Positions 1-64,000 of a stretch of DNA of 64,000 bases are shown one piece after another (the stretch's first letter is position 1; each line of letters starts with the position of its first letter). Below the pieces are notes generated by a model, which had not been told where the DNA came from, did no database searches, and saw nothing but the letters and a program-made list of their open reading frames with translations. Location of the stretch: positions 1,736,001 through 1,800,000 of the forward strand of contig NZ_CP064786.1 in assembly GCF_017094485.1 (NCBI RefSeq). Direction: 5' to 3'. Made by a program: the position numbers and the translations under genes. The stretch comes from Natranaeroarchaeum sulfidigenes. GTDB taxonomy: Archaea; Halobacteriota; Halobacteria; Halobacteriales; Natronoarchaeaceae.

Positions 1-563
1 AGGACTCCGATCAGGATCGCTGGCCCGGAGTTCGTGATCGAGGCGACACACAGCGGAACGAACAACAGGAACAGCGCGAAGAACACGACGGTAGTCAGCA
101 TCAGTGCGTGTGTATCCGGAAGTGCTGCGCCGTTCGAGAGCATCGTAGCGATCGAATGGACGGCAGGATATCGTAAACTTGCAGGATGGAGTGCGCCCGA
201 TTCGATCATCCGGACCCAGCCGAGATGGCTCAGCGCGTCACCGGGACCATAAAAATGGAACCCACGGAAGATGGGCAACGCAATTACCGAGAGCACGGCA
301 GAACCGGTCAGAAGGATCGATCCCTGCCACACTCGCCTGTACTGCGGTGACCCGAAGCCAACCACAGTACCGATGATCCCCGCGAGACCGACACCGATCC
401 AGAAGAGTGTCGGCGTGCTGGCATAGAATGAGATCTCGTAGCCGGTGGCAGGCCTGGTTCGGGCCGCAACGATGCCGATGGTCAGCGCGAGAAAGCCGAG
501 AACCAGCAACACTTTCCTCGTACGCGTGTCGGCCGGGTCGGTCTGTTTGGATGTAGTTGCCAT
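1..563 (-). CDS. Multi-pass membrane protein, N-terminal part only (glycan cluster)
   Basis: The gene runs off the left edge, so about 187 N-terminal residues are visible. ATG at 563 lies 5 nt after the stop of the upstream glycosyltransferase gene, so the two are probably cotranscribed. After a basic N-terminus I see hydrophobic segments at about residues 18-35, 53-70, 82-98 and 154-176. A hydrophilic loop between segments 3 and 4 carries GPGDALSHLG (106-115), the kind of acidic first loop found in membrane-embedded (GT-C type) glycosyltransferases and polysaccharide polymerases. Neighbours are all surface-glycan genes. The specific activity is not known to me; a role as polymerase or lipid-linked-sugar transferase is inference. 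Confidence 0.75.
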   Translation of the reverse strand, partial: MATTSKQTDPADTRTRKVLLVLGFLALTIGIVAARTRPATGYEISFYASTPTLFWIGVGLAGIIGTVVGFGSPQYRRVWQGSILLTGSAVLSVIALPIFRGFHFYGPGDALSHLGWVRMIESGALHPASLRYPAVHSIATMLSNGAALPDTHALMLTTVVFFALFLLFVPLCVASITNSGPAILIGV

Positions 564-568
564 TGGGA

Positions 569-1576
569 TCACTCGTCGAGAACGTCACGGTACACGGAGA
601 GCAGCCGCTCGCCCATTTGCTCGATTCGGAGTTCCGCGATGACGTCTCGGCCGTTCGATTCCACGTCGGCGTCGAGCACGGAGACCAGACAGTCCACAAG
701 ATCGGCGTCATCGTGAGCAACGAATGAGTGATGAACGCCGCGCAGTCGCTGGCGAACGTCCCCGACGTCCGTCGCAACGACCGGCAGGTTACAGGCCATC
801 GCTTCCTTGACCGAGTTCGGCGACCCCTCCCGGTCGGAGGTTAACAGGAGGGCGTCCGCCGCGTTCATGTACATCGACATCTCATCGTGGGAGACCCCGG
901 TCACGAACTGAAGTTCGATCGGTTCGTCGAGTCGTTCTCGCGCAGCGGCGACGACGCGCTCGGCCAGTGGCGCGTTTTTCACCGACTTGCCTCTTGCGTA
1001 CGGGAAGAGGACGTGCTTTCGCCCCGGATCCCAGCCGAGGTCCTCTTGAGCAGCCTGCTGGTCGGCGGGCTGGAACCGTTCCAGGTCGATCCCGTGCGGG
1101 ATAACGTACGGATTACCGCCCAGCTCCGTGGCCATCTGTTCGGACATGACGATCGTCGCGTCGGCCAGACGGGCACAGAGCTTGCTCATCGGGCCGAACC
1201 GGCCGTACAGGTCCGACCCCCACAGCGAGATAACCACCGGCAGGTTCGGCTGGAGCACTGCTGCGGGCGCGGTGAGCCCGTAGTTCGCGTGGATAAGATC
1301 GTACTCACCGAACGACTCCCTGATCGCCCGGGGGAGAAATCGGAGGTAATCGACCGTGGACCGACCCGCGAGCGCACCCTCTCCGGTGACGCGCTCGTCG
1401 GGCACAGAGACAGTCGTCGACGAGACACCCAGTTCCTCCAGGATCGAAACCTGCTGTTTGAAAAAGCGAGCCTCCTCGGTCGTCACCAGGTTCAACACCG
1501 AGAGATCGGTGTTCGGGGTAGATTCAACGGTTTCCGCGCTCGTCTCAACGACGTCAACCTCAGCGTAGCGACTCAT
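569..1576 (-). CDS. GT4-family glycosyltransferase
   Basis: A 335-residue GT-B fold glycosyltransferase, expected to transfer a sugar from a nucleotide-sugar to a lipid-linked or polysaccharide acceptor at the cytoplasmic membrane face. The C-terminal donor-binding domain shows the E-x7-E signature: E250 and E258 in EGSPNSVKEAMACNLPVVATD-type context, preceded by AADALLLTS (239-247). The N-terminal half has the acceptor-domain motif SLWGSDLYG (117-125). I chose ATG 1576 (MSRYAEVD) because it starts 16 nt downstream of the preceding stop codon; an ATG at 1618 would overlap the upstream gene by 26 nt. It lies in a minus-strand run FemAB-like, GT4, membrane protein. Donor and linkage cannot be read from sequence. 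Confidence 0.9.
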   Translation of the reverse strand: MSRYAEVDVVETSAETVESTPNTDLSVLNLVTTEEARFFKQQVSILEELGVSSTTVSVPDERVTGEGALAGRSTVDYLRFLPRAIRESFGEYDLIHANYGLTAPAAVLQPNLPVVISLWGSDLYGRFGPMSKLCARLADATIVMSEQMATELGGNPYVIPHGIDLERFQPADQQAAQEDLGWDPGRKHVLFPYARGKSVKNAPLAERVVAAARERLDEPIELQFVTGVSHDEMSMYMNAADALLLTSDREGSPNSVKEAMACNLPVVATDVGDVRQRLRGVHHSFVAHDDADLVDCLVSVLDADVESNGRDVIAELRIEQMGERLLSVYRDVLDE

Positions 1577-1592
1577 ATTGTACTCCTCCGAA

Positions 1593-2597
1593 TCATTTTG
1601 CCACCATCCGATAGGCACGTTTGGCCACCTCCATCCCAGCGCCCGAGGATTCGGTGACGTAGTACGGTACCAGTTCCGCGCCGAACTTGCTCTTGTACTG
1701 ACAGAGCCGCTCGGTGTTGGCCCCCATCAGATCGTAGCCAGTGATCGAATCGATCGGAGGATCCTCGATGATGTCGCGGATGACGTGCCAGTGAAGCAGG
1801 CTGTTGATCTCGACGCCCTGGTAGGTCGTTCGCGTCCCGCCCTGCCAGAAGTAGCCCGCGTCGTTCGAGTATAATACTGTGATTCCGGCGAGGAATCGCC
1901 CCTCGGGCGTCCGGGCGACGTAGACGCGCGCTCGGTCTTCGAGCTGGGTCACGAGGTCGCGGACGTAGTCCCAGTCGAGCGAGAGCTCGCGGCCCTGCTC
2001 CTCGTAGCGACGTCGGGTCGCGTCGTACACGGATCGAGCACCCTCGACCCCTTCGCGCTCGATTCGGAGGTCGAGTTCCTCACCATCGCCGATCTCGCGG
2101 CGCAGACTCTTGCTGAACGACCGGCGGACATCCTCCGGCGAGCGGTCATCGAGGTCGAGCACGTAGGTGAACTTCGTCTCGACATCCATGTCTGCCCACC
2201 GGTAGGGTCGCGGATCGGTGTACTCGGCGGTACAGATCGACCGAAACAGTGTCAGCGAGTCGTCGACCTCGATCTCCTCCAGTACCGCCTCGGTAAACCG
2301 GCGGTTGACTCGTTCCCGTTTTCGCTGTTTCGGGCTGGTCGGCATGACGATCGGGCCCAGCCGCGGGATACCCATTCCCGGCGGGGGAGAGAAGACGGCG
2401 CGCCCGACCGGACGATCCTGCACGACCACGGGGAAGAGCCCAACCGGCTGTTCGCCCTTGAACCCGCCGTACAGTCGTAGTTCGCCCGGCGCGTGGTCGG
2501 CAACTACCGACAGCGCGCTCGGCGTGTGAAAAACTTCGATCCCCTCCTTGGGAAGGGCACCACTCCAGTCATCGAGAGTAAGCTCCTCAATTTGCAT
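1593..2597 (-). CDS. FemAB/GNAT-like acyltransferase (copy 1)
   Basis: A 334-residue protein of the FemAB-like double-GNAT acyltransferase type, whose bacterial members attach aminoacyl groups to peptidoglycan precursors. Archaea lack murein, so the acceptor here must differ, and a surface-glycan role is inference. The N-terminal half has FSPPPGMGIPRLGPI, the C-terminal half YFWQGGTRTTYQGVEINSLL and then GANTERLCQYKSKFG before the C-terminus, the typical end of this family. A second copy at 11855-12859 shares FSPPP, YRWQGGA and GANNQRLCGYKAKF. It stands before the GT4 gene and after the deacetylase gene. A TATA-like ATAACAAAG (2633-2641, minus) lies about 36 nt upstream of the ATG, so this gene can start its own transcript. 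Confidence 0.85.
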   Translation of the reverse strand: MQIEELTLDDWSGALPKEGIEVFHTPSALSVVADHAPGELRLYGGFKGEQPVGLFPVVVQDRPVGRAVFSPPPGMGIPRLGPIVMPTSPKQRKRERVNRRFTEAVLEEIEVDDSLTLFRSICTAEYTDPRPYRWADMDVETKFTYVLDLDDRSPEDVRRSFSKSLRREIGDGEELDLRIEREGVEGARSVYDATRRRYEEQGRELSLDWDYVRDLVTQLEDRARVYVARTPEGRFLAGITVLYSNDAGYFWQGGTRTTYQGVEINSLLHWHVIRDIIEDPPIDSITGYDLMGANTERLCQYKSKFGAELVPYYVTESSGAGMEVAKRAYRMVAK

Positions 2598-2632
2598 ACT
2601 GCTGATTCTGTCTATGATCGACCACAGCTATC

Positions 2633-2641
2633 CTTTGTTAT
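2633..2641 (-). promoter_or_regulatory. TATA-like element ATAACAAAG before the FemAB-like gene
   Basis: The minus strand reads GATAACAAAGG about 40 nt before the ATG at 2597. At archaeal TATA-to-start-site spacing (about 25 nt) transcription would begin near 2615, leaving a short leader. The same 9-mer precedes four other transcription units in this region. Confidence 0.5.
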
Positions 2642-2669
2642 CGCGTTCTTACCGCGGAAGCTGCGGCGA

Positions 2670-3623
2670 CTACTCCGCCGATTCGTGGACGGTTGATTCG
2701 GGTTCCGCGTCGACCTGTTCGTCGAGTCGGTCACCGGTGGGCTCGTCGAATCGGTCGTCGGTCGGATGGTCGAGCTGGTCGTACAGCTCGACAGGGGGGC
2801 CGACCCACGCCCCGCGATCCAGCGCGTTCTCGATGATACGCCGATAGAGTGCACCCCAGCCGGGAAAATCACGTCGGCTGAAGTACCGCGGGTGCCAGAG
2901 GATCGTCATCACTGCGCCGCGGTCGGCTGCTTCCGCGAGGAGACGCTCGCATTCGGCCCACGCCTCCTCGAAGTGCTTCGTGGGATCCGGGAGAGCCACC
3001 TCCATGATCGTCAGCGGGAAGACGACGAACTCGTCGTCGAAGGGGCGCTGGATCGAGTCGCCGTACTGGAACCCGTAGCTCTGACTGGAGCCGAGACTGG
3101 TATCGTACTTGAGACCGACTGCCCGCTGATGTCGCCACGTCTCGGGGACGTCGAGGTTGAGATAGTGCTGGCGACCACCCCGAACCGGCTTCCCAAGTAC
3201 CGATTCGACGCGGGCTTTCTCCCGGCGAAGCCGCTCGCGGTCGTCGTAGGACTCGTAGGAGCCGTGCAGTCCGACCTCCCATCCCCCCTCATCGAGTTCG
3301 TGGATGACGTCGACGATCGCCGGGTCGTCGAGCGAGTACCGGCCCATATATCGCATCCAGTTGTCGGGCTCGAACCAGTCGCGGACGGGACGGTCCCGCA
3401 GCAGGTGTTGCTCGTCGAGAAAGTAAAACGCCGACCGGACGCCGAGCGAGTCCTCGATCTCCATCAGCCGCTCGAACTGCCAGTACGGGTTTCGGCCCGG
3501 AAACAGGCTTTGCAGCTGTCGTGGGTCCCGATCGGCAAGCGCGTAGTAGACCGACTGGTACGTTTTGTACGGTCGGTCCACGTCGTGCGTGAGACAGAGC
3601 GCGAACGGGTGGTCGTCGATCAT
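2670..3623 (-). CDS. Polysaccharide-deacetylase-like protein (NodB-type fold)
   Basis: A 317-residue protein resembling polysaccharide deacetylases. The N-terminal strand carries LTHDVDRPYK with the metal-type HDVD motif; a middle segment reads EVGLHGSYESYDDRERL, giving the second His motif; and ILWHPRYF near the C-terminus supplies the late His. The last ~40 residues are acidic and low-complexity (repeated DE/DR/EQ), probably a disordered tail. ATG 3623 (MIDDHPFAL) is chosen: an in-frame ATG at 3710 would overlap the dehydrogenase gene by 74 nt. It follows that gene by 13 nt, in the same minus-strand operon. The likely role is removing acetyl groups from an N-acetylated surface glycan or precursor; the substrate is unknown. 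Confidence 0.82.
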   Translation of the reverse strand: MIDDHPFALCLTHDVDRPYKTYQSVYYALADRDPRQLQSLFPGRNPYWQFERLMEIEDSLGVRSAFYFLDEQHLLRDRPVRDWFEPDNWMRYMGRYSLDDPAIVDVIHELDEGGWEVGLHGSYESYDDRERLRREKARVESVLGKPVRGGRQHYLNLDVPETWRHQRAVGLKYDTSLGSSQSYGFQYGDSIQRPFDDEFVVFPLTIMEVALPDPTKHFEEAWAECERLLAEAADRGAVMTILWHPRYFSRRDFPGWGALYRRIIENALDRGAWVGPPVELYDQLDHPTDDRFDEPTGDRLDEQVDAEPESTVHESAE

Positions 3624-3636
3624 TGCAGTCGTCCCC

Positions 3637-5013
3637 TCATCGCGGCCGCCCCGTCCCGATCGCGTAGCGACGGTGATCGGTCCCAGCAAGATCGAGCGTG
3701 GCGTGGCCATCGATCACGACGAGCGGGCGCTCGAACGCAGTCCAGTCGATCGCGTCGAACTCATCGTGAGGAGTGACGAGAACCACGGCATCGAGGTCGT
3801 GGTCGTACAGCGTTTCGAGGGGGACCTGCTCGCCAGCGAACTCGCCCGTGTTATCGAGCATGGGATCGATCGTCAGGACGTCCGCACCGAGGTCTGCAAG
3901 CCGGTGAGTGATCGGGATCGCCGGGCTCGCGCGAGTTTCCTCGACGCCCGGACGGTAGGTGAGTCCGAGCACGGCGACCCGAGCGTCCGCCACGTTCTTC
4001 CCCTCGCTCGCCAGTTCCTCGGCGAGCTTTCTCACTGTGAACGCGGGCATCTCGTCGTTGATCTCGCGGGCAGTCCTGAGCAGGCGGTTTCTGGTCTCTA
4101 GCCCCTCGATCAGGAAGTACGGATAGTAGGGGATACAGTGCCCGCCGACGCCCGGACCGGGATCGTGGATATCACAGTACGGCTGGGTGTTCGCAACCTC
4201 GATCGCCTCGCGGACGTCGATCTCCAGTTCGTCCGTCATCCGGGCGAGTTCGTTCGCCAGCGCGATGTTGACGTCCCGGTAGACGCCCTCGAACACCTTG
4301 ACCGCCTCCGCAGTGGTCGTATCGGAGACGGGAATCGTCCCCCGTTCGTTGATCTCCTCGTAGATGAGTCCTGCAACACGGGTACTCTCAGCGTCGATTC
4401 CGCCGACGACTTTCGGGTACGCTCCGCGGATGTCTTCGAGCGCCCGCCCGCTCGCGGTACGTTCCGGGCAGAAAGCGAGGCCGAACTCGCCAGCCGTCAG
4501 CCCGCTCTCTCGCTGCAGCCGTGGATAGACCATCTCCGAGCAGGTCCGGGGCGGGACCGTCGATTCGACAACGACGAGATCGCCCGGGGAGAGCCCGGAT
4601 GCGACATCATCGACGACGCTCCGCAGGATCGAGAGGTCGGGGACGTGATCGTCGGTCAACAGTGTGGGAATAATGATTACGTGGACCGTGGCCTCGCGGG
4701 CGGCTTCACTCGGCTCCGCGACGGCTCGAAACGCCCCCTCGCCAACGAGTTCTGCCACGAGTTCGTCAAGACCCGGCTCGCGCTTGATATGGCTCTCACC
4801 GTCGTTGATTCCTGCCACGACGTCCTCGTCGATATCGGCTCCGATCACGTTCCCACAGGTCTCTGCGTACACGCTCGCGAGCGGGAGTCCCATTTTGCCA
4901 AGCCCGTAGACGGCGACCGGTATCTCGCCGGACCGAAACGCGCGGCGCTGTTCCTCTGTCGGTCGGTCCCCGTGGGCGGGGTCGTACAGCTGTCCGGGCA
5001 TCGTTCGGCTCAT
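3637..5013 (-). CDS. UDP-N-acetyl-D-mannosaminuronate / nucleotide-sugar 6-dehydrogenase
   Basis: A 458-residue NAD-dependent four-electron dehydrogenase of the UDP-glucose/UDP-ManNAc dehydrogenase family, making a UDP-uronic acid for glycan assembly in the cytosol. The Rossmann motif is GLGKMG (37-42); the catalytic thiol is C293 in GGHCIPYYPYF; the C-terminal domain has GLTYRPGVEETRASP, the standard second nucleotide-binding domain. FCPERTASGRAL is closer to the WecC/TuaD-like ManNAc branch than to plain UDP-glucose dehydrogenases, so ManNAcUA is my preferred product, not proven. Its ATG overlaps the stop of the acyltransferase gene by one base (TAATG), indicating translational coupling. 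The N-terminal ~30 residues are an extension before the fold. Confidence 0.92.
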   Translation of the reverse strand: MSRTMPGQLYDPAHGDRPTEEQRRAFRSGEIPVAVYGLGKMGLPLASVYAETCGNVIGADIDEDVVAGINDGESHIKREPGLDELVAELVGEGAFRAVAEPSEAAREATVHVIIIPTLLTDDHVPDLSILRSVVDDVASGLSPGDLVVVESTVPPRTCSEMVYPRLQRESGLTAGEFGLAFCPERTASGRALEDIRGAYPKVVGGIDAESTRVAGLIYEEINERGTIPVSDTTTAEAVKVFEGVYRDVNIALANELARMTDELEIDVREAIEVANTQPYCDIHDPGPGVGGHCIPYYPYFLIEGLETRNRLLRTAREINDEMPAFTVRKLAEELASEGKNVADARVAVLGLTYRPGVEETRASPAIPITHRLADLGADVLTIDPMLDNTGEFAGEQVPLETLYDHDLDAVVLVTPHDEFDAIDWTAFERPLVVIDGHATLDLAGTDHRRYAIGTGRPR

Positions 5014-5591
5014 TAGATCAGGTTCCCTCCGTCGAGTGGCTCCGGCAACTCCCTGTGAACGGCGGGCGCGCCAACCGCCAGCGTCTCGGGCGGGACGTCC
5101 TCCGTGACGACCGCACCTGCGGCGACGAAGGAGCCCTCGCCGATCGTGACGCCGGGGAGCAGTACGGCGTTCGCACCGATCGAGACGTGATCTTCGAGCG
5201 TCGGCCCGACGAGCCCGTCGTCACGCCGAACCGGGTACGGATCGTTCGTACAGACGGCGTGGGGGCCGAGAAATACCTGATCGCCGATATCGGTGTACGG
5301 CGGGACGTAGACCCCAGTTTGCAGACTGACCGAGGAACCGATCGTCGTTTTCCCGTCGATTACCGCGTTCGTGCCAACGGTCACGTCGTCGCCGATCGCC
5401 GTCCGCTCCCTCACGACGGCGTTGTGTCCGGTCTGGAACCGGTCGCCGATCTGGACGCCCGAATAGATGATCGTCCCGGATCGGATCGTCGCGTCAGTGC
5501 CGAAAGCGGGTGGGTCGCCCTCCTCGCCGGGTGTCCCGATCATGACGTTGGGCTGAACGTCGATGCCCGGGCCGTACTGTGCGCCGGTCAT
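5013..5591 (-). CDS. Hexapeptide-repeat (left-handed beta-helix) acyltransferase
   Basis: A 192-residue acetyltransferase-type protein built almost entirely of [LIV]-G-x4 hexapeptide repeats, e.g. [26 protein letters not shown] and [31 protein letters not shown] provides the His expected in the acetyl-CoA active site between trimer subunits, and the C-terminus [13 protein letters not shown] is typical of sugar O/N-acetyltransferases of the WbbJ/WlbB type. It is the first gene of the dehydrogenase-deacetylase run; an acetyltransferase beside a UDP-sugar dehydrogenase fits synthesis of an acetamido-uronic acid. The element ATAACAAAG lies about 140 nt upstream. Acetyl acceptor not known. Confidence 0.88.
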
Positions 5592-5727
5592 CCGGTCACC
5601 CCCTGGGGTAGTAAACGCCGACTCGGTGGTGTCCGCTGTTCGTCGCTGGTCGTCGCGTGAGTATCAGGTGAATCCATGCGTGGTCACACGCCCGCCGAGG
5701 CGTTATCGGCGAGAGGCGATGGCGTCG

Positions 5728-5736
5728 CTTTGTTAT
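5728..5736 (-). promoter_or_regulatory. TATA-like element ATAACAAAG before the acyltransferase-dehydrogenase operon
   Basis: The minus strand reads GCTATAACAAAGCG, containing TATAA. It lies about 137 nt before the ATG at 5591, which would leave a leader of roughly 110 nt. The stretch 5592-5727 holds no other gene that I can see. Confidence 0.45.
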
Positions 5737-5826
5737 AGCCGTGTTTCGACGGGTAAGCCGGGATTACCGTGTTCTCGTACACCGGTTCCACGGGCTGGAG
5801 GCAACCGAATCACAGGCCACAGGTCG

Positions 5827-6036
5827 TCAGCGGTTCTCAACCATGTCGGTCACAGCCGACCGTTCGGCGACGATGAAGGCATCCGACCGCAGGGCGTCCT
5901 CGTCAGCGGGGAGAAAGAGCAATTGTTCGCGCCCGCCAGTATCGGTGGAGACGACTTCCCAATCGATCGGATCGTAGCCGAGATCCGATTCGGGATCGGG
6001 ATCCATCGGGACGGTCTCCCACTCGTTCGAGGCCAC
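5827..6036 (-). CDS. Small conserved-looking haloarchaeal protein (unknown)
   Basis: A 69-residue acidic protein with no membrane segment or Cys. The central part reads LGYDPIDWEVVSTDTGG followed by QLLFLPADEDAL, a regular strand-rich pattern rather than random translation, and the third-base GC bias fits real coding. It stands alone between the beta-helix gene (starting upstream at 7956) and the acyltransferase operon, on the same strand. I do not recognise a named family. The alternative, that this is spurious, is less likely because the opposite frames show no coherent protein. Confidence 0.65.
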   Translation of the reverse strand: MASNEWETVPMDPDPESDLGYDPIDWEVVSTDTGGREQLLFLPADEDALRSDAFIVAERSAVTDMVENR

Positions 6037-6111
6037 GGTCAGGCACCCCCTGTGTGATCCGTGCAGGGATCGAGAGCCGGTCCCGTCGAAGGGGTAGGTG
6101 TTCCGTTCATG

Positions 6112-7956
6112 CTATCCCTCCCGATCGATACGAAGCGCAGCATTGCCCCGGACTTCCACGCTGATGACGTTACCGGTGTAGCGATAGCCGTCCGCACCTT
6201 CTCCGACCACGCCGATCGCCCTGTCTTCGGAGACGTTGGATGGCAACGCATCCCACGCAAGCCCCTCGTTGACGATTGAGGTATGGGCCTCGCTGCGTTC
6301 GAGTTCGCCGGAGACCGTGAGCACGTACTGACTCACGTCGTCGCTTGCGGAACCATCCACGACGATGACGTTTGACAGCGAGTCGTCGTCGCTGTCGGAT
6401 TGCTCATCGTCGGCCGGTGACGGGTCCCCATCGGTATCGTCGCTACCGTCCGTCTCGTCGTAATTTCCCCCGGTCTCGTCATCGTCTGCTTCCTCTGGTT
6501 GGGTTCGCTCGACGAGTTCGTCCGCGTCGACGCGGTCACCATCGAGTTCGATCACCATGTCTTCGGAGTCCACGGAGGCCTCGCTGATCGCACCGTACAC
6601 CTCGAAGGCGTCACCGTAGCCGTTTGCAGAGCTTCCTTCCGCGACGTGCTCGTCGTCCTCGCGCGTGATCTCGTAGTTGCTTGTTGCGCGGACAGCGTTT
6701 CCGCTCGGACTGTCGTACGGCGTGTCCGAGAGGGCGTCAATCGGGCCATCGGCGACGAATCGGTACTCCGAAACCGGGGAGTCCTCGGCGGTTATGAACG
6801 TCACGAGGTGGGGATCCATGTCGGGAAGTTCGGCCGTCGCCGGACCCCCTTCACGGTCGCCGATCGGTACTCTCGGAGTATCCGAAGCGATGTCACATCG
6901 CGGTCCCTCACAGTTGTTGGTCCCGGTCTCTATCCGTAGGTTTCCGGAGCCTGTCGCGTGGTTGTCCTGTCCCGACCAGTCCCCGCCACGGTGGCGGATC
7001 GAGGCAGCCCCTCCCTCGTTGTACACCCGTGTATCCTCGACGACGCCGCTACCGCCCCCGCTCCGGGGGTGGATCTCGATCGGAGCGTAGGGGAGTTCGT
7101 TGTAAACATCACAGTCCCGGATCGTGATGTCGTGACCGTTACTTCCGGTTCCTTCGCGCACCCAGATCCCGCGCATGTTAACCGCCCGACTGGATCCCCA
7201 TAGACCCCGTTGTTCATCCGTCAGAACGACCGTTGCCCCCTCAATCGTCGAGTTCGAGCCACCGATACGGATATTCGCGATGTTGTTGTTCTTGTAGAGA
7301 CCACCGGTTACGTTGACCGCGCCGTCATTGCCGTGCGAGCCAGCGGGTGCACTGCCGTACAGACCGTTGTCAGTGAAGTTCTCCAGCCAGCAGTGTTCGA
7401 AGTTAGCTACGCCCGCGTGCTCCGGCCGGACGTATACACCTTCCCCGTGGTCGTTGCTCCCGTCCGGGCGCGCGATCCGCCGAAGCGTCACCTCGTCACC
7501 GCCGTGCGCTCGGATGGTTACGTTCCCATTACCGCCAGCGACGCCACGCCAGACGATGTTATCGACGAGGACATCACCCCCGTTAGCAGCGATTACCTCC
7601 GAAAAGCTATAGCCGTCGGGATGCTCGAAAACGACGTCACCGAACTCGCCCTCGCCACGAACGACGAGATCAGCGTAGCCCGAGCTGTGTCCGCGGGTAA
7701 ACGCTCTCGTCGAATACTGGTAGGTCCCGGCGGGGATGACGATCTCCCTGTTGTCGCCGATATGATTGGCGAGGTATTCGCCAGCGTCATCTCCATCCTG
7801 AAGTCCTTCCTCGCCGAGATGTATCTCGGTAGCAGTAGCGATTCCGGAGAGTAAGCTACCCGTACCGAGGGCAGCACCCACTGTTCCGGCAGTCCGCAGA
7901 TACGATCGTCTGTTCAGTCGCGTCCGGTCATCGGTCGTCGGTCGGTCATCGCGCAT
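6112..7956 (-). CDS. Tat-secreted right-handed beta-helix protein
   Basis: A 614-residue exported protein. The twin-arginine signal NRRSYLRTAGTVGAALG spans about residues 14-30, followed by a hydrophobic stretch ending near Ala. Residues ~40-350 form a parallel beta-helix (pectate-lyase/NosD-like), visible as repeated short strands with N/G turns, such as INVTGGLYKNNNIANIRIGG-like rungs; a Gly/Asn-rich rung pattern is typical of polysaccharide lyases and glycan-binding proteins. About residues 465-520 are a Asp/Ser/Glu linker, followed by a ~100-residue beta-rich C-terminal domain. ATG 7956 is favoured over 8010 because a TATA box (7977-7984) lies about 25 nt before it. The location suggests it acts on or displays surface polysaccharide; the catalytic site cannot be assigned. 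Confidence 0.85.
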   Translation of the reverse strand: MRDDRPTTDDRTRLNRRSYLRTAGTVGAALGTGSLLSGIATATEIHLGEEGLQDGDDAGEYLANHIGDNREIVIPAGTYQYSTRAFTRGHSSGYADLVVRGEGEFGDVVFEHPDGYSFSEVIAANGGDVLVDNIVWRGVAGGNGNVTIRAHGGDEVTLRRIARPDGSNDHGEGVYVRPEHAGVANFEHCWLENFTDNGLYGSAPAGSHGNDGAVNVTGGLYKNNNIANIRIGGSNSTIEGATVVLTDEQRGLWGSSRAVNMRGIWVREGTGSNGHDITIRDCDVYNELPYAPIEIHPRSGGGSGVVEDTRVYNEGGAASIRHRGGDWSGQDNHATGSGNLRIETGTNNCEGPRCDIASDTPRVPIGDREGGPATAELPDMDPHLVTFITAEDSPVSEYRFVADGPIDALSDTPYDSPSGNAVRATSNYEITREDDEHVAEGSSANGYGDAFEVYGAISEASVDSEDMVIELDGDRVDADELVERTQPEEADDDETGGNYDETDGSDDTDGDPSPADDEQSDSDDDSLSNVIVVDGSASDDVSQYVLTVSGELERSEAHTSIVNEGLAWDALPSNVSEDRAIGVVGEGADGYRYTGNVISVEVRGNAALRIDREG

Positions 7957-7976
7957 ATCCCGGTAGGAACAAGCTA

Positions 7977-7984
7977 CTATAATA
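7977..7984 (-). promoter_or_regulatory. TATA box of the beta-helix protein gene
   Basis: The minus strand reads TTATTATAG about 21-28 nt upstream of ATG 7956. This spacing predicts a leaderless transcript beginning at or next to the start codon, common in haloarchaea, and decides the start over the upstream ATG at 8010. Confidence 0.55.
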
Positions 7985-8154
7985 ACGGTTATGACGGGTT
8001 TGAGCAACAATACCCCCAGAGTTGCGAGGAGTACATATTAAATTGATAGCTATACAGATGTTTTCATACCAGATACTTACAGACAAAGATAAGAAGCACT
8101 TACTCGGCGTGTCGCATTGCTGGCCCGCGACTAGTACCGAATTACCGTTAATTT

Positions 8155-8190
8155 TGTACAGCTTACCGAAGGATGTACAGCTTACCGAAG
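8155..8190. repeat. 17-bp direct repeat, 19-bp period
   Basis: TGTACAGCTTACCGAAG occurs at 8155-8171 and again at 8174-8190 with a 2-bp spacer. Both copies are identical. Function unknown: a regulator site or simple replication slippage would both fit. Confidence 0.85.
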
Positions 8191-8429
8191 CAGGCTGTGG
8201 GACTCCGCGCGGCGCTCATCCGTGAGTAGAAACTACCCCATGGTAGATACTGGAGTTGCCCTCTGAACCACCTGTAAAGACCATCCTACCGAAACAAACC
8301 CGATGCTGATAATCGTGATGTTCGCGTCAGAAGCTTCAAAATCAGTATCTGGAGGCCCGGATGGCAAAGCTACCGAGCCACACGGGGTGTCCCCCTTCCC
8401 CGGCCACAGTCACGGGAACCCCGGAAATT

Positions 8430-9908
8430 TCAGTTCCGTTCCGCAAAGAACGCGACGGCCTCGTCAGGATCGATCAGGCCAATGGCGACCGACAGGATCG
8501 CCCAGACGGAGACACCTGCCGCGATGACACCGGCCAGCGTGAGTAGTCCGGAAACGTACGGGAGCGACAGTACGACGATCGTTCCCATAACGATCGAAAT
8601 ACCGGTAATGACGGTAGCGCTTCGTGCGAGCGAGACGAAATCGAGCCCCAGTTCCTGGTGGATCACGTACACGTTGATCGCTGTGTACGTAGAGAAGGTA
8701 ATAACCGTAGCAAGCGCTGCCCCGACGACGCCGATCAGCGGGAGCAACAGGAGGTTCAAAATAAAGTTCGCAATGGCGGTGACGCCTTTTGCGATGGCAC
8801 GGATCCGTGCCCGGCCCAAATAATCGAGACTATCCGTCGTGATCAGGTTGATCGCGTTGACGAGGACGAAGAGACTGAGCACCTGCAACACGGGAACAGC
8901 GCCAAGATACTCCACTCCGATGACGTATCGGATCAGTGGGTCGGCGACAAGCATCAGCCCGACGGCACCGGGAATGTACAACATGGAGACGTGCCGGAAC
9001 GACTCCTGGTAGAGCCGTGCCGCCACATCCGGTTGGTCCGCGAACTTCTGTTCACCAAGCGCGGGGGAGATCGTAAAACCGAGCGACCGGACCGGAACCG
9101 CCGCGAACTCTGCAACCTGTCGAGCGATGGTATAAAAACTCACCGCGGTTGCGCTCAAGAGTACGCCGACGAGAACGGTATCGACCCGTTTGTCGAGCAC
9201 GTTCGCACCTCGGGTAGCAGTCAACGGGACGCTGTACTCAAGAATCCGGCGTGGGAGCCCGGGTTCGAATCCGGAGGCCCGGTCCAGATCCCTGTAAAAG
9301 AACACGTATAGTCCGACCAGTCCGAATCCTACGGATGCAACGTAACCAAGAACGTAGCCGGTAAAGGCCCCGATCGCTCCGTATCCCAACACGACCAGGG
9401 CGATAACACAGACCAGCCGCGCGACGTTTTCGATGATTCCCATCACCGCACTCCAGTCGACGCGGTTGAACCCCTGGAATGCGAGCATGCAGTACTGGTT
9501 GAACGCCCGAAAGAACACATAGGCAATCCCGACAAGTAGGAACGGTGCCAGCGCCGGTTCGTCGAGGAACGCAGCGAGCCAGTCGTTTGCAAAGAACAAT
9601 CCGATTCCGACCAGACCGGAGAGCACGAGGATGTACAGCGCCGAGCGTCGGAGTATCAACGGAACCTGCGAGGAATCGTCTTCGAGATACGTGTTGACAT
9701 ACCGCGCCGTCGATTTCGGGAGACCGGCCGAGGCAAAGATTGCGACCACGCCAATGACGGACAACGCAAAGTACAACAGTCCGTACCCGTCAGGGCCGAG
9801 CAGATAGCGGGCAAGGACGATGATCATCGCGGCGTTAGCAACTGCCCGAACGATCCGCGAGAGCAGCGTGGCTTTCAGACCACGGGAGATACGTTGTGAA
9901 AGGGACAT
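8430..9908 (-). CDS. Wzx/MATE-type polysaccharide flippase
   Basis: A 492-residue polytopic membrane protein of the MOP (oligosaccharidyl-lipid/polysaccharide exporter) superfamily, expected to flip lipid-linked oligosaccharides across the cytoplasmic membrane. The N-terminus has LARYLLGPDGYGLLYFALS, the family hallmark at the end of helix 1/start of helix 2, followed by about 14 hydrophobic segments across the protein. The mid-protein EYSVPLTATRGANVLDKRVDTVLVG is the equivalent segment opening the second bundle. The gene is monocistronic, divergent from the 10251 operon; its upstream region holds ATAACAAAG (9994-10002). It is the natural exporter for the surrounding glycan cluster. Confidence 0.92.
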   Translation of the reverse strand: MSLSQRISRGLKATLLSRIVRAVANAAMIIVLARYLLGPDGYGLLYFALSVIGVVAIFASAGLPKSTARYVNTYLEDDSSQVPLILRRSALYILVLSGLVGIGLFFANDWLAAFLDEPALAPFLLVGIAYVFFRAFNQYCMLAFQGFNRVDWSAVMGIIENVARLVCVIALVVLGYGAIGAFTGYVLGYVASVGFGLVGLYVFFYRDLDRASGFEPGLPRRILEYSVPLTATRGANVLDKRVDTVLVGVLLSATAVSFYTIARQVAEFAAVPVRSLGFTISPALGEQKFADQPDVAARLYQESFRHVSMLYIPGAVGLMLVADPLIRYVIGVEYLGAVPVLQVLSLFVLVNAINLITTDSLDYLGRARIRAIAKGVTAIANFILNLLLLPLIGVVGAALATVITFSTYTAINVYVIHQELGLDFVSLARSATVITGISIVMGTIVVLSLPYVSGLLTLAGVIAAGVSVWAILSVAIGLIDPDEAVAFFAERN

Positions 9909-9993
9909 TGAGCTGTTAATCTGACCGCGACTGCCGACTGGTTGTCCACCCTACGACGGGAGTTCGTTCTACGATATCGGCGGTGTTCACGTG

Positions 9994-10002
9994 CTTTGTT
10001 AT
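9994..10002 (-). promoter_or_regulatory. TATA-like element ATAACAAAG before the flippase gene
   Basis: The minus strand reads GCATAACAAAGCACG, 86-94 nt before ATG 9908. This implies a leader of roughly 60-70 nt. Confidence 0.4.
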
Positions 10003-10216
10003 GCCGTTACTACCCCGAAGCAGAGAACGGACGTCGATCCGAACCAACCGGATAATCCCAACGAAACCCCAGCAGAACCAAAGCTAACCGTGCGTAAGGG
10101 ACTGGAGCACGGAGAACAGAGCTGTTGGCAACACTAACCAGGACCGCAATTGAGGTGGCCACAAATGGACCCAGAGCCGACGATAGTGGGTCCGTACCGT
10201 CCGGTGAAAGAGATCC

Positions 10217-10225
10217 ATAACAAAG
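10217..10225 (+). promoter_or_regulatory. TATA-like element ATAACAAAG before the phosphatase/FemAB operon
   Basis: The plus strand reads CCATAACAAAGAG, ending 25 nt before ATG 10251. The spacing predicts a transcript with a leader of under 10 nt. Confidence 0.5.
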
Positions 10226-10250
10226 AGTTGCTCCCACCACGCTATCGTAC

Positions 10251-11858
10251 ATGCAAACACTGCTTGTCGGTATCGATGCAGCCTGCAAGCGGGTTCTGGA
10301 CCCGCTGTTCGAGGCTGGGGCGACGCCGACGCTTGAATCACTGTTCGAGTCGGGCGTCTCCGGCGACCTCGAATCACAGATCCCACCGTGGACTCCGAGC
10401 GCCTGGCCCTCCATCTACACGGGGGTCAACCCGGGCAAACACGGCGTCTTCAGCTTCCTCACGTTCGATGGGTACGATTGGGACGTCCTCAACAGAACCG
10501 ACGTCGACGAGTTCGCCATCTGGGAGCTGCTGGATCACAAAGGATATTCCAGCGTTGTCGTTAACGTCCCAGTCACCACGCCCCCGGACGAGATTGAGGG
10601 CGCGATCGTCCCCGGTTACACCGCTCCGGAAGAGCCACGCTGTCATCCCGAGGGGTTGCTCGAAGACATCAAAGAGGAGATCGGTGAGTACCGCATCTAC
10701 GGCGGACGGCCGACCGGAGAGTCGCCGACCGAGGCCAAGATCGAAGAATACTGTGCGATGACACGAAGCCGCGGCGAAGCATTTCGCTATCTCGCGGATC
10801 GGTTTGACCCCGACTTCGGCTTCCTGCAGTTCCAGCAGACCGACACCGTGTTTCACGAGTATCCCGGCCACTGGGACGTCGTCGAACGGATCTACAGGGC
10901 CGTCGACGAGCAGGTACGGGCCACGATCGAAGAGCACGACCCCGACACCGTGATGATCGTCAGTGATCACGGGATCGGGGAGTACGACGGGTACGAGTTC
11001 CGCGTCAACGAATTCCTCGCCGACGAGGGATTCGTCGAACGGACTGCCGGGGAAAGCGGGATGCCCTCGTGGTCCTCGATCGCCGACTCCGAACTCCGCG
11101 AGGGGAAAACGGGAGCGACCGAGGAACGCTCGATGATCGAGCGATCGCTGTCGGCTGCCGCAAGTGTCGGGGTGACGAGCCAGCGGATCGCCGACGCGCT
11201 CGATCGGGTGGGACTAAAAGAGACCGTTGCGAAACGCGTTCCCGGCGACATCGCACGTGCAGCTGCCGAACAGGTGGATTTCGAGGCTTCGACCGCGTAC
11301 ATGCGATCCCGGATCGAGCTCGGCGTCCGGATCAATCTTGCGGGACGGGAGCCGTCCGGCGTCGTCGAGCCGAGCCAGTACGAGACTGTTCGGAGCCAGC
11401 TTATTGACGCGCTCGGAGCCGTCGAGACGCCGGACGGCGATCCAGTGTTCGAGGTGGTCGAACGCCGCGAAGCGTTGTTCCACGGCGATAACGTCGAGAA
11501 CGCCCCAGACATCGTGACGATACCCTCCGAGTTCGATCACTTCCTGACGGCGTCGCTCCGCGGCGATCAGTTCGGTCCGCCACAGGAGCCCTGGAACCAC
11601 AAGATCGACGGTAGCTTCGTGGTCTCCGGTGCGGCGGTCAGAGAGCCAGGCACTGCAACTGCCCATCTGTTCGACGTTGCGCCGACCGTCCTCTCGACGA
11701 TGGGCGTGCCGGCGAGCGATCGGATGGATGGCTCCGCGATGCCCTGTGTGGAACCGGCCGGATCGGAGGCGTATCCGGAGTACGATCGGGACGAGACGAC
11801 ACGTACCGACGACGCTCACGTCGAGCAGCAACTCGCCGACCTGGGGTACCTCGAATGA
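10251..11858 (+). CDS. Alkaline-phosphatase-superfamily phosphodiesterase/transferase (copy 1)
   Basis: A 535-residue cytosolic member of the alkaline phosphatase / type I phosphodiesterase superfamily; no signal peptide or membrane helix is apparent. Metal-site motifs are visible: GIDAA with D9 near the N-terminus, PSAWPSIYTGVNPGKHG where the Thr/Ser nucleophile is expected, DTVFHEYPGHWD in the middle, and VSDHGIGEYDG (the DH pair). The protein ends in ADLGYLE; the paralogue at 12948 ends in RGLGYME. It begins the plus-strand operon and overlaps the FemAB-like gene by 4 nt (ATGA). The superfamily hydrolyses or transfers phospho-, sulfo- or phosphonate groups; a substrate on lipid-linked glycan or nucleotide-sugar is inference. 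Confidence 0.85.
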   Translation: MQTLLVGIDAACKRVLDPLFEAGATPTLESLFESGVSGDLESQIPPWTPSAWPSIYTGVNPGKHGVFSFLTFDGYDWDVLNRTDVDEFAIWELLDHKGYSSVVVNVPVTTPPDEIEGAIVPGYTAPEEPRCHPEGLLEDIKEEIGEYRIYGGRPTGESPTEAKIEEYCAMTRSRGEAFRYLADRFDPDFGFLQFQQTDTVFHEYPGHWDVVERIYRAVDEQVRATIEEHDPDTVMIVSDHGIGEYDGYEFRVNEFLADEGFVERTAGESGMPSWSSIADSELREGKTGATEERSMIERSLSAAASVGVTSQRIADALDRVGLKETVAKRVPGDIARAAAEQVDFEASTAYMRSRIELGVRINLAGREPSGVVEPSQYETVRSQLIDALGAVETPDGDPVFEVVERREALFHGDNVENAPDIVTIPSEFDHFLTASLRGDQFGPPQEPWNHKIDGSFVVSGAAVREPGTATAHLFDVAPTVLSTMGVPASDRMDGSAMPCVEPAGSEAYPEYDRDETTRTDDAHVEQQLADLGYLE

Positions 11859-12859
11859 GTATCGAAATAGAGCGGTTCGGTAGCGATGAGCGGGATCGTT
11901 GGAACCGGCTCGTCGAACGTTCGCCACAGGCGACCCCGTTTCACCGGTACGAAGCACTGGAGGTGCTCGCGGAGGACTCCGGCTCTGATCTGCATCCGTT
12001 AGTCGGATTCAAGGGACAGGAGCCGGTGGGCATCCTTCCGCTGTTCGGCCTCTCACTGGGCCCGATCACTGCGGCGTTCTCACCACCACCCGACCTGAAA
12101 GTGAGCTATCTGGGCCCCGCTTTGCTCAACTTCGAGAAACTCAAACAGCGAAAGGCAGAACGGCGACACGACAGCTTTGTCGATGCCTGCGTCGACTACC
12201 TTGACGCCGCGTGGAATCCAAACTTCACACAGCTACGGACCGGTCCGTGGTACGAGGATCCCCGGCCGTTCGCCTGGAACGAGTTCGACGTCGACCCTGC
12301 CTATACCTACGTGGTCGATCTCACGCCCGACCGGGAGACGCTACTGGCGTCGTTCAGCAGCGATGCGCGGAAAAACGCGACTGACGAAGTCGACGCCGAT
12401 GTCGAGATAACGGTCGGAGATCGACGCGCAGTCAAGCGGATCATCACACAGGTGATCGAGCGCCACGCACATCAGGGCGAAAGCTACAAGCTGACGCCCG
12501 AAACCGTTACCAGATTGTACGGTCGGCTGGGCAGGGACCGGGTCCGGCCGTACGTCTGTACCGTCGATGGCGCGTTCGTCGGCGGCGTCGTGACGGTCGA
12601 GGACGACAGGACTGTTTACCGGTGGCAGGGCGGCGCGAAACCGGAGACCGACGTGCCGATCAACGACCGACTCGACTGGCGGATCATGACGGATGCGATG
12701 GATCGAGGACTCGATCGATACGATCTCGTGGGCGCGAACAACCAGCGACTCTGTGGCTACAAGGCGAAGTTCGCACCGGATCTCTACACCTACTACAGCA
12801 TCCAGCACAGCACACACGGGATGGGGTTGATCTCGGGGCTATATAAGCAGATACGGTGA
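11855..12859 (+). CDS. FemAB/GNAT-like acyltransferase (copy 2)
   Basis: A 334-residue paralogue of the protein encoded at 1593-2597, the same length. Shared landmarks are TPFHRYEALEVL near the N-terminus (where copy 1 has VFHTPSALSVV), FSPPPDLKVSYLGP, the ATG-proximal half FKGQEPVGILPLF, then YRWQGGAKPETDVPINDRLDW and GANNQRLCGYKAKFAPDLYTYY at the end. These are the FemAB-type C-terminal GNAT features. ATGA overlap with the phosphatase gene makes translational coupling likely, so the two proteins are probably needed together. Aminoacyl or other acyl transfer to a glycan is a family-based inference. Confidence 0.85.
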   Translation: MSIEIERFGSDERDRWNRLVERSPQATPFHRYEALEVLAEDSGSDLHPLVGFKGQEPVGILPLFGLSLGPITAAFSPPPDLKVSYLGPALLNFEKLKQRKAERRHDSFVDACVDYLDAAWNPNFTQLRTGPWYEDPRPFAWNEFDVDPAYTYVVDLTPDRETLLASFSSDARKNATDEVDADVEITVGDRRAVKRIITQVIERHAHQGESYKLTPETVTRLYGRLGRDRVRPYVCTVDGAFVGGVVTVEDDRTVYRWQGGAKPETDVPINDRLDWRIMTDAMDRGLDRYDLVGANNQRLCGYKAKFAPDLYTYYSIQHSTHGMGLISGLYKQIR

Positions 12860-12947
12860 GCGTCTAGCGCAGAGATATCCGGTCCCTGCGTGGGCTAAGA
12901 CGGACATTACAAACCGGGTAGCCGGGGCAGTGAGTTGTAGGTAAACC

Positions 12948-14513
12948 ATGCAGACTACCAAAGCGTTCGTGCTGGGACTCGATGGCGTTCCGTGGAATCT
13001 CGTCGAACGATGGGCGAAGGATGGGGAACTCGAACACTTCTCGACGCTGTTCGAGGAGGGTGCGTCAGGCCCACTTGAAAGCACGATACCGCCACAGACT
13101 GCTCTGGCCTGGCCCTCTATCGCAACCGGCGTTCGCGCCGACACGCACGGAATCTACGACTTCCAGAACCTCCACGATAACTACACACACCGGATGGCAA
13201 CGAGCGCGGACCGGGGCGGAACCGCACTCTGGGACTACCTCTCGCCGGCTGTGGTTGGGAACGTTCCGATGACGTATCCCGCCAGCGCGATCGACGGTCA
13301 GATGGTAACCGGAATGATGACGCCGGAGCAAAACGAGGGGTTCACCCATCCCCCGGAACTACGAGACGAGATCGAACGAAAGATCCCGGAATACGAGATC
13401 GGTCTCAAGTGGACCGAGTACGCGGACGAGCCGGCAGCACTCGTCGAGGACCTGCAGTCAAACGTCGAGAGCCGCCGCGAACTCATGCGACTGCTGATGG
13501 ACACCGACGACTGGCAACTGTTCTTTTTCGTGTACACCGCGCCGGATCGGCTCCAGCATCTCAACTGGGACGAGGACGTCATCCTCGAACACTATCGATA
13601 CCTCGACGAGATCCTGGGTGAAGTGATCGAGTATACGAGAGCCCAGAACGCCAACCTCTTTGTCGTCTCCGATCACGGGTTCGGGCCGATATCGAGGGTC
13701 GCGTATCCGAACCGGCTGCTGGAACGCGAGGGATTTCTTGCCCGGACGAACGACGACAACGGCCGGGGGGTGCTGGAGAAACTCGGCATCACGAAGGCGT
13801 CACTCGAACGCGTGCTAGATGGGGTCGGTGTCGACGAGGCCAAACTCGTCGACGCACTTCCGAATCGGATTACCGACACCGTCGCCAGACAGGTCCCTGG
13901 CGATCACCCACTGTACGACGTTGATTTCGACGCCACGACCGCCTTTTTCCACGGTACCAGCCATCTGTACGTTAACAGGAAGGGCCGGTTTGATCGGGGA
14001 ACGGTTCGGTCTGACGAGGTCGAGACGGTCAAACGAGAGCTACGGGAGACCTTCGAATCTGCTACCGATCCGGAGACTGGCGAGCGCCTGTTCGACCTGG
14101 TCGATGGCGACAGCCTGTTCCCACGGGACGACCGGTCGCCCGACTTCATCGTGCAGGGGCGGGAGGGGTATCTGGTCCAGTCAGCACTGAGTGACACGTT
14201 CGTAACCGATACCGGAGCCATGGAAGCGACACACGATCACGAGGGGATCATCTTTGCGCTTGGTCCCTCAATCGCGGCGAACACACGAACAGAGGACGCG
14301 ACCGTGTACGACGTCGCACCGACCCTCCTGCACAGCATCGGGGAGCCGATTCCCGAGGAGATCGACGGGACGGTTCTCGAAGAGATACTGACAATCGATG
14401 GCTCGCCGGAGCACCGAGAACTGAACCCGTCCATGGAGCGATCGGATGCCGAGACGGACGACGATTTTCAGGACGTCGAGGACAGGCTCCGCGGTCTCGG
14501 CTATATGGAATGA
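12948..14513 (+). CDS. Alkaline-phosphatase-superfamily phosphodiesterase/transferase (copy 2)
   Basis: A 521-residue paralogue of the 10251 product. Metal-site motifs: GLDGVPWNLVE with the first Asp near residue 9, ALAWPSIATGVRADTHG with the nucleophile region, PDRLQHLNWDED in the middle and VVSDHGFGPISR (DH pair). The C-terminus RGLGYME matches copy 1's GYLE. It lies 88 nt after the FemAB-like gene on the same strand; a weak TATA-like ATTACAAA at ~12906 means it may also have its own promoter. No signal peptide is seen, so it acts in the cytosol. Exact substrate unknown. Confidence 0.85.
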   Translation: MQTTKAFVLGLDGVPWNLVERWAKDGELEHFSTLFEEGASGPLESTIPPQTALAWPSIATGVRADTHGIYDFQNLHDNYTHRMATSADRGGTALWDYLSPAVVGNVPMTYPASAIDGQMVTGMMTPEQNEGFTHPPELRDEIERKIPEYEIGLKWTEYADEPAALVEDLQSNVESRRELMRLLMDTDDWQLFFFVYTAPDRLQHLNWDEDVILEHYRYLDEILGEVIEYTRAQNANLFVVSDHGFGPISRVAYPNRLLEREGFLARTNDDNGRGVLEKLGITKASLERVLDGVGVDEAKLVDALPNRITDTVARQVPGDHPLYDVDFDATTAFFHGTSHLYVNRKGRFDRGTVRSDEVETVKRELRETFESATDPETGERLFDLVDGDSLFPRDDRSPDFIVQGREGYLVQSALSDTFVTDTGAMEATHDHEGIIFALGPSIAANTRTEDATVYDVAPTLLHSIGEPIPEEIDGTVLEEILTIDGSPEHRELNPSMERSDAETDDDFQDVEDRLRGLGYME

Positions 14514-14615
14514 CCCACTGGAACGTGAGGCAGTGACTCAGTATAGCGTGAGGCGGTTGTACAGTGAACGAAAATGGGCGGGACGTCGAAATCGAGTCCA
14601 GTCAGCTTTTCGCAG

Positions 14616-15779
14616 TCAGAAACCCATCGCCGGCGGATCTTCGAAGACGGCCGCGCCAACCTGACCGTCCTCGGCCAGCGTCGTGAGAAAGGTCGTCGTA
14701 TCGATCTTCTCGGAAAGCAGTCGCTGTCGACGCTGCTCCCAGCGGTCGTCGGTTTCGGACTCCAGAATCTCGACCGCGCGCTCGATTGCGTCGGCATGTC
14801 TGGTCGCGTCGGCGTAGCTAAAAACGAGTTCGTACTCGTCGCGAAGCTCCCGAATATTCCCCATCCCGCGGATCGTCGTGACGAGGATCGCAGGCGTCCC
14901 GAGGATGGCGCTCTCGGTCGCCATGGTTGCACTTTCGCCGATGAAGAGGTCGGCATGATACAACAGATCGTGGATCCGTTCCGGCGGAGCCGTGATCTCG
15001 TAGGGTGCGAGGGCAGGCGGGAGCTCGCCTTCGGCGGTGATCACGACCGTCGCGCCCGCGGCTTCGAGCTGTTCGACCACGTCGGTGACGTCATCGATCC
15101 CCGAGTCGCCGATGTCGTGGGCAGCCTCCCACGAGACGAGACGAAGCACGACCAGTCGGTCCTCGGGATCGATCCCCATCTCCCGCACCGGCGCGGGATC
15201 GGGCGTGAACCGATCCGGGTGGAGGTAGGCGAGTTCGTGATACCCCGGGTACTTGATGTGGTTGTCCCCGATGTGATCGCTGTAGTACTCGGGGCTACAG
15301 ACCTGATCGGCCATCGGATAGACGAACCGCTTGCGGTAGGTAGCATGTTCGGTATCGGTGAAGACGATGCTACGGCTTCCCAGCAGCGCCGCGACGTGGA
15401 CGACGCCCGGCTCGCCGATCGCCACCATGACGTCCGGATCGATCCGGCGGGCCCGACGGAACAGCCGCCACTCGTAGGCCAGTTGCACAGCTGCCTTCCC
15501 CACGAGTCCCCCTGCCGCTCCGGCGAGTACCTCATGGTCGATCTCGTAGGCATCGAGCAGGTCCAGCGCGATATCTTTCTCGCGGGCGAAGACGTGTACG
15601 TGGTGGCCCCGATCTTCGAGATCGTCGATTGCGTTCCGGAAGAAGTGGACGTGTGCCGGGTGCTGTATCGTAATCACGATATCGAGCGCCCCGCCGTCCG
15701 ACTGTGGCGCGAGAGCGTCGCTATCCAGCGGTGGTAGCTCCGACAGCGGGTCGTCAGTTGTCGATCCCGACATCGTCAC
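14616..15779 (-). CDS. DUF354 GT-B-fold protein (UDP-GlcNAc 2-epimerase-like)
   Basis: A 387-residue DUF354-family protein, related in fold to WecB-type epimerases and GT-B transferases. Landmarks: QHPAHVHFFRNAIDDLEDRGH (the family opening), VFAREKDIALDLLDAY, FTDTEHATYRKRFVYPMADQVCSP, and C-terminal FIGESATMATESAILGTPAI, the donor-site-like segment. The first ~30 residues are a loose extension. The start codon overlaps the stop of the deacetylase-like gene by 4 nt (ATGA, 15776-15779); an ATG two codons later is equally possible. Family members are found in polysaccharide loci but their reaction is not established; a glycan role is inferred from context. Confidence 0.85.
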   Translation of the reverse strand: MTMSGSTTDDPLSELPPLDSDALAPQSDGGALDIVITIQHPAHVHFFRNAIDDLEDRGHHVHVFAREKDIALDLLDAYEIDHEVLAGAAGGLVGKAAVQLAYEWRLFRRARRIDPDVMVAIGEPGVVHVAALLGSRSIVFTDTEHATYRKRFVYPMADQVCSPEYYSDHIGDNHIKYPGYHELAYLHPDRFTPDPAPVREMGIDPEDRLVVLRLVSWEAAHDIGDSGIDDVTDVVEQLEAAGATVVITAEGELPPALAPYEITAPPERIHDLLYHADLFIGESATMATESAILGTPAILVTTIRGMGNIRELRDEYELVFSYADATRHADAIERAVEILESETDDRWEQRRQRLLSEKIDTTTFLTTLAEDGQVGAAVFEDPPAMGF

Positions 15780-16561
15780 GAGACGGCGACCAGTCCCCGC
15801 TTGGCCACGTTAATCGCGTGGTCTTTGGCCGACTCGATGACGAGCTCGCGGCGCGTTCGCGCCCAGCGGTTCGGATGCGAAAGGAGACAGGGCCGTGGAA
15901 TCCGCCGGGATCGCAACAGTGCGATCAGCTCCTCGGTCGTCCCCACCTGAATCTCCTTGTCGCCCTCGCCCATCGTGTGGTCTTTGATCTTCAGGTCGCC
16001 GTCCCGCCAGGTTCGACCGGTGTCAGAGAAGTACGTCACGTCCTCGAAGTCCATCGAGAGGTAGGCCTCACCGAGGAGGCCGTAGGCGGCAAACTGATCA
16101 TCGGACGTCGCCGAGTGGTCCCACATATCTCGGTTGTCGGTATCGGTGAGGGGGTTCCCGTGCATACAGACGGTATCGACCGTGGCGTGCTCGCGCAGTC
16201 GTGCGAGTTCCGTCTCGAAGGAGTCGTGGGCCGCCCCGACGTCGCCATCGGTGCGATCCATATCCTCGTAGTGGTAGCCGATCTCGTGGCCGAGTCGTTC
16301 GATCGTCCGGATCATCTCCGGGCGGAACGTCTTCTCGATCGTCCTGAAATAATAGGTGCTGGAGACGCCGTGGTCGGCCTCCAGTCGGGCCATATCGAGG
16401 GCGTTCTCGGCCTTGCGGTCGACGTCGTGACGCAGGATCACGAACTGCTGGGGGAGTGGATCGCTCGCGAGGTACTCCCGGACTGTGATGAACTCGTATC
16501 CAGCCTCCAGACCCGCATCGAGGAGGTCGGCGTATATCTCGAAGGTGAAGTCGCTGGGCAT
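15776..16561 (-). CDS. Polysaccharide-deacetylase-like protein (second copy)
   Basis: A 261-residue protein with NodB-type elements: VILRHDVDRKAENALDMARLE (HDVD), GHEIGYHYEDMDRTD (second motif, GYHYED), VCMHGNPLTDTDNRDMW, and CLLSHPNRWAR near the C-terminus. It is more compact than the protein encoded at 2670-3623 and not closely similar outside motifs. ATGA overlap couples it to the DUF354 gene, so the pair probably works as one step. Similar proteins act in hydrolysis of N-acetyl groups; here the substrate is not known. Confidence 0.82.
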   Translation of the reverse strand: MPSDFTFEIYADLLDAGLEAGYEFITVREYLASDPLPQQFVILRHDVDRKAENALDMARLEADHGVSSTYYFRTIEKTFRPEMIRTIERLGHEIGYHYEDMDRTDGDVGAAHDSFETELARLREHATVDTVCMHGNPLTDTDNRDMWDHSATSDDQFAAYGLLGEAYLSMDFEDVTYFSDTGRTWRDGDLKIKDHTMGEGDKEIQVGTTEELIALLRSRRIPRPCLLSHPNRWARTRRELVIESAKDHAINVAKRGLVAVS

Positions 16562-16658
16562 ATCGTATCTGAACGGTCGACCTATCCGGGTAAAGTAACC
16601 AGACGCCTATCGGGCCAAACGGTGGGGTAAGCGACTGTTATCCCCGGAAATGGCGGTA

Positions 16659-16901
16659 CTACTCTCGGGATCGCTGTCGCTGTGGGCCTCCCGACGAGCG
16701 GCATCGCGCCAGTGACTCGAAGTAATGGCTCAGTTCCCTGTCACGGGCGGCAAAGACCTCCCGAAGTTCGCGTTTCGAGGTATCCGGGGTGAACGCGACC
16801 GCGACCTTGACATCGTCGCCGTCGAACCCGATCAGCACCTGCTCGTCCTCGCCGTTCTGATACCAGTCGACATGGACGGTCTCGGGGTCGATGCGTGACA
16901 T
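16659..16901 (-). CDS. Small hypothetical protein downstream of glmS
   Basis: An 80-residue acidic protein starting 2 nt after the glmS stop codon, so translational coupling is likely. Residues 1-50 look folded (VHVDWYQNGEDEQVLIGFDGDDVKVAVAF, two beta hairpins), followed by a helix; the last ~15 residues are Arg/Ser/Gln-rich and may be disordered. I do not recognise the family. Its position suggests an accessory of amino-sugar synthesis, which is inference only. Confidence 0.6.
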   Translation of the reverse strand: MSRIDPETVHVDWYQNGEDEQVLIGFDGDDVKVAVAFTPDTSKRELREVFAARDRELSHYFESLARCRSSGGPQRQRSRE

Positions 16902-16903
16902 GA

Positions 16904-18739
16904 CTACTCCACCGTGACGCTCTTTGCGAGGTTGCGTGGTTTGTCGATCGGGCGATCCAGATAGTCCGCGACGTGATAGGCCACCAGCTGGAGCTGGACG
17001 TTTGCCAGCAGTCCCGCGATGTCAGGATGACAGTCCGGGATCGTAATGGCGTCATCGACTGTCTCGATCACCCGGCTGTTGTCCTCGCTCACGATACCGA
17101 TCACCGGTGCGCCGCGAGCCTGCACTTCCTCGACGTTGCTGAGCATCTTGTCGGTGTATCGCCCGGTGAAGACGGCAAAGACAGGCGTTCGCGGCGTGAC
17201 GAGTGCGAGCGGGCCGTGTTTGAGTCCGCCCGCGGCAAAGCCCTCGGCGTGCTCGTAGGTTATCTCCTTGAACTTGAGTGCCCCCTCCAACGCCACCGGG
17301 TGGGCAATCCCTCGCCCGATGAAAAAGTACGAGTCCATCCCACGGTACCTGTCGATCACGTCGTTCGCTCGCCCGTCGTCCAGGACGCACTCGACGAGTC
17401 CGGGTAACGCCGAAAGGCCCGACAGAAGCTCACCCTGATACGGCGATGATTCCCCGGTACGGTCCTCACAGAGGCGCTCGGCCAGCAGCGCCAGCGATGC
17501 GACCTGTGAAGAGAACGTTTTGGTTGCCGCGACACCGATCTCGGGACCAGCCCTGATGAACATCGCATCGTCGCACTCGCGGGCGGCGGTCGATCCAACG
17601 ACGTTCGTCAGCGCGAGCGTTTGGGCACCGCCTTCGGACGCACGGCGGAGGGATTCCAGCGTGTCCGCCGTCTCCCCACTCTGCGTTACGCCGATCACGA
17701 GGGTGTCCTCGTCGACCGGGGCTGGAAGCATCGCGTACTCGCCCGCACGGAACGTCTGCGAGCCGATACCGCGCCGGGCGAGCATCGCCTGCCCGTACAG
17801 CGCGGCGTGGTAGCTCGTTCCACAGGCAACGAACTGAATCTCGGAAACGTCCGCGAACGCCCCGGGTGGAAATTCATCCAGACAGACACGTCGGGCCGAA
17901 CCCTCCCCGCCAGATTCCTCGACGATGCGCCCCTCGATGGTCTGGGCCAGCGAGGTGGGCTGTTCGCTGATCTCCTTGCGCATGAAGTGGTCGTAGCGCC
18001 CCTTCTCTGCATCCTCGGGCATCCAGTCGATCGTTCGAACCTCTCTGGTAACCGGATAACCGTCGGTGTCGGTGATCTCGTAGTCGTCCCGAGTGAGGGT
18101 AACGACGTCCCCGTCTTCGAGGTAGATAACCTGATCCGTGAACTCCAGGAACGCCGGTACGTCGCTCGCGAGGTACTGTGTCGTCTCGCCGAGGCCGAGA
18201 ATCAGTGGCGAGCCGCGCCGGGTCGCGTAGACGGCGTCCGTCTCCGCCGAGACGGCCGCGATCGCGTAACTACCGTCGAGCTGGGCTGTGACACGCCGGA
18301 AGGCGTCCTGCATCGAGTGGCCCGCCGCAACCTCCTCTTCGAGCAAATGCGGGATCACCTCGGTATCGGTCTCGCTTTCGAACTCGTGACCGCGGTCGAT
18401 CAGATCGGCTTTGAGTTCGTCGTAGTTCTCGATGATCCCGTTGTGGACGACAGCGATGGAACCGGTACAGTCGGTGTGGGGGTGAGCGTTCGCGTCGGTC
18501 GGCGCCCCGTGGGTGCTCCAGCGAGTGTGTCCGATCCCGATCTCACCAGCGGGACGAACCTCTCGAACCTGTGATTCGAGCCGGGCGATCTTCCCCTCGT
18601 GCTTGTGAACGGAGAGGCCGCTACCGTTCCTGAGGGCAATTCCGGCCGAGTCGTAGCCGCGATATTCGAGATTTGTGAGGCCGGTCAGGAGTTCCTCGAG
18701 CGCGTCTCCGCCGCCGACCCGCGCGGTGATCCCACACAT
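16904..18739 (-). CDS. glmS: Glutamine--fructose-6-phosphate aminotransferase (isomerizing)
   Basis: A 611-residue full-length GlmS: it makes glucosamine-6-phosphate from fructose-6-phosphate and glutamine, the first step to UDP-GlcNAc. The N-terminal class II glutamine amidotransferase domain begins MCGI with the Cys2 nucleophile, then GHTRWSTHG and HNGIIENYDEL; two SIS sugar-isomerase domains follow with CGTSYHAALYG, TQSGETADTLESL and EITYEHAEGFAAGGLKHGPLAL; the C-terminus DKPRNLAKSVTVE carries the conserved Lys near the end. Position next to the glycan cluster fits a precursor-supply role. An ATAACAAAG element lies about 175 nt upstream. Confidence 0.97.
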   Translation of the reverse strand: MCGITARVGGGDALEELLTGLTNLEYRGYDSAGIALRNGSGLSVHKHEGKIARLESQVREVRPAGEIGIGHTRWSTHGAPTDANAHPHTDCTGSIAVVHNGIIENYDELKADLIDRGHEFESETDTEVIPHLLEEEVAAGHSMQDAFRRVTAQLDGSYAIAAVSAETDAVYATRRGSPLILGLGETTQYLASDVPAFLEFTDQVIYLEDGDVVTLTRDDYEITDTDGYPVTREVRTIDWMPEDAEKGRYDHFMRKEISEQPTSLAQTIEGRIVEESGGEGSARRVCLDEFPPGAFADVSEIQFVACGTSYHAALYGQAMLARRGIGSQTFRAGEYAMLPAPVDEDTLVIGVTQSGETADTLESLRRASEGGAQTLALTNVVGSTAARECDDAMFIRAGPEIGVAATKTFSSQVASLALLAERLCEDRTGESSPYQGELLSGLSALPGLVECVLDDGRANDVIDRYRGMDSYFFIGRGIAHPVALEGALKFKEITYEHAEGFAAGGLKHGPLALVTPRTPVFAVFTGRYTDKMLSNVEEVQARGAPVIGIVSEDNSRVIETVDDAITIPDCHPDIAGLLANVQLQLVAYHVADYLDRPIDKPRNLAKSVTVE

Positions 18740-18912
18740 TATTGATCCCTCCCCAAGAGTGAACGCGGTTCGAGCCGTGAACGGACGCGGACAGTACTGT
18801 ACGGGTGGTCATCGGAGCGATACGATAGGTCCGTGGAGGTGTGCTGTGCGGTCATTGTAGATACCCCCGGCGACGCCGGGAAGCGGATACAGCCACCGAC
18901 CGCATCACCCAC

Positions 18913-18921
18913 CTTTGTTAT
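18913..18921 (-). promoter_or_regulatory. TATA-like element ATAACAAAG upstream of glmS
   Basis: The minus strand reads CTATAACAAAGG, about 174 nt before ATG 18739, a long leader if used. It is the fifth identical 9-mer in this region. Confidence 0.35.
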
Positions 18922-19003
18922 AGATCAGGTGCCCAATCGGCAGCCACTGCTTAGTTCGGATAAGAAGCGTATACGACGGCTCTCGAACCGGCAAACGGAA
19001 CGT

Positions 19004-19600
19004 TCAGTCGCGCTCTACTCTGGCGTGGGCCACCGCACAGCCTGCAAGCGCGGCAACCATTACGAGGACGATAGCGGAGGTGAGCCAGTCGGCCGGATAA
19101 AACCCGGCCTGGCCGATCAGGAAGAGTCCAGCACCGACGAGTGTGATCCCGAGGTAGTACTGTGGCCATGGCCGCCGCTCCTCGGTATCGATCCCGAGAT
19201 ACTCGTCTAGCTGGTCGGCGGTTTCGCCGAGTTCGATCGTCCCGCGATTGCGGTCGAAATCGACGACACCAGCGTCGTTCATCTTCGGAAGATGACACTG
19301 GTACAGACCGACGTAGACGCGCTTTCGTTCCCCCGAGGTCAGTGCCGCAACGGATTTGTCGTTTTCCAGTGCCGCGACGTGCTCGGCGAGGCTTCCGAGA
19401 TCGATAGACCCGTCCTCCTGTTCTTTGAGGTGGTGCAGGACCCGCCGCCGCCGTCTGTTTTTCAGTATCTCGAAAACGATATCGAGTGGTAGCTGGGACG
19501 GTTCGGCTTCCACCTCCGCTTCCGACTCCCCCTCGGCCGGTGGTTCCGATGACAGATTCGGTTCCTCCGTTGCCGTCGCACTCATATTACTGCCTGTCAT
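19004..19600 (-). CDS. Winged-helix regulator with two C-terminal membrane helices (DUF7344-like)
   Basis: A 198-residue protein. Residues ~1-35 are Glu/Ala-rich and disordered. About 38-130 form a winged helix of the haloarchaeal type: LDIVFEILKNRRRRRVLHHL, then LGSLAEHVAA and VYVGLYQCHLPKMNDAGVVDFD. The last ~55 residues hold two hydrophobic segments (YLGITLVGAGLFLIGQA and LTSAIVLVMVAALAGCAVA), so the DNA-binding-like domain is anchored to the membrane. ATG 19600 is supported by GGGGGAG at 19605-19610 (minus), a good ribosome-binding site 4-5 nt away; a longer ATG at 19789 has none. A paralogue without membrane part lies at 46925-47296. Confidence 0.8.
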   Translation of the reverse strand: MTGSNMSATATEEPNLSSEPPAEGESEAEVEAEPSQLPLDIVFEILKNRRRRRVLHHLKEQEDGSIDLGSLAEHVAALENDKSVAALTSGERKRVYVGLYQCHLPKMNDAGVVDFDRNRGTIELGETADQLDEYLGIDTEERRPWPQYYLGITLVGAGLFLIGQAGFYPADWLTSAIVLVMVAALAGCAVAHARVERD

Positions 19601-20110
19601 ACTCTCCCCCAATCCGTTGTCCGTCGTTCGTCCAAGTGTATCGTCCGTGCATAATCTCCCCCATTCATTTGTTAATGCAGTACAGCCCCTTTCGCACCGA
19701 TTTTCGTTCTGTCTATCTGAGTAGTCAACGGCTTGCATTGTAAAGTTAATCAAACAAAAATGATGCTTTTCCCCGTGAACTCTTGGCATGGCTTACTGTG
19801 TGTATAGAGTGGTCATACGGGCACACCAATCGGTAAGTTGGATATTATCGGCATAGCACGGTCGCGGTTCGACTCGTTACGGGTACGGCTTCGTATTGCG
19901 TTTTCATACGTCAATTGAGTGAAAATCGAGCCAGTCACTCGCCGTGTTTGAAGGCGGATCGCCGTAGCGCTACACCATATCTAATCAATACACATTCATA
20001 TCTCGGGAAAATATTTATATCTTCAAAGGTCCAACAACATCGTATTAACTGGTCCTTGCTAGCAGAAACCAGTGACCGCCCCACGGATTGGATGATAGAC
20101 CCCTGCAACG
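19601..20110. other. 510-bp intergenic region
   Basis: AT-rich compared with its flanks. It holds the 5' region of the membrane winged-helix gene and, on the plus strand, a TATA box ATATTTATAT (20011-20020) for the HalOD1 gene, giving a leader of about 70 nt. No coding sequence or RNA that I can support. Confidence 0.55.
20011..20020 (+). promoter_or_regulatory. TATA box upstream of the HalOD1 gene
   Basis: ATATTTATAT preceded by GGGAAA, a BRE/TATA-like pair. Transcription would start near 20043, about 65-70 nt before ATG 20111. Confidence 0.5.
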
Positions 20111-20398
20111 ATGACAGACACACACCACCCCCAAAACGAGTTCGACCCCGAGTCAGCAGATCGGTACGAACTGGACGGCGACACGGAAACGAGCACCGCG
20201 GTGATCGAAGCCGTCGCCGAGACCGCTGGCTGTGATCCCCTGGATCTGGATCCGCTCGGAACGTACGTGAGCCCCGACGCGATCGACGCGCTATTTACTG
20301 ACTCTCGGAGAAATCCGGATGCCACCGTCTCGTTCTTCTACGGAGATCACCAGGTCGTCGTCCGGAGCGACGGTACCATTCTCGTTCACGCAGACTGA
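20111..20398 (+). CDS. HalOD1 output-domain protein
   Basis: A 95-residue protein consisting of one HalOD1 domain, a haloarchaeal module often found at the output end of signalling proteins. Pattern: STAVIEAVAETAGCDPLDLDPLGTYVSPDAIDALF, then VSFFYGDHQVVVRSDGTILV, the usual helix plus beta sheet. No sensor or DNA-binding domain is attached. The 3' end overlaps the convergent TFB gene by 13 nt (20386-20398), so the two messages could form antisense ends. Function of stand-alone HalOD1 proteins is unknown. Confidence 0.85.
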   Translation: MTDTHHPQNEFDPESADRYELDGDTETSTAVIEAVAETAGCDPLDLDPLGTYVSPDAIDALFTDSRRNPDATVSFFYGDHQVVVRSDGTILVHAD

Positions 20399-21360
20399 AG
20401 TCCTTCGTCGACGACCTCGACCTGCTCTTGATATCGGTTTCTGATCGTGACGACAGTGACCTGTGCGACATCTGCGACATCCCGTTGTGTGATCTCCCTG
20501 TTACAGCGCTGTGCGGCGAGATAGATGGCGGCCGCCGCACACCCGGTTGGGGATTTCCCCGAGTGGACACCGCTTGCGACAGTCGTCTCGAGTATCTCCT
20601 TTGCCAGCTGTCTGATTTCGCCGTCGACGTCAAGCTGGGAACAAAACCGCGGGAGGTACTGTGTCGGGTCGACCGGTTTCATCACGAGATCAAGCTCCTG
20701 AGAGATATGCCGATAGGTCCGCCCGATCTCTTTGCGGTCGACCCGGGATACCTCGGCGAGTTCGTCGAGACTTCGCGGGATGTTCTCTTGACGGCAGGCG
20801 GCGTACAACGACGCCGTCGCGACGCCCTCGATGGACCGTCCGCGGATCAGGTCAGCATCGAGCGCTTTCTGGTAGATCACGCTCGCTACTTCACGAACCG
20901 AATGGGGAACACCGAGGGCGCTTGACATCCGGGAGATCTCCGAGAGCGCCTGCTTGAGGTTTCGCTCACCAGCGTCACCCGTTCGGATTCGCTGTTGCCA
21001 CTTGCGGAGTCGTTGCATCCGGCTTCGCTGCTCGGGCTGAATCGTCCGTCCGTTTGCGTCTTTGTCCCGCCAGTCGATCTTCGTGGTGAGCCCCCGATCG
21101 TGCATTAGCTCCGTCGTGGGTGCGCCCACACGCGAGCGTGACTGGCGCTCACTGTGATTGAACGCACGCCATTCGGGGCCGTAGTCGATCGACTCTTCCT
21201 CGACGACGAGTCCACACTCGTTGCAGACGAGTTCGTGGCGATCCGAGTTGTGCACGAGCGTCCCGCTCTCGCACTCCCCACAGGTGGAGCCCTCTCTGGA
21301 ATCTTCTTTCGTCTCTTCGCTCCGGCGTCGTGTACTGCTGTATGTGTTCATGTTGGACAT
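20386..21360 (-). CDS. tfb: Transcription initiation factor IIB (TFB)
   Basis: A 324-residue archaeal TFB, which bridges TBP at the TATA/BRE and RNA polymerase. The N-terminal zinc ribbon is CGECESGTLVHNSDRHELVCNECG (C-x2-C...C-x2-C), followed by the B-finger/linker (DYGPEWRAFNHSERQSRSRVG, then TTKIDWRDKDANGR) and two cyclin repeats (VASVIYQKALDADLIRGRSIEGVATASLYAAC and IRQLAKEILETTVASGVHSGKSPTGCAAAAIYLAAQ). ATG 21360 is favoured: AGTATAAACC sits about 28-35 nt upstream; ATG 21351 is the alternative. Haloarchaea carry several TFBs, so this is one of a set and its number cannot be told. Its 3' end overlaps the HalOD1 gene by 13 nt. Confidence 0.96.
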   Translation of the reverse strand: MSNMNTYSSTRRRSEETKEDSREGSTCGECESGTLVHNSDRHELVCNECGLVVEEESIDYGPEWRAFNHSERQSRSRVGAPTTELMHDRGLTTKIDWRDKDANGRTIQPEQRSRMQRLRKWQQRIRTGDAGERNLKQALSEISRMSSALGVPHSVREVASVIYQKALDADLIRGRSIEGVATASLYAACRQENIPRSLDELAEVSRVDRKEIGRTYRHISQELDLVMKPVDPTQYLPRFCSQLDVDGEIRQLAKEILETTVASGVHSGKSPTGCAAAAIYLAAQRCNREITQRDVADVAQVTVVTIRNRYQEQVEVVDEGLQSA

Positions 21361-21883
21361 GGATCTGGTGAACCGCCGACGGCTAGGTTTATACTGGATG
21401 CCGTCAGCCACTGGTATTTAATCGTCACTGTCGTTCGTCTCGAAAACGGAGTGTTTCGGGCTTAGTTATAGAGTGTCTAGTGGAGAACATCGGGGGCTTT
21501 ACGGCCTCATACTCCGAGCTAACGACCGAGTACAGGGTCGTATACCGGGCGTACAGGGGTCCCGGGCAGGTGACGCCCATATACCATCCCACGCGCCTGC
21601 AGTTATCCGGTTACTGCGACCCAAACGTCCTAAACATTGTAGAATTTGTCCCTATCGACAACTCCCTGCTGTCATCGAAAACACCACATACACAGTGACT
21701 GCCGGGAAGTTAGACGTAACATATATGATGTCACGCGGTGCAGAAGAACATAGCAAGGACCTCGAAACGGATAACAAGGTTCACACATTGTATCATGATG
21801 GAACCGAACGCAACCGCTGGCATTCCGAAAGGTCGGAGTACCGAACGGACGAACAGGACGCTATCGAACGCGGGGCGGAGCGG
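21361..21883. other. 523-bp region between the TFB gene and the 149-residue gene
   Basis: Contains the TFB promoter on the minus strand and, on the plus strand, ATAACAAGG (21771-21779) followed by a 30-codon ORF that ends in an ATGA overlap with the next gene. The part 21430-21720 shows no gene that I can support; the long plus-strand frame through it has poor codon character. Confidence 0.5.
21388..21397 (-). promoter_or_regulatory. TATA box of the TFB gene
   Basis: The minus strand reads CAGTATAAACC, placing the start site close to 21364 and supporting ATG 21360 with almost no leader. A second AT-rich site, ATTAAATA, lies just upstream at about 21415-21422. Confidence 0.5.
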
Positions 21884-21887
21884 ATGA
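21795..21887 (+). CDS. Possible 30-residue leader peptide upstream of the 149-residue protein
   Basis: Starting ATGATG at 21795/21798, this frame encodes MMEPNATAGIPKGRSTER then TNRTLSNAGRSG, and its TGA overlaps the next ATG as ATGA (21884-21887). A TATA-like ATAACAAGG at 21771-21779 predicts a start site at the second ATG (21798), i.e. a leaderless message. Basic and polar composition, no recognisable domain. It may be a translated leader rather than a functional protein, or chance. Confidence 0.3.
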   Translation: MMEPNATAGIPKGRSTERTNRTLSNAGRSG

Positions 21888-22333
21888 CCGACCGGACCCC
21901 TGATACGCCCGGACGATCCGGAGAGCGGGCAGCCGACGAGTCCGACGAGGAGACGATCAGCAGCGAATCGTTCGAAGAGGTCGTCACGGAGGCCAGAGAC
22001 ACGGTCGACCCAGAGGCCGTCGAGGCGTCGGTCTCCACCATCGCGGAGACAGTCGAGGACGTGATTGATGGGGTGGGTAACAGAGCGGGAGAGAACATAG
22101 AAACTCCAGCGTTCGAGTTCGAGGAGACGGTCCAGCAAACGATCTACGTCCGGCCGTCCAGCCTACGAGAGTTAGAAGACCTCGAAGCGCTTGTCGACGC
22201 ACGATTGCGAACCGACCACGATGTCCGGAACCTGACTGGAAGCGAGTTCTACGACGCGGTCGTTCGCGTCGCCGCGAACCACGAAGAGGAGCTACTCGCT
22301 GCCGTTCTCTCGGAACGAACGGGCGGAGAGTAA
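21884..22333 (+). CDS. Acidic hypothetical protein (149 residues)
   Basis: Begins MTDRTPDTPGRSGERAAD at 21884 after GGGGCGGAG. Residues 1-75 are Glu/Asp/Ser-rich and probably disordered or coiled; about 80-149 read VQQTIYVRPSSLRELEDLEALVDARL then LTGSEFYDAVVRVAANHEEELLAAVL, a compact strand-helix-helix domain. The in-frame sequence further upstream (to 21473) lacks the same composition, so I placed the start here; ATG 21728 is a possible alternative. I do not recognise the family. Its neighbours (TFB, aldo/keto reductase) give no clue. Confidence 0.6.
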   Translation: MTDRTPDTPGRSGERAADESDEETISSESFEEVVTEARDTVDPEAVEASVSTIAETVEDVIDGVGNRAGENIETPAFEFEETVQQTIYVRPSSLRELEDLEALVDARLRTDHDVRNLTGSEFYDAVVRVAANHEEELLAAVLSERTGGE

Positions 22334-22653
22334 AGGAACTGGGTCAGTGGGCACGGACGGAGCTCTCCGTCTCCCCACGGCCCTCCACCGGATAGCTCGC
22401 AGCAGTCGTTTCCGCTGAGCACCACAGACATCGCTTTTCGACGAGAACGATGTCGTCGAATCGGTGACGGGAGTACACCCAGTCGTGCAACCCGAACCTG
22501 CATTTCAGCCGATGGATATTCACAGATAATGGTTATGGTTCTCGCAATAATAAGTTCGTGGTCGTCCCTTCGATGGATCACGGGTCGAGGGGAAAGAGAT
22601 CGCACGCTGCCGTTTTCCAGAATATTATACGGTCAGGCATAAACTGTTGATAC
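22334..22653. other. 320-bp intergenic region
   Basis: No gene supported. At its right end AATATTATAC (22621-22630) is a TATA box 24-33 nt before ATG 22654, predicting a leaderless aldo/keto reductase message. No repeats noticed. Confidence 0.55.
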
Positions 22654-23454
22654 ATGAGCTTCCACCGACTCGGCTTTGGAACCTACCAGATGACCGATCG
22701 ATCGGAGTGTATCGACGCCGTGACCACCGCCCTCGACACCGGTTACCGGCACCTCGACACCGCACAGGGCTACGACAACGAGACGTACGTCGGCGAGGCG
22801 CTGGCCGACTCGGACGTCGACCGTGCGGACGTCTTCGTCGCGACGAAACTCGATCCCGGGAACCTCGCGTACGACGACGTGGTCGAGACGACCCGCGAGA
22901 GCGCGGAGCGTCTCGGTGTCGACCGGATCGATCTGCAGTACGTCCACTGGCCGCTCGATACCTACGATTCGGAAGCAACGCTGGACGGGCTCGCCGCCAT
23001 CGTCGAGGAGGGACTAGTCGATCACGTCGGACTCTCGAACTTCACGCCGGAACTGCTTGAGGAGGCCATAGAGGGACTGGACGACCGGGGCGTCGATCTG
23101 TTCGCCCACCAGGTCGAGTGTCATCCGCTCCACCCCCAGGAAGAGCTGCGCTCGTACGCCCGCGAGGACGACCACTGGCTGGTCGCGTACTCGCCGATCG
23201 CGCGCGGCGAGGTGTTCGACGTGCCCGAGATCGTCGATATCGCCGAGAAACACAACGCGACTCCGGCACAGGTCAGCCTCGCGTGGCTCCTGGACAAAGA
23301 GAGCGTTGCCGCGATCCCGAAGTCGGCGACGCCCGCCCACATCCGGGAGAACTACGGCGCGCTTGACATCTCGCTCGATCCAGAGGACGTCCGCACGATC
23401 GACGGGATCGACCGCGAGTATCGAGTGGTCGACGGGGACTGGACCCCGTGGTAG
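22654..23454 (+). CDS. Aldo/keto reductase
   Basis: A 266-residue NADP(H)-dependent oxidoreductase of the AKR superfamily (TIM barrel), reducing aldehydes or ketones in the cytosol. The catalytic tetrad is visible: D35 and Y40 in HLDTAQGYDNE, K65 in VATKLDP and H98 in YVHWPLDTY. The family signatures GLSNFTPELLEEA and AIPKSATPAHIRENYGALD (cofactor binding) follow. Slightly short for the family (usually 270-330). It lies 98 nt before the photolyase gene on the same strand; whether they are cotranscribed is unclear. Substrate unknown; 2,5-diketogluconate or methylglyoxal reductases are the closest type by motif. Confidence 0.92.
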   Translation: MSFHRLGFGTYQMTDRSECIDAVTTALDTGYRHLDTAQGYDNETYVGEALADSDVDRADVFVATKLDPGNLAYDDVVETTRESAERLGVDRIDLQYVHWPLDTYDSEATLDGLAAIVEEGLVDHVGLSNFTPELLEEAIEGLDDRGVDLFAHQVECHPLHPQEELRSYAREDDHWLVAYSPIARGEVFDVPEIVDIAEKHNATPAQVSLAWLLDKESVAAIPKSATPAHIRENYGALDISLDPEDVRTIDGIDREYRVVDGDWTPW

Positions 23455-23552
23455 GGACTGTACCCACGGTGGTAGGCCGAAGGGTTTTGTCGATACCGCC
23501 GTAACCGGAATCGAATGATCACGACAGACGCCATCGGAACGGCGAACCGACG

Positions 23553-25082
23553 ATGACCGTACTCGTGCTTGGCGATGGGCTGACCCATGAGCGGGGACCG
23601 GTCGCCCGGCGACCCGACGAGCCAGTCCTGTTACTCGAAGCGGAGTCGTTCGCCCGCAAACTCCCGTATCACCCACACAAGCTCGTGCTCGTGTTTAGCG
23701 CGATGCGCCAGTTCCGCGACGACCTCCGGGAACAGGGCCGTACGGTACACTACCAGCAGGCCGAAAGCTTCGAGGAGGGGCTGGCCCGACACTTTGCGGC
23801 GCATCCTGGCGACGAACTGGTGGCGATGCGACCGGCAAGCGCGAACGCTGCAGACCGTCTCGACGACCTGATCACGGCACACGGCGGGTCGATCGAGTTC
23901 GTCGAAAACGAGACCTTCCTCTGTTCACCCGACGAGTTCGACCAGTGGGCTGGCGAGCGCGACGGCTACCGCCACGAGGAGTTCTATCGGTTCATGCGCC
24001 GGAAGACGGGCTACCTGATGGACGGCGACGAGCCGGTCGGCGGGGAGTGGAACTACGACGACCAGAACCGGGAGACGCCGGGAGAGGACGTCGATCCGCC
24101 GGACCCACCAGCCTACCGGCCCGACGAGACGACAGCCCGAGTCATCGAGTGGGTCACCGAGACGTTCGAGGGGAGCTACGACGGGCCGCCCTACGGCGGC
24201 GACTGGGCCGATCCGGAGCCGTTTCGCTGGCCCGTGACCCGCGAGGATGCTCTCGACGCGCTGGAGTCATTCTGTGAGGATCGGCTCCCGAAGTTCGGCC
24301 CCTATCAGGACGCGATGGTCGATGACGAGTGGGGAATGTACCACGCCCTGCTCTCGCCCGCGATCAACCTCGGCCTGCTCCATCCAGCGGAGGTCGTCGA
24401 GCGTGTCATCGAGGCAGGCGAGCGTGAGGACGTGCCGCTGAACAGCGTTGAGGGGTTTGTCCGGCAGGTGATCGGCTGGCGCGAGTTCGTCCGTCACGTC
24501 TACCGACGCGAGATGCCCGAACTCGCAGGGGCCAACCAGCTGGATGCCGATGAGGATTTACCGCCCGCGTACTGGACCGGCGAGACCGACATGCGCTGTC
24601 TCGACGATACCGTCGGGAGCGTCCGCGAGCGGGGCTACGCCCATCACATCCAGCGACTGATGGTCCTCTCGAACTTCGGCCTGCTCTACGGCGTCGAACC
24701 CACACAGCTGAACCGCTGGTTCCACGCAGGCTTTGTCGACGCCTTCCACTGGGTAACGACCCCGAACGTCGTCGAGATGGGGCTGTTCGGGAGCGGCGTC
24801 TTCGCCACGAAGCCGTACGCATCTTCGGCGAACTACATCAACAGGATGAGCGACTACTGCGGGAACTGCCCGTACTACCACACCAGAACGACGGGCGAGG
24901 GAGCCTGTCCGTTCAACGCGCTCTACTGGGACTTTCTCGATCGAAACGAGGACGATCTGCGCAGCAACCACCGGATGGGGCTAGTGTACAGTCATCTGGA
25001 CAACAAAGACGAGGAGGAGCTGGCGACGATACGGGAACGCGCGACGAAGGTAAAAGAACTCGCGGCGTCGGGGAAGCTGTAA
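23553..25082 (+). CDS. FeS-type (6-4) photolyase / bacterial cryptochrome (PhrB family)
   Basis: A 509-residue member of the FeS-BCP class of photolyases, which repairs UV (6-4) photoproducts using FAD and light. The N-terminal alpha/beta domain starts TVLVLGDGLTHE. Four cysteines expected to hold a [4Fe-4S] cluster are present: C349 (DMRCLDD), C436 and C439 (YCGNCPYY) and C452 (GACPFN), spacing C-x86-C-x2-C-x12-C as in PhrB. FAD-site segments include YAHHIQRLMVLSNFGLLYG and PNVVEMGLFGSGVFATKPYASSANYI. Full length; UV repair suits an organism in bright brines. Bidirectional distance to the dehydrogenase-like gene that follows (convergent) is only 2 nt. Confidence 0.95.
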   Translation: MTVLVLGDGLTHERGPVARRPDEPVLLLEAESFARKLPYHPHKLVLVFSAMRQFRDDLREQGRTVHYQQAESFEEGLARHFAAHPGDELVAMRPASANAADRLDDLITAHGGSIEFVENETFLCSPDEFDQWAGERDGYRHEEFYRFMRRKTGYLMDGDEPVGGEWNYDDQNRETPGEDVDPPDPPAYRPDETTARVIEWVTETFEGSYDGPPYGGDWADPEPFRWPVTREDALDALESFCEDRLPKFGPYQDAMVDDEWGMYHALLSPAINLGLLHPAEVVERVIEAGEREDVPLNSVEGFVRQVIGWREFVRHVYRREMPELAGANQLDADEDLPPAYWTGETDMRCLDDTVGSVRERGYAHHIQRLMVLSNFGLLYGVEPTQLNRWFHAGFVDAFHWVTTPNVVEMGLFGSGVFATKPYASSANYINRMSDYCGNCPYYHTRTTGEGACPFNALYWDFLDRNEDDLRSNHRMGLVYSHLDNKDEEELATIRERATKVKELAASGKL

Positions 25083-25084
25083 CC

Positions 25085-26134
25085 CTACTCTACGCGCTCG
25101 ATGCCCTCGAACTCGGTCGCAAATCCGGCCCCGAAGGCCGTCGACGGGGTCTGAAAGCCGCTCGAAACGTCGTCTTCGAGGAGACGTCTCGCCGCCTCGA
25201 CTGTCGTCAGCTTCGTCGTCTCGTACGGGTCTGGCGTTCGGAGCCGCCCGGTAGTGCTCTCGCCCGCATCGTTCGTGACCCGCCCCCAGACCCGACAGAC
25301 GTTCTCGGCCCGCTGTTCCGGCGACGGACCGGAGATCGACAGTTCAACCAGCCCCTTGAGGAGCCGCTGGACAGGCTCCGTCCGGAGCAGGGCACCGAGC
25401 GGACGCGTCCGCTGCATCGCGGTAATCCCTGTCTCGGGCACCGCGGTGTACACCTCAATGTCGCCGATTCCGGTCGAGTGGAACGCGGTGACGACATCGC
25501 CCCACGGGATCGTCACCGCCGATTCGGGACCGTTACCGAAGTCGATCTCGCGGGAATCCCACGCCGCAGGGACGTCTTCGAGTCGTCCATCGCGCCGGAC
25601 CGCGCCGGGCGAGCCGAGCCCCTCGACAAGCGATTTTGCAGTACCCTGTGAGATGGTCGTCCCGCCGTCGATGGCGAGTTCGAGCCGCGTCGCATCGGGC
25701 AGGTCGCTCGCCAGACTCGCGGCCAGACAGTCAGTCGGAACGACATCGAAGCCGACCGCCGGAAGCAGCGTGACGCCCGCCTGCTCGGCGTCCCGATCTC
25801 GGTCGGCGATTCGGTCGATAACCTGGTACTCGCCCGTGACATCGAGGTAGTGTGTTTCGGTCGCCAGACACGCCGAGACGAGTGGATCCGCCGTCGCGGA
25901 GAACGGCCCCGCACAGTTCACCAGGACATCGATATCGGCCAGCTGGTCGGCGACGACAGTCGGGTGTTCGAGGCTGAACACGCGATGGCGACAGCCCAGT
26001 TCCGCTGTCTGTTGCTCGACCGGCTCGGCCCGACGGCCGGCGAGGATCGGATCGAGTCCGCTGGCGAGAGCGTGGTCGACGACCAGCGATCCGGTGTAGC
26101 CGTACGAACCGTAGACGAGGAGGTCAGCGCTCAT
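25085..26134 (-). CDS. Saccharopine-dehydrogenase-like / trans-acting enoyl reductase family protein
   Basis: A 349-residue NAD(P)-binding protein. The N-terminus LLVYGSYGYTGSLVVDHALASGL contains the GxxGxxG-type fingerprint, then LVNCAGPFSATADPLVSACLATETHYLDVTGEY, characteristic of the saccharopine dehydrogenase / trans-acting enoyl reductase group. C-terminal half is less conserved. In mycobacteria such proteins reduce polyketide-lipids; in haloarchaea the substrate is not known, and a lipid or isoprenoid reductase role is only a guess. It converges with the photolyase gene with 2 nt between stops. Confidence 0.82.
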   Translation of the reverse strand: MSADLLVYGSYGYTGSLVVDHALASGLDPILAGRRAEPVEQQTAELGCRHRVFSLEHPTVVADQLADIDVLVNCAGPFSATADPLVSACLATETHYLDVTGEYQVIDRIADRDRDAEQAGVTLLPAVGFDVVPTDCLAASLASDLPDATRLELAIDGGTTISQGTAKSLVEGLGSPGAVRRDGRLEDVPAAWDSREIDFGNGPESAVTIPWGDVVTAFHSTGIGDIEVYTAVPETGITAMQRTRPLGALLRTEPVQRLLKGLVELSISGPSPEQRAENVCRVWGRVTNDAGESTTGRLRTPDPYETTKLTTVEAARRLLEDDVSSGFQTPSTAFGAGFATEFEGIERVE

Positions 26135-26224
26135 AGTCGAACGTGGCGACAGACGGACAAAAAGTTGGGTGACGAACCCCGTTTCCCGTGGGTCAACGCG
26201 TATATCAGCGGCCCGGACTGGTAG

Positions 26225-27757
26225 TCACTCCCCTGACCAGTCAAGTGAACGCTCGACCGCATCCGACCACTGCTCGTACCGACGGTCTGCACGTTCGGCC
26301 TCCATCTCGGGCTCGAACTGTCGGTCAACCTGCCAGTTCGCGGTGAGTTCGTCAAGGTCAGACCAGTAGCCGACGGCGAGACCGGCCGCGTATGCCGACC
26401 CCAGTGCCGTCGTCTCGTCGACCTGTGGTCGGACGATTCCCGAACCGATGATATCGGACTGGAGCTGACAGAGGAAGTTGTTTTTGACAGCCCCGCCGTC
26501 GACACGTAGCGCACCCATGTCGATGCCGCTGTCGGCTTCCATCGCTTCGGCCACGTCACGCGTCTGATACGCGATGGATTCGAGCGTCGCCCGCACGATG
26601 TGCTCACGTCGCGTCCCTCTGGTTAGTCCGACAAGCGTTCCGCGCGCACGCTGGTCCCAGTGGGGCGCGCCGAGACCAGTAAAAGCGGGGACGAAGTAGA
26701 CACCGTCAGTCGAGTCGACGCTCCGTGCGAGCTTTTCAGTCTCGGCAGGGGCGTCGATAATCGTCATATCTTCGAGCCACTCGATCGCCGCGCCGGTGAT
26801 GAAGATCGACCCTTCCAGCGCGTACTGGACGGGTTCGCCCGAGCGCTGGAAGCCAACCGTCGTCAGCAGACCGTTGTCGCTGGTGACGGCTTCGTTGCCC
26901 GTGTTCATCAGGAAGAAACTACCCGTCCCGTAGGTATTTTTCGCATCACCCGCATCGAAGCAGGTCTGCCCGAACAGCGCGGCCTGCTGGTCGCCAAGTG
27001 CGCCCGCGACCGGAATCTCCTCCCCGAGGAAGCCGTCTGGGTCGGTGTAGCCGTAGTAGTTCTCGTCGCTGGAGGGACGCACTTCCGGTAGCACCTCCTT
27101 TGGCACGCGGAACTCCTCACAGAGTTCGTCGTCCCACTCCATCTCGTGGATATCGAACAGCATCGTCCGGGAGGCGTTCGTCACATCCGTGACGTGATTG
27201 CCCGTCAGATTGTAGATCAGCCAGGTGTCGATCGTTCCAAACAGTACCTCTCCCGCACTCGCACGCTCGCGAACGTCGACGGGACGTGCGCGCCGGGTTG
27301 TGATCGGGTCGGCGTTGTCGAGCAGCCACTCGGCCTTCGTCGCCGAGAAGTACGCGTCGGGTTCCAGACCGGTCTTGGCCTGTACGTCATCGGCTTTTCC
27401 CTCGTTCCGGAGCCTCTCGACGCGATCGGTCGTCCGGCGGTCCTGCCAGACCAGTGCGTTGTGGAGCGGTCGCCCGGTGTCGGCGTCCCACAGCAGCGTC
27501 GTCTCGCGCTGGTTCGTCACGCCGATCGCTTCCAGCTGGTCCGCGGAGAGGTTTGCAGCGTCGAGGGCCCGTTCGGTAACCGCTTTCGTGTTCTCCCAGA
27601 TCTCGTGGGGATCGTGCTCGACCCAGCCCGGTTGCGGATACTGCTGTACATGTTTCTCGTAGGCGTTCGCAACAACCTGCCCGCTGTGATCGAACACCAT
27701 AAAGCGTGTTCCTGTCGTTCCCTGGTCGACTGCGCCAACATAGGTGTTGTCTGTCAT
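26225..27757 (-). CDS. glpK: Glycerol kinase, copy 1
   Basis: A 510-residue FGGY-family glycerol kinase: ATP + glycerol to sn-glycerol-3-phosphate. Landmarks: VGAVDQGTTGTRFMVFD (phosphate-1), NQRETTLLWD, WQDRRTTDRVERL, TYGTGSFFLMNTG (adenosine/phosphate-2), and C-terminal DGGAVKNNFLCQLQSDI. ATG 27757 (MTDNTYVG) matches the start of copies 2 and 3. It is the most divergent copy, e.g. PITTRRARPVDVRERASAGE and its C-terminal tail ERSLDWSGE, where the others have RSRDWARD. A TATA box ACATTTATC lies 94 nt upstream. Three kinases in 8 kb indicate heavy glycerol use (glycerol from Dunaliella is a major carbon source in brines). Confidence 0.96.
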   Translation of the reverse strand: MTDNTYVGAVDQGTTGTRFMVFDHSGQVVANAYEKHVQQYPQPGWVEHDPHEIWENTKAVTERALDAANLSADQLEAIGVTNQRETTLLWDADTGRPLHNALVWQDRRTTDRVERLRNEGKADDVQAKTGLEPDAYFSATKAEWLLDNADPITTRRARPVDVRERASAGEVLFGTIDTWLIYNLTGNHVTDVTNASRTMLFDIHEMEWDDELCEEFRVPKEVLPEVRPSSDENYYGYTDPDGFLGEEIPVAGALGDQQAALFGQTCFDAGDAKNTYGTGSFFLMNTGNEAVTSDNGLLTTVGFQRSGEPVQYALEGSIFITGAAIEWLEDMTIIDAPAETEKLARSVDSTDGVYFVPAFTGLGAPHWDQRARGTLVGLTRGTRREHIVRATLESIAYQTRDVAEAMEADSGIDMGALRVDGGAVKNNFLCQLQSDIIGSGIVRPQVDETTALGSAYAAGLAVGYWSDLDELTANWQVDRQFEPEMEAERADRRYEQWSDAVERSLDWSGE

Positions 27758-28058
27758 GGTTTCGTGTTCCGGGATCCCCCCAGTTCGGATAGCGAGGTCA
27801 AATACGGTCAGCCGCCAGCGATTCCTTGCTAGAAAATTTCCAGTATCAGTGATAAATGTTCCCCCGAGTCCCAGATACGTTGCCAGTAAAGGCACCCACA
27901 GAGGCTACGAGCTGACGATATCGTCGAGGCAGAGAACCGATACTTTGCGGACGATGAGACGACGCTATTGCTCTGTGGAGCGCCACCCTTCATCGGATCC
28001 ACGGTCTCGAAGGGCTCTCGTCCCGGTATGCTCCGAGCAAAAACAAGATCGTGGAGGA
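27758..28058. other. 301-bp region between glpK copy 1 and copy 2
   Basis: No gene seen. It holds the leader and promoter of copy 1 (TATA at 27851-27859) and the 3' flank of copy 2. The last 160 bp show no recognisable element. Confidence 0.55.
27851..27859 (-). promoter_or_regulatory. TATA box of glpK copy 1
   Basis: The minus strand reads GGGAACATTTATCAC. ACATTTATC is 94 nt from the ATG at 27757; a leader of about 65-70 nt follows. Copies 2 and 3 have the same ACATTTAT core at 94 and 101 nt. Confidence 0.55.
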
Positions 28059-29600
28059 TTACTGGTCGGAATCGCGGGCCCAGTCACGGGAGCGATCGAC
28101 GGCATCGGACCAGCGACTGTACAGTTTGTCCGCCACCTCGTTCGACATGTCGGGCTCGAACTCGCGGTCGATCTGCCAGTTCGCGGTGAGTTCGTCGAGA
28201 TCGGACCAGTAGCCGACGGCGAGGCCGGCGGCGTACGCCGAACCAAGCGCCGTCGTCTCGTCGACTTCTGGTCGTGCGATGTCCGTGTCGATGATGTCGG
28301 ACTGGAGTTGACAGAGGTAGTTGTTCTTGACCGCACCGCCGTCGACACGCAGCGTCTGCATGTCGATGCCACTGTCTGCCTCCATTGCCTCGGCCACGTC
28401 GCGTGTCTGATACGCGATCGATTCCAGCGTTGCCCGCACGATGTGTTCGCGTCGAGTCCCACGCGTCATGCCGACGATTGTACCGCGTGCGCGCTGATCC
28501 CAGTGGGGCGCACCGAGGCCGGTGAACGCGGGAACGAAGTAAACGCCGTCCGTCGAGTCAACGCTCCGTGCGAGCTCCTCGGTCTCGGCGGCGTCCTCGA
28601 TGAGTTGCATGTCCTCGAGCCACTCGATCGCCGCACCAGTAATAAAGATCGACCCTTCCAGCGCGTACTGGACCTCTTCGCCCGAGCGCTGGAAGCCAAC
28701 CGTCGTCAGCAGGCCATGTTCGCTCGTGACCGCCTCATCGCCGGTGTTCATCAGGAAGAAACTGCCCGTCCCGTAGGTGTTTTTCGCGTCGCCAGCCTCG
28801 AAACACGTCTGGCCGAATAGCGCGGCCTGCTGGTCGCCAAGCGCCCCCGCGACCGGAACCTCGGCACCGAGGAAGCCGTCCGGGTCGGTGCTGCCGTAGG
28901 TCTCCTCGTCGCTGGAGGGACGAACCTCCGGTAGCATCTCCTTCGGAACGCGGAACTCCTCACAGAGTTCGTCGTCCCACTCCATCTCGTGGATGTCGAA
29001 CAGCATCGTTCGTGATGCGTTCGAGACATCCGTGATATGATTGCCAGTCAGGTTGTAGATGACCCAGGTGTCGATCGTGCCAAAGAGGACATCCCCTTCA
29101 GCGGCGCGCTCCTGGACATCGGCGGGACGGGCGCGCTGGGTTTTGATCGGGTCGGCATTATCGAGCAGCCACTCGGCCTTCGTCGCCGAGAAGTACGCGT
29201 CGGGTTCGAGGCCGGTTTTGGCCTGCACGTCGTCGGCTTTGCCGTCCTCCTGGAGCGTCTCGATTCGGTCGGTCGTCCGGCGGTCCTGCCAGACCAGCGC
29301 GTTGTGGAGCGGCCGGCCCGTATCGGCGTCCCACAGCAGCGTCGTCTCGCGCTGGTTCGTTACACCGATGGCTTCGAGCTGGTCCGCGGTGATGTTCGCG
29401 TCCGAGAGCGCCTGTAGCGTGACGTCTTTGGTGTTCTCCCAGATTTCCCGGGGGTCGTGCTCAACCCAGCCCGGCTCCGGATAGATCTGTTCGTGTTTCT
29501 CGTAGGCGTTGGCCACGATCTGTCCGCTGTGGTCGAATACGATGAACCGTGTTCCTGTCGTTCCCTGGTCGACTGCGCCGACGTAGGTGTTGTCTGTCAT
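28059..29600 (-). CDS. glpK: Glycerol kinase, copy 2
   Basis: A 513-residue glycerol kinase with the same motifs as copy 1. By eye it differs from copy 3 at about 25 of 513 positions (roughly 95 % identity), mostly between residues 60-75, around 245-260 and at the C-terminal tail; it is visibly further from copy 1. Full-length and uninterrupted, so probably functional. Own promoter 94 nt upstream. The gene is flanked by glpK copy 1 downstream and by two small membrane-protein genes upstream. Three copies could give higher dosage or different expression conditions. Confidence 0.96.
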   Translation of the reverse strand: MTDNTYVGAVDQGTTGTRFIVFDHSGQIVANAYEKHEQIYPEPGWVEHDPREIWENTKDVTLQALSDANITADQLEAIGVTNQRETTLLWDADTGRPLHNALVWQDRRTTDRIETLQEDGKADDVQAKTGLEPDAYFSATKAEWLLDNADPIKTQRARPADVQERAAEGDVLFGTIDTWVIYNLTGNHITDVSNASRTMLFDIHEMEWDDELCEEFRVPKEMLPEVRPSSDEETYGSTDPDGFLGAEVPVAGALGDQQAALFGQTCFEAGDAKNTYGTGSFFLMNTGDEAVTSEHGLLTTVGFQRSGEEVQYALEGSIFITGAAIEWLEDMQLIEDAAETEELARSVDSTDGVYFVPAFTGLGAPHWDQRARGTIVGMTRGTRREHIVRATLESIAYQTRDVAEAMEADSGIDMQTLRVDGGAVKNNYLCQLQSDIIDTDIARPEVDETTALGSAYAAGLAVGYWSDLDELTANWQIDREFEPDMSNEVADKLYSRWSDAVDRSRDWARDSDQ

Positions 29601-29693
29601 AGATGAGTCTATAGGTGGTTATCACCTGTTGTGCAGGTCATGTTGCTGATTGCTGCCGGTGAGCCCCTGATAATAAACGACCACAGTATCCCT

Positions 29694-29702
29694 CATAAAT
29701 GT
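29694..29702 (-). promoter_or_regulatory. TATA box of glpK copy 2
   Basis: The minus strand reads GGTACATTTATGAGG. ACATTTATG is 94 nt before ATG 29600, the same distance as in copy 1. Confidence 0.55.
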
Positions 29703-29866
29703 ACCACACAGATCAGACTGGCCACTGTTGCACTCGAATACCGTCAGATGCGCCGTGGCGCCACAGTGCAAGATTGCTGCTGTTACAGATGAAATATGAC
29801 AGGTGTAGTCATAGCGCTGTGTGGAACGGACCAATCAAAGCGATCAGCCGTTTCGGGAAAGCGGCA

Positions 29867-30091
29867 CTACCAGTGATCCGGCTTGATTTGATTGATGACA
29901 AGTGTCACAACGAGGAAGACGATCCCCGAAATGGCGCCCCCGACAACTGCAGTAAACATGCGATCGATCAGCGGACCCTGAACGTATGCGAAGAGCACGA
30001 GTGACATGATACCGACAGTGAACGCCAGATTTCGAACATCACGGCGTTCGATACCGACGGATTTGCCAACCCCTGAAAAGTACTCATCCAT
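29867..30091 (-). CDS. Small two-helix membrane protein
   Basis: A 74-residue protein with two hydrophobic segments (about residues 21-40, LAFTVGIMSLVLFAYVQGPL, and 46-67, FTAVVGGAISGIVFLVVTLVIN). It begins 6 nt after the stop of the 133-residue membrane-protein gene and is probably cotranscribed with it. No catalytic motif. It is placed between glpK copy 2 and a universal stress protein; I do not recognise the family. Confidence 0.7.
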   Translation of the reverse strand: MDEYFSGVGKSVGIERRDVRNLAFTVGIMSLVLFAYVQGPLIDRMFTAVVGGAISGIVFLVVTLVINQIKPDHW

Positions 30092-30097
30092 TACGAC

Positions 30098-30499
30098 TCA
30101 CCGACGAGGGAGTGTTCCCCGGAGCGCGAAGAATCCGACGAACGCGAGAAAACAGCCGGTAAGCAGGCTAATGTTGTGGTCTGTCGTCACAACCATCGTC
30201 ACGAATCCAGCAATTGATCCGAGAAGCAACCCACCGCCGACCGCACCGTGATGAAAGTTGTCAGCGGTCGGGTGGTCCGCCAGCGACTGGCGCTGCTCGG
30301 CAGGGACAGAGATACTCGCATAGTAGGGCAACAGAAACTGGACGCCGATACCGACCCCCGCGGCGACGACTGCACTGAACTCCGCGTGCATCGTAATCAG
30401 GAGACTTGCTGTAAAGAACACTACGGTGACCAGTGTCGAGACGATCCAGCTCCACTTGTCGGCAGTTTTGACCCGGTTCGAGAACTCGTATTCCGACAT
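30098..30499 (-). CDS. Four-helix membrane protein
   Basis: A 133-residue membrane protein with about four hydrophobic segments (about 18-36, 42-60, 88-106 and 110-127) and a hydrophilic loop with EQRQSLADHPTADNFHHG between the second and third. The acidic/basic distribution suggests both ends in the cytosol. It leads the two-gene minus-strand unit. Divergent from the universal stress protein. A membrane-stress or transport-partner role is only guesswork. Confidence 0.7.
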   Translation of the reverse strand: MSEYEFSNRVKTADKWSWIVSTLVTVVFFTASLLITMHAEFSAVVAAGVGIGVQFLLPYYASISVPAEQRQSLADHPTADNFHHGAVGGGLLLGSIAGFVTMVVTTDHNISLLTGCFLAFVGFFALRGTLPRR

Positions 30500-30607
30500 G
30501 TGCCGTCATTGCTCACGAACGCATATAACTATATCTGAGTATCGTCAGCTACCCCGCAGCATGGTGGCCATGAGCACTGCCAGCATGCCCCCAAGAATAT
30601 GGTGGTT

Positions 30608-30619
30608 TAGAATAAATCT
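30608..30619 (+). promoter_or_regulatory. TATA box of the universal stress protein gene
   Basis: TTTAGAATAAAT lies about 33-44 nt before ATG 30652, predicting a short leader of about 10-15 nt. Confidence 0.4.
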
Positions 30620-30651
30620 ACAGTTGCCCGAGTACAGCTTCGGGAGAGATC

Positions 30652-31197
30652 ATGTACAACACAATCCTGTATCCAGTAGATGGGAGTGAAGGCGCGAGTG
30701 CCGCAGTTAGCCACGTCCGTACTCTGGCTGAAACCTACAGCGCGACGGTCCATGTGCTTCACGTCGCTAACTCCTCGTATCTCGGCTACGAGAGCGAGGA
30801 CGGGCCGAGAGGAACGATCGGCCGCAAGGATGCCAGATCGGACTCGGGGATGGCCGGTACAAAGACGGAATCTGCGGGAAAAAAGCAGGCACGGACCGCA
30901 ATGGCTGGCACCGATCCATCGGAGCTCCGTGAGGCCCACCGGGAGCGGTGTGAGAAGCTTGTTGCCGATACAGTAGCACAGTTTGAAGGGCTAGATGTCG
31001 AATCGATAGTGCGCGTCGGGAAGCCACATCAGGTGATCGTCGGGTACGCGAACAACAACGATATCGACCTTGTCGTCATGGGGACACACGGCCGAACGGG
31101 TGTCGATCGGTACCTGCTCGGTAGCGTGACAGAAAAAGTACTCCGAACGTCGGATGCTCCAGTCGTCACCGTCAGGCGGGACAGCGCAGACGACTGA
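30652..31197 (+). CDS. Universal stress protein (UspA family) with an unusual insertion
   Basis: A 181-residue UspA-fold protein. It starts MYNTILYPVDGSEGASAAV, and the ATP-binding signature GTHGRTGVDRYLLGS is at residues 144-158, ending SDAPVVTVRRD. Compared with the usual ~140-150 residues it has an extra ~50-residue segment (42-95) that is Gly/Lys/Arg/Ser/Thr-rich, including RGTIGRKDARSDSG and AGKKQARTAMAG, probably a disordered basic loop, unusual in an acidic proteome. Divergent from the small membrane-protein pair. Family role: ATP/AMP-binding stress regulator; the partner is unknown. Confidence 0.9.
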   Translation: MYNTILYPVDGSEGASAAVSHVRTLAETYSATVHVLHVANSSYLGYESEDGPRGTIGRKDARSDSGMAGTKTESAGKKQARTAMAGTDPSELREAHRERCEKLVADTVAQFEGLDVESIVRVGKPHQVIVGYANNNDIDLVVMGTHGRTGVDRYLLGSVTEKVLRTSDAPVVTVRRDSADD

Positions 31198-31208
31198 TCG
31201 ATGGTCTC

Positions 31209-31214
31209 TTTTTT
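31209..31214 (+). terminator. T-tract terminator after the universal stress protein gene
   Basis: TCTCTTTTTTGG begins 6-12 nt after the TGA at 31197; a U-run with no strong stem, the usual archaeal intrinsic signal. Confidence 0.4.
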
Positions 31215-31337
31215 GGTGGGCCGACCCGACGCCATCCCGGCGTCGAGGTTGGCGACAGTATCGCCACTCGTGCAGTAGACACAAAAATGAACTGCTACGG
31301 GCCGTTCTCAGTGAAAAGAACGAGAATTCGGGCGTAG

Positions 31338-32324
31338 TTATGCGCCGAGTTCCAGTCCGAGGATCGACTCGGGGAACGCCCAGAACGCGGCGAAGTCACC
31401 GATAGCGAGTGCCAGAACCGTCGCGAGCAGTCCGGACATAAAGATCCCGAACGCTGGCGGGTCAACGTGGGTCTTACCGTGTGCGTAGAAGACACGGTTA
31501 CAGACTTCGCCCATGAGCGCGCCGAAGATACCGAAGCCAAGCGCCGCGAGCATGGCGACTTCCGGACCAGCCAGTCCACCAGCAGAGACCCCGAATGCAC
31601 CGACTGCACCCGGAAGTGTGATGTGGTGTGTGACTGGGAAGTCGGGAACACCAGTGTTCAGGAGGACCAGACTGGCAGCGCTGATACCGAAGACGAGCAC
31701 GACGCTACCGGTTTCGAGGTAGACGAACCCACCGACGAGACCACCGACGAGACCGATCATCGTGACGCCGCTCCACTTGTACATGTGCGGCAGCCAGATG
31801 CCGGGTGCTTCCTCTTCGTCCCGTTCGGCGGGGCTCATGTCGAAGATGCTATCTCCGGTAATCTCACCGATGATGCTGTAGCCGAAGACGACACGGTGGA
31901 TCAGCGCGGAGAGAAACACCATCAGCGCGATGTTATCCGTCGGCGAGCCGACGTAGTTCAACATCTGTTCGCCGACAAGACCGATGATACCGAAGATACC
32001 ACCGACGAGCAACACGTCGACGTTATGTGTTCCTAACCCGTCAACGATATTCTTCCCGTCGTCGAGGTAGCCCTGCTTCGCCGCGTACGCGGCCGCAGCG
32101 GCACCCGCTGCGAACGAGATGTGGGGACCGAACACCGGACCGAATCCGATCGATCCAGTGATCGCACCTTCCGCACCAGCATACACAGCAGCCTCACCCG
32201 CAATCACCATGAAGCCGGTGAAGACGAATGCCGGAAGGGCACCGATCGAGGCTGCGAAGGCACCGCCTGCGAACGCCGCCATCCAGAAGACCGGATCCCC
32301 CAGTAGCGTTGCTTCGAGTACCAC
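31338..32324 (-). CDS. Unknown multi-pass membrane protein in the glpK3 operon (candidate glycerol carrier)
   Basis: A 328-residue, very hydrophobic protein with about 8-9 membrane segments. It starts 2 nt after the stop codon of glpK copy 3, so translational coupling is likely. Gly/Ala-rich helices and conserved-looking motifs: GGAFAASIGALPAFVFTG near the N-terminus, GPHISFAAGAAAAAYAAK (about 68-85), GDSIFDMSPAERDEEEA (hydrophilic loop ~160-176) and FPVTHHITLPGAVGAFG (about 230-247). It is not a MIP/aquaporin: no NPA motifs. Placed with glycerol kinase and opposite glpABC, it is a reasonable candidate for glycerol uptake or for G3P export control; that is inference. Confidence 0.75.
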   Translation of the reverse strand: MVLEATLLGDPVFWMAAFAGGAFAASIGALPAFVFTGFMVIAGEAAVYAGAEGAITGSIGFGPVFGPHISFAAGAAAAAYAAKQGYLDDGKNIVDGLGTHNVDVLLVGGIFGIIGLVGEQMLNYVGSPTDNIALMVFLSALIHRVVFGYSIIGEITGDSIFDMSPAERDEEEAPGIWLPHMYKWSGVTMIGLVGGLVGGFVYLETGSVVLVFGISAASLVLLNTGVPDFPVTHHITLPGAVGAFGVSAGGLAGPEVAMLAALGFGIFGALMGEVCNRVFYAHGKTHVDPPAFGIFMSGLLATVLALAIGDFAAFWAFPESILGLELGA

Positions 32325-32326
32325 GT

Positions 32327-33868
32327 TCAGTCACCACCGTCGCGGGCCCAGTCGCGGGAGCGATCGACGGCGTCGGACCAGCGACTGTACATCTCGTCTG
32401 CTTCCTCGTTCGACATCTCGGGCTCGAACTCGCGGTCGATCTGCCAGTTCGCGGTGAGTTCGTCCAGATCCGACCAGTAGCCGACCGCGAGACCGGCCGC
32501 GTAGGCCGAGCCAAGCGCCGTCGTCTCGTCGACCTCCGGACGTGCAATATCCGTGTCGATGATGTCGGACTGGAGCTGACAGAGGTAGTTGTTCTTGACC
32601 GCACCGCCGTCGACACGCAGCGTCTGCATGTCGATCCCGCTGTCGGCCTCCATTGCCTCTGCTACGTCGCGCGTCTGGTACGCGATGGATTCGAGGGTTG
32701 CCCGCACGATGTGTTCGCGTCGGGTCCCACGCGTCATGCCAACAATGGTTCCGCGTGCGCGCTGGTCCCAGTGTGGCGCACCGAGTCCAGTAAACGCGGG
32801 AACGAAGTAGACGCCGTCCGTCGAGTCGACGCTGCGCGCGAGCTCCTCGGTCTCGGCGGCGTCCTCGATGAGATCCATATCGTTGAGCCACTCGATCGCC
32901 GCGCCAGTGATGAAGATCGATCCTTCGAGCGCGTACTGGACCTCCTCACCCGAGCGCTGGAAACCAACAGTCGTCAACAGGCCGTTTTCGCTGGTGACGG
33001 CCTCGTTGCCCGTGTTCATCAGGAAGAAGCTCCCAGTTCCGTAGGTGTTCTTTGCATCGCCAGCCTCGAAACACGTCTGGCCGAACAGGGCCGCCTGCTG
33101 GTCCCCGAGCGCACCGGCGACAGGGACTTCCGCGTTCAGGAACCCATCGGGGTCGGTCGAGCCGTACGTCTTCTCGTCGCTGGAGGGTCGGACCTCGGGC
33201 AGCATCTCTTTGGGCACGCGGAACTCCTCACAGAGTTCGTCGTCCCACTCCATCTCGTGGATGTCAAACAGCATCGTCCGCGACGCGTTCGAGACATCGG
33301 TGATGTGGTTGCCCGTCAGGTTGTAGATGACCCACGTGTCGATCGTGCCAAAGAGCACGTCGCCCTCTGCGGCGCGTTCGCGAACGTCGGCGGGACGGGC
33401 GCGCTGGGTTTTGATCGGATCCGCGTTGTCGAGCAGCCACTCGGCCTTCGTCGCCGAGAAGTACGCGTCGGGTTCCAGACCGGTCTTGGCCTGTACGTCG
33501 TCGGCTTTGCCTTCCTCCTGGAGCGTCTCGATTCGGTCGGTCGTCCGGCGGTCCTGCCAGACCAGCGCGTTGTGGAGCGGCCGGCCCGTATCGGCGTCCC
33601 ACAGCAGCGTCGTCTCGCGCTGGTTCGTCACGCCGATCGCTTCCAGCTGGTCCGGGGTCAGGCCGGCATCGTTGAGTGCGTCCTGAATAACCTGTTTCGT
33701 GTTCTCCCAGATCTCGCGGGGGTCGTGCTCGACCCAGCCGGGCTCCGGATAGATCTGTTCGTGCTTCTCGTAGGCGTTCGCCACAACCTGCCCGCTGTGG
33801 TCGAACACCATGAAGCGCGTGCCTGTCGTTCCCTGATCGACTGCGCCGACGTAGGTGTTGTCTGTCAT
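32327..33868 (-). CDS. glpK: Glycerol kinase, copy 3
   Basis: A 513-residue glycerol kinase, about 95 % identical by eye to copy 2. ATG 33868 (MTDNTYVG) is the same start as in the other copies. It heads the operon glpK3-membrane protein and is divergent from glpABC across 263 bp, so it is probably the principal catabolic copy. Its promoter (TATAAATGT on plus, ACATTTATA on minus, 33969-33977) is accompanied upstream by the GGGGTGTT repeats. Motifs (VGAVDQGTTGTRFMVFD, TYGTGSFFLMNTG, DGGAVKNNYLC) are intact. Confidence 0.97.
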   Translation of the reverse strand: MTDNTYVGAVDQGTTGTRFMVFDHSGQVVANAYEKHEQIYPEPGWVEHDPREIWENTKQVIQDALNDAGLTPDQLEAIGVTNQRETTLLWDADTGRPLHNALVWQDRRTTDRIETLQEEGKADDVQAKTGLEPDAYFSATKAEWLLDNADPIKTQRARPADVRERAAEGDVLFGTIDTWVIYNLTGNHITDVSNASRTMLFDIHEMEWDDELCEEFRVPKEMLPEVRPSSDEKTYGSTDPDGFLNAEVPVAGALGDQQAALFGQTCFEAGDAKNTYGTGSFFLMNTGNEAVTSENGLLTTVGFQRSGEEVQYALEGSIFITGAAIEWLNDMDLIEDAAETEELARSVDSTDGVYFVPAFTGLGAPHWDQRARGTIVGMTRGTRREHIVRATLESIAYQTRDVAEAMEADSGIDMQTLRVDGGAVKNNYLCQLQSDIIDTDIARPEVDETTALGSAYAAGLAVGYWSDLDELTANWQIDREFEPEMSNEEADEMYSRWSDAVDRSRDWARDGGD

Positions 33869-33968
33869 GGTTTCGGTTGGTTTGTGTCCAGAGTTGGTCG
33901 TATACGGTGTCCATACACGGCACTTTACTCGTGGCGCCGTGATATCAGTAAACAACAAGTACATTCAT

Positions 33969-33977
33969 TATAAATGT
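33969..33977 (-). promoter_or_regulatory. TATA box of glpK copy 3
   Basis: The minus strand reads GTGGAAACATTTATAATG: GGAAAC as BRE and ATTTATAA as TATA, 101 nt before ATG 33868. Leader about 75 nt. Confidence 0.6.
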
Positions 33978-34008
33978 TTCCACTCAACGTTACTAACCGT
34001 CGTGAATA

Positions 34009-34062
34009 GGGGTGTTTCACACAAATAAACCCGTAATATCTGTGATGAAGGGGGTGTTCACA
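34009..34062. repeat. Direct repeat GGGGTGTT(T)CACA in the glpK3-glpA promoter region
   Basis: GGGGTGTTTCACA at 34009-34021 and GGGGTGTTCACA at 34051-34062: two copies 42 bp apart (about four helical turns), the first with one extra T. They lie between the two divergent TATA boxes. The second copy abuts the T-rich ATG-like TTTTTTATC that may be the glpA TATA (34065-34072). Candidate regulator sites. Confidence 0.55.
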
Positions 34063-34131
34063 TGTTTTTTATCGGAGGTTGGAAAACAGCGGTAAAGTAA
34101 AGTAATAACAGTACCACGATTCAGAAGACAG

Positions 34132-35871
34132 ATGGAATCCAGTACCGGGGTCCTCGTCATCGGCGGTGGGTCGACCGGCACCGGCATCGCGCGCGACCTC
34201 GCGATGCGGGGTGTCGACGTCACACTCGTCGAGAAGGGGAACCTTACACACGGAACGACGGGCCGGATGCACGGCCTGCTCCACAGCGGCGGACGGTACG
34301 CCGTCTCGGATCAGGAAAGTGCCAAGGAGTGTATCATCGAGAACAGGGTCCTTCGGGACATCGCAAGCCACTGCGTCGAAATGACGGGCGGTCTATTCGT
34401 CCAGCGTCCACAGGACTCGGACGAGTACTTCCAGAAGAAGCTGGAGGGCTGTCGTGAGTGTGATATCCCTGCGGAAGTACTTTCGCCCGAAGAGGCCAGA
34501 GAAGTCGAGCCGTATCTGGCCGAAGACATCGAGCGCGCGATCAAGGTGCCCGACGGTGCGATCGATCCGTTCCGGCTGTGTGTCGCCAACGCGGTCAGTA
34601 CCGAAAATCACGGGGGGCGTATCGAGACACACGCACCGGTCACCGATGTACTCCTCGAAGATGGGGAAGTCGTCGGTGTCGAGGTGACCCACGAGAGTGG
34701 TCCGGGCAAGCGCGTGCACGGAAAAGAAGGACAGAAGGAGAAGATCTACGCGGACCACGTCGTCAACGCCGCCGGAGCGTGGACTGGTCGGATCGGCGAC
34801 ATGGCAGGCGTCGATATCGAGGTACGGCCCTCCAAAGGGGTAATGACCGTAATGAATGCACGGCAGGTGGATACGGTCATCAACCGCTGTAAGCCGAAAG
34901 GTGACGCGGATATTATCGTCCCACACGAGACGGCCGCTATCCTCGGCACGACGGATGAAGAGGTGGAAGATCCCGAGGACTACGCCGAAGAACAGTGGGA
35001 GGTCGACCTGATGATCGAAGAGCTCAAAGAGCTCGTTCCGATTTTGGATGAGTCGCGAACGCTCCGTTCGTTCTGGGGCGTCCGTCCGCTGTACGAGCCG
35101 CCGGACACGGGGACCGAAGACGCAACCGATATCACGCGACAGTTCTTCCTGCTCGACCACGAGGATCGCGACGATCTCACGGGAATGACGACGATCGTCG
35201 GCGGGAAGTTTACTACCTACCGGATGATGGCAGAGCAGCTCTCGGACCACGTGTGTGAGCGGCTCGGGATCGATGCCGAATGCCGAACCGCTGAGGTTCC
35301 GCTTCCCGGCAGCGAGAATACGGAGGTACTCGACGATGCGATGGACCGGTTCGGTCTCCGGTCGCCGATCGCCCGGCGGAGCAAACAGCGGCTTGGCAGT
35401 CGTGCCGAGGAGGTACTCGATGTGGACGGGCCGAACCCCGTCGTCTGCCAGTGTGAAGGAGTCACCCGTGCGGAACTCGAGGATGCGATCGATCAGTCGG
35501 GCACGGATCTCAATGCGGTTCGGCTCCGAACACGGGCATCGATGGGGAACTGTCAGGGCGGCTTCTGTTCGCGTGCGATGGCTGACCTGTTACACCCCGA
35601 GTACGAGGAAGCGATCGCCCGAGAGGCGTACGACGAACTGTTCCAGGAGCGCTGGAAAGGCGAGCGTCACGCACTCTGGGGTGAACAGCTCTCGCAGGCG
35701 ATGCTGAACTACGCGCTGCACGCGACGACGCTCAACGCCGATGCAGATCCAGCGCGGCTCGGTCAGGACGTCGATTTCGCGGCGTTCGATGGCGGTGAAT
35801 TCGACAGCGTCGAACGTACAGAGCGCGGAGCTGACGCCGTTGCGACTGACGGAGGACACGATGGCAATTGA
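34132..35871 (+). CDS. glpA: Anaerobic glycerol-3-phosphate dehydrogenase subunit A
   Basis: A 579-residue FAD-dependent flavoprotein oxidising sn-glycerol-3-phosphate to dihydroxyacetone phosphate. Rossmann FAD motif [20 protein letters not shown] (4-23); [15 protein letters not shown] is the typical early substrate-binding region. The C-terminal BFD-like [2Fe-2S] domain has C439 and C441 (CQCEGVTR) and C474, C479 (GNCQGGFC). The last ~60 residues are acidic. It overlaps glpB by 11 nt (35861-35871), so glpABC is one operon. Divergent from glpK3. Confidence 0.96.
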
Positions 35872-37138
35872 AGACGACGTGCTCGTGATCGGCGGCGGAC
35901 TCGCCGGCATTGCCGCCGCGGTCGGCGCACACGAACAGGGTGCACGGGTCCGGCTGGTCTCGCACAAGCAGTCCACGATGCGACAGGCCAGCGGACTGAT
36001 CGACCTGCTCGGCTACACACCGAACGGCGATGGACCGGTCGTCGATCCGTTCGAGGCGATCGAGGAGTTACCCGAGGGCCACCCCTACGAGCGGGCCGGA
36101 CTCGACGCCGTCAGAGCAGCCATGGACATGTTCGACGACGCCACTGGGGAGATGTACGCTGGCAGTCATACCGACAAGAACGCGCTCGTCCCGACCCACG
36201 GCGGAGCGATCAAGCCGACTGCACGGTATCCGGACAGTGCAGCGCCCGGGATCGCAAGCGCGCACGGTGATACGCTGTTTGTCGGATTCGACTCGATGAT
36301 CGAGTTCGACGCCCCGGTCGCCGCCGACCATCTCGCGGCGACGGGCGTCCCGTACGAGACCGACGGCGCCACCATCGAGTTCCCCGGCAACCTTCGTGAC
36401 GACGCCAAGGTGACTCGCTTTGCCCATCTACTCGATCGCGACGACGAGGTCGCTGTCGACGGCACGACGATGCCAGTTCGGACCGCCCTCGCAGAGCGTG
36501 TGAAAGAACACATCGACGGCCACGATCGGGTCGGATTTCCCGCGGTACTTGGCGACGATAACGCGGCCGAGGTTCGTGCCGAGCTGGCAGACAAACTCGG
36601 TGCGTCAGTCTTCGAGGTACCGATGGGACCACCGAGCCTTCCCGGACTCCGACTCGAAGACCGGCTGTACGAGTACCTTCACGAGATCGGCGTTCGCGTC
36701 TCGACTGGCAACCCGATCGTCGACGTCGAACAGGCCAACGGCGAGATCGATCGTGTCGTCGGCGACCATACCGGTCGGGAGGTACCGTACAAGGCCCAGC
36801 AGTATATCCTCGCGACGGGTGGCCTGGTCGGGAAAGGCATCGACTCGGATCGGGAGGGTGTGTACGAACCCGTCTTTGACTGTCACGTCCCACATCCAGC
36901 CGATCGATACGACTGGTTCGAGGACGGTGCGTTCGACGATCACGAGTTCGCCCGTTTCGGCGTCCCGGTCGATACCGAACTCCGGCCGCTCGATGCAGAC
37001 AACGTACCCGAATTCGAGAACCTTCGGGCGGCGGGCAGTGTCCTCGGGGGCTATGACTTCCCAAGCGAGAAATCAGGCTCCGGCGTCTCGCTGGCAACCG
37101 GATACGCGGCAGGTGAACTGGCAGGTGATCGAGTATGA
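35861..37138 (+). CDS. glpB: Anaerobic glycerol-3-phosphate dehydrogenase subunit B
   Basis: A 425-residue FAD-binding subunit; starts [25 protein letters not shown] (GxGxxG motif). An upstream ATG in the same frame (35741) would lie inside glpA and is rejected. It contains [30 protein letters not shown]-type nucleotide-fold pieces and the C-terminal [27 protein letters not shown], a second FAD-contact pattern of GlpB. GlpB links GlpA to the membrane GlpC. Starts within the last codons of glpA. Confidence 0.93.
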
Positions 37139-37174
37139 ATGACGTGTGCGATCCTGACGACGAGGTGAGTTCCA

Positions 37175-38461
37175 ATGAGTGATTCCCAGCAACCCAGTGA
37201 TTTCGAACCGGTAGATGTGTTCGCGGAGACGGACGGTATGGATCTCCGTCCCGGCTCCGACGACTGTTACAAGTGCTCGACCTGCGATACGAACTGTCCG
37301 GTCGCGGAAGTCGACGACGATTTCCCCGGCCCCAAGTTCCAGGGTCCCGAACAGTGGCGGCTCAAACGAAAGGACGATTACGATATCGACGACTCGATCA
37401 CGGACTGTTCGAACTGTCTTCGGTGTGATACGTCCTGTCCATCCGAGGTCCCGTTGAGTCAGATGCACAACACTGCCCGGAGTCAGTACGTCGACAACCA
37501 GATGAGCAAGCTCTCGGTGGAGTATATCAGGAACCGGATCCTGTCGAACTACCGGACCTCCGCCTATCTTGCGAGTCTCTTCCCCCGAACGGCGACCTTC
37601 GTGATGAACTTCGGTCCGGTCCGGTGGGTCATGGAAAAGGGGCTTGGAATCCCGAGCGAACGGGATTTCCCCGAATTCGCGACCACGACCTTCCGTCAGT
37701 GGTGGAAACAACGCGGCGGTGCACAGGTGCAAAACCCCGACAAGCGCGTCGCGTACTTCCATGGCTGTTACTCTAACTACAATACCCCGGAAGTCGCGAA
37801 AGCACTGGTGCACGTGTACGAGGAGCTGGGCTACGAGATCATGGTTCCCGAACAGAAGTGCTCGGGGACGCCGATGTTCGCGAACGGGATGTTGAGCGAT
37901 GCACGACGGCACGCGGAGACGAACGTGGAGAACCTGACAGCAGCGATCGAGGACGGAGCGGACATTATCGCCTCCTGTACCTCCTGTTCGCTGGCGCTCC
38001 GACAGGAGTACCCGGAGCTCTTCGACATCGACGGGATCGAAGACGTCTCGAATCATACCTACGACGCGCTGGAGTACCTGCGAATCTACGAGGATCTCGA
38101 AGCCGAACTCGAGGGAGCGGAAGTCGACTTCCCCGATCTGGCATACCACGCACCGTGTCACTCACGAAATCAAGGTCTCGACGGGCAAGCACTCGAGTTG
38201 ATCGAAAACATCGACGGCGTGATGGCCGAAGACGTTGGTGACTCCTGCTCAGGTATCTCCGGCACCTACGGCTGGAAAACGGAACACTACGATGTGTCGA
38301 TGGAGATCGGCGAGGAGATGTTCGAGCACATGGAACACGCCGAAGGCGATGTCGGGATGACCGAGTGTCCGACCTGTGCGATGCAGATGGAACACGGCAC
38401 GGGATACGAGATCAAACATCCCCTGGAGGTGCTCGAAGCCGCGCTGGTCTCGGAAGAGTAA
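37175..38461 (+). CDS. glpC: Anaerobic glycerol-3-phosphate dehydrogenase subunit C (iron-sulfur, CCG domains)
   Basis: A 428-residue membrane-associated electron-transfer subunit. Two ferredoxin-type [4Fe-4S] motifs: C31, C34, C37, C41 and C78, C81, C84, C88. Two CCG (heterodisulfide-reductase C-like) domains follow: HGCYSNYNTPEVAKALVHVYEELGY, then QKCSGTPMFANG, later APCHSRNQGLDGQ and DSCSGISGTYGWK. It passes electrons from GlpAB to quinone. ATG 37175 lies 36 nt after glpB. A frame of 15 codons in this gap is probably not a gene. Complete. Confidence 0.96.
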   Translation: MSDSQQPSDFEPVDVFAETDGMDLRPGSDDCYKCSTCDTNCPVAEVDDDFPGPKFQGPEQWRLKRKDDYDIDDSITDCSNCLRCDTSCPSEVPLSQMHNTARSQYVDNQMSKLSVEYIRNRILSNYRTSAYLASLFPRTATFVMNFGPVRWVMEKGLGIPSERDFPEFATTTFRQWWKQRGGAQVQNPDKRVAYFHGCYSNYNTPEVAKALVHVYEELGYEIMVPEQKCSGTPMFANGMLSDARRHAETNVENLTAAIEDGADIIASCTSCSLALRQEYPELFDIDGIEDVSNHTYDALEYLRIYEDLEAELEGAEVDFPDLAYHAPCHSRNQGLDGQALELIENIDGVMAEDVGDSCSGISGTYGWKTEHYDVSMEIGEEMFEHMEHAEGDVGMTECPTCAMQMEHGTGYEIKHPLEVLEAALVSEE

Positions 38462-38489
38462 TGAACACCCTACAGTTAGGTGACAGTGG

Positions 38490-39635
38490 ATGGACCTGAG
38501 CGAACGGATCGCTCGTCGCCAGCAGACTAACGCGGCCCAATCGGTTATTACCCAGGAGAGTGCGCTGAATCCAGCCGTACACCTCCCGGAGCCGATCGGT
38601 CGTGGAGCAATACTGGAGCGATTGCTGGACGCACTCGGACCCGTCTTCGAGGGGGCGCTCCCTGAGAACATCGCAGTATGTGGTCCAGGTGGTGCGGGTA
38701 AATCGGCAATTGTCACCTCACTGTTTTCACATCTGAACGATAGCTTCACCGAAACGAGCGGATCGATCGGAACGACGACCCGGTCCGGCTCTGCTGTCCC
38801 GACTGCCCAGTTCGCATATGTGAACACCAGACAGATCGACAGTGCGTTTCAGTTCTATCATGCAATCCTTGACACGGTTTCGTCGGAACCAGTTCCCCGG
38901 CGCGGAATCGGAACCGACGAACTCGCAAAGCGCCTCGAGGCGACGATACAGGGCACCCGGCCGGTCGTCATCGCGGTCGACCACATTGAGGACGGGGGGA
39001 TATCGATCGACGATGCAACCGACCTTCTCGAACCGGTCGAGTCATCAGTGTGCCTACTTGCCATTCGTAACGGCGGAGTCGGCGACTGGTCGGGAAAGGT
39101 CGTTGAGGTCCCACGGTACCAGACACACGCACTCGTCGACCTCCTCGCCGAACGGGCTTCCTACGGGCTGGCGAGTGGTACGGTCTCTCACGAAGTCGCC
39201 CGCGAGGTCGCAAGCTGGGCAGACGGGGATGCACACGACGCCCTCGCCGCGCTATTTGGTGCTGCGATTCACGCTCAGGAGAGTGAGCACGAACATATCA
39301 CGTCCGAGGACGTTGCCGTCGGTATGGGGGCAGTGCCGGAAGACTGCATCCAGATCGGACGCGTGCTCGCACTGCCGGATAACCGCCGGAACGTACTGCT
39401 CGAACTGCTTTCGGTCGGACCGGAAGCGGCGACGATCAGCGAAGTTTCTGCGGAGATCGGCCGCCGGACGGATCTCTCGCCGAACACCGTCCAGCGGTTC
39501 GTCTACGAACTGGCCGAGACGGGAATTCTCGAACGCACCGTCATCAACAGGAGCAGTTCCGACGGACGGCGTCCAACCACTGTCGTCCCACGATTTCCAA
39601 CACTCGTGTTCCAGCGACTCGAAACCAAGCGGTAG
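38490..39635 (+). CDS. Divergent Orc1/Cdc6-family AAA+ ATPase
   Basis: A 381-residue protein of the archaeal Orc1/Cdc6 type, initiator-like but divergent. Walker A GPGGAGKS at 65-72, Walker B-like VVIAVDHIED at about 158-167 (family proteins usually end DE; here DHIED), and a C-terminal winged helix about 300-381 with SEVSAEIGRRTDLSPNTVQRFVYELAETGILERTV. N-terminal SERIARRQQT fits the initiator start. It begins 28 nt after glpC stop and is probably read with glpABC. No origin-recognition boxes stand next to it, so it is unlikely to mark an origin. It may be a regulator evolved from an initiator. Confidence 0.8.
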   Translation: MDLSERIARRQQTNAAQSVITQESALNPAVHLPEPIGRGAILERLLDALGPVFEGALPENIAVCGPGGAGKSAIVTSLFSHLNDSFTETSGSIGTTTRSGSAVPTAQFAYVNTRQIDSAFQFYHAILDTVSSEPVPRRGIGTDELAKRLEATIQGTRPVVIAVDHIEDGGISIDDATDLLEPVESSVCLLAIRNGGVGDWSGKVVEVPRYQTHALVDLLAERASYGLASGTVSHEVAREVASWADGDAHDALAALFGAAIHAQESEHEHITSEDVAVGMGAVPEDCIQIGRVLALPDNRRNVLLELLSVGPEAATISEVSAEIGRRTDLSPNTVQRFVYELAETGILERTVINRSSSDGRRPTTVVPRFPTLVFQRLETKR

Positions 39636-39638
39636 CTA

Positions 39639-40649
39639 TTACTCTCCGTCAGCAGTCGGTTCACCGATAACATCCGGTTTGTCAGATGTGCCCTCCACGT
39701 AGTTCAGATCATCAGTAAATCTATCCAGTGCGATCACTGCTGCCGCACCGAGAACCATAGCGAAGAGTATCGGCAAGAGTGGTTCGAGAACGTTTGCTGT
39801 GAGCGACTCTGTCGTGACGGTTACAGAAACGTTTGCTGTGACCTGCTGGGCCGGAAGCAACAGCCCGCCGACCATGAGTGCAACGAGAAAGGCAAGCGTT
39901 TCGGCCCGATGGCGTTCAAGGGCGCGCTTGACGAGGTGGGCAACGGTAAGTAGGCCGACGACTGCGCCGGTCAGGAAGGTGACGACAACCGTCCCTGTCG
40001 CAAGCACTTCCGCGATACTGCCCCCCGAAAGCACGCCAACCAGCGCGTCGACGAACGCGTTGAGCGCGTCAAGCATGAAGTAGTATTGGCCGAGCACGAG
40101 CAGAAAAAAGGCTCCAGACACACCGGGCAACACCATCGCGCTGACGGCGATCGCGCCGGCGACGAAGACGACCGGAAGCGCATGAGAGACTGAGCCAGCA
40201 GTGACGAGAGTCACGCCGCCAGCGATCAAGATACCCGCGGTCATGATCGGGATGGATCGACGGCGAGGGAGGCGGATCTGATCGGCAAGGACGACCGCTG
40301 AAGCGCCGATCAGGCCGAAGAAAAACGCTGCCGTCGCCGCGGGATATGTCTCGGCGACCGTCCCCACGACACGCGAGACGGTGAGGACGGCGGTTCCGAT
40401 TCCCGCGCCGAGCGCCAGCAGAAAGCCGAGATCCATCCGGTCGATTCCGTCGGCGAGCGATTCGCGCGCTGCTGGGTCGTGAGGGCGGACCGCGTGGGTA
40501 ACCAGCCGTGGGTCGAGCGTCGTAATCGCGGTGACGAGCCGTTCGTAAATCCCTGTAATTAACGCGATTGTCCCGCCCGAGACACCTGGCACCATATCCG
40601 CAACACCCATCGCAACTCCCTTGAAGTAGATAGATAGCCACTCGCGCAT
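39639..40649 (-). CDS. DUF368 membrane protein (polyprenyl-phosphate transporter type)
   Basis: A 336-residue polytopic membrane protein with the DUF368 opening: YFKGVAMGVADMVPGVSGGTIALITGIYERL. DUF368 proteins (PopT) have recently been associated with polyprenyl-phosphate transport in bacteria; the archaeal carrier would be dolichyl phosphate. Helices with GxSG motifs recur (MVLPGVSGAFFLLVLGQYY), the two 'VSGG/VSGA' hairpins marking an internal duplication. The acidic last 25 residues are cytosolic. It lies 49 nt downstream of aglB on the same strand and is probably cotranscribed, tying lipid-carrier recycling to N-glycosylation (inference). Confidence 0.88.
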   Translation of the reverse strand: MREWLSIYFKGVAMGVADMVPGVSGGTIALITGIYERLVTAITTLDPRLVTHAVRPHDPAARESLADGIDRMDLGFLLALGAGIGTAVLTVSRVVGTVAETYPAATAAFFFGLIGASAVVLADQIRLPRRRSIPIMTAGILIAGGVTLVTAGSVSHALPVVFVAGAIAVSAMVLPGVSGAFFLLVLGQYYFMLDALNAFVDALVGVLSGGSIAEVLATGTVVVTFLTGAVVGLLTVAHLVKRALERHRAETLAFLVALMVGGLLLPAQQVTANVSVTVTTESLTANVLEPLLPILFAMVLGAAAVIALDRFTDDLNYVEGTSDKPDVIGEPTADGE

Positions 40650-40698
40650 CTACTCCTAGCAAGAGGGGGTGGCGTAAAAACGGTTGGCGTCGTGGTGT

Positions 40699-43428
40699 TC
40701 AGCTCTGCTCGAACTCGACCGGGCGCTCGTCGCCGTCGTAGATTGCGGGTTCGGGCACGTCAGTGCTGCCGGTCGTGCGAACGTCCTCGTCGAACGCCGA
40801 CAGATCGATCTGTCCACCGTCGATCGGCGCCTCGGCAACCGCCTCGGCGGAGACGTCCTCACCCGCGAGCACGGTGTACTCGTCGGTCGCCGTCACCGCG
40901 GTGTCGGTGTATCCATCCTCCGTGTCGAACTGATTGTCCGTCGCATAGGGGACGGTGACCTCGAACGAGCCGTCCTCGTCAGTCTCGGCGGACTGAACGT
41001 AGGTAAATGGGCGGTCACTGTTCGCCTCCAGTGGCACTGCCACGACGACCGTCTCGTCAGGTTCTGCCTCTCCGGTGATCGTTGCCCCCTCCACGCGCTC
41101 GTATGTTTTGACCGAGGAGACGACGTGTGTGTTCTCTCCGACATCGAGACCGAGCTGTGTGAGCTGTTCTTCGACGTCAGGTACCTGTTCCCAGCTGTTC
41201 GTTACCACCGGAATCTCAGCCCACACAGTTCCATCCTCATCGTCGGGGACTTCACCGACAACCGAGAACGACTCGCTTTCGTGGACGAGTCGGTAGCCCT
41301 CCATCCCCTGTGCATCGTCGTAGTACAGCGACCCGAGCATCGAGTCGTAATACTCGTCGCTGGCGGCCTGTACGCTTCCGCCGTCCACGTCGGGTACCGA
41401 TGCCCACTGGGTGATCGCACCGAACTTGCTACCCGCCATCTGGTCGTCGATCGTAACGTACCGGACCTCCTCGCCAGTTTCCTGGTCAGTTCGGTCGTCC
41501 CGAATATCGCTGAGTTCATCGTCGTCCATCTCGGCGATCGTCCCGTCGTGACGCTCGGAGGCGGGCAGCGACTCGACCAGCAGGTCCGCACGCTCCTCGG
41601 ACTGTGCCTGGAAGAAGCCACTGGCGGTATCAGTCCCCTGCTGGAACGGGTTCGCGGTCGGTATCCGCTCGCCCTCGACAGTGATCCAGTGGCCGTAGTC
41701 CCACCACGACATCACGCCGTACGCACCGTCCGGGTACTCGAAGTCGTCGGTGCGTTCGTAGGAGCCGTAGTACTCCATCGCCTCGTCGGCGTCTCCGAAG
41801 GTCCCCGGCTCGGGCGTGTCGCCCTCCATCCAGTCGAACGTATCGTCCCAGTACTCGACCGCGCCGGGATGTTGTTGATTCGCCTGCCCCACTGCCGAGA
41901 GCCCGAGTACGCCCGTGGCAAGCGGAAAGACGATTACGAGTACGACGGTAACGATCGCAATAACCTGGTAGGTTTCGACATCGGAGAGCTGATCGATCGA
42001 CGGCATTTCAAGGAGTCTGAACGCCTGCACCAGAATCCAGCCGTTCAGGACGGCGACGGCGACGGCGAGGTAGTAGTGATAGCGGATCTGAGTCAACGCC
42101 ATCAGTGTCAGGAAGATCGTCCAGACCACGACGAGGAGAACCTCCGCACGGAATCGACTCGCATCCAGCAGTCGCCAGACCATCCAGACGAGTGCGATGA
42201 CGGCGAAAATATAGGTGAAAGCGTAGTTGTTGATCAGATACGTACTCGCACCACCGGGCTGTTCCGCGGTCGGCTGGGCCTCGCTGATCGTCATCGCGGT
42301 CTCGGACTGACCGAGCAGCAGCTGGCTCTGGACCTGGCTCCAGACGGTGTCGAACAGCCCCGGCAGTGCGATAGCGACCACTGCGACCGCGAGAACGACC
42401 AGCCCTCCCACCGTGATGGGGTAGCCCGTCGTACTGATATCGCGTGTCTCCCACTGCCGGGCGAGCCACGCCATGAAGACACAGCCTGCGGCAACAGACA
42501 GTGCAACGAGTGGCTGCAGCAACGACATGGTCGACGGGCTCGTGATCGCGAACTCGTCGACCGCCGGGAGGGAGAGAACAGCACCCACAGTGAGACTCAC
42601 CGCGCCGACGACCGCGAGGTGTTCGGGGCTACGACCCTGCACGTACTCGACACACAGTGCAATCGCGAAAAACGCTCCAAGAATACCGATCAAGATAACC
42701 GCAGGGGGCCAGGTCCAGAGATACACCGCCAGAGAGACCCCGGCCAGACCACTCCATTTGAGTGTGGTATCGAGCCCGTTCCAGTCCCGATCCAGGAACT
42801 GCTCGTAGACCGGTTTCTCTCGCTCGGCGACCGTCAACGCGATCATCATCGCGAGGACAGTCGTCGCCTGAAACAGGACTTCCGCGACGTGATGATCGGT
42901 AAAGCCCACGGTGCTCCGCGTGAGGAACATGCCGGGGAGTAACGCGAGGATAAGAACAGCAAATACCCCACCGAGACGTCCTGAAAGGCGTTTGGCGATG
43001 AAATACGTCGGCAGCGCACAGAGGACGCCGAAGACAGCAGGTGCAAGCACGAAGACGATGCCCGCCTGACGCTCGGTCGGACTTCCGAGACCGACGATCA
43101 GGATCGCAGTAGCGATCAACTGGTCAAACAGCGTCCCGAACTGATCCGCGCTCGTCCCGAACGGGAACCGTGTCCACGGGTCAAACGGCATCGTCATCGG
43201 ATAGTTTTCGACGACGTACATCGTCTCCCGGAAGTGGTAGTACGCGTCGTTACCGCTGAAATAGACCTGCTCGTCGCGGACGAAGTTCCCGTACGGTTGT
43301 ACGCGGACCAGGAACATGAACAGCATCAACACTCCCAACGCCGGGACGTGATACCACTGCTGGAGAAGCTCCTCGACCGACCCCGAATCGCCGAGATTGA
43401 ACCGATCGGTGTCGAGACTCATTGTCAA
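40699..43428 (-). CDS. aglB: Oligosaccharyltransferase AglB
   Basis: A 909-residue STT3-family enzyme that moves the lipid-linked glycan onto Asn in N-x-S/T at the outer membrane face. N-terminal half has about 11-13 membrane helices; the first catalytic acidic loop is SGNDAYYHFRETMYVVENYP (D61). The signature WWDYGHW is at residues 575-581 (W575, W576, D577, Y578, G579). The C-terminal globular part carries beta domains (about 690-900). MTMSLDTDRF begins at 43428; ATG 43422 is a near alternative. A TATA box at 43447-43457 places transcription at the start codon (leaderless). Confidence 0.95.
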   Translation of the reverse strand: MTMSLDTDRFNLGDSGSVEELLQQWYHVPALGVLMLFMFLVRVQPYGNFVRDEQVYFSGNDAYYHFRETMYVVENYPMTMPFDPWTRFPFGTSADQFGTLFDQLIATAILIVGLGSPTERQAGIVFVLAPAVFGVLCALPTYFIAKRLSGRLGGVFAVLILALLPGMFLTRSTVGFTDHHVAEVLFQATTVLAMMIALTVAEREKPVYEQFLDRDWNGLDTTLKWSGLAGVSLAVYLWTWPPAVILIGILGAFFAIALCVEYVQGRSPEHLAVVGAVSLTVGAVLSLPAVDEFAITSPSTMSLLQPLVALSVAAGCVFMAWLARQWETRDISTTGYPITVGGLVVLAVAVVAIALPGLFDTVWSQVQSQLLLGQSETAMTISEAQPTAEQPGGASTYLINNYAFTYIFAVIALVWMVWRLLDASRFRAEVLLVVVWTIFLTLMALTQIRYHYYLAVAVAVLNGWILVQAFRLLEMPSIDQLSDVETYQVIAIVTVVLVIVFPLATGVLGLSAVGQANQQHPGAVEYWDDTFDWMEGDTPEPGTFGDADEAMEYYGSYERTDDFEYPDGAYGVMSWWDYGHWITVEGERIPTANPFQQGTDTASGFFQAQSEERADLLVESLPASERHDGTIAEMDDDELSDIRDDRTDQETGEEVRYVTIDDQMAGSKFGAITQWASVPDVDGGSVQAASDEYYDSMLGSLYYDDAQGMEGYRLVHESESFSVVGEVPDDEDGTVWAEIPVVTNSWEQVPDVEEQLTQLGLDVGENTHVVSSVKTYERVEGATITGEAEPDETVVVAVPLEANSDRPFTYVQSAETDEDGSFEVTVPYATDNQFDTEDGYTDTAVTATDEYTVLAGEDVSAEAVAEAPIDGGQIDLSAFDEDVRTTGSTDVPEPAIYDGDERPVEFEQS

Positions 43429-43446
43429 CGACCAGTCCGAACCGAA

Positions 43447-43457
43447 GAATAAACCTT
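43447..43457 (-). promoter_or_regulatory. TATA box of aglB
   Basis: The minus strand reads ATAACAAGGTTTATTC; TTTATT is centred about 25 nt before 43428, so the message is probably leaderless. ATAACAAGG is one base shorter than the ATAACAAAG elements of the glycan cluster. Confidence 0.5.
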
Positions 43458-43521
43458 GTTATCTGGCGTGCGAGCGGAAACTCGACGGGCTCACCACCAT
43501 TAGTTTTATCTGCATTCTGTT

Positions 43522-43532
43522 TGCTTATAAAC
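43522..43532 (+). promoter_or_regulatory. TATA box of the Tat-protein gene
   Basis: CTTATAAAC (TATAA at 43526-43530) lies about 34-38 nt before ATG 43564, predicting a leader of under 15 nt. Confidence 0.5.
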
Positions 43533-43563
43533 ATTAACGCGGTTCGAACGAGCGACTGATACA

Positions 43564-44214
43564 ATGCCCACCAACCGCCGCCGCCTCCTGAAAAAAGCAG
43601 GCCTGTACGGTACCGGAACCGTCGTCGGCCTTGCAGCACTGCCCTCCCGAACACCGCGTGTGCAGGCCCCCGACAACGATTTCCCACACCCCGAAACCCT
43701 CCCGGAACTTGCCAGCGACGGTGCGACACCGATCGAAGAAGAAACGACAGCGTTCGCCGTCTGGCACTACAAACACGAACGCTCGGGGTTCCGGGCGACG
43801 GCCCCGATCAACGTCGTCTTTACGCTGGACGGGACCGATTCGGACATAGAGGACGTCATGTCGGTGCTCGACGACATTGGCTGGTACCGCTCGCCCGAGG
43901 AGTATACCAGATATGCCTGGAACTACTACGAGGACCGGTTCGAGGTTCAGCACGCGACCGCCGCCGAGACTCTCTTTGGCAACGTCGGCAGACATCACGT
44001 CCGATGCTGGCAGTTCGGAAACACCGTTTCGATGCAGGCCCACGAGGATTCCCCGGGATTCCCGAGACACACGATCGAGTCCTACGAGAGCACCCGAACA
44101 TTCATCGAGCAGCTCTACGGCGTCCGAGGCTGGTCCGTCGCTTCGGCAGAGCTGGAGTTCGGTAATGACCAGGATCCGGACCACGACGGCCGGGTGACGG
44201 TGATCTCACCGTGA
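43564..44214 (+). CDS. Tat-exported protein with LssY-C-like domain
   Basis: A 216-residue exported protein. The Tat signal is NRRRLLKKAGLYGTGTVVGLAAL (residues 4-26) with cleavage expected after about residue 37. The mature part reads PINVVFTLDGTDSDIEDVMSVLDDIGW, then HVRCWQFGNTVSMQAHED and FIEQLYGVRGW, a pattern that reminds me of the LssY_C domain (HVRxW, VxGxxHE). The link is motif-based only. A 4-nt overlap (GTGA, 44211-44214) couples it to the next membrane-protein gene. The cell-surface position near aglB suggests envelope function. Confidence 0.72.
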   Translation: MPTNRRRLLKKAGLYGTGTVVGLAALPSRTPRVQAPDNDFPHPETLPELASDGATPIEEETTAFAVWHYKHERSGFRATAPINVVFTLDGTDSDIEDVMSVLDDIGWYRSPEEYTRYAWNYYEDRFEVQHATAAETLFGNVGRHHVRCWQFGNTVSMQAHEDSPGFPRHTIESYESTRTFIEQLYGVRGWSVASAELEFGNDQDPDHDGRVTVISP

Positions 44215-44876
44215 CGGAAACAGGCAGATCCGGGACCACTCCGGAAGTTCCGAGACGACTGTATCGAGGGCTCAATCACGCAGTATTCGGTGCCTCGTTT
44301 CGCCGAACGCTTGTCGGCCTCTCGATCGTCGTCGCGTTCCTTTCGATCGTAGCTATTGGTGAACTGTTCGTACGACTGCTTGCAAGTGGCGTTTCGTTCT
44401 GGCTCCTCGCTGAAGCCGTCGACCTGGTACGCTGGCTGACTATCGTCGTCGCCGTCCTCTCGACGTTCGTGATCGCGGTTGGCTACGCTCTGTTCAACGG
44501 CGGCGTCGTGACGACGTACCTGATTGCCGTCTCACCGATCCTTTCCGGTCTTGCCACACGGGGCCACTGGGCGCTCGGCGTCGACGCGACGCTGGCGCTT
44601 TCCTGTGGGGCGATCGCTGCGACCATCGCGCTCTACGTAACCGGCTACCGAACAACCGGAACAGCCCGTCCGTCCCGGTTCGAGGGCGTCGAGGACGGAC
44701 TGTTATTCACGTCTAGCGTCACCGTGATCGGCATGGTCGCACTCTGGCGGTTCGTCACGACGACGACGGCGGAGTTTACGACGATCACACTCGTCCAGCC
44801 AGCGCTTGCGGTGACGGTCGTTGCACTCGGCTACTACTGGTACCGCTGGGCGGCAGCGAGTGAGCGCGGGAGTTAA
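44211..44876 (+). CDS. Six-helix membrane protein coupled to the Tat protein
   Basis: A 221-residue membrane protein with about six hydrophobic segments: about 35-53 (LVGLSIVVAFLSIVAIGEL), 58-75, 82-100, 108-130, 165-185 and 195-212. It starts with GTG at 44211 overlapping the previous stop (GTGA). No enzymatic motif is seen; two short Arg/Lys-rich loops suggest cytosolic ends. It is probably the membrane partner of the exported protein. Family not recognised. Confidence 0.65.
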   Translation: MTETGRSGTTPEVPRRLYRGLNHAVFGASFRRTLVGLSIVVAFLSIVAIGELFVRLLASGVSFWLLAEAVDLVRWLTIVVAVLSTFVIAVGYALFNGGVVTTYLIAVSPILSGLATRGHWALGVDATLALSCGAIAATIALYVTGYRTTGTARPSRFEGVEDGLLFTSSVTVIGMVALWRFVTTTTAEFTTITLVQPALAVTVVALGYYWYRWAAASERGS

Positions 44877-44900
44877 CAGTAGTGGCCCCGTACTGTGACT

Positions 44901-45680
44901 ATGAGCGATTTTCGTGCGGTTATCGTCGACGTCGACGGCACAGTGGTCCTCGGTGACGATCCGATTCCGGGTGCGCCAGACGGGGTGCAACGGCTCCGAG
45001 ATGCCGGTCTCGACCTCCTCTTTCTCTCGAACAACCCGACAAAACGCCGGGAGCAGTACGTCGGTCGGTTGACGCCACTCGGGATCGACGTCGATCCGGA
45101 CCGAACTCTCACCGCGGCGTCAGTGACTGGCGAATATCTCGCGGACGAGCATCCGGACGACGACCTGTTCGTGATCGGGTCCCCCGGATTGCTGGATGGA
45201 CTGCGCGACCGCGGACTGAACGTCGACGCGACGCCAGCCGAGGCGGACGTCGTTCTGGGGTCGATGGACCGATCGTTCGATTACGGGACGATGACCCGGG
45301 CGATGTGGGCGCTCGATGATGGGACGACCTTTCTCGGGACCGATCCGGACATGACGATTCCGACCGCGGAGCGGGCTGAACCGGGGACGGGTGCGATCTT
45401 GCACGCGCTCGGCGGTGTGACCGATCGGCAGCCGGATCGGATCCTGGGAAAACCCTCGCGCACCGCAGCCGACGCGGCGCTCGACCGGCTTGGCGTGCCC
45501 GCCGAGGATGTCCTCGTGATCGGTGATCGACTCGATACCGACATCGAACTCGGCCGGCGGGCCGGAATGACGACCGCGGTCGTCCTGTCAGGGATCACTG
45601 ATCGGAGTGACATCGACGAGGCGGAATCCACTCCCGACCACATCCTACCCTCCATCGCTGACGTCGACGAGTTACTCTGA
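44901..45680 (+). CDS. HAD-superfamily phosphatase (NagD/4-nitrophenylphosphatase type)
   Basis: A 259-residue hydrolase. Motif I VDVDGTVVLGD (D9, D11 in the nucleophile position), motif II LSNNPTKRREQYVGRL (SNN), motif III LGKPSRTAADAALDRLG and motif IV VIGDRLDTDIELGRRAGM. The cap is of the NagD (type IIA) kind, as in GALHALGGVTDRQPDRILGKP. Removes phosphate from small sugar phosphates or nucleotides. ATG 44901 is preferred over GTG 44895. It follows the membrane-protein gene by 24 nt. Confidence 0.93.
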   Translation: MSDFRAVIVDVDGTVVLGDDPIPGAPDGVQRLRDAGLDLLFLSNNPTKRREQYVGRLTPLGIDVDPDRTLTAASVTGEYLADEHPDDDLFVIGSPGLLDGLRDRGLNVDATPAEADVVLGSMDRSFDYGTMTRAMWALDDGTTFLGTDPDMTIPTAERAEPGTGAILHALGGVTDRQPDRILGKPSRTAADAALDRLGVPAEDVLVIGDRLDTDIELGRRAGMTTAVVLSGITDRSDIDEAESTPDHILPSIADVDELL

Positions 45681-45734
45681 TCGGTCGCCGCGACAGCAGT
45701 ATACATTTAATCGCGCCATGCCTAGCGGGAGTCG

Positions 45735-46496
45735 ATGCAGGTCGTCGGCTACGAAGCGGCGTCGGAACCGCGAGCGAGCGGCGCACTCTTCCTCGCGGCG
45801 GACGGCGAGATCGAGCGACGCGAGTTGAGCTCCGGCACTGCCCTTGATTTTCGGCTCGGAGACCGACACTGTGCGGGAACGATCGATGCCGACGAACACA
45901 GTCGATGTAACGCACCGACAGCGCCCTACTGCGACGCGCACGATCGGACGTGGATCTGTGCACGCTGTACGGGCACCTGCCTGAAAGACGAGATGGATTG
46001 CTACGAGGAGCACGCGGTCTATCTCGCCGCGTTCGCCCCGTCGACGTTCAAAGTCGGCGTCACCCGTTCGTGGCGGCTCGAAACACGACTCTACGAACAG
46101 GGAGCCGACCGGGGCGCACACCTTCATACCGTCTCGAACGGCCGGATAGCCCGCGAACTCGAAGCCGAAATCGCCGAGCAGCTCACCGACCGGGTACGGG
46201 TTCCCACAAAGATCGCGGGGCTCGAGCAGGACATCGACGTGGCCGCCTGGCACGGGATACTCGACCAGTACGAGCCGATATCGACGATGAATCTCGATCA
46301 TGGACTCGAACTGGAGCGCCAGCCGGTGCGGGAGACGGTTGCATCGGGGACGGTTCTGGGAGTCAAGGGACGCATCGCAGTCGTCGAAAACGGGAATACG
46401 CCGTATGCAGTCGATCTTCGGGAGCTCGTCGGCTACGAGCTACATAGAGCAAAGAGCGATCGGCGACTCCAGTCGAGCTTTGCCGCATTCGAGTGA
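45735..46496 (+). CDS. DUF2797 family protein
   Basis: A 253-residue zinc-type protein of the DUF2797 family. Cysteine-rich segment: CAGTID, CNAPTAPYCDAHDRTWICARCTGTCLKDEMDC, with eight Cys over ~60 residues (residues about 46-98). Then FAPSTFKVGVTRSWRLETRLYEQGADRGA, a GIY-YIG-like KVGxTR/R/RLxEQGA pattern; in these proteins it marks a nuclease-like fold. Its function is not established. A TATA-like segment TATACATTTAAT at about 45699-45710 precedes the gene by 25-36 nt, fitting a leaderless message. Confidence 0.88.
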   Translation: MQVVGYEAASEPRASGALFLAADGEIERRELSSGTALDFRLGDRHCAGTIDADEHSRCNAPTAPYCDAHDRTWICARCTGTCLKDEMDCYEEHAVYLAAFAPSTFKVGVTRSWRLETRLYEQGADRGAHLHTVSNGRIARELEAEIAEQLTDRVRVPTKIAGLEQDIDVAAWHGILDQYEPISTMNLDHGLELERQPVRETVASGTVLGVKGRIAVVENGNTPYAVDLRELVGYELHRAKSDRRLQSSFAAFE

Positions 46497-46548
46497 GTCG
46501 GCGCACTCGACGAAAACCCTTTTCGGCACAGCGATTGAACGGGTATTC

Positions 46549-46905
46549 ATGGCAGACGAGGACCAGCAAGACGACGGTGACGAGGAGAAATCGTTCCGCG
46601 AACGCGTCGAGGAGATCCGCGAGAAACGCGCCGAGGAGGGTGAGGATCGAGAGCACCCGCCGGAAGAAGCCATGGACGAGATGATGGGCGGCGGTCCCGG
46701 CGGCATGGGCGGTGGCAACCCCTTCGCACAGATGATGGGTGGCATGATGGGCGGCGGTCCGGGAGGGGCCGGTCCCGGCCGTCCAGGCGGCGCATCCGAA
46801 GGCGGTAATGAAGAACTGACACGAGAAATCAGACAGCTCCGCGACGAGGTCCGCGACGTGACCCGACAGCTTCAGCGGATCGCCGACGCGCTCGAAGACC
46901 AGTAG
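46549..46905 (+). CDS. Gly/Met-rich acidic protein with flanking helices
   Basis: A 118-residue protein in three parts: acidic charged helix EKSFRERVEEIREKRAEEGEDR (about 12-34), a Gly/Met/Pro-rich middle made of near-repeats (MMGGGPGGMGGGNPFAQ and MMGGMMGGGPGGAGPGRP, about 44-80) and a C-terminal coiled coil ELTREIRQLRDEVRDVTRQLQRI (about 87-110). The DNA of the middle is repetitive. Starts 52 nt after DUF2797 on the same strand. Similar Gly/Met-rich hinges occur in chaperone tails and Lon-like cofactors; function unknown here. Confidence 0.75.
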   Translation: MADEDQQDDGDEEKSFRERVEEIREKRAEEGEDREHPPEEAMDEMMGGGPGGMGGGNPFAQMMGGMMGGGPGGAGPGRPGGASEGGNEELTREIRQLRDEVRDVTRQLQRIADALEDQ

Positions 46906-46924
46906 GACATCCCGGGGGTAGCAA

Positions 46925-47296
46925 TCAGTTTTCGCTCGTTTGAGCGAGGAGTTCTGCTATCGTATCGAAGTTCTCGCCAGTCGCAACGATATCTTGCTCC
47001 TGATCGTAGACGACGACATCCTCGTCTTCGAGTTTCGGGATGTCCGAGTGATACAGCATCATGTACGTGTCCGTGACCTCCTCGGGATCGATCTCGGTGA
47101 TGTCTTTCCCAAGCTGGCGGACCGCCACCGCCTCAGCGATATCCGGCAGTGTAACGTGACCGTGTTCGCGGAGGAGACCGAGTGCCTCCCGACGGCGACG
47201 GGTAGAGAGAAGCTCGAACGACCGACTCGTGGGAAGAGCCGGCTCGTACTCGTCTGCCGCAGATTCGGAATCCACACGAGAACTGTCCTCGGTCAT
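46925..47296 (-). CDS. Winged-helix DNA-binding protein (DUF7344-like, soluble)
   Basis: A 123-residue helix-turn-helix protein, the soluble relative of the membrane-anchored one at 19004-19600: SFELLSTRRRREALGLLREHGHVTLPDIAEAVAV and then VTDTYMMLYHSDIPKLEDEDVVVYDQE. Acidic N-terminal 20 residues. Probably a regulator of a metabolic gene, target unknown. Divergent from the rnp4 gene. Confidence 0.85.
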   Translation of the reverse strand: MTEDSSRVDSESAADEYEPALPTSRSFELLSTRRRREALGLLREHGHVTLPDIAEAVAVRQLGKDITEIDPEEVTDTYMMLYHSDIPKLEDEDVVVYDQEQDIVATGENFDTIAELLAQTSEN

Positions 47297-47519
47297 TGTC
47301 CGTAAATTCCGCGTTCGCAGTGATACGTATTGTGGTTCGTTGTTTGGTGAACTATAGCTTCACGAGTGCAAGTACGCGCAGTCCCGCATTTCGAGGTGCC
47401 GGTAAGGAAAAGCAAAAAATACTTGTCCCTCTCTTGCCCAGATAACGATTGGGGCACTACTGGACGTCCTCTCTCCTTGTCCGTACTGCCCCGGAATCCC
47501 CCACTCCCCCCACTTTCCA

Positions 47520-47792
47520 ATGACTATCGCCGACGAGCGCATCGAGCGTCTACAGGAGCTGGCCGCAGATGCTGTCGAAGACGATGAACCGGGGCTAGCA
47601 CGTGAATACGTCCGATTGGCGCGGCGTGTCGCCGAGCGAAAGCGGAGATCGCTCCCGGAATCGTTCAAGCGGTTCACCTGTGACAGCTGTGATACGTATC
47701 TCCGGCCGGGAACTAACGCACGTGTACGGATACAGGACGGACACGTAGTTATCACGTGTGACTGTGGCCATCACTCGCGCTATCCGTACTGA
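47520..47792 (+). CDS. rnp4: RNase P protein component 4 (Rpp21)
   Basis: A 90-residue archaeal RNase P subunit, needed for tRNA 5'-end processing. Two N-terminal helices IERLQELAADAVEDDEPGLAREYVRLARRVAERKR are followed by the zinc ribbon FTCDSCDTYLRPGTNARVRI and VVITCDCGHHSRYPY, with the Cys pairs CDSC and CDC(G). Length and layout match the family. 100 nt downstream comes the YhbY-type gene on the same strand. Confidence 0.95.
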   Translation: MTIADERIERLQELAADAVEDDEPGLAREYVRLARRVAERKRRSLPESFKRFTCDSCDTYLRPGTNARVRIQDGHVVITCDCGHHSRYPY

Positions 47793-47892
47793 CGCCGGAT
47801 CGAAATTATCGATACCGGATCGTCGCTTTTTCCGGGGTTCGACCGCAGAGCGCCCAAAAGAGTAAAACACGTGGGCTTAGAATGGATGATGT

Positions 47893-48138
47893 ATGACTTC
47901 AGAGGCATTACAGCGAGAGATTCACGACCTAGACGTAACAGTGTGGGTCGGGAAAAGTGGGATCGAGGCAGTGACAGACGAGCTCGCGGATCAGCTCGAC
48001 GACCGAAATCTGGTGAAAGTCAAGTTCCTACGAGCGGCGCGAGGACACGCTACTGCCGAGGAACTGGCCGAGGAACTGGCCGAGAAAGTAAACGCTGACG
48101 TCGTGCAGAGCCGGGGCCACACGGCGGTGATGCACTGA
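47893..48138 (+). CDS. YhbY (CRM-domain) RNA-binding protein
   Basis: An 81-residue protein with the YhbY/CRS1 fold: VTVWVGKSGIEAVTDELADQLDDRNLVKVKFLRAARGHATAEELAEELAEKVNADVVQSRGHTAVM, with the GxxG-type loop RAARG. In bacteria it joins pre-50S particles. Its stop shares one base with the ATG of the next gene (TGATG), so it is translationally coupled to mscS. Confidence 0.93.
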   Translation: MTSEALQREIHDLDVTVWVGKSGIEAVTDELADQLDDRNLVKVKFLRAARGHATAEELAEELAEKVNADVVQSRGHTAVMH

Positions 48139-49010
48139 TGGGTGCGATTCAGGAGCTGTTGGTCGATCTGGGTCTGGGTGCGGGAATCGCCGGGACGATC
48201 GAGTCGGCCGCACTGTTCGTAATTGCCTTTATCGCCATCTACGTGATCGGGAAACGGACTGTGCTTCCGGTCACTGACAGAGCGCTTGAGCGGCGAGATC
48301 TGGACGATCACGCACGAAAGCCGCTGGTAAAGCTCGCCTCCTTTGGCGTCGTCTTCGTCGCAGTCGCCGTCGCCTTCGGCTTCGCCGGCTTCGGGAACTT
48401 CCTGTCGTCGCTCGCGACGATCGCCGCTGCTCTCGCACTGGCAATCGGTCTGGCGACGCAAAACATCATCAGTAACTTCGTCTCCGGCGTGTTCATCTAC
48501 GCCGACAAGCCGTTCCGCATCGGCGACTGGATCGAGTGGGACGGAAACTCCGGTGTTGTCGAGGACATCAGCCTTCGTGTCACACGCGTCCGGACGTTCG
48601 ACAACGAGATTCTGACAGTGCCCAACTCCGATCTGACTGCGAACGTCGTCAAGAACCCGGTCGCAAAGGAGAAGCTCCGGCTGAAGTTCGTCTTCGGCAT
48701 CGGCTACGACGACGACATCGAGAAAGCGACGGAGATCATCGTCGAGGAGGCCGAAAAGCTGGACGGGATCATGGACGATCCCGCGCCGTCGGTCCGTCTG
48801 ACGGAGCTGAACGACTCGGACGTTGGGCTGCAGTCCCGCGTCTGGATCGCCGACCCGAGCCGAGCGGACTTCGTCAAGACTCGTGGCGAGTTCATCACGA
48901 ACGTGAAAGCCCGCTTCGACGAGGAAGGGATCGACATCCCGTACCCACAGCGCGAACTGGAGGGCGATTTCGAGCTCACCAACCGTGCGGCGCTCGGCGC
49001 GGACGACTGA
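48138..49010 (+). CDS. Mechanosensitive ion channel (MscS family)
   Basis: A 290-residue small-conductance mechanosensitive channel. Three N-terminal membrane helices (about 20-42, 68-90, 93-112); the pore helix region is LATIAAALALAIGLATQNIISNFVSGVFI, with the Gly/Ala packing pattern, followed by the cytosolic beta domain (GDWIEWDGNSGVVEDISLRVTRVRTFDNEI) and C-terminal chamber domain. It protects against osmotic down-shock. Coupled to the YhbY gene; a T-tract follows (49033-49038). Confidence 0.95.
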   Translation: MGAIQELLVDLGLGAGIAGTIESAALFVIAFIAIYVIGKRTVLPVTDRALERRDLDDHARKPLVKLASFGVVFVAVAVAFGFAGFGNFLSSLATIAAALALAIGLATQNIISNFVSGVFIYADKPFRIGDWIEWDGNSGVVEDISLRVTRVRTFDNEILTVPNSDLTANVVKNPVAKEKLRLKFVFGIGYDDDIEKATEIIVEEAEKLDGIMDDPAPSVRLTELNDSDVGLQSRVWIADPSRADFVKTRGEFITNVKARFDEEGIDIPYPQRELEGDFELTNRAALGADD

Positions 49011-49032
49011 CGGCGACTCCGTTCAAGCAGTC

Positions 49033-49038
49033 TTTTTT
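49033..49038 (+). terminator. T-tract terminator after mscS
   Basis: TCTTTTTTG begins about 20 nt after the mscS stop; a plain U-run, the archaeal type. Confidence 0.4.
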
Positions 49039-49124
49039 GAAACGACGAAATCGTGTTATAGAGCGAGTCACAGAGGTGGTGTTTACCTGTCCGAATCAGC
49101 CGACGAGTACGCATGCGTATACAA

Positions 49125-49140
49125 TGTAACATTGTAACAT
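49125..49140. repeat. Tandem repeat TGTAACAT x2
   Basis: TGTAACAT at 49125-49132 is repeated immediately at 49133-49140, flanked by AT-rich sequence. It may be a protein site or simple slippage. Confidence 0.6.
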
Positions 49141-49324
49141 TATTTACAAGGTTGCAGATCGGCAGAGCAGCGCTCTGGAACTGTCGGATTGCCCCTCTTT
49201 CGAGGCTCTGTTCGGTCTCCTCACAGGGGCCTCACGCAATGCTGGTGCGGCACAAGCGCCCGTACCACCGCAACTGCTACGATGAGAACACAGCTACCGC
49301 TTTGCACTCGAATACGATATGAAT

Positions 49325-49618
49325 GAACGGACGCCCGGCGTTGCCCGGCGTTCCCGGCCGGGGAAGCCCGGTTGCCTCCTCCGCCCCGCGACCCCTCGAG
49401 CGACCATCGTCCAGCGGTTCGCTGCTCGCTTCCGCGCCTGACGAACTGCCGCCGGCGAATCGCGACGTGACGCCCCTGCGGGCGGACGCCGCGAACCGTG
49501 GCCCCCGAGGGACGAGGTTTCCACGTCGGCTTCCGGGGCCCGAACGGGTCTGTCCGGACGCGTCCGGGGTTCGGTCCCCGCTAAAGACCATAGTGCGGGT
49601 TGTGAGCAGGGCCTAACT
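49325..49618 (-). ncRNA. Signal recognition particle (7S) RNA
   Basis: A GC-rich, non-coding block of about 295 nt on the minus strand. Helix 8 is explicit at 49417-49446: GTTCG / CGAAC stem, TCAGG and AGCAG internal loop and a CGC-GGAA-GCG hairpin, the universal SRP54/SRP19 site. The 5' domain reads GCAGTTAGGCCC then CACAACCCGCACTATGG. The long helix 5 forms between 5' CGTTCGGGCCCCGGAAGCC and 3' GGGCTTCCCCGGCC...GAACG, and GGACGC near the 5' side pairs GCGTCC at the 3' end. Ends are approximate. Promoter TAATAAG at 49637-49643. Confidence 0.88.
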
Positions 49619-49636
49619 GCCCGACCTAGTCCACCT

Positions 49637-49650
49637 CTTATTACCTTTCG
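49637..49650 (-). promoter_or_regulatory. Promoter of the SRP RNA gene
   Basis: The minus strand reads CGAAAGGTAATAAGAGG: CGAAAG as BRE and TAATAAG as TATA, about 25 nt before the predicted 5' end near 49617. Confidence 0.5.
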
Positions 49651-49723
49651 ACCTCTTAAGGGCCTTTCGACTTTCGCAGAGGACTGTCGTCCCTTCCTGC
49701 GATCCACTGCGGAATAGGCGAAC

Positions 49724-50143
49724 CTAGAGGACGTCCAGCGCCGCTGCGTACCAGACACCGGCGATGGGAACAAGCGCCGACACTCCAGCGAGTGCCCACC
49801 GATGATAGCCCAGCCACGTTTCGGTCCCGAGTTGCTGGACGAACGCCGTCGGAACGGACAGCGCCCAGACCAGCGCGGAGCCAAGAATAAAGAGTCCGAA
49901 AACGAGCGTCGCCCCGGCCATCATCACTGGATCGGAACGCCCCTGTCGGCCCGCGGCGAAAGCGACAAGCGCAACGATCGTCAGCACAGTGATGACCAGT
50001 GGACCGACTCCACCGTGATCGTAGTAGGCCGCGATACCCCCAGCACCGGCCTCCGACAGCAACAGGTACGGCAGCGCTACGACCACGAGAATCAACACAC
50101 ATGCAACGATACCGAGTGTCGGCGGAGTTCGGGGCTGTGTCAC
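49724..50143 (-). CDS. Four-helix membrane protein (unknown)
   Basis: A 139-residue protein with hydrophobic segments at about 12-31, 46-65, 74-95 and 114-135 (by composition, e.g. LVITVLTIVALVAFAAG and MMAGATLVFGLFILGSALVWAL). Loops are short and polar. No named motif. It lies alone between SRP RNA and an acidic coiled-coil gene (opposite strand). Confidence 0.65.
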   Translation of the reverse strand: MTQPRTPPTLGIVACVLILVVVALPYLLLSEAGAGGIAAYYDHGGVGPLVITVLTIVALVAFAAGRQGRSDPVMMAGATLVFGLFILGSALVWALSVPTAFVQQLGTETWLGYHRWALAGVSALVPIAGVWYAAALDVL

Positions 50144-50234
50144 AACCGAGACTCACGCATCCGACAGTATAAATACGACGTTTGCCGAGGGATGGATCGG
50201 AAAACCCACAAGTCACCGGTACGAACCGAACGAT

Positions 50235-50603
50235 ATGGGTTTCGGAGACACCGCAAAAAAGATCCAGACGCTCGCCGACCGTGCCGAACATCTGATCGCA
50301 CAGCTCAAAGACGTCCGCGAGCGAGTCATCGAACTCGAAGAAGGGATCGAAGAGACCAATGGACGGGTCAATGAGCTGGAAAACGACTCGGAGAAACAGC
50401 TCGTGCTGCTGAAAGCTATCGCTCGCGAACAGGGAATCGACGCAGACGAGGTGCTCGCAGAAGCCGCGATACAGGAAGCAGAAAGCGAGAACGAAGTATC
50501 GGAGGACGACGAACCATCAGCGGACGAAAGAGGGGCTGAAACGGCCGAGCCGACGGGCGAAACTGACGAGGAAGACCCCGTCGAAGACACCATCGAAAAC
50601 TGA
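50235..50603 (+). CDS. Acidic coiled-coil protein
   Basis: A 122-residue protein: residues about 1-75 are an uninterrupted heptad-type helix (LADRAEHLIAQLKDVRERVIELEEGI... VNELENDSEKQLVLLKAIAREQGI), and the last ~45 residues are Glu/Asp/Thr-rich and disordered. Similar small haloarchaeal proteins are common (a DUF5798-like family). Cytosolic; role unknown, perhaps a partner or scaffold. Confidence 0.75.
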   Translation: MGFGDTAKKIQTLADRAEHLIAQLKDVRERVIELEEGIEETNGRVNELENDSEKQLVLLKAIAREQGIDADEVLAEAAIQEAESENEVSEDDEPSADERGAETAEPTGETDEEDPVEDTIEN

Positions 50604-50620
50604 CAGGGTTTATCGACTCC

Positions 50621-51022
50621 TTACTGCCGTCGGCTGTGTTCGATTTTGAGACAGCGATCCTGAACGACATCAATCCCGGCCTCACGTGCCCGGGCGGCGG
50701 CCTCGTCGTCACTGATGCCGAGTTGCAGCCAGAGAACTCCCACATCGTCCCGTTCGAGGACGCTGTCGACGATGCCCGATACTTCCTCTGACGGACGGAA
50801 AACGTCGACGAGGTCGACTTCGTGTGGGACATCGGTGAGCGAATCATACGCCGTGCGCCCCAGAATCTCGTCTGCGTACGGATTGACCGGAATCACGCCG
50901 TACCCGTTCGAATCGAGGTAGCTCGGCACGTCGTGTGCGTCTTTACCCGGAGTCGACGAACAGCCGATGACGGCAATCGTCTCGCTTTCCAGTGCAGCAG
51001 TGATCAGTTCGTCGGCATCCAT
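50621..51022 (-). CDS. CoA-binding domain protein (YccU-like)
   Basis: A 133-residue single-domain Rossmann protein: ALESETIAVIGCSSTPGKDAHDVPSYLDSNGYGVIPVNPYADEILG, then VDLVDVFRPSEEVSGIVDSVLERDDVGVLWLQLGI and CLKIEHSR at the end, the CoA-binding family pattern. ATG 51022 (MDADELI) fits better than 51049. Convergent with the coiled-coil gene (17 nt between stops). Function of stand-alone CoA-binding proteins is not well defined. Confidence 0.9.
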   Translation of the reverse strand: MDADELITAALESETIAVIGCSSTPGKDAHDVPSYLDSNGYGVIPVNPYADEILGRTAYDSLTDVPHEVDLVDVFRPSEEVSGIVDSVLERDDVGVLWLQLGISDDEAAARAREAGIDVVQDRCLKIEHSRRQ

Positions 51023-51063
51023 ATGGGCGTATATGCGACCAACGCACAAAAGCAGTTGACTCC

Positions 51064-51684
51064 CTACTGTGCTGTCCGAAGACGCGGGGGCTCCGCGTCG
51101 TTTTCCGATAGTTCGACAACACCGTCGAACAGCTGTGTGAGCGTGTTCATCGTCTGATCATCGTGGGCCGTGGAGTCAATTACGTACAACCCGAGCCCAT
51201 TTGCGCTCTGAACGCGCCCGGTAAAGACGTGGAGGAACCTGAAGACAGTCTGGAGATCGGAATACATCAACAGCGTCGAGACCGAATGCATTAGTACACG
51301 GTTCTGCTGGAGCCCCCTACGTTCGTAGAAATCCTGCAAGAACTCGGAGAGTTTGATGCCGATCCCGGTCATATCTACCGGAGATGATGCGTATTTTAGC
51401 TGTGGCCCGTCTTCGGCGCTGCCGACCCCGCGCTGTTTTGTGACACAGTCGACAACGCCGAGCGGTCTGTTTTCGACATCGTCGATGCGCTTTCTGTACT
51501 CGCTGAGGATTTTGTCGCCGCTGTCCTTGGTCGTAACTACGATCGCACCCTCCTCCTTCCGGGTGCCGTCAGCGAGTATATCGAGCGCCAGACGACGTTT
51601 TCCCGAGAGGGGCGGCCCCGTGATCAGGAGGTTCGTGCCTGACTCGAGTTCGGCGTCCGGTAGGACGTCTGCCAGATCATACAT
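51064..51684 (-). CDS. KaiC/RecA-like ATPase
   Basis: A 206-residue P-loop ATPase of the haloarchaeal KaiC-like group: Walker A GPPLSGKR (23-30), then DILADGTRKEEGAIVVTTKDSG and a Walker B-type segment NGLGLYVIDSTAHDDQTM (about 165-182). Only one RecA fold, shorter than KaiC. Often found near signalling genes as circuits of membrane or gas-vesicle sensing; here no partner is visible. Probably regulatory. Confidence 0.82.
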   Translation of the reverse strand: MYDLADVLPDAELESGTNLLITGPPLSGKRRLALDILADGTRKEEGAIVVTTKDSGDKILSEYRKRIDDVENRPLGVVDCVTKQRGVGSAEDGPQLKYASSPVDMTGIGIKLSEFLQDFYERRGLQQNRVLMHSVSTLLMYSDLQTVFRFLHVFTGRVQSANGLGLYVIDSTAHDDQTMNTLTQLFDGVVELSENDAEPPRLRTAQ

Positions 51685-51816
51685 GATATGTCCTCATATG
51701 CTGGACAGCTTTGCGCTGTGGCCGGTGAGAGTTATAGTGTAAATATACCGAGAGCCACATATAGTACTTTTGATCGCCATTGTTATCGGACAAGAATGAC
51801 CATCAACCATTTCCGA

Positions 51817-52671
51817 TCACACCGCCAACGATAAGACGACGCTCATCTGCCCAATGATAAACGCGAGTGCTGCGAGAAACATGCCGTATTTGAGATACTG
51901 CTGGCCAGCTCGTGGGTGATCGTAACTTCGCATCATTGCAAATAGCATTACTACTACCGCGGGAGCAACGACTAGGACGTACGCGATTCCGAACGATCCC
52001 TGAAGATACGGAACAGGACTGACAAGAACCGCAACGAGCAACAGGACGGTACCGACGTGCAATGCCTGACGCTCTCCGATTGCGATCGGGAGCGTGTTCA
52101 GCCCCTCCTCACGATCTCCGTCGATATCCTCGACATCCTTGATTATCTCTCTGGTCAACGTCGAGAGTGCCGCCAGCACGAAGAGGACCCCTGCAGCGCT
52201 CACGTCACCGACGGCTGCTCCACCGAACAGAAACGTACTCCCGCCGAGATACGCAACCAGCGCGTTTCCAAATCCCGGCAAGCCCTTGAAGAACTCGGTG
52301 TATGCGACCAGTGCAATGAGGTTGAACGCCGCGATACCGATCGCTAGTGGCGGGAGCGTCAGAGCAAGTGCCGTCGCGATCCCGAACAGTACGACGCTGA
52401 ACCACAGCGCCCCGCGCTCGCTTACCGCACCACGCGGGATCGGCCGGTCCGGCTGATTGATACGGTCGATCTCTCTGTCGAAATAGTCGTTGATCGCGTT
52501 CCCGGCTCCGGTTGCCAGCGACGTCGCGGCAACCGCAGCGACGACCAGCGCGGCGGACTCGGTGGAAGCGCCGGCGACGAACGCACCGATGAAGGTCAAC
52601 ACTCCAGCTGCGACCGAGTTCATCGGCCGCGTTAACTCGACGTACCCTCGAACCTTCGCCTGGACGTCCAT
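51817..52671 (-). CDS. Digeranylgeranylglyceryl phosphate synthase (UbiA family)
   Basis: A 284-residue membrane prenyltransferase that adds the second geranylgeranyl group to make archaeal diether lipid (DGGGP). About 9 membrane helices. Active-site Asp motifs: NAINDYFDREID (58-69) and the second DVEDIDGDREEG (about 183-194). ATG 52671 (MDVQAKVRGYVELTRPMNS) is chosen; a GTG two codons earlier (52677) is possible. Essential for haloarchaeal lipids. The tRNA-Arg gene lies divergently to the right. Confidence 0.93.
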   Translation of the reverse strand: MDVQAKVRGYVELTRPMNSVAAGVLTFIGAFVAGASTESAALVVAAVAATSLATGAGNAINDYFDREIDRINQPDRPIPRGAVSERGALWFSVVLFGIATALALTLPPLAIGIAAFNLIALVAYTEFFKGLPGFGNALVAYLGGSTFLFGGAAVGDVSAAGVLFVLAALSTLTREIIKDVEDIDGDREEGLNTLPIAIGERQALHVGTVLLLVAVLVSPVPYLQGSFGIAYVLVVAPAVVVMLFAMMRSYDHPRAGQQYLKYGMFLAALAFIIGQMSVVLSLAV

Positions 52672-52804
52672 ACACACTACTCTCTAAGCCACTCGAAATA
52701 AAAGACGCGAAACGGAATACCTGGAACGTGAGTTATGTCCACATGGATACCACTGCCCGAGAAATCAGTGGGTTTAACTTCACCCTTCCCGGATCTATGC
52801 GTGC

Positions 52805-52879
52805 GGGCGCTTAGCTCAGCTTGGACAGAGCACTTGGCTTCGGACCAAGATGTCGCGGGTTCAAATCCTGCAGCGCCCA
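52805..52879 (+). tRNA. tRNA-Arg (anticodon TCG)
   Basis: A 75-nt cloverleaf: acceptor GGGCGCT / AGCGCCC with discriminator A, D-stem GCTC/GAGC, anticodon stem CTTGG/CCAAG enclosing CTTCGGA (anticodon TCG, reading CGA), variable loop ATGTC, T-stem GCGGG/CCTGC with TTCAAAT loop. CCA is not encoded. The 5' flank holds no clear promoter beyond a TTTAAC at ~52772. Confidence 0.96.
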
Positions 52880-53083
52880 TGGCCGATTTCCGGGGTTGTA
52901 ATCACCATACAGCAGCGGGTCGAGATGCTGCCCGAACGAAATGCCAGTGCATTCGTTCAATGGTTGCTCGGGTGTGTGATTATCACGAGTGTCCGGGTCC
53001 GTCCAGTGAGTCGATCAGGTTTGCACTCTCCGAAATCGTTCTCGACCGATCGATGGTCTAACCCCTGGCAGAACTGTGACGCC

Positions 53084-53986
53084 TTACAGTGGGTCCGAGA
53101 GGTACTCCTTCGGGACCGCGTTCCGAACGGTGACCAGTGGATCAACCACTTGACTGATTTCGAGTCCACCGACGAGGCTGGAGAGCATGTAGGCCTCGGT
53201 CGTCGAGAGGTCGTGTTCGGTAGCGAGTAGTTCGATCACGTCCCCATTTGCGAGTTCGCAGGCGGTTTCCATCGTCTCCGCACTCGCGATCGTCTTCCAC
53301 GCCTCCGGCGTCTCGACGAGCGGGCGCTCCAGTTGGACATCGGTTTCGACCACGTCGACAGTCAGGTCGATCTCGGTGGCGACCTCGCTACCGGTGCCAC
53401 ACATCTCGCCGTCGGCCATCGCAGCCTTGCAGTCGCCCATCGCAAAGAGCGCGCGCTCCTGAAAGACGGGGAAGTATGCGGTGTTTCCGGCGCTCATGTC
53501 GGTCGTATCGAGGTTTCCGCCGTGGTCGTGGGGAACGAGTGTGGTGTAAGACTCTCCGGCCGGAGCGACGCCGATCGTCCCGATCACCGGGTCGATCGGG
53601 ACATCAATACCCTCGAAGGACAGCCGCCCGTCCTCGATCGGCGTCATCCGGCTTTCCGGGGCTTCAATCCCCTGCTGTCCGTCGAGAAGACCAAAGCCGT
53701 CGATCGTAATGATCCGTCCGGCAGGTTCGACGACGCGAATCTCCTCGATCTCGATTTCAAGCACGTCCCCCGGGCTTGTACCGTCGACCGCGATCGGTCC
53801 CGTGGCAGCGTTGACCTCCTCGGGGATCTCCTCGATGACGTCGGAATCCGCCTGGACGGCACCATCGAGGCTATCCCGCGTTTCGATTGTCAGCGCTGTC
53901 CCCGGTTCGACGGTCACGATCGGGTCCATCTCCGGTGCAAACTCGTAGATCGCACCCTGTTCGTGTGTTACTGACTCGCGTGACAT
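53084..53986 (-). CDS. Acetamidase/formamidase family protein
   Basis: A 300-residue amide hydrolase-type protein of the FmdA/AmdA family, releasing ammonia from formamide or acetamide. Landmarks: GPIAVDGTSPGDVLEIEIEEI, then FRAG-type TLVPHDHGGNLDTTDMSAGNTAYFPVF and LFAMGDCKAAMADGEMCGTGSEVATEIDLTVDV, the central metal-site region of the family, and YMLSSLVGGLEISQVVDP near the end. Full length and cytosolic. Substrate not proven; it may act on other amides. Confidence 0.92.
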   Translation of the reverse strand: MSRESVTHEQGAIYEFAPEMDPIVTVEPGTALTIETRDSLDGAVQADSDVIEEIPEEVNAATGPIAVDGTSPGDVLEIEIEEIRVVEPAGRIITIDGFGLLDGQQGIEAPESRMTPIEDGRLSFEGIDVPIDPVIGTIGVAPAGESYTTLVPHDHGGNLDTTDMSAGNTAYFPVFQERALFAMGDCKAAMADGEMCGTGSEVATEIDLTVDVVETDVQLERPLVETPEAWKTIASAETMETACELANGDVIELLATEHDLSTTEAYMLSSLVGGLEISQVVDPLVTVRNAVPKEYLSDPL

Positions 53987-54046
53987 GGTCGATACTGCGG
54001 AGCGCGATTACCTAAAATGTATGCCATATCACGGACAGATACCGTA

Positions 54047-55231
54047 TCACCGGCCGAGCTCTAGCAGATCGGCCGCCCGGGCATCACGCTGGGCGCGTTC
54101 CAAAAGGTCGTCGGGCTCCAGTCGACGGATCTGGTCGATTGATCCGTGTGTTTCGGCCTGCTCCGGGGCAAAACGGTTACAGCCAGCCGAAATTGTCGCG
54201 GTATCGAACGTGTTAATTGTCCGCGCGCGCTCGACGATCTTTTCTTTGTCCATGATCAGCAGAGGGCGGTGGACCGGAAGGTCGACAGCCTGACTGGTCA
54301 CGCCCATATTCGCGGTTGTCTGGCTCGACTTCTGGCCGATAGCCTCGCCGGTGACGATACCCATTGCCCCGCGGTCTTTCGCGATGGTTTCCCCGACCTG
54401 ATACATGTAGCGACGAAAGGTGAGCATTCGCCCTTCCTGGATGGTCTCGGCGAGGTGGGACACCGTCGCTCCGGCGTCGACGATCCGGAGATCGAAGGAG
54501 TGGTTCGGGGAGTACCTCGCGAGGGTTCGTACGGACTCGATCGCACGTTCGCGGTGATCGACTCCTCCGTAGTCGCCCAGATCGAGATAGACTGGAATGA
54601 TCGGAGCCCCACGGCGCATAACTTCATAGGCAGCGACAGGTGAGTCGATGCCGCCACTGATCAGCGTAACGAGGGGCTCCTGGGTGCCAATGGGGAGTCC
54701 CCTCGGCCCTTCGCGCTTCTCGACGAACACGAACGCCTCCGCTTTGCGACACTCGACGTAGAAGGTCAGGTCTGGATCGTCGAGGTCGACTTCAGGATCG
54801 AACCGCTCGGAGACGGCGTCCCAGACGGCGCTGCCACCGAACTCGCCGATGTCCTCGCTATCGAACGGCGTTGTATCCCCAGCGCGGCGGGCATCGATGG
54901 CGAAGCTACCACCGGTGTAACACGCCTTCGCCGTCCGGACCAGTGCAGATTTGATCGCGGCCCTATCTGCATCAACGACGAGCGCAGGGCTGGCAGAAAC
55001 GACACCGAATACGTCGCTTGCAGCTGCTGTCGCTGCTTCAACGTCCTCCTCGGCGACATGGATCAGCGGTCGGGTCCATCTGCGCTCGACGTCGCCATCG
55101 ACTCCACGGTCGGCCAGTATGGCCCGGACGTTCTCGACGAGCCGCCGCTCCATTGCGAGTTGCACCTGCCGACTCTTGGTGTTTACCTCGCCGTGACGGA
55201 GCAGTACGGTGTCCGCCCCCGGGGGATGCAT
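54047..55231 (-). CDS. thiI: tRNA 4-thiouridine synthase ThiI
   Basis: A 394-residue tRNA sulfurtransferase. The N-terminal NFLD/THUMP domains span about 1-165, and the PP-loop ATP-binding domain begins LVTLISGGIDSPVAAYEVMRRG. EAIGQKSSQTTANM and CNRFAPEQAETHG follow in the catalytic domain, with no C-terminal rhodanese, as usual in archaea. A TATA-like TATATTTGG at ~55249-55258 (minus) lies 20-28 nt from the ATG, fitting a leaderless message. Confidence 0.95.
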   Translation of the reverse strand: MHPPGADTVLLRHGEVNTKSRQVQLAMERRLVENVRAILADRGVDGDVERRWTRPLIHVAEEDVEAATAAASDVFGVVSASPALVVDADRAAIKSALVRTAKACYTGGSFAIDARRAGDTTPFDSEDIGEFGGSAVWDAVSERFDPEVDLDDPDLTFYVECRKAEAFVFVEKREGPRGLPIGTQEPLVTLISGGIDSPVAAYEVMRRGAPIIPVYLDLGDYGGVDHRERAIESVRTLARYSPNHSFDLRIVDAGATVSHLAETIQEGRMLTFRRYMYQVGETIAKDRGAMGIVTGEAIGQKSSQTTANMGVTSQAVDLPVHRPLLIMDKEKIVERARTINTFDTATISAGCNRFAPEQAETHGSIDQIRRLEPDDLLERAQRDARAADLLELGR

Positions 55232-55299
55232 GCCCCCGAATAGACCGTAGCCAAATATACACCCTTTGGAGTCGTACGAACGCGACGGTTCTCAGATTC

Positions 55300-55339
55300 T
55301 TAGGCTAACCAAAACCCTTTTAGATTTAGGCCTGCCTAA
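55300..55339 (+). promoter_or_regulatory. Iron-box operator (DtxR/SirR type) and TATA of the 52-residue protein gene
   Basis: TTAGGC-CT-GCCTAA at 55326-55339 is a perfect inverted repeat, 10 nt before ATG 55349. A further half-site TTAGGCTAACC lies at 55300-55310, the DtxR-consensus type. A TATA box TTTTAGATTTA (55317-55328) overlaps the palindrome's left arm, so bound repressor would block initiation. Strong candidate for an iron-dependent repressor site. Confidence 0.6.
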
Positions 55340-55348
55340 TAATCTGCA

Positions 55349-55507
55349 ATGAGCGCCACGGTCGATCCTGACAAGGGAGAGTCGGCAGATAACGAGGTTC
55401 CAACTGTCGCAGTCTGTGAGACTACTCCCGGACGCGTTGTCTTCACAGAAGATGGTAATAGCGATGGCTGGATCGCGACGGATCTGACGGTCTCCCTTTC
55501 TCGGTAG
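55349..55507 (+). CDS. 52-residue small protein under iron-box control
   Basis: Encodes MSATVDPDKGESADNEV then PTVAVCETTPGRVVFTED and GNSDGWIATDLTVSLSR, 52 residues, ending in TAG at 55507. Single Cys, acidic, with two beta-type segments and the motif WIATDLTVSL near the C-terminus, similar to small haloarchaeal proteins of unknown function (DUF7331-like). Its promoter carries an iron-box palindrome. Located between thiI (divergent) and dpsA. Confidence 0.7.
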   Translation: MSATVDPDKGESADNEVPTVAVCETTPGRVVFTEDGNSDGWIATDLTVSLSR

Positions 55508-55704
55508 GGCAGCATCATTTCGCCGCTTGCCTGTAGTGTTGACTCTCACTGGTTACCGGTGGTCGTCCGCACCGGGTCCGGCGGTCGGTGGTAGATGACG
55601 AGGGTAAACAGTAAATTGTGTAGCCAGTGGTGTGAACCGCATCGGAGTCAAGCCGGCATACCTTGCCTACTGATTAACTTAGGGACAATATTATTTTATG
55701 AATC

Positions 55705-55710
55705 TATAAA
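55705..55710 (+). promoter_or_regulatory. Probable TATA box of dpsA
   Basis: CTATAAAAC has TATAAA about 56-61 nt before ATG 55766. A second TTTAAG at 55732-55737 lies about 30 nt before it and would give a leaderless message. Upstream TTGCCTACTGATTAACTTAGGG contains opposite CCTA/TAGG arms, weakly like iron-box halves. Confidence 0.4.
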
Positions 55711-55765
55711 ACTCTTTTAGCGAGTGTGAATCTTTAAGTGCGTAGCCATACAATGTTGAGATGCA

Positions 55766-56314
55766 ATGAGCTCACAGAAACACGCCCGTCAGTCCTTCGG
55801 TGACATCCACGAGAGCGAAGCCCTTCGGATTCCCGAAGACAAAGCCGAACAGCTCGTCGAGGCGCTCAACACCGACCTCGCCGCGACGTACGTCCTGTAT
55901 CACCAGGTCAAAAAGCACCACTGGATCGTCGAAGGTGCGGAGTTCCGCGACCTACACGTCTACCTCGGCGAGGTCGCGGCCGACCTGGAAGAGGGTGCTG
56001 ATATCCTCGCAGAACGAGCGCAGGCGCTCGGCGGCGTCCCGCTCTCCGGCGGTGCGAACTACGAGGAGCGTGCCCCAGTAACGCCTGAAGACAAGGACGT
56101 GTACGATATCCGAACGTCGCTCGAAAACGACCTCGAAATCTTCGGTGACATTACCGAGCAGCTCCGCGAGCACGAGCAGCTCGCCCGCAACCTCGGAGAT
56201 CCCGCGACTGCCGAGCTCCTTCGAGGGATCCTGATCGACATCGAAGAGCACGGCCACCACCTCGAACACTACCTCGAGGACGACACGCTGGTCACTGAGA
56301 GTTCGATGGAGTAA
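55766..56314 (+). CDS. dpsA: DpsA, ferritin-like iron-storage/DNA-protection protein
   Basis: A 182-residue Dps-family protein forming a hollow 12-mer that oxidises and stores Fe(II) and limits peroxide damage. The four-helix bundle begins KAEQLVEALNTDLAATYVLYHQVKKHHWIVEG, with HH-W-x and the ferroxidase-site H and D/E: YHQVKKHHW and EFRDLHVYLGEVAADLEEGADILAERAQALGG. The family's D-x-x-x-E pair is present. Haloarchaeal DpsA. Promoter sequences and iron-box motif nearby suit iron or oxidative control. Confidence 0.95.
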   Translation: MSSQKHARQSFGDIHESEALRIPEDKAEQLVEALNTDLAATYVLYHQVKKHHWIVEGAEFRDLHVYLGEVAADLEEGADILAERAQALGGVPLSGGANYEERAPVTPEDKDVYDIRTSLENDLEIFGDITEQLREHEQLARNLGDPATAELLRGILIDIEEHGHHLEHYLEDDTLVTESSME

Positions 56315-56351
56315 TCGATCCGCTGGTTCGGATCGATCGCCTGTTGTTGCC

Positions 56352-56356
56352 TTTTT
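56352..56356 (+). terminator. T-tract terminator after dpsA
   Basis: GCCTTTTTGT lies about 37 nt after the dpsA stop. It overlaps the region of the histidine-kinase promoter (TGTATAACCG). Confidence 0.3.
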
Positions 56357-56455
56357 GTATAACCGAAAAACATTACTGACGAACGCACGCAGTGGAACCG
56401 TGTACCACGGTGCTGCGAACGTGGGACAATCCGTCCCACTCTATCGAAAGAGAAC

Positions 56456-58420
56456 ATGAACTCCGAGAACACGGTTCTGTGTCTGTCCAGAGACGCCGAT
56501 GTCGTCGAACGGTTCGCCAGTCCACTTCGCTGGTCGCATCCCCGGATATCCGTCTGTGCGACGACCCGGCTGGACGAGGCGGGTGCCGAAATCGAATCCG
56601 GAACGGTCGACTGTGTCATTGCCGATCAGATGACGATAGAAACGGAATCCGAAGTGCTCGGGGCGATCCGTGAGCAGTACCCGTCTATACCGTTGATAGT
56701 GGTTTCCTCCACCGATCTTGACGGTAATAGTGTCGTCTCCGAAGTCGTCGATTTTCTCGATCTCGACGAGGAAAGTGACAAGACAGCCCTCGCCGGGTGG
56801 GTTGCAAATGCAGTCGTTCGAGGCCCCGGTTCTACCGCGCGTCCGGTGGGCTCCTCACCCGAGGACATGGTCCACGACATCAAGCGGCTGCTCGTGGATG
56901 CGAGTTCGCCGATGGATATCGAACATGCTGTCTGTAACCAGCTCACTGACGGCGGAAGATACACCTTCGCGTGGGTCGGCGAGTACGATGCGGGGGAGCG
57001 ACAGGTCGTCCCCTGGGTGATGAGTACTGCACCCGACGGATGGCCAACATCGCGGACCTTCAGCGTCGGTCCTAACGCCCCGGAAAACGTACTCGACGAA
57101 CTTCTCCGGAGACGACAGAGCAAGATCGTTACTGATATCGACTCCTGTCCCGCTAGCTTCCCGTGGCGCTCGGCGGCTCTGGAACAGGGCTGTCACGCCG
57201 CTGCGTTCTTCCCGCTGGTCGAAAACAATGACTTACACGGTGTGCTCGGGGTCTATACCGAATCCAGCGACGGTTTTAGTGATATCGAGCTAGACGTCCT
57301 CGAAGAGATCGCCGGGACGACTGCTCACGTTCTCGATTCGATTGCTGTCCGGGGAGAGATCGACCAGCAACAGCGAGTGTTAGAACGGTACGAGCGACTG
57401 GTCGAAACCGTCGGGGACGGTATGTACGCGCTCGATGCCGGCGGACACTTCATGACGGTAAACAACGGCCTGCTGGAGATGACGGGATACTCCCGTGAGG
57501 GATTACTCGGAGAACATGTCTCAATACTACTGGACGAGGACGACATCGAACGTCGCCGCGAGACGGTCGCTCGCCTCGAAGGAACTGCCGATCAGGAAAA
57601 AGAAGCGATCGAAATCACGATCAACTGCAAGGACGGAGCCACTATTCCCTGCGAGAATCAGATCGCGCTATTACCCCGTTGTGACTCCCACCGGGGCACT
57701 GTGGGTGTGCTCCGCGATATCACCGAACGCAAGAAGCGCGAACGCGAGCTAGAGCGCCAGAATGAACGCCTCGAAGCGTTCGCACGTATCGTCAGCCACG
57801 ATCTCCGCAATCCTCTCTCCGTTGCCCAGGGCTACGTTGACCTCGCGACAGAACAGGTCGGCGAACTGGAATCACTCGACAACGTCCGTGCAGGGCTCGA
57901 TCGGATGGAAGATATAATCGGCGACGTGCTCGCACTGGCTCGGCACGGCCAGACCGTGACCGAGACCGAGCAGCTCCATCTCGACGATGTCGCCAGCGAC
58001 GCCTGGTCGAACGTCGCGACACAGCAGGCACGGATCGAAATCGAAACGTCCGAACCGATCGCGGCCGACCGCTCCCGACTTCTTCGCTCGTTCGAGAACC
58101 TGTTCCGGAACAGTATCCAGCACGGGAGAGCGGACGTGACGATCCGTGTCGGCATGCTCTCCGATGTTGGTGGGGGCGTCTCCGGAGAGTCCGGACGATC
58201 AACCGGGTTTTACGTCGAGGATGACGGACCGGGGATGCCCGAAGAGATCCGAGAGAACGCTTTCGACTCGTCGTTTACGACCTCCGACGAGGGGCTCGGA
58301 ATCGGGCTATGGGTCGTCAGGGAGATCGCTTCGGCCCACGGGTGGACGGTGAACGTGACTGAAAGCGACAGCGGCGGCGCACGGTTCGAGTTCCATGACG
58401 TACGAGCACATCCCGAGTGA
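56456..58420 (+). CDS. Histidine kinase (receiver-like, GAF, PAS, HisKA, HATPase)
   Basis: A 654-residue cytosolic sensor kinase without membrane helices. Domains: receiver-like fold about 5-120 (no clear phospho-Asp, as VIADQMT replaces the usual D), GAF about 145-295 (HAAAFFPLVENNDLHGVLGVY), PAS about 310-425 (YALDAGGHFMTVNNGLLEMTGYSREGLLGEH), HisKA with the phosphate His at 448 in SHDLRNPL, and HATPase: NLFRNSIQHG (548-557), DDGPGMP (589-595), GLGIGLWV (613-620). Likely a redox or light-type soluble sensor. 89 nt before the HxlR gene. Confidence 0.94.
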   Translation: MNSENTVLCLSRDADVVERFASPLRWSHPRISVCATTRLDEAGAEIESGTVDCVIADQMTIETESEVLGAIREQYPSIPLIVVSSTDLDGNSVVSEVVDFLDLDEESDKTALAGWVANAVVRGPGSTARPVGSSPEDMVHDIKRLLVDASSPMDIEHAVCNQLTDGGRYTFAWVGEYDAGERQVVPWVMSTAPDGWPTSRTFSVGPNAPENVLDELLRRRQSKIVTDIDSCPASFPWRSAALEQGCHAAAFFPLVENNDLHGVLGVYTESSDGFSDIELDVLEEIAGTTAHVLDSIAVRGEIDQQQRVLERYERLVETVGDGMYALDAGGHFMTVNNGLLEMTGYSREGLLGEHVSILLDEDDIERRRETVARLEGTADQEKEAIEITINCKDGATIPCENQIALLPRCDSHRGTVGVLRDITERKKRERELERQNERLEAFARIVSHDLRNPLSVAQGYVDLATEQVGELESLDNVRAGLDRMEDIIGDVLALARHGQTVTETEQLHLDDVASDAWSNVATQQARIEIETSEPIAADRSRLLRSFENLFRNSIQHGRADVTIRVGMLSDVGGGVSGESGRSTGFYVEDDGPGMPEEIRENAFDSSFTTSDEGLGIGLWVVREIASAHGWTVNVTESDSGGARFEFHDVRAHPE

Positions 58421-58509
58421 GTCTCGAAGTTGACATCCATACACACAGGTTACATTATGAAATCTGGTTCGTCAAAGAACCTAAATACGGGACCCGCCTA
58501 CTTCGTCAT

Positions 58510-58842
58510 ATGTCGACGGGTACCCCACAGGAAGAGAAACACCACGGTGAGGACGTCTGTTCGGTCGTCGACTCGCTCGAACAGATCGGTTCCCAGTGGC
58601 GGTTGATCGTTCTCAACGACCTGCAGGACGGCGAAAAGCGGTTCAACGAACTCAAACGCTCGACCGGAGCCAGCTCTCGAACGCTCTCGCGTGTCCTCGA
58701 TGATCTTCAGGAGACGGGCTTCGTGACGCGTCGACTCGAAGAGGACGCGCCGGTCGCGACCTACTACGACCTCACCGAGAAGGGAGTGTCGCTCTGTCCC
58801 GTTTTCGATGAGATCGAATCCTGGGCGGACGAGTGGCTGTAA
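58510..58842 (+). CDS. HxlR-family transcriptional regulator
   Basis: A 110-residue winged-helix protein of the HxlR type: EDVCSVVDSLEQIGSQWRLIVLNDLQDGEKRFNELKRSTGASSRTLSRVLDDLQETGFVTRRLEED and VATYYDLTEKGVSLCPVFDEIESW. Two Cys (C18-like in EDVCS and C near LCPV) may sense redox, as in some HxlR members. ATG 58510 is chosen; a GTG at 58417 would overlap the kinase gene by 4 nt, but CTAAATAC at 58480-58487, a TATA-like box, fits 58510 as a leaderless start. May be regulated with or by the kinase. Confidence 0.9.
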   Translation: MSTGTPQEEKHHGEDVCSVVDSLEQIGSQWRLIVLNDLQDGEKRFNELKRSTGASSRTLSRVLDDLQETGFVTRRLEEDAPVATYYDLTEKGVSLCPVFDEIESWADEWL

Positions 58843-58881
58843 CGGGCCGCTGACGGACTCGCGAAGCTGCTCCACCTCGTA

Positions 58882-60546
58882 TTATCCGTCAGGTGGCTGA
58901 ATCACGGTTGGATCATAGTCCTCACAGCCATGGCGGTAGATCTCCAGATACGTCCGGTCACGGTCGGACGGCCTGTCTATCGTTTCTCGCGTAATCTCTT
59001 CGCGTACCATGTACATGTTGACGTGTGTGAGTTCCGTCCCGTGCTCGTCGGCCCACTGCTCGCAGATGTGTTCGGCGAGATAGCGGGGAACATCGTTTCC
59101 GTACTGGCCGCCGCGGCGGACGCTGTTCATGTAGAAGCGTTCACGATACGTCCCGTGCTGTCGCTGTAATCGGTCGTACGGGCGGTCGTAGGTCACTTCT
59201 CGTGCGTTGTATGCGTCGACGAGGTCTCCCTCGGCGGTGCGTGCCGGGAAGACGTAGTATCGGTCCTCGGTCCGTGGCTGGGCGAAGATCCCCCAGGCAA
59301 CCGGCTGGTCGACTCCGGCGCTTTCGGCGACTGTCTCGACGTGCCGAAGTCCCGTGACCCCGTCCAGCCCGTCGACGAGGACGTCGTCGATCGTCTCTTC
59401 GGTCGGCTGGTGGTCAGTAGCTGCAACCGCTGTCCCGATCTGGAATAGAAAAACCGCCGAAACCAGCACGATCGTCACGACCACGATACCGAGCGTGACG
59501 GTGTAGACCCCACTCCGGAGGCGCTGTATCCGGCCGGCTGGGACGCCAAACCGTTCGATGTCGCCGATAAGCGGTGACGCCGGGACGAGCATCGCCAGAT
59601 TCCCCACGGACGCCCGGATCCCATCGACATCGACTCCCACTCGATCGAGCAGGGTTCGCACCTGCTGCCAGAAGACCGGTGGAAGGAACAGCAACAGTCC
59701 GGCAATCGAGACGTACGGGAACGCGCCGATCCGGACCGTCACCGCAAAGGAAAGGTGTCCGGCGACGAACAGACCCACGAGTGCCAGTCGTCCTCGCCCG
59801 ACAAGGGCCAGCAGGAGCCACGAGCCGAGTAACATAAGGTACCAGACGAAGCCACCGATCCCGAGCAAGGTTGGAACCTCCCGTAGGAGATCCCCCAGCA
59901 AGAAGGTCATTTCGTCGATGCCAAAGACAAGCGTCCCGGCGGTTCCGCCGACCCACTCCTCGGACAGCGACTTCGTGAGCCCGTTTGTAAAGTAGACATA
60001 GACTACCTGCACGAGCACCAGTGCGGTTGCGGCGCTCGCCACCGACGCCCGCGGTGCTCGGTCCCGGTGGACGGCGTCAACCGACCACCGCTCGCCGAGT
60101 GGGAGAAACATCGCCCAGAACAACAGGAAACGAAACAGCGTATCGGCGTAGCTCAGCACGAGCGGGTTGTGATGATCCAGTGAGACAACAAAAAGGAACG
60201 TTAACACCGTAGCGAGGCGGGTTTTGTAGCCCACGATCAACTGTAGCGCAATGATTCCCTGAAGAACGAACAGCGCGCCGATCAGTGTCGGATCTGTCGT
60301 AAGATGATAGATCGAGACCGCATATTCAGCTGACAGTTCGCGCGCGAGCGAGCGGGGAACCACGCCGGCTTCAGTGTAGAAGAATCCGAAATTGCGAGAT
60401 CTGAGCAGCAGGTCGGCGATGACGAGCAGCCCGGCCAGTATGCGAAACGCCGCGAGCGACCGGCTGTCGATTCGGATCCGGCGCGTGAAGGCAGTTTGCA
60501 GCCGGGCAAACAGGGACGGCGATCCGCCGAATCCACGGGACGACAT
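58882..60546 (-). CDS. HTTM-domain membrane protein (vitamin-K-dependent carboxylase-like)
   Basis: A 554-residue protein. About the first 330 residues are the HTTM (horizontally transferred transmembrane) domain, with several helices: SLAAFRILAGLLVIADLLLR, LVLSYADTLFRFLLFWAMFLPLGERWSVD and VYFTNGLTKSLSEEW are the conserved stations. A long extracytoplasmic C-terminal part about 365-550 (IGTAVAATDHQPTEETIDDVLVD... TYRERFYMNSVRRGGQYGNDVPRYLAEHICEQWADEHGTEL) follows. HTTM proteins resemble gamma-carboxylases but the archaeal role is unknown. Convergent with the HxlR gene. Confidence 0.88.
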   Translation of the reverse strand: MSSRGFGGSPSLFARLQTAFTRRIRIDSRSLAAFRILAGLLVIADLLLRSRNFGFFYTEAGVVPRSLARELSAEYAVSIYHLTTDPTLIGALFVLQGIIALQLIVGYKTRLATVLTFLFVVSLDHHNPLVLSYADTLFRFLLFWAMFLPLGERWSVDAVHRDRAPRASVASAATALVLVQVVYVYFTNGLTKSLSEEWVGGTAGTLVFGIDEMTFLLGDLLREVPTLLGIGGFVWYLMLLGSWLLLALVGRGRLALVGLFVAGHLSFAVTVRIGAFPYVSIAGLLLFLPPVFWQQVRTLLDRVGVDVDGIRASVGNLAMLVPASPLIGDIERFGVPAGRIQRLRSGVYTVTLGIVVVTIVLVSAVFLFQIGTAVAATDHQPTEETIDDVLVDGLDGVTGLRHVETVAESAGVDQPVAWGIFAQPRTEDRYYVFPARTAEGDLVDAYNAREVTYDRPYDRLQRQHGTYRERFYMNSVRRGGQYGNDVPRYLAEHICEQWADEHGTELTHVNMYMVREEITRETIDRPSDRDRTYLEIYRHGCEDYDPTVIQPPDG

Positions 60547-60729
60547 CTATCAATGACACACGGGGACGAATGATATTCCTTGTGGGGGAGAGTAGCTATC
60601 AGATCCCGATCATGCAACGGTCACCAGCAAGAGAGTGACAGCCGTCAAACCCGCTCGTTCGTTATCAGGGATCCTCGGTCCGGAGAGGATATCGGAAGAA
60701 CAGTCACCGGATGCGGCCAGTAGGGGCGA

Positions 60730-61848
60730 CTACAGATCCGCGACGTCTTCGATCGCGTCGGTGAGTTCCTTGATACTCTCGACGTCGTGTTCTCCCATGT
60801 GGCCGATGCGGAACGACTCCTCGCTGAGGTCGCCGTAGCCACTGGAGAAGGCCAGATCGTACTTCTCGTTGACCTCGGCCACGGTCTCGGCGACATCTAT
60901 CCCCTGCGTGTTCTCGATACAGGAGACCGTCTGGGACTCGTAGCCCTCCTCGGGGAACATGGCGAAGTGCTCGCGGGCCCATTCGCGGGTGTACTCGGCC
61001 ATCTCCCGGTGGCGCTCGTCTCGCGCTTCGTGACCTTCCTCGAGCATGTGTTTCATCTGCTTGCGGTAGGCCAGCATGATCGGGATCGCGGGCGTCGAGT
61101 GGGTCTGGCCCTTCCGGTCGTAGTAGTCCAGACAGCGCTGGAAGCCGCCGTACCACGACGCCTCGTCCTTTTCGAGTTCGCGCTCGTAGGCCTCGTCGCT
61201 GACGACACAGATCGCAAGTCCCGGCGGCATCGCGAACGCCTTCTGTGAGGACGCAAAGAGGACGTCAATGCCGTGTGCATCAATATCAATGTAGTCACCG
61301 CCCAGTGAGGAGACCGCGTCGACGACGAAGTATGTGTCCTCGTACTCGTCGACGACATCACCGATCTCCTCGATCGGGTTCCGGACGCCGGTCGAGCTCT
61401 CGTTTTTGACGACGGCGACCACGTCGTAGTGCTTGTCGCTCGTTTCGAGCGCCTCGCGGATGTCCTCAGGCTTGACCGCGTTGCCCCACTCGTAATCGAT
61501 CGTGTCGACGTTCTTGCCCAGTCGCTCGGCAACGTTGGCGTGGCGTTCACTGAAGCTTCCACAGGTCGCCACGAGGATGTTCTCGTCGACGAGGTTGAGC
61601 GTCGACGCTTCCCAGAACTCCGTACCTGACCCGGTGAGGATAATGACGTCGTTCTCGGTGCCGAGGAACTCTTTTGTGTCCTCGACGATCGTCGTGTAGA
61701 GGTCGGTCATCCGGTCCATTCGATGGCCGAACATCGGCTGGGCCATTGCGTCGATGACGTCCTCGCGGACTTCGGTCGGACCGGGAATATACAGTTTCTT
61801 GTCGGTGTAGTCGTCGCGGTATTCGCGTTTTTCTGTCACAGGAGCCAC
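60730..61848 (-). CDS. Class V aminotransferase (serine--pyruvate / alanine--glyoxylate type)
   Basis: A 372-residue PLP-dependent aminotransferase. PLP-Lys is K203 in FASSQKAFAMPPG; earlier LTGSGTEFWEASTLNLV gives the phosphate-binding loop and FVVDAVSSLGGDYIDIDAHGIDV the cofactor Asp. The N-terminus YIPGPTEVREDVIDAM is typical of the group. It transfers amino groups between glyoxylate/alanine or phosphoserine-like partners; haloarchaeal members are linked to serine and glyoxylate metabolism. Substrate not proven. 100 nt from the PAC2 gene, same strand. Confidence 0.93.
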   Translation of the reverse strand: MAPVTEKREYRDDYTDKKLYIPGPTEVREDVIDAMAQPMFGHRMDRMTDLYTTIVEDTKEFLGTENDVIILTGSGTEFWEASTLNLVDENILVATCGSFSERHANVAERLGKNVDTIDYEWGNAVKPEDIREALETSDKHYDVVAVVKNESSTGVRNPIEEIGDVVDEYEDTYFVVDAVSSLGGDYIDIDAHGIDVLFASSQKAFAMPPGLAICVVSDEAYERELEKDEASWYGGFQRCLDYYDRKGQTHSTPAIPIMLAYRKQMKHMLEEGHEARDERHREMAEYTREWAREHFAMFPEEGYESQTVSCIENTQGIDVAETVAEVNEKYDLAFSSGYGDLSEESFRIGHMGEHDVESIKELTDAIEDVADL

Positions 61849-61948
61849 CTATCTGTATGACAGTCCCACTCGCGCGGACATGGATGTTTTGATCCGTTTC
61901 TGCGTATCTGAAATACGGAGCGAATCTCGTTGGTGAGAAAGGAGGCCG

Positions 61949-62704
61949 CTAGCCGATATACCGCAGGTCGTCGTCGCTCGGAACGTTCTGTTGCTGTTCC
62001 ATCTCCTGAATCTTCCCGATGACTTCCTCCATCTCGTCGGCACGTTCTTCGAGACTGCCGAAGTCAACCTCGAAGCTCAGGACCTCCTGCAGGATCTCCA
62101 GAACGGCCTGTGCGCTCTTTGGATCGACGAGATAGCCGCTCGTCTGACCCATCAGACAGGCGGCCTCGTGGCCGCGTCGTCCACCGAGGCCGAGCAGCAG
62201 GCCGCTCACTCCGACGATACCGCCCGCGGGCTCGGATTCACGGAACTCGACACCAGCGTCGGTCAGTCGCTCGACGACGTCCTCGTCGGAGGCCGCTCCA
62301 AGCACGTCGTACTCCTCGATCAGTTCGCCGGTCGGGACACCACCGAGCGCGTACACCTCGGTTACGCCGAACTCCTCGGCGACGTCGAGGAACGTGTCGG
62401 TGAGTTCGTAGTGGCCCTCGTTGCTCTGCGCCTGATGATCCCCAGAGAGAATGAGCAGGTCACGTCCCACCGTCTCGATGGCATGGAACTCCGCACACGT
62501 GAGTTCTGCGACCCCATCATCACCGACTTCAACTTGCGGCGGGAACTGATCCGAGTACACTCGTCTGACGAGCGTCCCATCCAGCTCGTCGAGCAAGTGT
62601 TCGGCAGCGAGTTTCCCGACGTGTCCGACGCCCGGAAGTCCTTCGACGAGCACCGGATCCTGTAGCTCGACGTCTTCGATGGTTTCGACATCGACTTCGT
62701 TCAT
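61949..62704 (-). CDS. PAC2-family proteasome-assembly-chaperone-like protein
   Basis: A 251-residue PAC2 protein: VLVEGLPGVGHVGKLAAEHLLDELDGTLVRRVYSDQFPPQVEVGDDG is the family opening; LLILSGDHQAQSNEGHYELTDTFLDVAEEFGVTEVYALGGVPTG and GLLLGLGGRRGHEAACLMGQTSG follow. The last ~60 residues are an acidic coil. Starts 5 nt after the Nop10 stop (62704 vs 62710). Archaeal PAC2 proteins help 20S proteasome assembly in some cases; not proven here. First genes of the translation operon, in reverse. Confidence 0.92.
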   Translation of the reverse strand: MNEVDVETIEDVELQDPVLVEGLPGVGHVGKLAAEHLLDELDGTLVRRVYSDQFPPQVEVGDDGVAELTCAEFHAIETVGRDLLILSGDHQAQSNEGHYELTDTFLDVAEEFGVTEVYALGGVPTGELIEEYDVLGAASDEDVVERLTDAGVEFRESEPAGGIVGVSGLLLGLGGRRGHEAACLMGQTSGYLVDPKSAQAVLEILQEVLSFEVDFGSLEERADEMEEVIGKIQEMEQQQNVPSDDDLRYIG

Positions 62705-62709
62705 ACCGC

Positions 62710-62892
62710 TTACTCGTGTGCGCGTCGCTTAAGTGCGCGTCGGTACTCGCCGTACGGATCCTCGGGGTTGAACGGTGCGGGAGCACTGTTTATCGCGTCG
62801 GCTCCGCATTCGGGACAGTTCGAAGAAAGGGTATACACCGGACGTTCGTGCGCATCGCGCCACGCCGAACAGATCCGGATGTCAGATTTCAT
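62710..62892 (-). CDS. nop10: rRNA pseudouridylation H/ACA protein Nop10
   Basis: A 60-residue Nop10: DIRICSAWRDAHERPVYTLSSNCPECGADAINSAPAPFNPEDPYGEYRRAL, with the invariant YTL...CPxCG and PxxFxPEDPYGxYRR. The N-terminal Cys pair of the classic zinc ribbon is reduced to one Cys here (C8), so the zinc may be bound incompletely or not at all. Starts with one base shared with the aIF2alpha stop (ATGA at 62892). H/ACA RNP component. Confidence 0.95.
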   Translation of the reverse strand: MKSDIRICSAWRDAHERPVYTLSSNCPECGADAINSAPAPFNPEDPYGEYRRALKRRAHE

Positions 62893-63692
62893 TACTCGTC
62901 GTCGGTACGGCGTTCGCGGTGGAACTCGCCGGTCCCGCCGATCCCCTCGATCATATCGATGGCGCGGTTGGCGCTCGTTTCGAGTTCGCTTTCGGCGGTC
63001 TTGTAATTCGGCGCTTGCACCCTGATCCGATACTCCGGCGAGCCGACGTAGGTCACTTCGAGGTCGACCTCGTCGGGCACCTCACCGTTGCCCTCTGCGG
63101 CTTTCAGCGCTTCCTTGATCGAATCGACCCCCTCGGCGGTGGGACATTCGAGGTCAACGTAGCCGGTGACGTTGACGTAGGGAACCGAAACGTTCTCGCG
63201 AGCCGTCTCGACGAGCGCGTCGAGATCATCGTCGTCGAGATCGGTTCCTTCGAGCGCTTCGTGACCGTGGATGGCGGCCTCCTCGAAGCCGTCGTAGAGG
63301 CTGCCGAACTCCGCGAGGATCTCGTTGGCGACGCGGGTGTATGTTTCGTCGTCGACGTCCTCACCGAATGCGAGTAGCATCCAGTTGTCCGCTTTCTGCT
63401 CGTTTTTCCACTCCTGGATCTTCTCGGAGCGCTGGTGGTCGTTGACGTCTTTGATCGAGAGATCGATCTGCTGGGCGTCCTCATCTACGTCGAGGACCTT
63501 GCAGACGACCGTCTGTCCTTCCCGGACGTGATCGCGGACGTTCTTGATCCAGCCGGAAGCGACCTCGCTGACGTGTGTCAGTCCGCGTTTGTCCTCGTAC
63601 TCCTTGAGATCGACGAAGACGCCGAAGTCCTCGATCTCGTCGACCTCGCCGACGACGAGCTCGCCGGACTCTGGCCAGCCGCTAAATTTCAT
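62892..63692 (-). CDS. Translation initiation factor aIF2 subunit alpha
   Basis: A 266-residue subunit of archaeal initiation factor 2. The S1 domain lies at about residues 8-83 ([35 protein letters not shown]), followed by a helical domain and the C-terminal alpha/beta domain ([33 protein letters not shown]). Shares one base with nop10. Binds Met-tRNAi with the other subunits. Confidence 0.96.
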
Positions 63693-63710
63693 CGTCGATC
63701 ACCTCGACGC

Positions 63711-63899
63711 TCACTCCGCCTCGACGGTACGGTTCTCGACGACGTCGAGGACCTCGCCCTCGAACTCCGCCTTTCCACCGGTGGGTGTGGCGAGCGTGAC
63801 GCCACAGACCGCACACGAGACCTCTGTGGAAGCTTTGCCGAAGACGACCTGTTCGTTCTCACAGTCCGGACACTGCACGTTGTAGAAATTTCCTGCCAT
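63711..63899 (-). CDS. rps27e: Ribosomal protein S27e
   Basis: A 62-residue zinc-finger ribosomal protein: MAGNFYNVQCPDCENEQVVFGKASTEVSCAVCG with C-x2-C / C-x2-C. ATG 63899 is chosen; an ATG at 63965 would extend over the L44e gene. It lies 18 nt before the aIF2-alpha gene on the same strand. Confidence 0.96.
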   Translation of the reverse strand: MAGNFYNVQCPDCENEQVVFGKASTEVSCAVCGVTLATPTGGKAEFEGEVLDVVENRTVEAE

Positions 63900-63904
63900 C
63901 GTAA

Positions 63905-64000
63905 TCACTCCTGGAACGTCAGGCGACCGGCACGCCAGCCCTGACGGAGGTGGGCCTTGCCGCACTCGCCACAGCGGTATTTGAGGTCTGTCTTCTTGGT
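63905..64000 (-). CDS. rpl44e: Ribosomal protein L44e, C-terminal part only
   Basis: The last 31 residues of L44e, ending [21 protein letters not shown] then TFQE and TGA at 63905-63907. The CGECG pair is the second half of the zinc finger. It starts the operon L44e-S27e-aIF2alpha-Nop10-PAC2 (read right to left) and runs off the right edge. Confidence 0.93.

Follow-up and report, generated by a model that had tools for sequence, protein, structure and literature searches.

The glp Locus and Its Permease Gene

The window analysed here is a stretch of 64,000 nucleotides from the haloarchaeon Natranaeroarchaeum sulfidigenes (contig NZ_CP064786.1, positions 1,736,001 to 1,800,000). It harbors a gene for a membrane protein, hereafter the permease, that directly follows the glycerol kinase gene glpK3 and lies opposite a divergent set of glpABC-like genes:

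31338..32324, minus strand: permease of 328 aa with a GTG start, predicted to be a facilitator for glycerol/polyols (ORF, with the start residue kept in relatives)
32325..32326, no strand: gap of 2 nt between glpK3 stop and permease start (from the sequence)
32327..33868, minus strand: glpK3, glycerol kinase, with MTDNTYV taken as its start and an open frame to 33964 (TIGR01311, 730 bits, over the cut-off)
34132..38461, plus strand: divergent glpA-, glpB- and glpC-like genes, glycerol-3-phosphate dehydrogenase (ORFs, identified by inspection and from their location next to glpK)
34132..35871, plus strand: glpA-like gene
35741..37138, plus strand: glpB-like gene
37175..38461, plus strand: glpC-like gene

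The stop codon of glpK3 ends at 32327 and the permease starts at 32324, in agreement with the spacing of 2 nt given in the first-pass annotation. The permease start is conserved, as close relatives carry MVLE or MVLD at the same residue. Since 184 out of 244 haloarchaeal genomes contain open-frame relatives, one of them from the same genus with 90 % identity, and since the start residue is shared, the ORF can be regarded as a real gene. On its 3' side lies a convergent universal stress protein gene, so that the glpK3-permease unit ends with the permease.

Co-Occurrence with Glycerol Kinase in Haloarchaea

In a sample of 244 near-complete haloarchaeal genomes, the permease family (E<=1e-10) was found in 184 and glycerol kinase (E<=1e-100) in 207. 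Both were encoded in 181 genomes, the permease only in 3, glycerol kinase only in 26, and neither in 34, which corresponds to a Fisher p of about 1e-21 if the relatedness of the genomes is ignored. Wherever both genes could be placed (105 genomes), the permease immediately follows glpK in the same orientation in at least 101, and the tight spacing is thus not due to chance. The first-pass annotation had proposed a glycerol transporter, a role against which frequent occurrence without glpK would speak; only 2 to 3 of the 184 permease-bearing genomes lack glpK. One of these (G122) was rejected as a true permease-only genome, as its glpK is broken at contig ends, with the final portion of the gene immediately preceding the permease, and the count hence reflects an assembly artefact. 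In the two others (G029 and G180), glycerol kinase is absent even at E<=1e-20. Of the 26 among 207 glpK-bearing genomes that lack the permease, seven were inspected (L065 to L071), and a transporter behind glpK was not evident in any of them, which indicates that glycerol can be used without the permease.

Earlier Literature

A glycerol transporter encoded next to glpK was already predicted by Anderson et al. in 2011, whose text describes an uncharacterised membrane protein adjoining glycerol kinase in all kinase-bearing haloarchaea but one, the exception being Halomicrobium mukohataei with a MIP gene in that place, as well as homologs in bacteria that lie close to glycerol or propanediol genes (PMC3102087). 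We found no difference between that family (rrnAC0550, NJ7G_1712, HQ1732A) and the permease: both are uncharacterised and polytopic, both adjoin glpK (here at 2 nt), and both have relatives in bacteria with such neighbours, the link being one of position, family spread and description. Restatements or variants of the prediction followed in 2012, 2017 and 2022, and the Natrinema J7-2 genome paper (PMC3402447) is among the papers that restate it. For Haloquadratum, an ortholog-like gene is described as sharing a polycistronic message with glpK and as highly expressed when the culture is fed glycerol (PMC5496347), and a 2025 study notes that GlpF is rarer than glycerol kinase in Archaea and points to alternative transporters (PMC11962113). 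A transport test of this protein is not reported in the literature found, and the Haloferax glycerol kinase papers contain nothing on uptake. A paper on the Haloferax glp operon (J. Bacteriol., 2011) may already name a putative glycerol facilitator there.

Exchange with the MIP Family behind glpK

Genes of the MIP family, to which GlpF and PduF belong, are present in 11 of the 244 haloarchaeal genomes. In four of these, MIP occupies the slot directly behind glpK that is otherwise held by the permease, presumably for the same job: the spacing is 3 nt in both G058 and G114, 0 nt in G203, and about 25 nt in G123, as measured from the edge of the MIP match. No permease match was obtained in G058 and G114, and G123 combines one glpK-MIP pair with one glpK-permease pair that includes a second glpK. 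In G203, a remnant covering residues 212-306 only is located about 4.3 kb from the glpK-MIP pair (L078:3082-3360, i. e., G203:C3:1091081-1091359, minus strand) and adjoins a phosphatase gene of a kind that is also found near the permease in G123. This remnant looks like a replaced, decaying permease gene, and G203 looks like a genome midway through a transporter replacement. Where MIP lies elsewhere in the genome (G015, G071, G177, G193, and G208), the permease is still found behind glpK. N. sulfidigenes itself has no detectable MIP gene anywhere in its genome, which supports the earlier observation of no other glycerol transporter in the glp island, though for the MIP family only.

Bacterial Relatives and Their Operons

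A homolog from Geosporobacter with 41-46 % identity, depending on the alignment, is flanked by a PduS-like gene and a gene for a PduT-like shell protein inside an operon for a propanediol-type microcompartment. Among 291 sampled genomes of the same class, the family is present in 11, Geosporobacter included; key neighbours were identified via Pfam and the rest by eye. Of the other ten relatives, six reside in Pdu-like operons, one lies behind glpK, one beside genes for a glycyl-radical enzyme, an activase and shell proteins, one after aldehyde and iron-containing alcohol dehydrogenase genes (1,3-propanediol-type), and one has no telling neighbours. In Rubrobacter, the homolog is accompanied by genes for a DeoR/GlpR regulator, a transketolase and an FGGY kinase, and in Rhodococcus by genes for alcohol and aldehyde dehydrogenases and an acryloyl-CoA reductase. 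On a Microbacterium plasmid from activated sludge, the permease lies 2 nt behind glpK and is grouped with genes for a haloalcohol dehalogenase and an epoxide hydrolase (L041:5299-9879), which looks like a pathway that turns halohydrins into glycerol-3-phosphate. Plasmid-borne relatives are annotated as 'hypothetical protein', and no relatives were detected in the viral contigs searched. The shared theme of the bacterial neighbourhoods is short polyols, mostly with three carbons.

These operons also bear on two other readings of the gene. The strict linkage to glpK in haloarchaea would suit a protein that anchors glycerol kinase to the membrane or regulates it, rather than a transporter; however, many clostridial relatives occur in propanediol operons without an adjoining kinase, and the duplicated ten-helix architecture described below is typical of transporters, which renders such a role very improbable. 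Alternatively, the cargo may not be glycerol but a compound related to it, above all dihydroxyacetone or glycerol-3-phosphate, and the Haloferax GlpK indeed phosphorylates dihydroxyacetone as well (PMC3863723). The relatives in propanediol operons, and the fact that a glycerol channel family takes the same slot, speak for uncharged polyols instead, and we consider this alternative cargo improbable.

Family Identity

Searches of Pfam and NCBIfam with the permease and 17 diverse relatives gave no convincing family, but only scattered weak single matches, and profile searches of the PDB with the permease family returned nothing or one irrelevant match at E 1.8. The first-pass annotation had described a polytopic protein that is not an aquaglyceroporin, and this description stands: the permease has zero NPA motifs, as compared to two in each MIP control sequence, does not match PF00230, and gave E 0.66 in profile comparison with MIP. 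An aquaglyceroporin identity was thus rejected. The two families also differ in architecture, with six helices and two half-helices in GlpF/PduF and ten helices in the permease.

A further proposal concerns the fructose-type EIIC proteins of the phosphotransferase system (PTS), which are polytopic like the permease. For the Haloquadratum gene, one study reports a match to the PRK10712 (fructose IIBC) domain and suggests a PTS-like role together with GlpK (PMC9684190). In G123, an HPr gene is moreover found near the glpK-MIP pair. However, searches of Pfam and NCBIfam with 18 relatives gave no match to any PTS model at E values up to 10, on which grounds an EIIC identity was discarded. Glycerol kinases, furthermore, use ATP as phosphate donor, and a phosphotransferase system formed by an EIIC-like permease with GlpK is scarcely conceivable.

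Architecture and Conserved Residues

The permease falls into two halves, each with a conserved histidine and a conserved aspartate:

31845..32303, minus strand: first internal repeat, residues 8-160, five predicted helices (profile-profile comparison of the halves; helices from the model)
31389..31793, minus strand: second internal repeat, residues 178-312, five predicted helices (profile-profile comparison of the halves; helices from the model)
32121..32123, minus strand: codon of H68 in the GPH motif, where a helix begins (92 % of 53 relatives; pairs with H234 in the repeat alignment)
31935..31937, minus strand: D130 codon (invariant in 53 relatives; pairs with D288 in the repeat alignment)
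31623..31628, minus strand: H233-H234 codons, THH motif (invariant in 53 relatives)
31455..31463, minus strand: D288-P289-P290 codons (invariant in 53 relatives)

Homology of the halves is evident from profile-profile comparison (E 3e-6 over 124 columns; 0.83-0.86 for reversed controls). With other settings, E was 3.5e-5, as against 0.2-0.8 for controls drawn from MIP, other membrane proteins or membrane-like ORFs. Judged by these alignments, the permease is an internal duplication of two five-helix units, a feature for which we found no prior description. The best AlphaFold2 model, computed from nine sequences, has ten main helices (pLDDT 69.7, pTM 0.72); another prediction, headed by the compact homolog from Geosporobacter, was of lower quality (pLDDT 52.8). 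In the topology of the best, moderate-confidence model, lysine and arginine number 6.8 per protein on one side and 0.2 on the other (18 sequences). This positive charge bias would fit two inverted repeats with both the N- and the C-terminus outside.

Foldseek searches with the same moderate-confidence model gave no match at E<=0.001 in the PDB or BFVD, with TM<=0.25 for the PDB fold matches among the hits shown, and the model is too poor to claim a new fold. The urea transporter (UT) and Amt architectures are of similar size and would share the presumed repeat plan and a conserved polar residue pair per half. Sequence matches or significant fold matches to either were not obtained, and neither is among the 50 best PDB fold hits.

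The segments FPVTHHITLPG and GPHISFAAG, which had been singled out as conserved-looking and possibly pore-lining, are both present, and conservation of their histidines was borne out by the relatives. With one histidine and one aspartate where helices begin in either repeat, both faces of the membrane would carry a polar pair, and these pairs may line a passage.

Proposed Function and Mechanism

Taken together, the permease is probably a glycerol entry protein, namely a facilitator, that forms a two-gene unit with glpK3. According to this proposal, the ten-helix permease with its two five-helix, presumably inverted repeats would let glycerol pass down its gradient, GlpK made from the same message would trap it as glycerol-3-phosphate, and the neighbouring GlpABC would oxidise the latter. 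The probable cargo of the bacterial relatives would be 1,2- or 1,3-propanediol and C3 polyols of that kind.

The main competitor is an ion-coupled (Na+ or H+) symporter that concentrates glycerol. It draws on the invariant D130 and D288 and the conserved histidines in the membrane part, and the putative inverted-repeat plan occurs in carriers, too. On the other hand, MIP channels replace the permease in the same slot, for which reason a passive facilitator is favored, and trapping by GlpK makes coupling unnecessary. We therefore regard symport as rather unlikely, although the conserved acidic and histidine residues leave room for it.

Returning to the facilitator, it is quite possible, if somewhat short of probable, that the family constitutes a new structural class of small-polyol facilitators with two inverted five-helix repeats and a His/Asp pair per half, which is interchangeable with GlpF/PduF in archaea and bacteria and provides the main glycerol entry route of haloarchaea. 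The first-pass annotation likewise spoke of a new class of glycerol carrier. Its reading of the gene as a glycerol transporter is favored by the glpK linkage, the MIP swap, the bacterial operons, and the missing relation to aquaporins, but was already published in 2011. That published prediction is strengthened here, with good support, by gene displacement, the wide bacterial operon context, and the internal duplication.

Glycerol is a main carbon source in hypersaline waters, while a haloarchaeal glycerol transporter has not been demonstrated in the literature found and GlpF occurs in almost none of the 244 genomes. A verified transporter of the permease family would fill this gap in glycerol uptake. 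A gene that many genomes still list as hypothetical would then have a name, and the propanediol microcompartment operons of bacteria would gain an uptake protein. As the family is known only as a prediction from 2011, the value of the present analysis lies in making this prediction directly testable.

Further Features of the glp Neighbourhoods

Three glycerol kinase genes lie in a row on the minus strand of the window (26225..27895, 28059..29600, and 32327..33964), with glpK3 being 96 % identical to glpK2 and 87 % to glpK1. A genome of the same genus (G141) also contains three glycerol kinases and one permease. Between glpK2 and the permease, a membrane protein of 133 aa without known family is encoded (30098..30499, minus strand). 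An ATPase-like protein (GRGPILERLLDAL...) is encoded at 38490..39635 (plus strand), and similar proteins are found in other haloarchaeal glp neighbourhoods (L070:2073-3239, L072:2316-3524, and L074:1843-3015), in one case 8 nt behind glpK. Finally, a DUF368-like and an oligosaccharyltransferase-like gene adjoin the glp island (39639..43428, minus strand), and the same pair adjoins the permease in G180, a genome without glpK (L077:5281-10659).
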